32,798 nucleotides of DNA from a bacterium HR34. GTDB taxonomy: Bacteria; Patescibacteriota; Minisyncoccia; Minisyncoccales; HRBIN34. The notes under the pieces were generated by a model, which saw only the letters and a list, made by a program, of their open reading frames with translations, was not told where the DNA came from and made no database searches. The stretch covers positions 1 through 32,798 of the forward strand of contig BEIK01000007.1 of NCBI GenBank assembly GCA_002923395.1. Reading direction: 5' to 3'. Below are positions 1-32,798 of this stretch, one piece after another (the first letter of the stretch is position 1; the number at the start of each line of letters is the position of its first letter). The translations under genes and the position numbers were made by a program.

Positions 1-1073
1 TTTAAAACAAAATCCTTCTCTTCTTCACTGATTATCTCTTGTTTTTTACTTTTTTTCTTTATAATATTCTTAATATTTTTAATACCATCAATAAACTTTT
101 CCTCATAAATAAACTTATCGCCTAAAGCTTCTTTGAATTTCTGATATATCTCTGCTAATCTTTTATCTATATATAAATCCAATGCAGTCAATTTAGGCGG
201 AGAAAAATTACTATTCTGGCAGGCTATTTTTATCTCGTTTAATAAATCTTCAAATTCTTTTTTTTCTTGCGGAGACAAAGAATCCCATTCTTCTTTAAAA
301 TATATTTTTGCTTTTTCTCCTCTTACTTTAATTTTGTATAAATCTTCAAACTTATATTCATTATTTTTTACAGTTATCCTCTCTAACTCTACATATTCTT
401 TATATTTATTTGCCTCATCAAACCCAATTTTCTTCTTGGCTTCCTTTTCTGCGTTTTCCTTCACATCCTCTTCTATTAATTCCATTAAAACTTTATTATT
501 CTCTTGTAATTCTTTTTTAATAGTCTCTGTCTTTTTATCGTCACCACTACTTCTTTCTAATTCTTTTTTCAAATTCTCTCTTTCATGCCTTAAAATTCTT
601 AAAATAGATAAAACAGTTTCTAAGGAAGGGTCATTTAAAGAATTTGATAAATAAAACAACTCTTTAATCTCATTTACTATACTTTCAACCTCAGGCACAT
701 TTATAAGTATATTTTGATTAAAAAATGAACTTATATCTTTCTTATCGATCAGCAAATCTTCAATTTGCAATCCTTTTTCTTCCATATCTTTTATAGCTGC
801 AAGTATTTTTTCTTTAATACCAAAATTATGTTTAATCTGCACGTTATAATCATAATAAAGAATATAAAATTTATCTAATAAATCCTTAGCTTTTTTGTTA
901 ATTAATTTCTCAATATAATTAGAATTTCTTCTAATAACATCTAATATATCTGATACAATTACCTTGTTAATGCTCTTGTTGATGGTTTGATCCTGTTGAT
1001 CAATTTTTTCTCCAAAGACTTCTTTCCCAATTCTTTCAAATTCCTTAAACATATTTTCTGGAGATTTAGCCAT
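1..1073 (-). CDS. Hypothetical charged helical protein, 3' end cut by window edge
   Basis: On the minus strand an open frame runs from an ATG at 1073 to the left edge with no stop, giving about 357 codons. It begins MAKSPENMFKEFERIGKEVF and is rich in Lys, Glu, Ile and Leu, with long stretches that look like amphipathic helix or coiled coil (for example KKELERSSGDDKKTETIKKE). I see no signal peptide, membrane segment, Cys cluster or nucleotide-binding motif, so it is probably cytoplasmic. A good sigma70-type promoter lies just upstream. I do not recognise the family. Plus-strand frames over this interval are antisense shadows. The gene is certain as an open frame; its function is unknown. Confidence 0.75.
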   Translation of the reverse strand, partial: MAKSPENMFKEFERIGKEVFGEKIDQQDQTINKSINKVIVSDILDVIRRNSNYIEKLINKKAKDLLDKFYILYYDYNVQIKHNFGIKEKILAAIKDMEEKGLQIEDLLIDKKDISSFFNQNILINVPEVESIVNEIKELFYLSNSLNDPSLETVLSILRILRHERENLKKELERSSGDDKKTETIKKELQENNKVLMELIEEDVKENAEKEAKKKIGFDEANKYKEYVELERITVKNNEYKFEDLYKIKVRGEKAKIYFKEEWDSLSPQEKKEFEDLLNEIKIACQNSNFSPPKLTALDLYIDKRLAEIYQKFKEALGDKFIYEEKFIDGIKNIKNIIKKKSKKQEIISEEEKDFVL

Positions 1074-1092
1074 ACTTTTATATTAATAACTT

Positions 1093-1121
1093 AAAATACA
1101 ATTTATATGCAAATATGTCAA
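1093..1121 (-). promoter_or_regulatory. Predicted sigma70 promoter of the 1-1073 gene
   Basis: Read on the minus strand, TTGACA (1116-1121) and TATTTT (1093-1098) are separated by 17 bases. They lie about 20 bases ahead of the ATG at 1073, so the leader would be very short. No Shine-Dalgarno sequence is evident before that ATG. Confidence 0.55.
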
Positions 1122-1209
1122 TGCTTATCTCTCAACTTTATAAAATTATACAATAAAATCCTCATTAATTATAAAGTTATTTAATAATACACCGCACCAC
1201 TAATACATA

Positions 1210-1257
1210 GGTCTGCCCTCTGTAAACTTGTACAAGGTGTACCGAGGTCTAACCTCG
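1210..1257. repeat. Cluster of short palindromes in intergenic DNA
   Basis: A GC-richer island in AT-rich DNA. It holds the perfect 10-bp palindrome CTTGTACAAG (1227-1236) and a 6-bp stem with 3-base loop (CGAGGT at 1243-1248, ACCTCG at 1252-1257). A related AGGTCTGCCCT motif is at 1209-1219. It could be a decayed repetitive palindromic element; no T-run follows, so a terminator is unlikely. Confidence 0.4.
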
Positions 1258-1348
1258 CTAAGAACTGCGATAAAAATATTGAGTAAAAGTTTGTTTACTT
1301 TTTTGTTCACTGTTTGTATAATTAAGTTAATTAAATAGAGTCAAAAAT

Positions 1349-1446
1349 ATGATAGAAAAAGAGCCTAAAAATGAGCATAATCTTGAAGACACAATAAAAA
1401 AATCATAAAAGAAGTAATAGGTGAAAATAAAAAAAAGGATAAATAG
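1349..1446 (+). pseudogene. Possible small ORF broken at an A-run
   Basis: An ATG at 1349 opens a 19-codon frame (MIEKEPKNEHNLEDTIKKS) that stops at 1406. Adding one A in the run before 1402 would extend it through IIKEVIGENKKKDK to a TAG at 1444. The composition is protein-like (helical, Lys/Glu-rich), but the ORF is short. It could be a real frameshifted mini-gene, a homopolymer sequencing error, or chance. Confidence 0.22.
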
Positions 1447-1500
1447 TTGATTTAATAAAAGAAATAATACTTAAAGAATTGGAATGTATAGTTATCCTCA

Positions 1501-2118
1501 ATGGAGTTGATAAAAATCTCTTCCAAACATCTCTTTTCTCCGAGGCGAGAGACAATTTATTGGGTTAAAAAAGCAATAAAACAAATTTCCAAATCTAAGA
1601 CAAAAAAGATAAAAGTTTTAGATTTGTTCGCTGGCTCTGGAATAATAGGAATTTTAGTTTTGAAAAACATAAAAAACTCTGTTGTGCATTTCGGAGAAAT
1701 AGATAAAAACGCTCTGAAGGCAGTAAAAGAAAATTTAGAAAAAAATAAAATAGGCAAAAAAAGATATAAAATAATAAAAACCAATGTTTTCTCAAATATT
1801 AAAGAAAAGTATAATTTTATTTTGGCAAACCCTCCTTATATTGCTCCTGAAAACAGGTTTTTTGTGCAAGAAAGTGTTTTAAAAAACGAGCCAAAAAGGG
1901 CTTTGTTTTCAAAAGACAAAGGACTTTACCATATTAAAAAATTAATAATTGGCGCTAAAAAACACTTAAAAGAAGGCGGCGCTTTGTATTTTGAGTTTGA
2001 CCATTACCACAAAAACCTTCTTGAAAATTTCTTGAAAGAGCAAGAAAACTTAAAATACAAAATATGCAAAGACCAATTTAAAAAGTTTAGATACTGCAAA
2101 GTTTTGTTTTTTGATTAG
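1501..2118 (+). CDS. prmC: PrmC/HemK-like release-factor glutamine methyltransferase, catalytic domain only
   Basis: Class I SAM-dependent methyltransferase of the PrmC family, which methylates the Gln of the GGQ motif in peptide-chain release factors. The visible evidence is SAM motif I DLFAGSG (residues 41-47), the acidic strand end FGEID (64-68) and the signature ANPPYI (109-114) that defines N5-Gln/Ade methyltransferases. The C-terminal KDQFKKFRYCKV matches the PrmC end. At 205 residues it is much shorter than the roughly 280 of E. coli PrmC: the N-terminal helical domain that docks the release factor is missing. The usual RPET motif before the fold reads RRET (residues 15-18). An in-frame stop at 1489 fixes ATG 1501 as the practical start. 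Other NPPY methyltransferases cannot be fully excluded. Confidence 0.78.
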   Translation: MELIKISSKHLFSPRRETIYWVKKAIKQISKSKTKKIKVLDLFAGSGIIGILVLKNIKNSVVHFGEIDKNALKAVKENLEKNKIGKKRYKIIKTNVFSNIKEKYNFILANPPYIAPENRFFVQESVLKNEPKRALFSKDKGLYHIKKLIIGAKKHLKEGGALYFEFDHYHKNLLENFLKEQENLKYKICKDQFKKFRYCKVLFFD

Positions 2119-2119
2119 T

Positions 2120-2656
2120 TTATTTTAAAACAATCAAAACAATAGCAAAAACCAAACCAGCAATCCCAAACTTTAAATCAAAAAGGGTTGTTGGAGTGTA
2201 AAAATAAAAATCATTTTCTTCTATAACTTTTTCTATATATTTTTTGTAGCCTTTGTGAAAAAGTTTAAATTTCACATTAAATTTCTGCAAAACATTTTCA
2301 ACTTCATCAACCACAGTAAGAATATTTGTTTTTAGATGCTGAAAATACTTACGCGATACTTCAACTTCAGCATCGATGGAAATTTCGTTTTCTTTTAGTT
2401 TTAAAAATCTTATGTGGATGTCGCAGTATTTCGTTATTTGTTTTCTCATTCCCCTACCTATCTGGCCTTGCTTTTTTCTTTCTAAAAGAACTTCCTTAAA
2501 GCCAACTTTACTAAAAATGTTTTTTAGAGAATCGTAACTTATTTTTGTGTTGATAACTATATTTCTTGATAAATTATCTTTAATTGTTAGTTCTGTTTTT
2601 GTACCATCTTCTAAAATAACTTCTTTTGGATATTTTACTTTATATCCCTGTGGCAT
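2120..2656 (-). CDS. Hypothetical tail-anchored protein next to the VirD4-like gene
   Basis: A 178-residue protein with a soluble, mixed alpha/beta-looking body and one hydrophobic segment at the C terminus (about residues 160-177), so it is probably tail-anchored in the membrane with its body in the cytoplasm. It follows the coupling ATPase gene by 9 bases on the same strand and is therefore likely cotranscribed, which suggests a role around that ATPase. It ends 2 bases from the convergent methyltransferase gene. I see no catalytic motif and do not recognise the family. Confidence 0.7.
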   Translation of the reverse strand: MPQGYKVKYPKEVILEDGTKTELTIKDNLSRNIVINTKISYDSLKNIFSKVGFKEVLLERKKQGQIGRGMRKQITKYCDIHIRFLKLKENEISIDAEVEVSRKYFQHLKTNILTVVDEVENVLQKFNVKFKLFHKGYKKYIEKVIEENDFYFYTPTTLFDLKFGIAGLVFAIVLIVLK

Positions 2657-2665
2657 ATGTTTTAA

Positions 2666-5128
2666 TTAAAATGCTTTTGATAAACGTTTGTAAATTTCCA
2701 TCTCAACAACCTCAAGCGGCCTGCCGTATGTCTGCCTTGAAAAAGTCTTTATTCTGCCAACTATTTCAGAGTTGCCTGGTTGCGGCGGATAGGTTTTAAT
2801 GCTAAATGGTTTTGTTGGTTCACCATTAATTAACATTTTACAGGCAGCGTTATAATTTTCAATATTCACAAGATCATCTTCTGTGAAAACAGGCCCAAAT
2901 TCTGAAACTAAATACTTTGCGTCATCTGGTCCAACTCTGAAAGCAAGCTTAGAACCAACATTACCAAAAACCGCCTTTTGTATATCTTCTGTTAACTGGC
3001 CTATAAACTGATGCGCTACTGTTAGATTTAATTTATATTTTCTCGCCTCTGATAAAATTGTCGCTATTGTATTGGTTGTTATGTTTTGAAACTCATCTAT
3101 GTATAAATAAAAGTCTTTTCTTTGCTCTTCTGGCAAATCTATGCGCGAGAACGCTGCCATTAAAAGTTTACCAACTATTACCATACCAAGCAAATAGCTG
3201 TTTATATCTCCCAATTTACCTTTTGAAAGATTAACTATGAAAATTTTGCTTGTGTCTAAAACTTCTCTAAAATTAATTGTTGATCTTTGCTGGGCTATTA
3301 TTGGCCTTACATAATCGTTGGCTATGAAAATATTCATTTTACTTGTAATATACGGCACCATATTGGCAAGCGCTGATTCACCTCCTGCTCTTTCTGCTTC
3401 TTTTTCCCAAAAATTTTTCACAACTATGTTTTTACACTTTGACAACTTATAATGTCTAAACTCTTCGTCTGACAATACCCTTGGAACTTCCAACAAAGTG
3501 TTCCCAGATTGCGGATGCTCCATCACAAGTAAAAGTGCGTTTCTCATATACTGCTCAAACATTGGCCCTCCTGTTTGCTTTAAATCGTAAAGTTTGTCAA
3601 AAATTTCTATAAGTTCGTTTACGATAAATGTTTTGTAAACAGGATATTTTGGATCGTATTCTAACATATTCAGGCCTATTGGCATTTCAACATCTCCAGG
3701 GTCAAAATATATAACATCTTCTATTCTATTTTCTGGCACTACTGATAAAACTTTTTCTGCCAAATCACCGTGAGGGTCTATTAAACAAACTCCATGGCCT
3801 TCTTCTATATCCTGCCTTACCATTTCATATAACAGCGCTGATTTACCAGTTCCTGTTTGACCTATTATATAAAAGTGTCTTCTTCTGTCATCTGTTTGCA
3901 AATAAACAGGTTTTTCCTCTCCTCTATAAACATTCCTTCCTATTCTAATGCCAGATGTTGGAAGATTAGGAGGTGGAGGTGTTTCTTTTGTTCTAAGCCA
4001 TTTAATATAAGGAGTTAAAAGATCGGGTGATGGAAAATGAAATATACCAGCCAGTTCTGTGCTAGATAATGTTATCGTTTCCCTTGGATCAAAAATCCTG
4101 AAGGAAAAATTAAAAAACAAATCTTCAAGTCTTTTTCTCTTTGCCTTTTTAAATTTTATTTGATTCAAATCCATTGCGCTAAACTGATCAAAAGCGCTCT
4201 CTAATTGAGATAATATTTCCTCTGCTCTTTCTTTATCTTTTGCAGAAGCCAAAAGTCTTATATTAACATCAAAATTCGGCCTTGCTGCTTTCTCTGTTAT
4301 TGCTTTTATTATTTTCTCATCGGTTGGAGTCTTCTGAGGCTCTTTTGGCTGTAACTTTTCTTTTTCTTCTTTTGATTTAACTGCTTGTGAAACACTCTCT
4401 ACTGCCCTTGTAAATTCTGAAATTTTATTTAGAGCGTTTTCAAAAGAATAGCCTTCCTCCATTTTTCTTATAACTTTATGGGCAAAAGATTTTATGTCTT
4501 TTGATGTTGGCCTTAAAACAATTTGCATCGCAGCTCCTTCTCCTTCTTTTTTAAGTTTTGTAAAAACACTTGTAATTGCTGACATAGGATCAGCGCCAAA
4601 CTCTTCATATGTTTTAATTGGCAAAATATAGTGTTTTGGCAAATATGCATAACTGCCAACAGATTCTCCCAAAGGATTAAAAATATTATAATCTATTGTT
4701 TGTTGTATTTGGGCTTTTGGCCAAAAACCTAAAATCAGTTTTTCTACTGTCTCAACGCTTTTTGAAGGAACAGCGACATAAAAATATATTTCCTCCCCTA
4801 ACCTGTGAACAGCAATTTCAAAAACAATAGATGGCTTGTAAGAAAACGCACTTTGAAAAATACCTTTGCTTTTCAGATAAGACAAGGAGTTGTAAAACTG
4901 CTCAACGACTTTCAAAAATTCTTGCAATGGTTGTTTTTGCTGATCTTTTGAAAGTTCTTCTTTTGGTATGGTTACTAGTAAAAGTTTAAGGTCTAAGGAT
5001 TTGTGAATTACCTGCTTTTTTTGGACTTTTGATAAAATAATAAAAATAATTAAAACAGTTACAACTGCTGCTATAAGGTAAATTAAATTTATAAGGCCTA
5101 TGCTGTTTAAAATAACTTCGTGGCTCAT
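2666..5128 (-). CDS. VirD4/TraG-like type IV secretion coupling ATPase
   Basis: An 820-residue membrane-anchored ATPase of the VirD4/TraD (HerA-FtsK-like) group, which in type IV secretion systems feeds DNA or protein to the inner-membrane channel. A single N-terminal membrane segment spans about residues 10-34. A long linker with a Pro/Glu/Lys-rich patch (near 255-270) leads to the motor domain: Walker A GQTGTGKS (423-430), then LIDPHGD (449-455), then Walker B FYLYIDEFQ (673-681), then AHQF (705-708). It lies between two small genes that are probably in one operon with it (5137-5526 and 2120-2656). The VirB4-like ATPase is about 17 kb away in a second cluster. No relaxase gene is adjacent, so the substrate is open. 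Confidence 0.85.
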   Translation of the reverse strand: MSHEVILNSIGLINLIYLIAAVVTVLIIFIILSKVQKKQVIHKSLDLKLLLVTIPKEELSKDQQKQPLQEFLKVVEQFYNSLSYLKSKGIFQSAFSYKPSIVFEIAVHRLGEEIYFYVAVPSKSVETVEKLILGFWPKAQIQQTIDYNIFNPLGESVGSYAYLPKHYILPIKTYEEFGADPMSAITSVFTKLKKEGEGAAMQIVLRPTSKDIKSFAHKVIRKMEEGYSFENALNKISEFTRAVESVSQAVKSKEEKEKLQPKEPQKTPTDEKIIKAITEKAARPNFDVNIRLLASAKDKERAEEILSQLESAFDQFSAMDLNQIKFKKAKRKRLEDLFFNFSFRIFDPRETITLSSTELAGIFHFPSPDLLTPYIKWLRTKETPPPPNLPTSGIRIGRNVYRGEEKPVYLQTDDRRRHFYIIGQTGTGKSALLYEMVRQDIEEGHGVCLIDPHGDLAEKVLSVVPENRIEDVIYFDPGDVEMPIGLNMLEYDPKYPVYKTFIVNELIEIFDKLYDLKQTGGPMFEQYMRNALLLVMEHPQSGNTLLEVPRVLSDEEFRHYKLSKCKNIVVKNFWEKEAERAGGESALANMVPYITSKMNIFIANDYVRPIIAQQRSTINFREVLDTSKIFIVNLSKGKLGDINSYLLGMVIVGKLLMAAFSRIDLPEEQRKDFYLYIDEFQNITTNTIATILSEARKYKLNLTVAHQFIGQLTEDIQKAVFGNVGSKLAFRVGPDDAKYLVSEFGPVFTEDDLVNIENYNAACKMLINGEPTKPFSIKTYPPQPGNSEIVGRIKTFSRQTYGRPLEVVEMEIYKRLSKAF

Positions 5129-5136
5129 TCTAAAAA

Positions 5137-5526
5137 TTAATCTTTTATAATTCCTTTTTCTTTTAATATTTTGTAGTACCTGTCTACTAAGGTATCGTGG
5201 AATTCGTCAAGGATTGCTGGGTTTTTAAGTTGTCTTGCTATATTGGTCGCGTAAACAACTCCTTTTTCAAGCGCAAGTTTTATTAGAGCGCCAATCTGTT
5301 GACTTTTATCCTCTAATGCTTCTACTTCCTCAACTTCATCTGTTTGGGTTATCGGCGGTGAGTAAGAAGGAGTAAGCTGAGTTTGTCTTATAAACTCTTT
5401 AATTCCTTCTTTTATTTTCTTTTCTTTTTCAGGAGAAGGCGCCTTTTCAAGTTGTGATTCAAGAGTTTGTATTTTTTCTTTTAGGGCTTTTATTTCTTCT
5501 TGTATTATTTTCCTACTTTGCTCCAT
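5137..5526 (-). CDS. Hypothetical coiled-coil protein upstream of VirD4-like gene
   Basis: A 129-residue soluble protein. Residues 1-30 form a heptad-like coiled coil (EEIKALKEKIQTLESQLEK), followed by a Pro/Thr/Glu linker. A C-terminal helical domain (about 75-129) resembles a small winged-helix or partner-binding fold in its spacing of hydrophobics. It is the first gene of the minus-strand set with the coupling ATPase (8-base gap), so a regulatory or adaptor role for that ATPase is plausible. This is inference from position only; the family is not recognised. Confidence 0.65.
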   Translation of the reverse strand: MEQSRKIIQEEIKALKEKIQTLESQLEKAPSPEKEKKIKEGIKEFIRQTQLTPSYSPPITQTDEVEEVEALEDKSQQIGALIKLALEKGVVYATNIARQLKNPAILDEFHDTLVDRYYKILKEKGIIKD

Positions 5527-5560
5527 AATTTAAGTTATCCTAATTTTTTATTTTACTATA

Positions 5561-5588
5561 TTGAAAAATAAAAATAAAATGCTATACT
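5561..5588 (+). promoter_or_regulatory. Predicted promoter of rpsT
   Basis: TTGAAA (5561-5566) and TATACT (5583-5588) are separated by 16 bases and sit about 35 bases ahead of the rpsT ATG at 5623. The gap also separates rpsT from the divergent minus-strand gene starting at 5526. Confidence 0.55.
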
Positions 5589-5622
5589 AAAAATTATAAA
5601 CCTTAAAACATAAAAATAAAAT

Positions 5623-5889
5623 ATGCCTGTAACAAAATCAGCAAAAAAAGCCCTAAGAAGTTCTTTAAGAAAAAGACAATATAATTTATATTACAAAACG
5701 AAAATCAAAGCCTTGTTAAAAGAAATTAAAAAAAGTTTATCTGAAAAAAATATAGAAAAAGCAAAAAGTTTGTTGCCCCAATACTACAAAATAGTTGATA
5801 AAGCGGCAAAGGAAAATGTTATTAAGAAAAATACAGCGGCAAGAAAAAAGTCAAGAATAACAAAATTTATTAATAAAACAGCTCAGTAA
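5623..5889 (+). CDS. rpsT: 30S ribosomal protein bS20
   Basis: An 88-residue, strongly basic, all-helical protein. Its opening MPVTKSAKKALRSSLRKRQ and closing half (NVIKKNTAARKKSRITKFI) match the bS20 pattern, in which a Lys/Ala-rich helical bundle binds 16S rRNA and the C-terminal helix carries the conserved KNxAARKKSRL-type motif. Length is normal for the family. It is monocistronic, with its own predicted promoter, and ends 2 bases before the convergent holA gene. No clear Shine-Dalgarno sequence precedes the ATG, as with several genes here. Confidence 0.95.
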   Translation: MPVTKSAKKALRSSLRKRQYNLYYKTKIKALLKEIKKSLSEKNIEKAKSLLPQYYKIVDKAAKENVIKKNTAARKKSRITKFINKTAQ

Positions 5890-5891
5890 TT

Positions 5892-6779
5892 TTAAGGTAT
5901 TTTGTAAAATAATTTCTCAAGAGCCTGTTGGGGGTCTAAGAGCCCTTGTTTTATTTTAAAGTCCAGAATCATTAAATCGTTGTATAATTTTGACGCTGTT
6001 TGAAAATCAATTTTTATATTTTTTATTTCTGCATACTTGAAGTTCTTTTTTAAAAAAACCCTTCCCTCTTTTGCCTGCAAAAACTCTAATATCGTTCTCA
6101 ACTGATACTCTATCATAGAAAGCAAAAACAACGGATTGTCCCCTTTTTTAATATGATTCAACAAAAACCTTAAACCTTTCTTTTTGTCGCCAAATATATA
6201 GTTTATTGTTGAGAAAATATTTACTTCTGTTTTCTGATTTATATTTTTTAAAACATCTTCAAAGCTAACTTCTTTTTTGTCGCCAAGAAAAGCGATTATT
6301 TTTTTAATATAATTTTCGATCAACCACATATCTTTGTCACATCCTTCAATTAAAAAATCCAAAACATCGTCTTTTATTTTCACGTTAAAAAATCCAAATT
6401 TTTCTTTTGCCCATCTTAAAAGTGCTTCATCTTTTAAATCTTCTATAAACTCAAGATAAATATCAAAATCTTTTTTAAATTTATTTAAATTTCTTTTATC
6501 ACTCAAAAATTCAAAAAATATAATATCGACGTCTTTTTTTGATTTGAGTTTTTCTAATTCTTTTTGTTTTAATTTGTCAAAACAATCTGAAAGCAAAAAA
6601 ACTTTCTTTTTGCTGGAAAACAATTGAAAGTTCTCTATCTCTAAAAACAACTTCTCGAAATCGAAATTATCGTTTTGAATTAAAAAAATTTCAAAGCCTT
6701 GTTCTGAAAAATTTTTTTCTATTTTTTTTCTTTTTTGTAAAAGAAGGTATGAATTTTTCGAACAAAAAACTTTAATCAT
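5892..6779 (-). CDS. holA: DNA polymerase III delta subunit
   Basis: A 295-residue protein with the HolA layout. The N-terminal part is a degenerate AAA+-like fold without a Walker A motif, and the C-terminal part is helical (about residues 200-295: LRFLLNHIKKGDNPLFLLSM, then a QxRxxLEF-like stretch and a closing DPQQALEKLF). In the clamp loader, delta opens the beta clamp (dnaN, also in this window). Its start overlaps the end of mutM by 8 bases, which indicates translational coupling in one operon. Sequence is divergent and very Lys/Phe-rich, as expected in an AT-rich genome, so the call rests mainly on the C-terminal pattern and length. Confidence 0.82.
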   Translation of the reverse strand: MIKVFCSKNSYLLLQKRKKIEKNFSEQGFEIFLIQNDNFDFEKLFLEIENFQLFSSKKKVFLLSDCFDKLKQKELEKLKSKKDVDIIFFEFLSDKRNLNKFKKDFDIYLEFIEDLKDEALLRWAKEKFGFFNVKIKDDVLDFLIEGCDKDMWLIENYIKKIIAFLGDKKEVSFEDVLKNINQKTEVNIFSTINYIFGDKKKGLRFLLNHIKKGDNPLFLLSMIEYQLRTILEFLQAKEGRVFLKKNFKYAEIKNIKIDFQTASKLYNDLMILDFKIKQGLLDPQQALEKLFYKIP

Positions 6780-7647
6780 ATTTTTGGCAATTAGAGCAAA
6801 ACCTGCTTGTCCTCCCAGATATTTTTGTTTTTAAAATTGCGCTTTTACATCTTTTGCAAGACAAGCCCTCTCTTTTGAAAACTTTTTTATATTTATCATA
6901 ATTACCTTTTTTGCCAAATATATCCCGCCAGTCAGAAAAACTCTCCCCTCTTTTTTTAATGCCCTCTCTTAAAACCTGTTTTATTGCTTTAAAAATTTCT
7001 TTTATTTCGTTTAGTGACAACTCTTTTGCTTTTTTAGTTGGATGCACCTTTGCCTGCCATAAAATTTCATCACTATAAATATTTCCGATACCCAAAACAA
7101 TACTTTGATCTAACAAAACAGATTTTATTGATTTATTTTTATTTTTAATTTTCCCGTAAAAATAATTGAATGTAAAATTTTTAGAAAAAGGGTCCTCGCC
7201 CAATTTTTTTATTTCTTTTATTTTTTTAATATCTTTTCTGCTCCAAAGTTCTATTTTCGAAAACTTTCTTGGATCGCACAATCCCAACATTTTCCCATTA
7301 TTAAAGACAAACAAATATATCAAAAATCTATTTTTAGGATCCTTTTTAATAATTTTATCCTCGCTTATATAGTTGTTTCCTTTTTTAATCCACTTGCTAT
7401 ATAAAATATGGCCTGCTATTTTTTGATGAATTAAAATTACTTTATCGCCAGCGTGAATTAAAATATTTTTACCCAATCTTTCTATGTCTAAAACTTTTTT
7501 ATTTAAAATAGAGTTTTTAAAGAGTTTAAAATTTTTTGGTTTTTTTAAAACTTTTTTGTAAATAGGTATTATATCTTTTATAGTTAAGCCTTTGATTTCT
7601 TTTTTTAAGTCTCTAACCTGAGTTTCAACCTCTGGAAGCTCTGGCAT
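6772..7647 (-). CDS. mutM: Formamidopyrimidine-DNA glycosylase
   Basis: A 291-residue Fpg/Nei family glycosylase/AP lyase that removes 8-oxoguanine and ring-opened purines. The N terminus MPELPEVET carries the catalytic Pro2 and Glu3. The middle has LDQSIVLGIGNIYSDEILW, the conserved helix-two-turn-helix region. The C terminus is a zinc finger with CxxC pairs at CKRC and CSNC, the second preceded by GRTSRF. All key residues are present and length is normal. It overlaps holA by 8 bases and lies 3 bases from the receiver-domain gene. MutM rather than Nei is favoured by the PELPEVET start. Confidence 0.94.
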   Translation of the reverse strand: MPELPEVETQVRDLKKEIKGLTIKDIIPIYKKVLKKPKNFKLFKNSILNKKVLDIERLGKNILIHAGDKVILIHQKIAGHILYSKWIKKGNNYISEDKIIKKDPKNRFLIYLFVFNNGKMLGLCDPRKFSKIELWSRKDIKKIKEIKKLGEDPFSKNFTFNYFYGKIKNKNKSIKSVLLDQSIVLGIGNIYSDEILWQAKVHPTKKAKELSLNEIKEIFKAIKQVLREGIKKRGESFSDWRDIFGKKGNYDKYKKVFKREGLSCKRCKSAILKTKISGRTSRFCSNCQKYD

Positions 7648-7650
7648 GAA

Positions 7651-8016
7651 TTAAGAAAGAATCATTTTTATTTTAGCAACAAGTTCATTTGGCGTGTTTT
7701 CTGCTTTAACAAAGTAGTGATGCACTCCCAAACTTTTTGCCCTATCCATATCTTCCTCTATCATAACATTGGACACAACAACTATTATTGGTTTTTTCTC
7801 TGGAGGGTTATTATTTAAAGTTTTAAGTATTTCAATACCTTCTTTTTCTGGCAATATCATATCTAAAACAACAAGATCAGGCTGCCATTCGTATATCTTT
7901 TTTTCTCCTTCTACTCCGTCTGTTGCAACTTCAATATCAAAATCTTCTTCTAATTTATTTACCAAAAGTTGCCTGAAAAAGTTGTCGTCTTCTATTATTA
8001 AAATTTTCTTTTTCAT
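7651..8016 (-). CDS. Single-domain response regulator (CheY-like receiver)
   Basis: A 121-residue stand-alone receiver domain. The acidic pair is Asp10-Asp11, the phospho-acceptor is Asp52 in VVLDMILPEKEG, the conserved hydroxyl position is Ser82 (VVVSNV) and the conserved Lys is Lys104 (YFVKAE). All phosphorylation-site residues are therefore present, but there is no DNA-binding or enzymatic output domain. No histidine kinase is encoded in the window. It may act by protein-protein contact, like CheY or SpoIIAA-type relays, possibly on pili; that is a guess. A possible own promoter overlaps the end of the nuclease gene upstream. Confidence 0.9.
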   Translation of the reverse strand: MKKKILIIEDDNFFRQLLVNKLEEDFDIEVATDGVEGEKKIYEWQPDLVVLDMILPEKEGIEILKTLNNNPPEKKPIIVVVSNVMIEEDMDRAKSLGVHHYFVKAENTPNELVAKIKMILS

Positions 8017-8037
8017 ATTAATTGGCTTGATATTCTA

Positions 8038-8065
8038 ATTATACAACACCTTTTAAAAAGTTAAA
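8038..8065 (-). promoter_or_regulatory. Possible promoter of the receiver-domain gene
   Basis: On the minus strand a TATAAT (8038-8043) is preceded at 16 bases by TTTAAC (8060-8065). It sits about 25 bases ahead of the ATG at 8016 and touches the stop codon of the nuclease gene. The -35 match is modest. Confidence 0.35.
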
Positions 8066-8960
8066 ACAAAGTTCTTTTTGACTGCTCCTGCTGTATTTTT
8101 TTATATCTTTCAAACAACGTTTTGAACTCAAATTTCGAAAAAATATTTTGAACACTATCAGGTGAGGGTAAAGAAAAAAAGCAATTTTCAATATCAAAAT
8201 TTATTCCTTCTATATCTTTTTTAAGTTTAATTAATTCTTTGTTTTTCAAAATGAGGTCTTTGTTTTTAATAATTTTTTCTTTTAAATTGTCTGGCAGTAA
8301 ATTTGCATTTTCTATTAATTTTTCAACGCTGCTATATTCTTTTATAAGTTTTATTGCTGTTTTATTGCCTATTCCCTCAATCCCCTTTATATTATCCGTT
8401 GGCTCGCCTGCCAAGCTTTTAACATCCACTAATTGTTCTGGCTCAATGCCACCATAATCTTCTTTAAATTTATTAATATCATAAATTTGAATGTCTTTTA
8501 CTCCCTTTCTCAACAAATACACAGAAACTCCTTCTTTTAGCAATTGAAAAGTATCAGAATCGCCTGTAACTATAATAACCTGTCCAAGTTTTTTATCTGT
8601 TATTTTTGATATTAAAAAACCTATTATATCGTCTGCTTCGAAACCTGACTTTTCAAGGTAGGGTATGTTAAGAGATTGAAAAATTTCCTTTACGTACCCT
8701 ATCTGCAAAACTAAATCATTCGGCGCCTCTGGTCTATTGGCTTTGTACTCTACCTCTATTTTATGCCGGAAGGTAGGCTCTGGCCTGTCAAAAGTTGCTA
8801 AAATGCAATCTGGTTTAATTTCTCTTATTATTTTTAATAAAATAGATAAAAAACCATACAATCCCCCTGTTGGCTTGTTGTCTTTTGTTTTAAAAGGAGG
8901 TAAAGCGAAGAAAGCTCTGTATAAAATTGAACTTACATCCAAGACTACAAATTTTTTCAT
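8061..8960 (-). CDS. Stand-alone 5'-3' exonuclease (Pol I N-terminal nuclease domain family)
   Basis: A 299-residue flap endonuclease/5'-3' exonuclease of the FEN/Pol I N-domain family, which removes RNA primers and flaps during replication and repair. Metal-binding acidic motifs are visible in order: VLDVSS near the N terminus, ATFDRPEPTFRH, FEADDIIG and VTGDSDTFQL. The helix-hairpin-helix segment DNIKGIEGIGNKTA is typical. The length is that of the nuclease domain alone; no polymerase domain follows, as TsaE and the receiver genes flank it. It lies 3 bases downstream of tsaE on the same strand. Whether a full polA exists elsewhere cannot be seen here. Confidence 0.92.
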   Translation of the reverse strand: MKKFVVLDVSSILYRAFFALPPFKTKDNKPTGGLYGFLSILLKIIREIKPDCILATFDRPEPTFRHKIEVEYKANRPEAPNDLVLQIGYVKEIFQSLNIPYLEKSGFEADDIIGFLISKITDKKLGQVIIVTGDSDTFQLLKEGVSVYLLRKGVKDIQIYDINKFKEDYGGIEPEQLVDVKSLAGEPTDNIKGIEGIGNKTAIKLIKEYSSVEKLIENANLLPDNLKEKIIKNKDLILKNKELIKLKKDIEGINFDIENCFFSLPSPDSVQNIFSKFEFKTLFERYKKIQQEQSKRTLF

Positions 8961-8963
8961 AAT

Positions 8964-9431
8964 TTATTTATTAAAAATAAATGTTAAAAGCCTTGTTTTT
9001 GGCGACACAACCTCAAAATTTATTATAATGTTTGGTTTTATTTTTTTAAAGATACTGCTTTTTTCAGGCCACTCTACAATAAAAATGTTTTTCTTTTCTT
9101 TTTGAATAATGTCCAATAAAACTTTTTCAGAAAAATCTTTTCCTTTTTTATTTAATCTGTAAAAATCTATGTGAAAAAGGTTTCTAAAGTTTTTACTCTT
9201 TAGTGAATACCTTCTCATTATAACAAAACTTGGACTTTGAATTTGCTTTAAAACGCCAAAGCCTCTTGCAAAACCCTTAACAAAAGTTGTCTTGCCGCTT
9301 CCCAAATCGCCTTTTAATAAAATTAAAAAATTGTCTTTTTCTTCTTTTTTTATCTCTTTTGCTAAAATACTACCTACTTTACTTGTTCCTCTTTCAGAAA
9401 AAGTTATTATTTTTTCAATTGACTTTTTCAT
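8964..9431 (-). CDS. tsaE: tRNA threonylcarbamoyladenosine biosynthesis ATPase TsaE
   Basis: A 155-residue P-loop ATPase that works with TsaB and TsaD in t6A37 tRNA modification. The Walker A motif LLKGDLGSGKTTFVKG (residues 38-53) is followed by QSPSFVIMRRY, the switch region usually reading SPTF, then HIDFYRL and VEWPEK, all family hallmarks. Length is normal. It is the first gene of the minus-strand run tsaE - nuclease - receiver - mutM - holA, divergent from the gene at 9473 across about 40 AT-rich bases. Confidence 0.93.
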   Translation of the reverse strand: MKKSIEKIITFSERGTSKVGSILAKEIKKEEKDNFLILLKGDLGSGKTTFVKGFARGFGVLKQIQSPSFVIMRRYSLKSKNFRNLFHIDFYRLNKKGKDFSEKVLLDIIQKEKKNIFIVEWPEKSSIFKKIKPNIIINFEVVSPKTRLLTFIFNK

Positions 9432-9472
9432 TTTTTAGTATAGTTTTATAATTATAAACTTATATTGAATTT

Positions 9473-10186
9473 ATGAGGAAAATACATGAACTTAAGAATA
9501 TAATATCACAAAAAAGTAATATTTTAATTATTTACAATCCTGAAAAAGGATTGGACGCTACTTCAGCAGGCCTTGCCTTTTTTAATTTCTTAAATAAGTT
9601 TAGAAATGTTAATGTTATTCCAAAAAAAATACCACCTCAATTAAAAGAATTTGTTAAAACACCAAAAGCTATATGCGATGAATATTACTCAATTGAAATA
9701 AAAGCAAAAAATATAGAATCAATATTTTATGAAAAAGACGATACTTTAAAAATATATTTAGTTGCCAACAATGGCCAAATAAAAGACGACGATATAGTTG
9801 TTAAAGAGGTTGTAGAAAAATGTGAAAGGTGCGATTTATTTATAGCAATAGGCTTTGAAAAAAAAGACGATTATTTAAAAACATTAAAGGAATATAATTT
9901 ACCAGAAGACACCAGAGAGACTGTTTGTATAAACAATAATGAAAATTGCGAAAATTTTGGTAAAATAAATATATCAGCTAAAAGCGGGTTTTCTTTGTGT
10001 GAGCTTTTAACATTTATTTTAAAACATATTGATGAAGCAGGTTTTGATAAAGACGTGGGCGAAATATTAATTTTTGGAATAAAAAGTTTTTGGGATGGTA
10101 AAAAACTACCGAACAAAACTCTTGAAATAATAAATTATTTAACTCAAATAAACCAAAAATGGAATTCAAAAACCTTGAAACAATAA
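9473..10186 (+). CDS. DHH-phosphoesterase-like protein with degenerate active site
   Basis: A 237-residue protein whose opening (NILIIYNPEKGLDATSAG, residues 16-33) aligns by eye with motif I of DHH-family phosphoesterases (NrnA-like, usual form HxNPDGDAxGS). The metal-binding His and most Asp residues are replaced: YNPEKGLDATS. A later CERCDLFIAIG resembles the motif II strand, also without DHH. It is therefore more likely a catalytically dead scaffold or sensor than an active nuclease. Its last 28 bases overlap the start of the PilB-like ATPase gene, indicating tight coupling and perhaps a role in pilus control. The family assignment is tentative. Confidence 0.6.
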   Translation: MRKIHELKNIISQKSNILIIYNPEKGLDATSAGLAFFNFLNKFRNVNVIPKKIPPQLKEFVKTPKAICDEYYSIEIKAKNIESIFYEKDDTLKIYLVANNGQIKDDDIVVKEVVEKCERCDLFIAIGFEKKDDYLKTLKEYNLPEDTRETVCINNNENCENFGKINISAKSGFSLCELLTFILKHIDEAGFDKDVGEILIFGIKSFWDGKKLPNKTLEIINYLTQINQKWNSKTLKQ

Positions 10187-11445
10187 AAATAACCCTAAAA
10201 GATCAAAAGGAGGTTAAAAACATAAAAGAATTATGTAAGTTAATAGAAGAGAGAATAAGTTATCCTATAACTACATTATTAAATGTAATTATGTATGGCT
10301 CTATAAAACTTGATGCCTCTGACATCCACTTTGAAACATTAAAAGACGAGGTTCTGTTAAGATTAAGGGTTGATGGCGTTCTACATGATGTTTTAAGATT
10401 TCCAATTAAAGTATACGAACAACTTTTATCAAGAATAAAACTTTTATCTAAAATGAAACTCAATATAGAAAATAAGCCACAGGATGGCAGATTTTCTGTT
10501 TTTTTAGAAGGAAATGATACTTTAATAGAAATAAGATCTTCTACTCTCCCTTCTGAAAATGGGGAATCAGTAGTAATGAGGATTTTAAACCCAAAAAATT
10601 TAAAAGATATATCAGAACTTGGCATAAGAGAAGATTTAATGGATATATTTTACAGGGCTGTGAAAGAACCAACAGGCCTTATTATAACAACAGGTCCAAC
10701 AGGATCTGGTAAAACAACTACTTTGTATGCTTTTTTGAAAAGCGTTAAAAGTCCTGAGGTAAAAATAATAACAATAGAAGACCCAATAGAATATCATTTA
10801 GAAGGTATAACTCAAACTCAAGTATCAGATCACTATAGTTTTGCAGATGGATTAAAATCTATTATGCGTCAAGACCCTGATGTAATTCTTGTGGGAGAGA
10901 TCAGAGATGAAGAAACTGCAAAAATAGCAGTTCAAGCATCTCTCACGGGACACAAAGTGTTTAGCACAGTTCACGCCAATGAGGCTATTGGAGTAATATC
11001 AAGATTAAAAACCTTGGGAGTAAAGGTTAGCGATCTAGCCTCTGCTCTAACTATGTGTATAGCCCAAAGACTTATAAGAAAAGTTTGCACTTATTGCGCT
11101 GAAAAAGAAAAGCCAAACCAAGAACTTATCAAAAAAATAAAAGAAAATCTTGAAAACATATCACCTCAAGTTAGAGTTCCTGATATTTCTAGTATTTTTA
11201 TATTAAAAGAAAAAGGTTGCGAAAAATGCAATTTTACAGGATTTAAAGGAAGAGTTGGTATATTTGAGGCATTTTTGTTAGATGATGAGTTAAGAGAAAT
11301 GATAATAATAGGAGAAAGTCAGGTAAGTATTAAAAGAAAACTAATACAAAAAGGGATGACTACTCTCAAACAAGATGCTATAATAAAAATGTTGGAAGGG
11401 AAAACAACATTGAGCGAGGTAGAAAGAGTTGTTGGAATGATTTAG
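10159..11445 (+). CDS. pilB: PilB/GspE-family type IV pilus assembly ATPase
   Basis: A 428-residue hexameric secretion ATPase that powers pilin polymerisation or type II-like secretion at the inner membrane. Walker A is GPTGSGKTT (179-187), the Asp box is IEDPIEYHLEGITQTQV (206-222), Walker B is DPDVILVGEIRD (239-250) and the His box is STVHAN (269-274). Two CxxC pairs (Cys310/313 and Cys354/357) form the family zinc site. The N-terminal MshEN/GspE-N module of full-length PilB (about 550 residues) is absent, so it starts directly at the N2 domain. It overlaps the DHH-like gene by 28 bases. PilT is less likely because of the tetracysteine site. Confidence 0.88.
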   Translation: MEFKNLETIKITLKDQKEVKNIKELCKLIEERISYPITTLLNVIMYGSIKLDASDIHFETLKDEVLLRLRVDGVLHDVLRFPIKVYEQLLSRIKLLSKMKLNIENKPQDGRFSVFLEGNDTLIEIRSSTLPSENGESVVMRILNPKNLKDISELGIREDLMDIFYRAVKEPTGLIITTGPTGSGKTTTLYAFLKSVKSPEVKIITIEDPIEYHLEGITQTQVSDHYSFADGLKSIMRQDPDVILVGEIRDEETAKIAVQASLTGHKVFSTVHANEAIGVISRLKTLGVKVSDLASALTMCIAQRLIRKVCTYCAEKEKPNQELIKKIKENLENISPQVRVPDISSIFILKEKGCEKCNFTGFKGRVGIFEAFLLDDELREMIIIGESQVSIKRKLIQKGMTTLKQDAIIKMLEGKTTLSEVERVVGMI

Positions 11446-11579
11446 TTGCCTTAAGCTGGAGGTTAACTTTGATTTGGGAATCAAAAGGTCAGAATTTTGT
11501 AAAGGCATATTCCAGCCGAGACCAGAATACCCTTTTACAAAATTCCTACCTCCAGCCTAAGGCAACTAAATCATCATTC
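11435..11579. repeat. Large imperfect inverted repeat with internal side hairpin
   Basis: The outer arms 11438-11463 and 11548-11573 match at 25 of 26 positions. The inner arms 11492-11512 and 11525-11545 match at 18 of 21 around a 12-base loop (11513-11524). On the left side only, 11464-11491 holds a further 7-bp hairpin (11468-11474 with 11479-11485, loop TGGG). Pairing continues outward with GAA/TTC past a 3-base bulge (11574-11576). The left arm covers the last codons and stop of the pilB-like gene, and the right arm ends 21 bases before the ruvB ATG. It may be a structured RNA, a recombination remnant or a MITE-like element; no T-run marks a simple terminator. Confidence 0.85.
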
Positions 11580-11600
11580 ACCATTATAAAATAAATAAAG

Positions 11601-12614
11601 ATGTCTGTCAAGTCCAGAAATGATAATAATGAGATTGAATCTTTTGAAACATCTTTAAGACCAGAAAGATGGGAAGATTTTATTGGTCAAGAAAAAATAA
11701 AAGAAAATATTAAAATTATAATAACAGCGGCGAAAGAAAGAGGTCAAACTCATTGCGAACACTTGCTATTTTATGGGCCTCCTGGTCTTGGGAAAACATC
11801 AATGTCATATCTCGTTGCAAAAGAACTTGGAGGAAACCTAAAAATAACCTCTGGCCCTGCCATCGAAAAAGTAGGAGATTTGGCAGCAATAATAACTAAT
11901 TTGTCAGATGGAGATGTTTTGTTTATAGACGAAGTTCACAGACTAAACAAAGCAATAGAAGAATACTTGTACCCTGTAATGGAAGATTTTAAACTACACT
12001 TAACCGTTGGAAAGGGAGCTATGGCAAGAACTATGGAGTTAAAACTACCTAAATTCACAATGATAGCGGCAACTACAAGATTGGCTTTAATTTCCTCTCC
12101 TTTAAGAGATAGGTTTGGTGCTATTTTTCAATTTGATTATTATAATATTGAGGATTTAAAAAAAATACTTTTGAGAACTTCTAAAATTTTAGACATAGAT
12201 ATAGAAGAAAAAGCAATAGAATTAATATGCGAAAGGTCAAGGTTTACTCCAAGAATAGCAAATAGATTGTTAAAAAGAGTAAGAGATTTCGCCCAGGTTC
12301 ATAAAGAAAGCAAAATAACACCTGACATTGTATTAAAAACTTTTAAACTACTGGATGTAGACGAAAAAGGCCTTGAAAAAGGAGACAGAAAAATACTTGA
12401 AACAATAGCCAATAAGTTTAATGGAGGTCCTGTTGGTTTGCAGCTTTTAGCATCAGCAACAAACGAAGAAGAAGACACAATTCTTGACATATATGAGCCT
12501 TATTTGCTAAAACTAGGTCTTATAGAAAGAACTCCAAAGGGAAGAATATTAACTATGGAAGGTTACAAGTATTTAAAAATTAAACCAGCTAATCAAAATA
12601 GAATATTTATTTAA
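11601..12614 (+). CDS. ruvB: Holliday junction branch migration helicase RuvB
   Basis: A 337-residue AAA+ motor that drives branch migration of Holliday junctions with RuvA. It shows the RuvB start (ETSLRPERWEDFIGQEKIKEN), Walker A YGPPGLGKTS, Walker B FIDEVHRL, the long RuvA-contacting hairpin region (VGKGAMARTMELKLP), sensor 1 IAATTRLALIS, arginine finger LRDRFG, and the C-terminal winged helix with GGPVGLQLLA. In most RuvBs the sensor stretch reads GATTRAG. Length is typical. It is followed after 10 bases by yebC, then ruvC; ruvA is not in the window. Confidence 0.96.
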   Translation: MSVKSRNDNNEIESFETSLRPERWEDFIGQEKIKENIKIIITAAKERGQTHCEHLLFYGPPGLGKTSMSYLVAKELGGNLKITSGPAIEKVGDLAAIITNLSDGDVLFIDEVHRLNKAIEEYLYPVMEDFKLHLTVGKGAMARTMELKLPKFTMIAATTRLALISSPLRDRFGAIFQFDYYNIEDLKKILLRTSKILDIDIEEKAIELICERSRFTPRIANRLLKRVRDFAQVHKESKITPDIVLKTFKLLDVDEKGLEKGDRKILETIANKFNGGPVGLQLLASATNEEEDTILDIYEPYLLKLGLIERTPKGRILTMEGYKYLKIKPANQNRIFI

Positions 12615-12624
12615 AAACAAAAAT

Positions 12625-13359
12625 ATGTCAGGGCATTCAAAATGGCATAATATAAGAGTTAAAAAGGAAGCAGAAGATGCCAAAAGAAGTAAAATATTTT
12701 CAAAGTTAGCAAGAATGATAACAATAGCGGCAAGAGAAGGCGGTAACCCAGAAACAAACCCAAAATTAAGAACTGCTATAGAACAGGCAAAAAATTTTAA
12801 TATGCCATCTGAGAATATAGAAAAAGCGATAAAAAGGGGTACGGGTGAATTAAAAGGAGGGGCATTAGAGGAGTTTTTATTTGAGGCTTATGGTCCTGAA
12901 AACAGCGCAATTTTAATAGAAGGAATCACAGATAATATGAAAAGGGCTTTAACAGAAATAAAGCAGGTTTTAACAGAAAGCAACGCTAAATTGGCTGAAT
13001 CTGGCTCTGTAAAATGGATGTTTACTCAAAAAGGCGTTATAATAGTAGATATTTTAAAACAAGACGAAAAATACAAAAATAAAGAAAATATTGAATTAGA
13101 AGTAATAGAATGTGGCGCTGATGATATTGATTATGCAGAAGAAAATGTTTTGTCTGTATACACAAAAACAGAAGATTTAAACAAAGTAAAAAACTGTCTT
13201 GAAGGAAAAGGCATAAAAATAGAATCAGCATCTCTTGATTGGATACCAAACACAACAATAGAAATAAGCGATAAGGCAAAAGAAGCGCTTAAAAACTTAT
13301 TCGAAAAACTAGATAACCTTGACGACGTCCAAGAATTATACTGTAATGTTAATTTATAA
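12625..13359 (+). CDS. yebC: YebC/PmpR (TACO1) family protein
   Basis: A 244-residue member of the YebC family, described as a transcriptional regulator and more recently as a factor that helps ribosomes translate difficult (proline-rich) stretches. The signature opening MSGHSKWHNIRVKKEAEDAK is intact, followed by ARMITIAAREGGNPETNPKLRTAI and NMPSENIEKAIKRGTGE. Length matches the usual 240-250. It sits between ruvB and ruvC, a classic bacterial order, with 10-base and 5-base gaps indicating one operon. Confidence 0.96.
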   Translation: MSGHSKWHNIRVKKEAEDAKRSKIFSKLARMITIAAREGGNPETNPKLRTAIEQAKNFNMPSENIEKAIKRGTGELKGGALEEFLFEAYGPENSAILIEGITDNMKRALTEIKQVLTESNAKLAESGSVKWMFTQKGVIIVDILKQDEKYKNKENIELEVIECGADDIDYAEENVLSVYTKTEDLNKVKNCLEGKGIKIESASLDWIPNTTIEISDKAKEALKNLFEKLDNLDDVQELYCNVNL

Positions 13360-13364
13360 TAAAA

Positions 13365-13841
13365 ATGGTGATATTAGGAATAGATCCAGGAGTTGAAAGA
13401 ACTGGCTATGGCGTCATAAAAGTTAGCAAAAAAACATTAAAATGCGTTGATTATGGGTGTATTTTTACAGACAAAAGCTTAAACATACCTCAAAGAATCC
13501 TTGAATTATCAAAAAGTCTCTCAAAAATAATCAAAAAATATAAGCCAAAAGTAGCAGGGGTTGAAAATATTTTCTTTTTCAAAAACCTTAAAACTGCTGT
13601 TAAAGTAAGCGAGGCCCGAGGTGCTATTTTATTAACCCTGGCCAAAAACAACATAGAAATGCTCGAATTCACTCCCCTACAAGTAAAAATGGCACTTATT
13701 GGCTATGGAAGGGCTGATAAAGGCCAAATACAAAAAATGGTAAAAGAGATACTAAAACTTAAAGAAATTCCAAAGCCAGACGATGCCGCAGACGCTATGG
13801 CAGTGGCAATTTGTGCTGTAAGGCAGCTAAAATTGGTATAA
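13365..13841 (+). CDS. ruvC: Holliday junction resolvase RuvC
   Basis: A 158-residue endonuclease that cleaves Holliday junctions symmetrically. The four catalytic acidic residues are recognisable: Asp in GIDPGVERTGYG, Glu in AGVENIFFFKN, and the paired Asp residues in KPDDAADAMAVAIC. The FFFKN stretch contributes to junction opening. Length is standard. It is the last gene of the ruvB-yebC-ruvC set, 5 bases after yebC. Confidence 0.95.
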   Translation: MVILGIDPGVERTGYGVIKVSKKTLKCVDYGCIFTDKSLNIPQRILELSKSLSKIIKKYKPKVAGVENIFFFKNLKTAVKVSEARGAILLTLAKNNIEMLEFTPLQVKMALIGYGRADKGQIQKMVKEILKLKEIPKPDDAADAMAVAICAVRQLKLV

Positions 13842-13892
13842 AAAGGGCATTTTGGGCCAATTTTTGGGCTTTTAGAACTTACCTTAAAGAAC

Positions 13893-13919
13893 TTGACATA
13901 CAAATATATTTGATATAAT
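13893..13919 (+). promoter_or_regulatory. Predicted promoter of a mini-transcript
   Basis: TTGACA (13893-13898) and TATAAT (13914-13919) are both consensus hexamers, spaced by 15 bases, somewhat short of the optimum. It drives a predicted transcript of about 150 bases that ends at the terminator at 14045-14076. Confidence 0.6.
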
Positions 13920-13960
13920 AAAAGGTATAAAAGGTCGATTAAAAACCAAGGAAGAAAAAC

Positions 13961-14017
13961 ATGATTACAATAACATTAAATAAAGAGGAGAAAGAGGAAG
14001 AGAGAGAAGAGAACTAA
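13961..14017 (+). CDS. Small acidic 18-residue ORF (leader-peptide-like)
   Basis: The ORF encodes MITITLNKEEKEEEREEN. A strong Shine-Dalgarno sequence AAGGAAG (13948-13954) sits 6 bases ahead of the ATG, better than that of most genes in the window. It is framed by a promoter (13893-13919) and an intrinsic terminator (14045-14076), directly ahead of the penicillin-binding protein gene. The coding part is almost pure purine. It may be a leader peptide for attenuation, a tiny protein, or a small RNA with a chance ORF. Not recognised. Confidence 0.45.
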   Translation: MITITLNKEEKEEEREEN

Positions 14018-14044
14018 GTTTTATTCTTAATTCTAGAGCTTGGA

Positions 14045-14076
14045 GCCCCGGTCAAAACCGGGGTCTTTTCTTTTTT
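14045..14076 (+). terminator. Intrinsic terminator ahead of the PBP gene
   Basis: A 7-bp GC stem, CCCCGGT (14046-14052) with ACCGGGG (14057-14063), around a CAAA loop is followed by a T-rich run to 14076. It lies between the mini-ORF and the penicillin-binding protein gene, so it either ends the mini-transcript or acts as an attenuator. Confidence 0.85.
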
Positions 14077-14118
14077 CTGCTATATTATATAGTAAAAGTG
14101 AGGGGAAAATTAATAAAA

Positions 14119-16251
14119 ATGCCAAAAAAACCCAAAAAAACATCCAAAAAATCAGGATATAAAAAACTTTTTATTGCCTTAAAGATTGTAGGAATCGCCC
14201 TTTCTGTATTTTTATTCCTTTTCGCCTTTGCTTTTATTTATTTTGCCAAAGACCTGCCAAGACCTGAAAAATTCACAGAGGTCCCCTTCCCTATGCCAAC
14301 AAGAATATATGATAGAACAGGAAAAGTCCTTTTATACGAGGTTTATGGCGAAGAAAGGAGAGAATTAGTAAAAATAGCTGACATCTCCCCTAATCTTATA
14401 AACGCTGTTATAGCCGCAGAAGACGCTAATTTTTATAAACATTTTGGTATAGATATAAAAGCGCTTCTAAGGGCAACTATAAACAATATTAAAAAAAGAA
14501 GGTTCGCAGAAGGTGCTTCAACAATAACCCAGCAACTAATAAGAACGACTTTTTTAACAAGAGATAAAACGCCAACAAGAAAAATAAGAGAAATTATCCT
14601 TACTTTAGAATTAGAAAGAAGATATCCAAAAGAGCAGATTCTTGAATGGTACTTAAATCAGGTGCCATTAGGCCCTAATATATACGGAGTTCAAACAGCA
14701 AGCAAAACATATTTTGGCAAAGACGCAAAAGATTTAACAATTCCAGAGGCAGCAATAATAGCTGCTTTAATAAGAGCACCAAGTTATTTATACCCGTACG
14801 GAAACCACTTGAATGAATTATTAGAAAGAAAAGACTATGTCATAGACAGAATGGTAGAGGTTGGCTATATATCGCAACAAGACGCCCAAAAATACAAAGA
14901 AGAAAAAATTGTTTTCCAAGAACGAAAACAAAACATACTCGCCCCCCATTTCACTTTAATGGTTTTGGATTATATCACGCAAAAATATGGAGAAGAGTTT
15001 TTACAAACAAAAGGTTTAAAAGTAATAACAACGTTAGATTACGATCTTCAAAAGTACATTGAAGATGTTGTGAAAGAAGATTCTGAAAGACTTAAAATGT
15101 ATAATGCTCACAATGTTTCTGTGGTTGTAATAAATCCAAAAGACGGCTCGATTGAAGCACTTTTAGGATCGAAAGATTATTTTGGTGAAAAATATCCTCC
15201 AGACTGCCAGGAAGGATTGAATTGCGCTTTTGATCCAAAGGTAAACGTAGCAACTTTTGGTTTTGGAAGGCAAACAGGTTCTGCTATAAAACCTCTTTAT
15301 TATGTACTTGCTTTTGAAAAAGGTCTTTCTCCTGAATCAGAAATATGGGATATACCAACAGAATTTAACCCAAACTGCCATTTTTTAGGCATAGAAATAA
15401 AGGATAAATACGGCCTTGACTGCTACCACCCGCAAAACTTTGATGGTAGATTTAGAGGGAAAATAACAATTAGAAGCGCATTGGGACAATCTTTAAATAT
15501 TCCATCTACAAAACTTTTTTATCTAGTTGGATATCAAGACTTTTATAATTTTGCCAAAAAAGCAGGAATAACAACGATACCTAAAAATATATCGAACGCA
15601 GGATTGTCAGTGGCATTGGGTTCTCTTGAAGTTAAATTAATTGATTTAGTGGCTGCTTACTCTGTCTTCGCTGCCAACGGCACAAAAACAACACCATACT
15701 TTATAAAAGAAATAAAAGACATTAACGGAGATATTATAGAAAAAACAAACATTAGTAAAAGAAAAATAATAAGCGAGGATTCTGTAAAACTATTAAATAG
15801 TGTTTTATCAGATAATAATGCGAGGGCTCCTGTTTTTGGACTAAATTCTGCTTTATATTTTAAAGATTACCCAGTTGCTGCTAAAACAGGGACGACTCAA
15901 AATTTTGAGGACGCTTGGGCCATGATGTACACTCCGACTTCTGTTTTAGGCGTTTGGGTTGGAAATAACAACCACGAAAAAATGGCAAAAAAAGCAGGTG
16001 TATTTTATGCAGGAAACATAGCCCATAAAATTATGGAAAAACTATTAGAAACAAGAAAACCAGAACCCTTTGATTTTAATGTTAAATCACAAAAAAGAGT
16101 TATAAAAATACCAGAAGACAATCCGCACACAATTTTATACTATGTTAGTAAAAACAATTTTAATGAAACACCTGAAAATCCAAAAAACGATCCACAGTTC
16201 AAAAACTGGGAAGAGTCTTTAAGGTTTTGGTTAAATCAAAAAAAGTTTTAA
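14119..16251 (+). CDS. Class A penicillin-binding protein (transglycosylase/transpeptidase)
   Basis: A bifunctional peptidoglycan synthase of the PBP1A/PbpF type. From the ATG at 14119 it is 710 residues; a GTG at 14098 would add 7, but AGGGGA (14101-14106) lies upstream of the ATG and favours it. A Lys-rich cytoplasmic tail leads to one membrane segment (about residues 16-43). The GT51 domain has the catalytic Glu in AAEDANFYKHFG (near residue 101), GASTITQQL and RKIREI. The transpeptidase domain has SAIK (Ser388), SLN (458-460) and KTGTT (589-593). All catalytic motifs are intact. It ends 4 bases inside the convergent dnaN end. Confidence 0.93.
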   Translation: MPKKPKKTSKKSGYKKLFIALKIVGIALSVFLFLFAFAFIYFAKDLPRPEKFTEVPFPMPTRIYDRTGKVLLYEVYGEERRELVKIADISPNLINAVIAAEDANFYKHFGIDIKALLRATINNIKKRRFAEGASTITQQLIRTTFLTRDKTPTRKIREIILTLELERRYPKEQILEWYLNQVPLGPNIYGVQTASKTYFGKDAKDLTIPEAAIIAALIRAPSYLYPYGNHLNELLERKDYVIDRMVEVGYISQQDAQKYKEEKIVFQERKQNILAPHFTLMVLDYITQKYGEEFLQTKGLKVITTLDYDLQKYIEDVVKEDSERLKMYNAHNVSVVVINPKDGSIEALLGSKDYFGEKYPPDCQEGLNCAFDPKVNVATFGFGRQTGSAIKPLYYVLAFEKGLSPESEIWDIPTEFNPNCHFLGIEIKDKYGLDCYHPQNFDGRFRGKITIRSALGQSLNIPSTKLFYLVGYQDFYNFAKKAGITTIPKNISNAGLSVALGSLEVKLIDLVAAYSVFAANGTKTTPYFIKEIKDINGDIIEKTNISKRKIISEDSVKLLNSVLSDNNARAPVFGLNSALYFKDYPVAAKTGTTQNFEDAWAMMYTPTSVLGVWVGNNNHEKMAKKAGVFYAGNIAHKIMEKLLETRKPEPFDFNVKSQKRVIKIPEDNPHTILYYVSKNNFNETPENPKNDPQFKNWEESLRFWLNQKKF

Positions 16252-17375
16252 TCAATTTTAAGAGGCATTATGATGTATATAAAATCTTTATCCTTTTCTG
16301 ATTTAAACAAAACAGGCTCGTCTTCACTGTTTAACCCCATAAAAATTTCGTTTGTATTAAAAACATTAACACCTTCTATCAAAAATTTATAATTAAAGGC
16401 TATTTTTATATCTTTACCCGACAAATCGGCCGTTAGCTCTCCCTCAAATTCTCCTGTTTGTTGGTTCTCTGATTTAATTAAAATTTTATTATTTTGCACA
16501 TTAAAAACAAAAACAACATCGTTTATTTTACTTGAAAAAACAGACGCTAATTGTATTCTTTGTAGAAACTCATCTTTATTAAAAACAGCCTCTGTTGAGA
16601 ATGTTACTGGTATAATTTTTTCATAACTTGGAAATTCTCCTTCTATAAGTTTTGATACTATTTCAATGTTAAATATTTGATAAGATTTATCTTCAAAAAT
16701 AAACTCAACTTGGTTTTCTGATATAACTAAATCAACAACACCATCTATTTTAGAAAAAACATCAATAAAAGATCTTGCTGTTTTAAAAGGAAGGATGAAG
16801 CTAAAATCTAAATTGTTTTCTTTTTCAAAATAAACTTTTTGTTCTGCCAACCTAAAATTGTCTGTCGCAACTAATTTTAAAACATTATTTGAAGCATTGA
16901 AATAGACGCCTGTTATTTCAATTTTTGTAGAATTAATTCCAATAAAATTAATAACCTTAGAAAGAGCTTCACATAAAGCTTGAGCTTTTATTTGAACTAT
17001 TTTTTCTTTATTTTTTATTCTTGGAATTATGGGAAAATTTTCTTTATTATCTGTTTTAATTTTTATACTTGCCCCTTCGCTTTTTATTAATAAAAAATTT
17101 CCTTCTTCTTGTAATAAAACTTTTTCAGATGGAAAAACAGAAAAAGTTGACTCTAAAGTTCTAGCGGGGCAAACAACACTTCCTTCTTTCTCGTTATCAG
17201 CTAAAACTTTACATAAAATTGCATGTTCTAAATCCGTTGCTTTTAATTCTAAATAATTCTTTTTACTTTCAATAAACAAACTTGATAAAATTGGTAGGTT
17301 TATATTCTTACCTGTTGCTCTTTGAACTATATTCAATACTTGTTTTAATATATTTTTGTTTATAGTTGTTTTCAT
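16248..17375 (-). CDS. dnaN: DNA polymerase III beta sliding clamp
   Basis: A 375-residue protein with the three-fold repeated clamp fold. The N-terminal MKTTINKNILKQVLNIVQRATGKNINLPILSSLFIE matches the beta-clamp pattern (xxLPILxxxLIE), ATDLEHAI follows, and the middle has LVATDNFRLAEQKV (usual ATDGHRLA). The C terminus IYIIMPLKID fits the family ending Y(V/I)xMPxR(L), with Lys-Ile-Asp replacing the usual Arg-Leu. It encircles DNA and tethers the polymerase. It lies downstream of dnaA on the same strand (141-base AT-rich gap), the standard dnaA-dnaN order. Confidence 0.95.
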   Translation of the reverse strand: MKTTINKNILKQVLNIVQRATGKNINLPILSSLFIESKKNYLELKATDLEHAILCKVLADNEKEGSVVCPARTLESTFSVFPSEKVLLQEEGNFLLIKSEGASIKIKTDNKENFPIIPRIKNKEKIVQIKAQALCEALSKVINFIGINSTKIEITGVYFNASNNVLKLVATDNFRLAEQKVYFEKENNLDFSFILPFKTARSFIDVFSKIDGVVDLVISENQVEFIFEDKSYQIFNIEIVSKLIEGEFPSYEKIIPVTFSTEAVFNKDEFLQRIQLASVFSSKINDVVFVFNVQNNKILIKSENQQTGEFEGELTADLSGKDIKIAFNYKFLIEGVNVFNTNEIFMGLNSEDEPVLFKSEKDKDFIYIIMPLKID

Positions 17376-17402
17376 AGTATCTGTGTAAAAGTTAATTTTT
17401 TG

Positions 17403-17431
17403 ATAATATATTTTAGTTTTTATTGTGTAAA
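17403..17431 (-). promoter_or_regulatory. Candidate dnaN promoter
   Basis: On the minus strand TTTACA (17426-17431) and TATTAT (17403-17408) are 17 bases apart, about 28 bases ahead of the dnaN ATG at 17375, within the 141-base AT-rich gap after dnaA. Confidence 0.4.
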
Positions 17432-17516
17432 AAGTGTTTATTAATTTGTTTATTTTTTGCTATTTAATTGTTAAATATTTTAATGATTTAATAAATAATT
17501 TTTAATTAATAGTTTT

Positions 17517-18875
17517 TCAACAATATATCCTCTGCCTTATCAACTCAATTTCCTCATATAAGTCTTTATTTACTTTAAGTTCATCTTCTATTTTTTTACA
17601 AGCATGCATTACGGTTGTGTGATCCTTTCCGTTAAGTTTTCTACCAATTAAAGGGTAAGACATTTTTAACTCTTCTCTTAATAAAAACATAACAATCTGC
17701 CTTGGTTTTACTATTTCCTTTTTTCTTGTGTTACTTAAAATATCACTTTCTTTTACATCATACATTTCAGCTGTTACTTTTATTATTTTTTCTAATGTTG
17801 CTTTTCCGTTGTGGTCTATATAACTTTTTAATATATCTTTTACTTTTTCTATTGTTATATTCTCAGAATATATTTGTTTGTAACCCGCTATTTTTATTAT
17901 CGCACCTTCTAATTTTCTTATATTTGTTTTTATGTTTTCTGCAATATATTCTAGCACACCATCTGATAATTCTATTCCCCTCTCTTTACACTTTGTTTTT
18001 AATATTGCTATTCTTGTTTCTAAGTCTGGCATAGAAATATCAACAACCATTCCACCCTCAAACCTTGATTTTAGTCTTTCTTCGATAATAGATAGGTCTT
18101 TTGGTGGCCTGTCAGAAGATATTATTATTTGTTTATTTCTTTCATATAAAAAGTTAAATAAATGGAAAAATTCTTCTTGAGTCTTTTCTTTACCGGACAA
18201 AAATTGAACATCATCTATTATAAAAACATCTAATTCCAACAAAGAATTTTTCATTTCTTCTATGTTTTGGTTTTTTATAGAATTAATAATTAAAGAAATT
18301 AATCTTTCACACTGAATATATTTTACTTTTAGGTTTTTATATCTTTTTAATATTTCATTTCCTGTTGCCTGTAACAAATGAGTTTTGCCCAAGCCAACAT
18401 TGCCATAAATAAAAAGAGGATTATAAGAACTGGAAGGATTTTGAATTATTGAAACACAGCATGCATGAGCTAACTGATTAAATGGCCCAACAACGAAATT
18501 TTCAAAAGAATATTTTTTGTTAAGGTTTGTTTTAGGATCTATTGAAATATTTTGTAGTGTAAGTTGGTTTTCTTCTATTAATTTGTTTTTTTTAGATGAC
18601 CTAATAGTTCTTTCTTTAATGTTAGTGTTTACCCTTCCTACAATAAATTTTACTTGGGATATCCCAGAGTTTATTTCTCTTAATATCTTTAAAATTTGAT
18701 TGTAATATCTGTTTTCTACCCATTCTTTTACAAAGTTGTTTGGTACATAGATTTCAAGCAAATCGTTTTGAGTTTCAGCAACAGATGTATTAGAAAACCA
18801 CGTTGAGAAATTAGCAGGAGACATTTGTGATTGAAGTTTGGCTAAAATTGATTGCCACAACTCCTTTTTTGTCAT
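17517..18875 (-). CDS. dnaA: Chromosomal replication initiator DnaA
   Basis: A 452-residue AAA+ initiator that binds DnaA boxes and melts the origin. Domain I begins MTKKELWQSILAKLQSQMSP, the ATPase domain has Walker A YGNVGLGKTH and Walker B VFIIDDVQFL, and domain IV carries the DNA-binding signature GRKLNGKDHTTVMHACKKI. I chose ATG 18875 because the alternative upstream start is a TTG at 18911 with 12 residues unlike DnaA, whereas MTKKELW matches the usual N terminus. DnaA boxes lie just upstream, consistent with autoregulation and with the origin being there. Confidence 0.96.
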   Translation of the reverse strand: MTKKELWQSILAKLQSQMSPANFSTWFSNTSVAETQNDLLEIYVPNNFVKEWVENRYYNQILKILREINSGISQVKFIVGRVNTNIKERTIRSSKKNKLIEENQLTLQNISIDPKTNLNKKYSFENFVVGPFNQLAHACCVSIIQNPSSSYNPLFIYGNVGLGKTHLLQATGNEILKRYKNLKVKYIQCERLISLIINSIKNQNIEEMKNSLLELDVFIIDDVQFLSGKEKTQEEFFHLFNFLYERNKQIIISSDRPPKDLSIIEERLKSRFEGGMVVDISMPDLETRIAILKTKCKERGIELSDGVLEYIAENIKTNIRKLEGAIIKIAGYKQIYSENITIEKVKDILKSYIDHNGKATLEKIIKVTAEMYDVKESDILSNTRKKEIVKPRQIVMFLLREELKMSYPLIGRKLNGKDHTTVMHACKKIEDELKVNKDLYEEIELIRQRIYC

Positions 18876-19026
18876 AGTTTTGTTTTTAATATTTATAGTG
18901 TATAAATACAAACAAAATTGTCAAAATCCACAAAAAACTCCCTAAAAGCTAATAAAATAAGCAAATAAAAAATTTTTCTTGTGGAATAACTGTGGATAAC
19001 TTGTAGATATTATGTTTGTTTTTTAA
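18876..19026. other. Candidate replication origin (oriC) with DnaA boxes
   Basis: The gap between divergent dnaA and rpmH holds a perfect DnaA box TTATCCACA on the minus strand (18991-18999). Two 7-of-9 matches lie at 18980-18988 (minus) and 18924-18932 (plus), among A/T-only tracts that could serve as an unwinding element. An origin next to dnaA and rpmH is the common bacterial arrangement. The box number is small, and GC-skew could not be calculated here. Confidence 0.6.
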
Positions 19027-19055
19027 TTGACTACATTTTAAATGATTGTTATTAT
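19027..19055 (+). promoter_or_regulatory. Predicted rpmH operon promoter
   Basis: TTGACT (19027-19032) and TATTAT (19050-19055) are spaced by 17 bases, about 25 bases before the rpmH ATG at 19081. A second possible -10, TATAAT, is at 19063-19068. Confidence 0.55.
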
Positions 19056-19080
19056 TTTTTATTATAATTAAACATAATTT

Positions 19081-19215
19081 ATGCTTCCAGGCGCAAAAAC
19101 TAGAAATAAAAAAAGAAAAAGAACTCATGGTTTTTTAGCGAGAAAATCAAAAAAAGGAGGTAAGAAAGTTATAAAAAGGAGAATAAAGAAAGGAAGAAAA
19201 AGGATTACTGTTTAA
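19081..19215 (+). CDS. rpmH: 50S ribosomal protein bL34
   Basis: A 44-residue, highly basic protein. The core NKKRKRTHGFLARKSKKGGK and the ending KKGRKRITV match bL34 (usual KRKRxHGFLxRMxTKxGRxVLxRRRxKGRxRLxV). The usual MKRTYQPS opening is replaced by MLPGAKTR. It lies at the classic position between dnaA (divergent) and rnpA (1 base after the stop). It is short enough to be missed by ORF filters. Confidence 0.95.
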   Translation: MLPGAKTRNKKRKRTHGFLARKSKKGGKKVIKRRIKKGRKRITV

Positions 19216-19216
19216 T

Positions 19217-19588
19217 ATGTTTAAAAAAAAGTATAGGATAACTAAGAAAAAAGATTTTGAAAAAGTTTTAAAATCTCAAGATACAAAAAAAATAAACTCA
19301 AAATTTATAAATTTATTTTTTTTGGATAATAACTTAAATTATCCTCGTATATCTGTTTTGGCAGGCGTTAGAACAGTGTCAAAAAAAGCAACAGAAAGGA
19401 ACAGGGCGAAAAGAAGGGTGAGAGAGGCAATAAAACAAAAATTCTCTATTATAAAAGATAAAGGCGTTGATATTTTGGTTTTTTGCAAGAAAAATTGTAT
19501 AACCGCTAATTTTCAAGATATATTAGAAGATGTTAGGAGTTCTTTGTTGAGGTTGGTTGACTTATTAAAAGTGGAAAAAAATAAATAA
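19217..19588 (+). CDS. rnpA: Ribonuclease P protein component
   Basis: A 123-residue basic protein that helps RNase P RNA bind pre-tRNA. The start FKKKYRITKKKDFEKVLKS and the RNR motif in KKATERNRAKRRVREAIKQ are family hallmarks. Its ATG lies 1 base after the rpmH stop, indicating one operon. Length is normal. Confidence 0.95.
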   Translation: MFKKKYRITKKKDFEKVLKSQDTKKINSKFINLFFLDNNLNYPRISVLAGVRTVSKKATERNRAKRRVREAIKQKFSIIKDKGVDILVFCKKNCITANFQDILEDVRSSLLRLVDLLKVEKNK

Positions 19589-19619
19589 TTTGCTAAAATA
19601 GAAATTATTACTATCCTTT

Positions 19620-19814
19620 ATGAAAAGGATTTTTGTTTTGTATAAAATAATCCTCTCCCCTTTTATTGGATGTCAGTGCAGGTTTTATCCTACATGTTCT
19701 GAGTATTTTTATTCGGCAGTAAAAAAATACGGAATAGCAAAAGGAGTTTTAAAAACTTTATATAGATTGTTAAGGTGCAATCCTTTTTGTAAAGGAGGGA
19801 TAGACAATCCTTAA
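19620..19814 (+). CDS. yidD: Membrane protein insertion efficiency factor YidD
   Basis: A 64-residue protein with the YidD pattern: amphipathic start MKRIFVLYKIILSP, then CRFYPTCSEYFYSAVKKYG and LLRCNPFCKGGIDNP. The conserved Cys residues of CxFxPTCSxY and RCNPF are intact. YidD assists YidC-mediated insertion of membrane proteins, and the gene sits between rnpA and yidC as usual. Confidence 0.95.
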   Translation: MKRIFVLYKIILSPFIGCQCRFYPTCSEYFYSAVKKYGIAKGVLKTLYRLLRCNPFCKGGIDNP

Positions 19815-19828
19815 AATTAAAAAAACAT

Positions 19829-20530
19829 ATGGAAAACATTTTAGTATCTATCTATGATATATTTTTATACAACCCACTTGTTAATTTATTAGTAATAATA
19901 TATGAAAATTTTCCTATAAAAGATTTTGGTATAGCAATAATTATTTTAACTTTACTTATAAAGTTTATATTTTTTCCTCTTACTCAAAAAAGCATACAAT
20001 CCCAGAAAGAATTAAAAAAAATACAACCTAAAATAGATGAAATAAAAGAAAAATACAAAGACGACAAAGTAAAGCAAAGCCAGGCTTTAATGGAGTTGTT
20101 TAGAAAGGAAAAAGTTAATCCAATGTCAGGTTGTTTGCCAATATTGGTGCAGATACCTGTTTTAATAGCAGTATACAGAGTTTTTTGGCAGGGAGTAGAT
20201 CAAGAAAAACTTGTACCCCATTTGTACAATTTTGTTCATATAACAGGTTCTATTAACTATAATTTTTTAGGATTAGTTGATTTATCAAATCCATCAGTCC
20301 CACTTGCTATAACTACAGGTATTTTGCAGTATTTTCAAGCCAAAATGGTAACACCAAAAGCATCTTTAAAAGAAAAAGATCCTATCAAAAAAATGCAATA
20401 TCAAATGATGTTTTTCTTACCGCTTATAACTATTATTATTTTAATCACTCTACCATCAGCCCTTGCTTTGTATTGGTTGGTTTCTACCCTATTCACGATT
20501 TTTCAGCAATATATAATTTTTAGAAAATAA
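19829..20530 (+). CDS. yidC: Membrane protein insertase YidC/Oxa1
   Basis: A 233-residue short YidC, lacking the large periplasmic domain of Gram-negative forms and the lipoprotein signal of Gram-positive ones. Membrane segments are visible at about residues 13-28, 32-52 (AIIILTLLIKFIFFPLT, the conserved helix with an Arg/Lys in the groove), 96-115 (CLPILVQIPVLIAVYRVF), 150-168 and 193-228. The cytoplasmic coiled-coil hairpin SQKELKKIQPKIDEIKEKYK is clear. It inserts membrane proteins, probably including those of the neighbouring T4SS. Confidence 0.95.
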   Translation: MENILVSIYDIFLYNPLVNLLVIIYENFPIKDFGIAIIILTLLIKFIFFPLTQKSIQSQKELKKIQPKIDEIKEKYKDDKVKQSQALMELFRKEKVNPMSGCLPILVQIPVLIAVYRVFWQGVDQEKLVPHLYNFVHITGSINYNFLGLVDLSNPSVPLAITTGILQYFQAKMVTPKASLKEKDPIKKMQYQMMFFLPLITIIILITLPSALALYWLVSTLFTIFQQYIIFRK

Positions 20531-20534
20531 AAAT

Positions 20535-20993
20535 ATGGAAGAAAAAGAAATTAAAAAACTAATAGAAGAATTTTTTGAAAAAGCAGGTTTTGAAAAACAA
20601 AACGTTTTGATCAAAATATCGGAAAAAGAAATTTTAGTTGATTTAAAAGCAGAAGATCCTTATATTTTAATAGGGAAGCAAGGACAATCTCTTTTGGATT
20701 TACAGTTTTTATTAAAATCATTGGTTTCTAAAAAAACAGGAAAAAACGATTTTAGTTTGATGTTGGATATTAACGATTACCATAAAAAGAAAATAGATTA
20801 TTTAAAGAAAATGGCAAATACAATAGCAGATGAGGTTTCTCTTTTAGGTAGAGAAAAAGAGTTAAATCCTATGCCTGCTTTTGAAAGAAGAATTGTGCAT
20901 CTTGTTATATCTCAAAGAGAAGATGTTATATCAGAGAGCGTTGGCAAGGAGCCTAAAAGAAGAGTTGTTATAAAACCAAAAACAAGCAAATAA
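20535..20993 (+). CDS. khpB: RNA-binding KhpB/Jag protein (KH-R3H)
   Basis: A 152-residue protein with a KH-like domain (GKQGQSL, about residues 48-54) and an R3H domain (RRIVHLVISQREDVISESVG, with conserved Arg and His). The N-terminal Jag-N domain of Firmicutes homologues is absent. It follows yidC by 4 bases, the usual order, and is thought to bind RNA and affect cell-envelope growth. It ends 2 bases from the convergent T4SS operon. Confidence 0.93.
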   Translation: MEEKEIKKLIEEFFEKAGFEKQNVLIKISEKEILVDLKAEDPYILIGKQGQSLLDLQFLLKSLVSKKTGKNDFSLMLDINDYHKKKIDYLKKMANTIADEVSLLGREKELNPMPAFERRIVHLVISQREDVISESVGKEPKRRVVIKPKTSK

Positions 20994-20995
20994 TT

Positions 20996-21493
20996 TTAGA
21001 AAGATGGCAACTTTATTATTAAGAGATCAGGGTTAATAAACTGTATTACTATAAAAGATACTGCTATTACAACCAAACCAATTATTGCGTAAGTTATATC
21101 TTCTTTTGCTTCTTGCATTTGCGCTGAATTACCGCCTGATGTTAAATATCTAAAACCACCTATAACTATTTTTATAAAAGCAAAAAGAGCAGACAAAGAA
21201 ATCATAAAATAGTAAGCCCAGGCAATTAAATCAACTAATGATTGTTTTTCGTTTAAGTCATATCCTCCGAATTCCGGAAAATCAAGATTAAGGCAAATAG
21301 GCGCCTGTTTTTTTAGATAGCATTTATTGTTTTTATCAATATCTAATGTTGAGCAAGAAACCCATTTACATTCTATGTTTTTATAACACTCCTCTTGACG
21401 GAGTCTTTCACAGACATTTTGCGCAAAACTTAAATTAGAAAACCCCATAAATAAAAATAATAAAAATGTTATTACTGTAAAAGTTTTCATCAT
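20996..21493 (-). CDS. VirB2/TrbC-like pilin candidate with Cys-rich ectodomain
   Basis: A 165-residue protein from the ATG at 21493, which overlaps the TGA of the upstream gene (ATGA); an ORF start at 21532 would overlap 43 bases and is less likely. A signal peptide (about residues 1-25, ending SFAQ) precedes a small domain with six Cys residues. Two membrane helices form a hairpin (about 92-118 and 136-155), joined by GGFRYLTSGGNSAQMQEAKED. That hairpin is the pattern of VirB2/TrbC pilins in these lineages. It would be the extracellular filament subunit or a channel component. It is the last gene of the T4SS operon. Confidence 0.72.
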   Translation of the reverse strand: MMKTFTVITFLLFLFMGFSNLSFAQNVCERLRQEECYKNIECKWVSCSTLDIDKNNKCYLKKQAPICLNLDFPEFGGYDLNEKQSLVDLIAWAYYFMISLSALFAFIKIVIGGFRYLTSGGNSAQMQEAKEDITYAIIGLVVIAVSFIVIQFINPDLLIIKLPSF

Positions 21494-22461
21494 TTTTCTC
21501 TTAATGTTAATACTACTGTTATTGTCCACCATGGTATTAAACCTACTAATGGTATTAATTCTAAAATAAGCCCACCCACCACTCTTAGTAAAACCCTTCT
21601 TAAAGGCGCTCTCGTTGCTTTTTGTTCTATTTGTTTTAATTCTTTTTGCATCATTTTGGCTTTCTCACCCATTCTTTGCTGTAATTGTTGCACTCTTTGC
21701 TGTTTTGACCTTGCCATTTCTCTTAATCTATATAGCATCCACAAAGTGATTATAAAAGTTGCCAAAATATCCAATCCTAATGATAAGGCCTCTCCTATTG
21801 TGAAAGCAGTTATAAATTGAAGTATTGTTAATATAGAATCAACACTATCTACTATAATAGCAAAAATTAAAATTACTATAAAATCAATATCTGTGGCTTC
21901 AATTCTTTTGGATTCTGCAAGAGCGGACAACCCTTTCTTTAACGCTTTAAGTTCCCCCCTTTGTGCCATCAACTTTATTTCTTCCATTTTCAATTTTGCT
22001 TTCTCTTTTACACTTTTAGCCTTTTTTTGCCTTTCCTTAAGTTTTTCTCTCTCTTCTTCTATTTGTTTCCCTTTTTCCTCTAAAATTTTATAAGCATCTT
22101 CCCTGCCAAATAAATTCTTATTACTAAGTTCTGTTGTATCATTTATCATCGCAGGGTTAAATTCTTGTTCACTTCCATATAACCCATCTCTTTTACTTCT
22201 TTCTATTTTCATTCTTTCAAGAAATGGTTTTTTCTTTTCTTCTTCTTTTATTTCCTCTAAACTTTTAAACTTAGTTCCTTTTCCTTTTTTTGGAGAAATA
22301 CGATTACCTTGCGGATCATAATAATACTCTTCTTCATCTTTGTTTATTACATTACCGTATTCATCTACATCAGACTCTCTTCTTTTTTTCTTGGGCTTAC
22401 TATCATTTATTTTATATTTCTTAACAAACCCGCCGCCTGGGAGAAACGGATTAACTGCCAT
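21490..22461 (-). CDS. T4SS-associated coiled-coil membrane protein
   Basis: A 323-residue protein with a charged, Lys/Glu-rich cytoplasmic N-terminal half, including a coiled coil at about 125-185. Two membrane helices follow (about 192-217 and 222-245), then a second coiled coil (about 248-282, QQ-rich) and a final hydrophobic stretch (290-318). It lies between the VirB4-like ATPase and the pilin candidate, with which it overlaps by an ATGA junction. I recognise no named family. Position suggests a scaffold linking the ATPase to the membrane channel. Confidence 0.68.
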   Translation of the reverse strand: MAVNPFLPGGGFVKKYKINDSKPKKKRRESDVDEYGNVINKDEEEYYYDPQGNRISPKKGKGTKFKSLEEIKEEEKKKPFLERMKIERSKRDGLYGSEQEFNPAMINDTTELSNKNLFGREDAYKILEEKGKQIEEEREKLKERQKKAKSVKEKAKLKMEEIKLMAQRGELKALKKGLSALAESKRIEATDIDFIVILIFAIIVDSVDSILTILQFITAFTIGEALSLGLDILATFIITLWMLYRLREMARSKQQRVQQLQQRMGEKAKMMQKELKQIEQKATRAPLRRVLLRVVGGLILELIPLVGLIPWWTITVVLTLREK

Positions 22462-22491
22462 TTTATTGTGTTATTTTTTAATCAAGTCATC

Positions 22492-24294
22492 TTATATAAC
22501 TCCTCCCTCATCTCTTGATACTAATTCTTCAGGATTTGTAGTTATAATTTTGTGTTCAGTAGGAGAGGCAACAACTTTTATGGCAACATGCTGTTGGCCG
22601 GCGAAAAATATTCCTTCTCCCAAATCTGCCTCTAACAAGAGATATTTTTCAGCGTCTGTCAAATTAAAAACTTTTTTAACCAAATCAATAGTAGCAGGAC
22701 TTTGTTTTAAAAGTAGTTGTAAAGACGAGTTTGTTATTATTGGCTGACCATAACTTGACGTTAAGAAGTCGCCAACATCCTGAGTTATGGTTGTAACACC
22801 AAGCCAGTATTTTCTCGCTCTCTTTACCATACCATACAAAAATGCCGCTCCTTCTTCTGTTTGCATCATCCACCATGCCTCATCAACAATTAAAATTCTC
22901 TTTTTCAACTTTGCCCTAATTTGATTCCAAATATATCTCATTATTACATACATTGCCATTGGCCTTAACTCGTCTTCCATATCTCTTATACCAAACACAA
23001 CAACAGGTTTGTCCTCCATTTGTATGTTAGTTGGCTGGTTAAAGAAATTGGCATATGTTCCTTTAGTAAACTTCCTTAATCTTCTAACAAGCGATTCTGC
23101 CCCTTCCATTGTTGATAAAACTTCTTCTAAATCCTGCATTAAAGGCACATTTTCCTGCCATTTTTCATAAGGAGTATTGGGAGTTATATCTTTTACGGCA
23201 TAAGTTTCTGTTAAGGCTCTGTCTATAATTGCGTCTTCTTCTGGGGTAAGGCCTCCTAGCATAATTTTTAACAATCCAACCAAGTTTATTATATTAGACC
23301 TCAAAACATCTTCTGGTCTTTCATCCTCTCTTATTGGCGGGAGATCAAATGGGTTTATATGGTTTTTTGCAGACAAAGAGAAATCAAGATAAACTCCACC
23401 CACTGCTTTTGCCAAGTTTCTATATTCATTCTCAGGGTCTATTATTATTGAGTTAACCCCTACCATTGCATATCTTAAAACTTCAAGTTTAACAGCGTAA
23501 CTTTTACCAGAACCACTTTTAGCAAAAACGGTAGAGTTGGCATTTTCCAAGTTAAATCTATCAAACAAAACAAGAGAATTGTTGTGAATGTTTATTCCAT
23601 ATAATATTCCCTCATTAGTACTTAAGTCAAAAGACACAAAAGGAAACATACTTGAAAGAGTGCTGGTATTTAGCGCTGTGTGAACAACAAGTTTGTCTAA
23701 TCCATAAGGTAGTGTTGTGTCAAATCCTTCTTTTTGTTGGAAAACTGCAGGTTTTATGTATATTAAGCGGGATTCTAAAATTGCTCTTAATGTCGTCTCA
23801 ACATTTCTTAAATCATCTGGATTTTCTCCATAAATTGTTATATATACTCCAACTCTAAACATTCTCTCTTGTGCTCTTTGTAGTTGATCTCTTAATGTTT
23901 CAAGGTCTTGGTAAGTTGTTTCCAAAGCAGGATCTCTAACATAACCTTTTTCTGCCCTCTCTGCTATTTCCAACTCAATTTCAGCGACCTTTTTTCTTAG
24001 TTGTTTTAATATCTTCGTTGTGTCTATTGGGAAAATGTGTATTGATACATCAAAAGGAACATCTAAATTCACAACAGGAGAAAACCAACCTGTTGTTAAA
24101 TATCTTGGATAAGAAAATATGAAAAAAGTTTTTGATAACCTTTCGCCAAATTTAATATAATTTTGATAGACCTCAAAAGCAGGAGGCGCTATAATGTCAG
24201 CCAAAGTTATATTGGCAGCATCTACAACAACCTCCTCTATTGTTTTTTTCTTCTTATCTTTTTGGCCTAAGTTTTTTAAGAATGGTAAATCCAT
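22492..24294 (-). CDS. VirB4/TraC-like T4SS ATPase
   Basis: A 600-residue ATPase of the VirB4/TraC family that powers substrate transfer and pilus assembly. An N-terminal part (about 1-230) resembles the middle of VirB4, with a coiled-coil insertion near 100-145. The motor follows: Walker A AKSGSGKS (258-265), IIIDPENEYRNLA (288-300), Walker B RILIVDEAWWMM (466-477) and TITQD (502-506), then ITNSSLQLLLKQS. It lies 11 bases downstream of the gene encoding the small N-terminal partner. VirB4 function is thus apparently split over two polypeptides. Confidence 0.88.
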   Translation of the reverse strand: MDLPFLKNLGQKDKKKKTIEEVVVDAANITLADIIAPPAFEVYQNYIKFGERLSKTFFIFSYPRYLTTGWFSPVVNLDVPFDVSIHIFPIDTTKILKQLRKKVAEIELEIAERAEKGYVRDPALETTYQDLETLRDQLQRAQERMFRVGVYITIYGENPDDLRNVETTLRAILESRLIYIKPAVFQQKEGFDTTLPYGLDKLVVHTALNTSTLSSMFPFVSFDLSTNEGILYGINIHNNSLVLFDRFNLENANSTVFAKSGSGKSYAVKLEVLRYAMVGVNSIIIDPENEYRNLAKAVGGVYLDFSLSAKNHINPFDLPPIREDERPEDVLRSNIINLVGLLKIMLGGLTPEEDAIIDRALTETYAVKDITPNTPYEKWQENVPLMQDLEEVLSTMEGAESLVRRLRKFTKGTYANFFNQPTNIQMEDKPVVVFGIRDMEDELRPMAMYVIMRYIWNQIRAKLKKRILIVDEAWWMMQTEEGAAFLYGMVKRARKYWLGVTTITQDVGDFLTSSYGQPIITNSSLQLLLKQSPATIDLVKKVFNLTDAEKYLLLEADLGEGIFFAGQQHVAIKVVASPTEHKIITTNPEELVSRDEGGVI

Positions 24295-24305
24295 ATAATT
24301 TTATT

Positions 24306-24971
24306 TTATACTGTTAATTCTGGTGGAAATTGTGGATAAGCGCCAACCTCAGCCTCTGCTATGTGATATGATGACCAGAATAACTCTGCTATTTCAGCAG
24401 TATTTAAAGGAACAGATTGCAACCCGCATCTTCTTAAGCCTAACGCAACAAACTCCATTCTTTCATAAAGCGCGTTTTTATATCTTTGGAATTCTTGCTC
24501 TGTTATTCCGCCAACATTTTTTAGGCTTATAGAAAATAAATCTATCGTATCCCCTCTTTTCAAGGTTTCTTCTGCCTTTGAAAAAGGTACAACAACAAAA
24601 AAATTTTTAGACATTATTTCTCCCCATTTGCCAACAGGCGGAGCGCCTTCTATTAAATCCGCAACAAATTCTCTGTAAGACGCTATTTGTTCTTTTAATA
24701 ATGGATTTTTCTGTTTTACCTCGAGTTCTTTTAGTGTGTCCAAATAAAGAGTAAAATTTAACCTTCTTGACTGCACTAATATTTGTATTGGGAAATCCAA
24801 AGAATTTAAAAAATCTTGAAAAGAATAAATTATGGCTGTTTGCTCATCTTCTGATTTTAGAGCAAAATTTATTGGAGAAACCATTAAAATTCCTCTTAAA
24901 GCGCCATTTTTAAGCAATATAACCCCTTCTCTTATTTGTGAAAATTCTAATAAACTTTGAGTCGAAGGCAT
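24306..24971 (-). CDS. TraC/VirB4 N-terminal-domain-like protein
   Basis: A 221-residue soluble protein that resembles the N-terminal domain of TraC/VirB4: an opening like LLEFSQIREGVILLKNGALRGILMV, followed by a fold with RRLNFTLYLDTL and a C-terminal helical part. It has no Walker motifs. It sits between the PrgI-like gene and the VirB4-like ATPase with 4- and 11-base gaps. The simplest reading is that the ancestral VirB4 was divided, or that this domain is always separate in this lineage. Confidence in the fold is moderate. Confidence 0.65.
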   Translation of the reverse strand: MPSTQSLLEFSQIREGVILLKNGALRGILMVSPINFALKSEDEQTAIIYSFQDFLNSLDFPIQILVQSRRLNFTLYLDTLKELEVKQKNPLLKEQIASYREFVADLIEGAPPVGKWGEIMSKNFFVVVPFSKAEETLKRGDTIDLFSISLKNVGGITEQEFQRYKNALYERMEFVALGLRRCGLQSVPLNTAEIAELFWSSYHIAEAEVGAYPQFPPELTV

Positions 24972-24975
24972 TATT

Positions 24976-25386
24976 TTATGTTATTAAAGTTTTTAATTTT
25001 GTATTAAGCGTTCCCAAACTCCCCTTTCTTCTTTCTACTTTCAATTGAGGTTCCTCTTCCTCTTCTTTTATTTCAATTGTTTTCATAACCAGCCTTGGCA
25101 TTACAACTTTTTTTTGCCAGACATACCTTTTTGTTATAAAAATAAAATTAAAACTACTTTTTAGAAATTCAAGAAAAGGCTTTCCTTCTATTTTTACAAA
25201 AGCAGTAGCAAAAGCGCCACCTCCTAAAAATATTATTACAAAAACTAAAAAAAGAATTGGTACTCTAATAAGAAAAGCAAGAAATATAACCAAAAAAGCG
25301 ACACCCAAAACAACGGCCTGCCTAACAGTTAAAAAGCCAATTATTTTACCTTCGTATTCAATTTGTGGAACAACATATCTTTCCAT
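24976..25386 (-). CDS. PrgI-family (VirB3-like) membrane protein
   Basis: A 136-residue protein whose opening RYVVPQIEYEGKIIGFLTVRQAV fits the PrgI family, which takes the VirB3 role beside VirB4 in Gram-positive and CPR T4SSs. Two adjacent membrane helices cover about residues 24-42 and 43-65. A basic, then acidic C-terminal tail follows (KEEEEEP near 113). The neighbours downstream are the VirB4 N-terminal partner and ATPase, as expected for a VirB3 equivalent. Confidence 0.82.
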   Translation of the reverse strand: MERYVVPQIEYEGKIIGFLTVRQAVVLGVAFLVIFLAFLIRVPILFLVFVIIFLGGGAFATAFVKIEGKPFLEFLKSSFNFIFITKRYVWQKKVVMPRLVMKTIEIKEEEEEPQLKVERRKGSLGTLNTKLKTLIT

Positions 25387-25413
25387 ATTAAATTATAACA
25401 GATTTATTAAAAA

Positions 25414-25806
25414 TTAATAAGCAGAATCTTTTAAATTTTCTTGTTTCTCTTCTTCTCCCTTTATCTCTTTTGTTTCTTTTTCTCCATCTTTATTCTTACT
25501 GTAAATTTCTTCAAGATAAGTATTAAATCTTAAAATAACGTTACGCCCTATTAAAGTAGTTATTTCGTCAACTTTATTTTCATAGTCTACAACTTCTTTT
25601 TTAATTTTATGTCTAAGCAAATTTGGATCTAACTCACCGCTTAACATATCAAAAATTATTTGTAAAAAATAATCGCCACTTTTACCGCTTATTTCTTCAA
25701 GTTTTTCGCATAATTCACCACATTTTTCAGAGAATAAAAAATCCCTTACCCCTTCAGGAAGTTTATTCACAAAATCCCAAAATTCAGTTGTATTTTGTAT
25801 TTTCAT
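25414..25806 (-). CDS. Hypothetical protein in the T4SS operon
   Basis: A 130-residue soluble protein with an alpha-helical body (about 1-100) containing FWDFVNKLPEGVRDFLFSEKC and a later LIGRNVILRFNTYLEE, then a very charged Glu/Lys tail. No signal peptide, membrane segment or catalytic motif is visible. It lies between the VirB6-like and PrgI-like genes (6- and 27-base gaps), so it probably belongs to the system. I do not recognise the family. Confidence 0.65.
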   Translation of the reverse strand: MKIQNTTEFWDFVNKLPEGVRDFLFSEKCGELCEKLEEISGKSGDYFLQIIFDMLSGELDPNLLRHKIKKEVVDYENKVDEITTLIGRNVILRFNTYLEEIYSKNKDGEKETKEIKGEEEKQENLKDSAY

Positions 25807-25812
25807 ATCTAT

Positions 25813-28227
25813 TTATAAATAATCATCTATTTTTGTTTGGCCGCCTTCTCTTGTTGTCCTTTTTTTGCTTTTTCCTAATTCTTCTAACGTACGCTCTAAA
25901 ACAGAAGCCTCAGTTGTATATTTTGAACCACGTATTTCCTCTACTAATTCTACTAATTCTTTATCCTTCTTTTCCATGTAAGATTTAGCCAAAATATCTA
26001 TCATTTCTCTCTTTATTTCACTGCTTACTTCCTCATCTTTTAAAATTGATATTATTGCATAAGAAGTCATAGATTTCATAATATCTTTTGCTATATTCCT
26101 GTATCTTATTTTTTCTTCTTCTTCACTTACTCTTAATGATTTATCAATAACTTCATTTAATGCCTTTCTATTAAATTTCGGACCAAAACTTCTGCCCGTT
26201 ATTGTAACAAGCTGAGAGTAAAATTTAGCAGCTTTATCCCTCTCGCTTAGAAGTTCTACACCCTCTGCTTTATTTAATTCATCTACAATCTCTTTAATTT
26301 TAACGTCGTCTAATTCAAGTTTTTCTTTATTTTCCGTGATTGATTTTATAACTTTTTCTTTTACTTTTCTATAAGTAGCGAGATCACCTTCAATTAAACT
26401 TTCAATATCATTATCTGTTAATCCTAATTTATCTTTATTTTCTTTAATTAAACTTAAAACACTTGTTATACTATCACTACGATCAATTCCGGCAATACTA
26501 TTTTTTAAATTTTCTAATTCTTCTTTGCTGATATGAAGTTCTTTTTGATGTTTTTCAAGGATTTTTATAGTTTTTTCCATATCTTCTTCTGTGGCCTCTT
26601 CAAATTTGCTTATAGTTAAACCTAACACATTTTCTAAATCATCCATTTTTTCAATAGAAGAAGCAGCCTCCATAAGTTTTACAACTTCTCCAGTATTTAA
26701 TTTTTCAACTATTTCTTTTTGTTTCCCTCTTCTGTATGCCTCCATTAGTATTTTGAGTTTTTCTGATGGATTTATTGCTCTGAAATATTGATTTTGAAGT
26801 TCTTCCTGACTTGCACCCTCTTTCACGTGTGTTTTGTTGTAAATTTCTAATTGCTCATCTTTTGAAGTTAGTTTTCTGCCAGCTCCTGTTAAAATTCTTC
26901 CTACTGTCATTGCTGTCACAGGATGCCTAAATTTAGCGCCTTGTTCCATCATTCTCTTACCCATTGGTTCCGTTATTCTTTGTTTTAGACCTCCTCTAAT
27001 TTTAGTTCCAAGAGATGATTTACTAGCACCTTCTTTTATTTTACCTTCTAACCACCTTGCGCCTCTTTCTGCTCTACCTAGTGCTTGATGTGCTTGAGTA
27101 GGACCAAACCTCGAAGCCACCCAAATGCCCATAAATATTATTACAAAAGACATTGCGGCCGTAGTAGCGAATCCTAAAAAATCTCCCCAAGTATTAACAT
27201 TAAACAAATTAAATCCACCAATATTATCCTTTACTTCCCCTGATGCTTCCAACGCGCTTTTTAATTGTATCGTCATAGTGTCTTTTGTTATCTCCATAAA
27301 AGAAGCCGCTAAATAAAGAGAAAACAATACAGGTACTCCCAAAAACGCCCAACTTATTAAAGCACCCCACCACCTTTGAAACCAACTTCTTGTTCCCGGG
27401 AATATATAAGCCAAAAAAGCCATAGGCCCAAAAATGGTTATTAGATAAAGTGCCACCTCTCTGATTTTGAATAGTATAGCCAAAATAGCAAATACAATTG
27501 TTCCAATTGAGTAATACATAAGCTGGACAAGATAAAACATCAAAAGCGAAGTGCCAGCTTGCCAAACGTCTATCTCTTTAGAACTTCCTAAGTTATCAAA
27601 AACTTTTGAAAACATATCCATCAAAGGATCAAAGTTAACATTATTTGAAAGAGTGTAAACAGTATAACTGTCTCCAACTGCTTTAATGAAAAAATTATTC
27701 AAGATAGCCGCTACATCAACAAAAAAAGCAACAACAACTCCGCTAAAGTTTATTAAGACAGCCGAAACTATAAAAGGAATTATGAGTTTTTTTATTTCAT
27801 ATTCAGCAATTCTTAAAATAGTTGCAAAACCCATTGCAACCAAAATTATCAAGTAAAACATATTAGCAAAATCCTTCATAAAATTCCACATTCTCGTTAC
27901 TACTTCGTTTGTTTCTGGAGCGCCTGGCAGAACAGAAATACTTATGCTGTTGGCTATAAATAAGTTAAAAGTTAGAAAAACAACTATTTTATATACCTGC
28001 TCTGCTAAAAGAGCAAAAACAGCAGTTATCAAACTAACGATTAAAACTCCTCCTGCAAGAAAGAAGTTTGTAAGGCTAGTTAAAAGATTGTTAAAGTAAC
28101 AACCTATATCTAATCCGCAACCTCCTTGAGCAAATGAAAAACTTGGCGCTGAAACTAAAAATCCCACCACAAAAAGAAAAGCAATGTATTTAAAATTCTT
28201 TTTGAAAAACGAATTTATTTTTTGCAT
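25813..28227 (-). CDS. VirB6/TrbL-like polytopic T4SS channel protein with long cytoplasmic tail
   Basis: An 804-residue protein. A signal-like start (about 1-34, ending SFAQ) is followed by multiple membrane helices: about 55-76, 78-100, 120-140, 148-178, 226-255, 258-278, 287-308 and 352-372. This is the VirB6/TrbL pattern of the translocation channel. The helix pair near 258-300 includes ALYLITIFGPMAFLAYIFPG, with a Trp-rich loop (RSWFQRWWGAL). Residues 385-804 are a long, charged, helical tail, presumably cytoplasmic, of unknown function; it may contact ATPases or DNA. It is the first gene of the minus-strand T4SS operon. Confidence 0.8.
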   Translation of the reverse strand: MQKINSFFKKNFKYIAFLFVVGFLVSAPSFSFAQGGCGLDIGCYFNNLLTSLTNFFLAGGVLIVSLITAVFALLAEQVYKIVVFLTFNLFIANSISISVLPGAPETNEVVTRMWNFMKDFANMFYLIILVAMGFATILRIAEYEIKKLIIPFIVSAVLINFSGVVVAFFVDVAAILNNFFIKAVGDSYTVYTLSNNVNFDPLMDMFSKVFDNLGSSKEIDVWQAGTSLLMFYLVQLMYYSIGTIVFAILAILFKIREVALYLITIFGPMAFLAYIFPGTRSWFQRWWGALISWAFLGVPVLFSLYLAASFMEITKDTMTIQLKSALEASGEVKDNIGGFNLFNVNTWGDFLGFATTAAMSFVIIFMGIWVASRFGPTQAHQALGRAERGARWLEGKIKEGASKSSLGTKIRGGLKQRITEPMGKRMMEQGAKFRHPVTAMTVGRILTGAGRKLTSKDEQLEIYNKTHVKEGASQEELQNQYFRAINPSEKLKILMEAYRRGKQKEIVEKLNTGEVVKLMEAASSIEKMDDLENVLGLTISKFEEATEEDMEKTIKILEKHQKELHISKEELENLKNSIAGIDRSDSITSVLSLIKENKDKLGLTDNDIESLIEGDLATYRKVKEKVIKSITENKEKLELDDVKIKEIVDELNKAEGVELLSERDKAAKFYSQLVTITGRSFGPKFNRKALNEVIDKSLRVSEEEEKIRYRNIAKDIMKSMTSYAIISILKDEEVSSEIKREMIDILAKSYMEKKDKELVELVEEIRGSKYTTEASVLERTLEELGKSKKRTTREGGQTKIDDYL

Positions 28228-28262
28228 CGCTGTTTTTATTTTTATTTATTTTATTATACTAC

Positions 28263-28317
28263 TAAAACTTTTGTAAAGCAAAATTAGGAAAATTAATTTT
28301 TTAAAAAATTTCTTGAC
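28263..28317. repeat. 55-bp direct repeat, copy 1
   Basis: It is identical over 55 bases to 28868-28922. The shared block ends inside the -35 hexamer (cTTGAC) of a predicted plus-strand promoter, so the repeat brings the upstream half of the promoter to two different small genes. The block is almost all A/T. Confidence 0.95.
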
Positions 28318-28341
28318 TTATGATTGATTTTTAGTTATTTT
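28313..28341 (+). promoter_or_regulatory. Promoter of small-gene cassette 1
   Basis: TTGACT (28313-28318), 17-base spacer, TATTTT (28336-28341). The expected start point is near 28348, so the transcript would start at or just before the GTG/ATG at 28348/28351 and be leaderless or nearly so. Confidence 0.6.
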
Positions 28342-28350
28342 GAAAGTGTG

Positions 28351-28563
28351 ATGAAGAACGTAGGAAGAATGGCAGCTCTAGGAATTATATGGATTTCTAT
28401 AATGGCAGAAACTGCATGGGGGAAGGTGGTAAGTTCCCGATCACCCCCCCCAGACCCTTCATGGACATGGGGGGGAATACTTACGCTTGTGCTGATGGTT
28501 TTACTTATGGCTGCTGCGGTGAGTGTCATTTTCATTGCCTGGAAAATGAAGGTGAGAAGGTGA
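28351..28563 (+). CDS. Small membrane protein of cassette 1, unknown
   Basis: From the ATG at 28351 the frame gives 70 residues: a short basic start (MKNVGRM), a hydrophobic first segment (ALGIIWISIMAETAW), a Pro/Ser/Arg-rich loop (SSRSPPPDPSWTW), then a strong membrane helix (about residues 40-64) ending in KMKVRR. Two membrane segments with basic ends recall small toxins or holin-like peptides, but no family is recognised. GC content is visibly higher than in neighbours. C8 and G7 runs lie in the loop, and another frame is open over part of it (Cys-rich), so the true frame is not certain. The last codons form the left arm of a terminator-like hairpin. Confidence 0.4.
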   Translation: MKNVGRMAALGIIWISIMAETAWGKVVSSRSPPPDPSWTWGGILTLVLMVLLMAAAVSVIFIAWKMKVRR

Positions 28564-28610
28564 GTAGATAATACTCACCTTATTCTCACCATAATTCCCC
28601 CTTTTTTTTT
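28551..28610 (+). terminator. Terminator-like hairpin at the end of cassette 1 ORF
   Basis: Left arm 28551-28566 pairs with 28572-28590 apart from a 3-base bulge, around a short loop, and is followed by CCCCC and a T9 run (28602-28610). It overlaps the stop codon of the 28351 ORF. Confidence 0.55.
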
Positions 28611-28620
28611 CTTAACCCCG

Positions 28621-28647
28621 ACCCCTGGCAAAGGCCAGGGGTTTTTA
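28621..28647 (+). terminator. Intrinsic terminator of cassette 1
   Basis: An 8-bp stem CCCCTGGC/GCCAGGGG (28622-28629 and 28634-28641), AAAG loop, then T-run to 28646. The surrounding block 28611-28662 is nearly identical to 29079-29131. Confidence 0.88.
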
Positions 28648-28673
28648 AGTTAAGATTAGAAACAATTACTCAA

Positions 28674-28865
28674 GTTATTAAAAAATCAAAGGTTATTTTC
28701 ACTAACAAAAACATGTGAACCAATTTGCATGGTTCTCTTTCGTCTATCCAGTTTGTTTTTGGATTGTCTGTTTTGTTTTCATTTCTTACTCCTTTGTATT
28801 TTACAATTCAACTATTTGGATAATTTATTTCAGGTGGTTTTAGTTTATCTGTTTCTGACGATTCT
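28674..28865 (-). pseudogene. Fragment of the large surface-protein gene (3' part)
   Basis: Bases 28674-28774 are identical to 29643-29743, which lie inside the large CDS starting at the right edge. The following bases to about 28865 keep weaker, collinear likeness to pieces near 29918-29945 and 30105-30135, with the intervening parts missing. The fragment has no start or stop of its own. It is a remnant of a duplicated copy of the neighbour gene, shrunk by deletions. Confidence 0.8.
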
Positions 28866-28867
28866 AA

Positions 28868-28922
28868 TAAAACTTTTGTAAAGCAAAATTAGGAAAATTA
28901 ATTTTTTAAAAAATTTCTTGAC
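28868..28922. repeat. 55-bp direct repeat, copy 2
   Basis: Identical to 28263-28317 (605-base offset). It again runs into the -35 hexamer of a plus-strand promoter. Confidence 0.95.
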
Positions 28923-28945
28923 ATATTATTATTTTTAGTTAGTAT
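28918..28945 (+). promoter_or_regulatory. Promoter of small-gene cassette 2
   Basis: TTGACA (28918-28923), 16-base spacer, TAGTAT (28940-28945). Start point expected near 28952, giving a leader of about ten bases before the GTG at 28962. Confidence 0.6.
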
Positions 28946-28961
28946 AAAAGTACAATAAGGG

Positions 28962-29051
28962 GTGGTAGGAAAGAGCGAAATAAAAAAGAGACGGAGTAGG
29001 CCGAAATTAATAGCAAAGCAGAGGGGCCTAAAGGCATACAGAAGAAGGTAA
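28962..29051 (+). CDS. Small basic 29-residue ORF of cassette 2
   Basis: A GTG at 28962 opens 29 codons with many Arg/Lys residues; it begins MVGKSEIKKRRSRPKL and ends LKAYRRR. AAGGG lies directly ahead but is very close to the GTG. The charge resembles small ribosomal or nucleic-acid-binding peptides, but I cannot match a family. Alternatively the transcript is a structured small RNA: TAGGCC (28997-29002) can pair with GGCCTA (29025-29030). The frame is supported mainly by its position between a promoter and a terminator. Confidence 0.35.
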   Translation: MVGKSEIKKRRSRPKLIAKQRGLKAYRRR

Positions 29052-29090
29052 GATACAATTAACTTCCTCCCTTTTTTTCTTAACTCCGAC

Positions 29091-29115
29091 CCCCTGGCAA
29101 AGGCCAGGGGTTTTT
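29091..29115 (+). terminator. Intrinsic terminator of cassette 2
   Basis: Stem CCCCTGGC/GCCAGGGG (29091-29098 and 29103-29110), AAAG loop, T5 run. It is the same hairpin as at 28621-28647. Confidence 0.88.
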
Positions 29116-29431
29116 AAGTTAAGATTAGAAAACATATTTTACTTAAAATCGCCACCAAAATATTTTAGATATATTCTATCTGCACTTAATTTTCATTAAA
29201 AACTCCTATCAATGTAATTCAGATGTTTCAAATAGTGAAGCTTTGTAGCAGGTAAAAGACTTTTATTTAAGGCTATTTATTATAGTTATTTGAATTATTG
29301 TTTTTTATTATCCCTATTAAATTTCAATATATAAATAATAGAATAGCAAAAACTTTCCCATAAAATTCAATTGTAGTTAGGCTATTTTATTATGAATCAA
29401 AATGAATCAAAATAAATATTTTAAAATTTTT

Positions 29432-32400
29432 CTAAAACCCTATTGAAAACAAAGGAACTTTCATGCCAAGTAGATTAATTATTGTTGTGATGATTATCCA
29501 GCCAAAGATTGCCACACCATAACCTATTAAAACATATTTGAATCCTGTTATTGCTTGATGTGTGAGCGCTGGAATCCTTATTATATAGTTTGCCGCGAAA
29601 ATCCCAACAACCATTAGAACAGCAACTATTAACATAAACCTTGTTATTAAAAAATCAAAGGTTATTTTCACTAACAAAAACATGTGAACCAATTTGCATG
29701 GTTCTCTTTCGTCTATCCAGTTTGTTTTTGGATTGTCTGTTTTTCTGCCGCAAGGAGTTATTGAAAAAATGTTTTCTGATACCTTTGATGGTATTAAAGT
29801 AAAGTTCACGCTTACAGGAGTACTTATAAACTCATCAGTACATTTATCTTCAATGCAAGAATACATTGTTAAGGTATAATCTCCCAAGCAATAAATATCT
29901 GTTTGAGCATCGTTTTCCGTCCCTTTGTGCGTTACAATTCCGCTTTTAATAACAGAACCTATTTTATCAACACAACTTTGGCTAACTTCATCATCTGATT
30001 TGCTCTTATATTTAAACTCATATTTGTAATACCTTGGAGTGACAGAGTCTCTTGGAGCATTCCACTTTATATTAAACCCAACTTGGGCCTTATCGCCATT
30101 TACTGGATAAGTTATTTCAGGCGGTTTTAGTTCAGAAATTTTAAACGACTTTGATGTTTCTGGTCCGCAAAAAGCCTTAATTCTTTCCTGTGGTATGGTT
30201 TCTGGATCTTTAATATCAGGAAATCTGTCAGCGCAAGTTCGTATTGTTAAGCTATATTCTTTACCTGGTTTTATTTCTGGATAATCAAGAGTAACTTCAG
30301 GATTGCTATAATCAAGATTATACAGAGGATCAAGAATTATTTTATGAAAAACATTTCCAGTTGCCTCTTCTTTAATTTCTACATAGTAAGAGGCTATTCC
30401 TTGTCTGTAATCGTTTACTAAACTTTCTGGAGTTTTATCAAAATGATTTGGCCTTTCTGTTATTACTATTTTGTCTGGTATATTTTCAGGTACTTTTACT
30501 TTTTCTGATTTAACCTGAGCGCCTGATGTAATAAGAGTAATTGTACTTTTATTTACGCAACTTTCTTCTATAGCACCTTTAATCTCAGATAGACCTGTAG
30601 AATCTGTTTTATACAATAAAGATGGATTATTTGGATAATTTTGATGTTCGCCAGTAAACTCCGGACTTTCTAATGGATTTTTAGAGCAAACATAAAGATT
30701 TAAGTAATAAGTTCTATTAGGTTTTAGGATTGGCTTTGAATACCCTTCTTTTGTAAGCCATAAATCACCTATTGTTATTTCATTTGAAGTTACTACAGCC
30801 AGACCTGCAAACTTACCTGGAGTTCCATTTGTTACATCAACCAATTCTACAGCATAAGCCCTATACCCTAATATTGGATTCCACTTCACAACTGTGTCTA
30901 CATTAACAAGCGTTGGGCTTTTTTTTGGAGTTATAAATCCTCTTTCAATAAATTCTGCCTCTCCTACAAATATCCAATCCTGCCCCATTTCAGCGCCATA
31001 ATAGTACCCTAGCGCTTCTTCTTGTTTTGTTAATGGTTTAACTCTTGCTTTTTCATCTGGCTTTCCATTGTTTGTAAGTTGGCACGCTATTCCATCATCT
31101 CTTAAACAAGTTGCAATACTCCATTTGTATAGAACATTTGATGTAAAACTTTGAAGAGTTGTTCTAAAATATGGTTCTACTGTTTTAAATGTTGTTGGAG
31201 TTAATTTTACTTCTCCTTTTAATAGAGGTGGAGGATATGTTGTTTTATTAACAACAGCGCCATGATAATCTCCTAAAATTTGGCCTTGTAAGTTAACTAA
31301 GCATGCAGGTGATGTTGGATCTATGGCGTACAAATCACTATAAGGGCAGTATTTTTCCCATTTAGGGTTTGTGTCAGTTTCCTTTATCCATAAATCCTCG
31401 GATTTACTATATTTTTCTTTCCAAAAATCGTCATGCCAAAACTTCAAGTAATAACTCTCCGCCTTCAAATATCCTTTTGAATTGTCTTTGTAGTCAGCAG
31501 GATAATCAACAGGGCACCACTCAAACAAAACAGGATAAGTGCTATAAAGTTGGTTAATGTTATTTTCTATCGCGTCATCTAATCGTATTTCTTTGCCACT
31601 TTCATCGTACCATTTAGTTAAGTTAACATTAGCATAATATTCTTTTAGTATCTGATGAAGTTTTTTCCTTTCTAAATCATCTCCATAAATACTTTCAGGA
31701 TATATTTCACTATAATTGAGGACCCAATTTACATTAGGTCCAAGGCGTAGCAGTTCAAAATCAGGATCAAAAGGATATTTTGGCTCTGGTGCAATAGAAG
31801 TGAATATTTTTTGTTCACCGTAATTATAAGTTTCTCCTGTTTTATAGCCATAACTTACATTTATATCAGTATATGTTCCTGATTTTAAGAGACATTGAGT
31901 CATTTTTTGATAATTTTCATTATCATTAATAGGAGGGTATAAAATTCCTCTATATTTTTTATTAAAGTCCACTTTAATTATTGGTAGATATCTATTGTAG
32001 TAATATTCTACTGTGTTTAAATAATCGTAAAAATCATACACAAAATCATTTGTATCCAAAGATATATTGGAGGCATTGTAAAATAAATATAAATCTTCTA
32101 ATGATTCTAAATTATTCTTAAACGCATTTTTGTAGTTTACTTGTGTGAAATCTCTTATTTCATATTTTGGGTCAACCTTTGTTGGAATAAAGTCCTCGCA
32201 TTTTTTGTTAGACAATGGATAAAACAATATATAAGCAGAAGTAGCCTCATTTTTACATTCATCCTCATTTTTAATGTCAACCAAAGTTCCTTGTTCCCAA
32301 TGCCCCTTTCCTGAGTCGTACTTTGCTTTTTCACCATACAAAGGCAAAGTAGATTTCATTGGATATTCATTTAAAGGAAATCTGTCTAAGTAATCTTTTA

Positions 32401-32798
32401 CTATTTCTTTTGTATATTCACCCGATCCCTTTTGCGTATTAAAAAATTCAATAATATATCTGTCAGGGCCTCTTAAACTATCAATCCAACCTAAAACTTT
32501 ATTCCAAGAGTATTTGTATATTGGAAGTTTGTATTTACTATTTTCTTTTTCTTGAGTTCCTATGATGTTTATCTTAGTCCCGGCGCTTATTTCTCCAGGA
32601 TCCCACGGTCTCCCTATACCTTCATCCGCAAATAGATTAGCACCCCTCCAATAATAACCTGCTTCTGATATAAAGTTGTCAAAGTTTCCAGGGAAGTTGT
32701 TTTCGTTATCTTGCATTCCAGGGTAATACATAAAAGGAGTGCGGTAGTAAATTTTCCCGCTTTCTTTTCCTATCTCAGAAGCATAACAAGTAAATGTT
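29432..32798 (-). CDS. Very large cell-surface protein with Fn3-like repeats and C-terminal membrane hairpin, 5' end beyond window
   Basis: The frame is open to the right edge (about 1,121 codons visible), so the first in-window Met (32731) is not the start. Most of it is extracellular-looking: Tyr/Asn/Pro/Asp-rich, few Lys clusters, scattered Cys. Several Fn3-like modules lie in the C-terminal half (for example PPEITYPVNGDKAQVGFNIKW followed by a YTLTMYSC strand). The last 75 or so residues form two membrane helices joined by a loop with ITGFKYVLIGYGVAI, similar in layout to VirB2/TrbC pilins and to the 20996-21493 protein. A role as adhesin or filament tip of the T4SS is inferred. The gene precedes the T4SS operon on the same strand. 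Confidence 0.72.
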   Translation of the reverse strand, partial: TFTCYASEIGKESGKIYYRTPFMYYPGMQDNENNFPGNFDNFISEAGYYWRGANLFADEGIGRPWDPGEISAGTKINIIGTQEKENSKYKLPIYKYSWNKVLGWIDSLRGPDRYIIEFFNTQKGSGEYTKEIVKDYLDRFPLNEYPMKSTLPLYGEKAKYDSGKGHWEQGTLVDIKNEDECKNEATSAYILFYPLSNKKCEDFIPTKVDPKYEIRDFTQVNYKNAFKNNLESLEDLYLFYNASNISLDTNDFVYDFYDYLNTVEYYYNRYLPIIKVDFNKKYRGILYPPINDNENYQKMTQCLLKSGTYTDINVSYGYKTGETYNYGEQKIFTSIAPEPKYPFDPDFELLRLGPNVNWVLNYSEIYPESIYGDDLERKKLHQILKEYYANVNLTKWYDESGKEIRLDDAIENNINQLYSTYPVLFEWCPVDYPADYKDNSKGYLKAESYYLKFWHDDFWKEKYSKSEDLWIKETDTNPKWEKYCPYSDLYAIDPTSPACLVNLQGQILGDYHGAVVNKTTYPPPLLKGEVKLTPTTFKTVEPYFRTTLQSFTSNVLYKWSIATCLRDDGIACQLTNNGKPDEKARVKPLTKQEEALGYYYGAEMGQDWIFVGEAEFIERGFITPKKSPTLVNVDTVVKWNPILGYRAYAVELVDVTNGTPGKFAGLAVVTSNEITIGDLWLTKEGYSKPILKPNRTYYLNLYVCSKNPLESPEFTGEHQNYPNNPSLLYKTDSTGLSEIKGAIEESCVNKSTITLITSGAQVKSEKVKVPENIPDKIVITERPNHFDKTPESLVNDYRQGIASYYVEIKEEATGNVFHKIILDPLYNLDYSNPEVTLDYPEIKPGKEYSLTIRTCADRFPDIKDPETIPQERIKAFCGPETSKSFKISELKPPEITYPVNGDKAQVGFNIKWNAPRDSVTPRYYKYEFKYKSKSDDEVSQSCVDKIGSVIKSGIVTHKGTENDAQTDIYCLGDYTLTMYSCIEDKCTDEFISTPVSVNFTLIPSKVSENIFSITPCGRKTDNPKTNWIDEREPCKLVHMFLLVKITFDFLITRFMLIVAVLMVVGIFAANYIIRIPALTHQAITGFKYVLIGYGVAIFGWIIITTIINLLGMKVPLFSIGF

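Follow-up and report, generated by a model that had tools for sequence, protein, structure and literature searches.

The window analysed here, which comprises all 32,798 bases of contig C7 in a genome of 579 kb and 22 contigs, ends in the 3′ part of a giant gene (29432..32797, minus strand; 1,121 codons) whose product carries a C-terminal membrane hairpin that profile comparison identifies as a divergent homologue of the PF18895 T4SS pilins. The protein has a large ectodomain with Fn3-like modules before this hairpin, and ectodomain-bearing pilins are linked to T4SS genes in many families. With moderate confidence, we suggest that the giant is probably a Sec-exported, ectodomain-bearing pilin homologue that docks on VirB6/VirB4 and serves as a contact stalk, its topology, assembly and adhesion being the inferred parts of this reading.

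Because the window is the entire contig, the 5′ end of the giant gene is absent from it, and the frame of the 1,121 visible residues remains open at that end. Hydropathy analysis revealed exactly two membrane segments, at residues 1049-1067 (helix 1, 29597..29653, minus strand) and 1085-1103 (helix 2, 29489..29545, minus strand), both also seen by AlphaFold2, and none elsewhere. The protein terminates 18 residues past the second segment; its hairpin ends in MKVPLFSIGF, and a sortase LPXTG motif is absent from the C-terminus. When the last 300 residues were modelled with AlphaFold2 from an alignment of nine sequences (mean pLDDT 76), a beta-sandwich emerged, followed by helices 215-252 and 255-288, which form a long hairpin.

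Upstream of the hairpin, strand motifs, profile comparison, AlphaFold2 and Foldseek delineate an array of at least four Fn3-like modules (29768..31300, minus strand; residues approximately 500-1010). A strand motif of the type Y-x-(W/L)-x-(V/I/M)-x-x-C occurs four times, at residues 557, 697, 848 and 974. The family profile matches Fn3/Ig chains in the PDB, including Tie2 (angiopoietin-1 receptor; E = 0.0019), the modelled beta-sandwich matches Fn3 domains in Foldseek, and orthologues carry Ig/Fn3 Pfam matches, with the Ig domain of Rha78A found in 11 of 35 family members. These lines of evidence agree with the first-pass annotation of this DNA, which had described more than 1,100 residues with Fn3-like modules closed by two membrane helices and a loop. 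The pilin-like neck and hairpin (29447..29764, minus strand; residues ~1012-1117) bear a family signature upstream of helix 1, GLVPCGR-x2-(D/N)-x-P-x-T-x-W-(N/D)-E-R-x-x-C, whose two cysteines (C1016 and C1034) are invariant in the family alignment and could possibly form a disulfide. On average, the hairpin loop contains 2.75 basic residues (K/R/H) and 0.6 acidic ones.

Pfam and NCBIfam scans of the full giant and of its last 96-122 residues returned no significant match, and no direct HMM match to PF18895 (T4SS_pilin) reached the curated cut-off. The kinship emerges instead through relatives: by blastp (7e-6), the giant hairpin matches a pilin of 171 aa encoded in the same genome, which itself matches PF18895 at 3.4e-4, under the curated cut-off. 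Profile-profile comparison by hhalign aligned the giant family with this PF18895-like pilin at 4.4e-12 and with a bona fide small-pilin alignment at 1.5e-6, and 12 of the 35 family members match PF18895 directly (best 2.7e-9). Like the PF18895/VirB2-like pilin arrays of Patescibacteria, the giant has a two-helix hairpin with a short basic loop, a VirB4/VirB6 location and profile homology, and its relatives carry an export signal; unlike these pilins, which are small (about 100-200 aa), it spans at least 1,121 aa, about ten-fold more, places an Fn3-like and beta-repeat ectodomain before the hairpin, and scores under the Pfam cut-off.

The first-pass annotation had likened the hairpin to VirB2/TrbC. 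Homology to T4SS pilins is upheld by hhalign, blastp and the matching orthologues, but the family proved to be PF18895. The giant resembles TrbC/VirB2 conjugative pilins in overall hairpin layout, whereas its genome holds no PF04956 (TrbC/VirB2) match at E ≤ 0.001, and that family was rejected by profile; marginal PF04956 matches occur in one orthologue (0.0047) and one paralogue (0.0034). Foldseek comparison of the hairpin did not recover VirB2, and a bona fide small-pilin control equally failed to do so, a test that cannot discriminate.

The hairpin-coding end of the giant gene lies 5 kb upstream of a split VirB4, and VirB6 adjoins. Downstream of the giant on the minus strand, the next gene encodes a VirB6/TrbL-like protein (25813..28227; Pfam TrbL 6.4e-8), followed by a PrgI/VirB3-like protein (24976..25386; Pfam PrgI 8.8e-7), a TrsD-like N-terminal half of VirB4 (24306..24971; NCBIfam), a VirB4 ATPase of the CD1110 type (22492..24294; NF045971 7.3e-110) and a conserved 323-aa membrane protein of the locus without clear family (21490..22461; Pfam, NCBIfam and related loci). 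Such a division of VirB4 (22492-24971), with the ATPase encoded apart from the TrsD-like N-terminal part, is conserved in these loci. The last member, also on the minus strand, is a small pilin with a signal helix, a Cys-containing domain and a hairpin (20996..21532; PF18895 7.6e-10 and model); it had earlier been listed as a pilin candidate at 20996-21493 and is a true PF18895 T4SS pilin with a longer reading frame. In relatives, the usual order is ksgA - giant - (ectodomain pilin) - virB6 - prgI - virB4N - virB4C - small pilin - yidC.

The intergenic region between virB6 and the giant gene contains an exact 101-nt copy (28674..28774, minus strand) of the neck-coding DNA (29643-29743). The copy is stop-broken and non-functional, and may be a recent partial duplication, a gene-conversion scar or an assembly artefact. 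Two imperfectly duplicated plus-strand cassettes (28232-28662 and 28837-29131) each combine a TTGAC box with a strong terminator of the GGCC-stem type, and a small ORF for a membrane-type product of 79 aa (28324-28563) lies in the first. An Rfam search of this region gave no match above gathering.

The missing 5′ part had been expected on a flanking contig. The right end of C7 shares no DNA overlap with other contig ends, and since seven other joins show 99-nt overlaps, we take this gap as unsequenced. Synteny points to contig C8, which carries the single-copy ksgA of the genome. At the left end of C8, an ORF of 692 aa that overlaps the ksgA stop is cut off by the contig edge; it encodes a signal peptide and glycine-rich beta-type repeats. 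In 21 of 37 cases the giant orthologue starts right at the ksgA end or only tens of bases away, and the genes flanking on C8 (encoding a 705-aa RNase PH/S1/KH protein, a 118-aa protein, a 508-aa protein and, on the opposite strand, a LysM + M23 peptidase) are those found upstream of the giant in relatives. The peptidase (L090:2952-4019), VirB1-like in role, lies on the opposite strand beside ksgA and the giant in about 30 relatives.

Because four further contig ends (C13, C22, C2 and C18) bear truncated secreted or membrane-type ORFs without known partner, the C8-C7 join rests on synteny, not on elimination. On this basis, we are confident that the 692-aa ORF represents the 5′ part of the giant gene, and the full protein would then very probably reach at least 1,813 aa. 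The giant's own 5′ end being off the contig, the export signal is seen as the signal peptide of the C8 ORF and of most orthologues.

A tblastn-type search identified relatives of the giant in 67 of 147 genomes of the same order (E down to 1e-37), with the last ~290 residues conserved in the top-scoring ones; a separate related-locus search queried with the giant protein itself gave no match. Elsewhere in the phylum the order-specific hairpin is weaker (41 of 116 genomes, mostly small pilins). The fetched related loci contain 37 giant-type ORFs that reach 400 aa or more, and in 32 of these cases virB6 follows at most 6 kb downstream on the same strand. In an independent sample of 80 named loci centred on VirB4, the 43 with full flanks were counted: a pilin-hairpin protein is present in 40, and it attains at least 300 aa in 27, at least 500 aa in 21 and at least 1,000 aa in 9. 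Across 40 genomes from 40 families, for which the best 150 PF18895 matches were listed, proteins of at least 300 aa make up 30 of the 40 matches within 20 kb of VirB4 versus 26 of the 110 elsewhere (odds ratio 9.7; Fisher p = 2e-8), linkage statistics that are somewhat inflated by the phylogenetic non-independence of the sampled genomes.

A mirror-image form was also identified, in which a signal peptide is followed by the hairpin and then by a C-terminal extension of up to 2,127 residues. The hairpin-first proteins of loci L135, L118 and L138 measure 2,271, 2,113 and 2,075 aa, respectively; of the three, only L118 matches PF18895 itself (7.4e-6), and L135 and L138 were identified with a profile that we built from small pilins (E = 1.7e-13 and 4.1e-16). 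In VirB2 pilins, the N- and C-termini both face outwards, and a pilin topology with both termini external would permit ectodomain grafting at either end. One genome (G230) harbours two tandem hairpin-first pilins (L172:14272-19899), the second running into masked N; an apparent 14,266-aa hairpin ORF in the same genome was discarded, as its frame includes masked N.

The giant layout thus recurs across the order and its mirror image across the class. The proposed family of large ectodomains on pilin hairpins is borne out by the 37 giant-type ORFs together with the hairpin-first forms, and the anticipated co-occurrence with VirB4 and VirB6 in other Patescibacteria by both locus counts. The two observations named in advance as damaging to the proposal, an anchor of unrelated family and a lack of T4SS linkage elsewhere, did not appear.

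The T4SS locus is not the only site of ectodomain pilins. In the same genome, contigs C16 and C4 share a 99-nt overlap and carry three ectodomain pilins in a row (L011:2-3228, L010:3-1721), flanked by metG-like and infB-like genes; in one of these pilins, a PF18895 hairpin is apparently joined to a secreted protein of the metallo-beta-lactamase fold. These three sit away from VirB4, which would suit a giant that serves at the cell surface in general, as an adhesin or envelope protein, and has its gene near the T4SS without being part of it, with the hairpin a mere membrane anchor co-opted from a pilin; the awkward size of the giant for a pilus subunit and the divergent hairpin sequence point the same way. 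We nevertheless regard this explanation as rather unlikely: dozens of genomes from different families retain the ksgA-virB6 slot, long PF18895 forms concentrate near VirB4, and bare pilins can fill the slot, as a secreted pilin of 143 or 152 aa does in two genomes.

Same-genus comparison revealed that the giant ectodomain (68-75%) is conserved as much as the hairpin, and no fast, adhesin-like evolution was seen within genera. This equality speaks against a fast-switching adhesin, not against an adhesin as such. It would also fit a structural T4SS part, such as a scaffold that crosses the peptidoglycan or S-layer in place of missing VirB8 and outer parts and binds no partner directly; in keeping with such a role, the giant is a conserved single gene, its divergence resembles that of VirB6, and in Patescibacteria, VirB8 and proteins of the outer complex are seldom found (PMC12102498). 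However, a structural spacer would hardly be expected to vary as much between families as the ectodomain does in length and content, being absent in a 143-aa form and reaching about 1,200 aa at the other extreme, and a Pfam scan found no peptidoglycan-binding domain in the giant; we consider a purely structural role improbable. That the giant is instead an effector exported by the T4SS, as a large protein whose gene lies beside the machinery might be, seems highly implausible given the C-terminal membrane hairpin homologous to pilins and the signal peptides of its relatives.

For the favoured reading as an ectodomain-bearing T4SS pilin, the following mechanism can be proposed. The protein would be exported by Sec, and its C-terminal hairpin would insert like a VirB2 pilin, with both ends outside and a short loop inside, so that at least 1,000 N-terminal residues (probably about 1,700, comprising beta-repeats and Fn3-like modules) point outwards. 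Because the giant is a T4SS-locus product encoded beside virB6, its most likely docking site is the VirB6/VirB4 channel, where it would act as a minor pilin or as a subunit of the tip or crown; a uniform pilus built from such large subunits is sterically unlikely. The stalk may then contact the partner microbe and so stand in for the VirB5 or PrgB-type adhesins of other systems, for which patescibacterial T4SSs of this type have no reported counterpart. Counting against the T4SS-pilin reading are the lack of a direct Pfam match of the giant's own hairpin, the ectodomain pilins away from VirB4 and the missing adhesin-like diversification.

In the Agrobacterium virB operon, virB5 lies directly upstream of virB6. 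The giant gene occupies the corresponding position, and a role like that of the VirB5 pilus-tip adhesin is possible; however, Pfam and NCBIfam detected no VirB5 family match in the giant, and VirB5 has neither a membrane hairpin nor Fn3 modules. Like the PrgB/LPXTG conjugation adhesins of Gram-positives, the giant is a large surface protein of modular build whose gene accompanies a T4SS of the monoderm type, but it has a pilin hairpin in place of a sortase LPXTG anchor, and no polymer adhesin domain was found.

T4SS pilins of Patescibacteria are already known. As described in PMC12102498, patescibacterial T4SSs are of the monoderm type, with VirB2-like pilin arrays found via PF18895/PF04956, and a PrgB-like adhesin was not detected. 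The T4SS and its pilins are essential in S. epibionticum, the one Saccharibacterium tested, where epibiotic growth depends on the T4SS (PMC10633639). In Paceibacterales cultured with methanogenic archaea, T4SS pilins rank among the most expressed genes, and Ig-fold proteins are also highly expressed (PMC10936435). In the portions of the open-access literature searched in which PF18895 pilins are counted, PMC12102498 included, we found no mention of giant ectodomains on them.

The means by which Patescibacteria recognise their hosts and hold on to them have long been sought, and the giant family provides named, testable candidates. As a tentative generalization that we hold possible though somewhat doubtful, T4SSs of the Parcubacteria type may rely, for contact or at the tip, on giant pilin-derived proteins that are specific to each lineage and bear an ectodomain of about 300 to more than 2,000 residues at either end of the hairpin. 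Such proteins would take the place of VirB5/PrgB-type adhesins and contribute to determining the microbe that an epibiont grips. The family would extend the range of cargo that a T4SS pilin can carry, and its layout offers a concrete candidate for how ultrasmall Parcubacteria-type epibionts grip other microbes.
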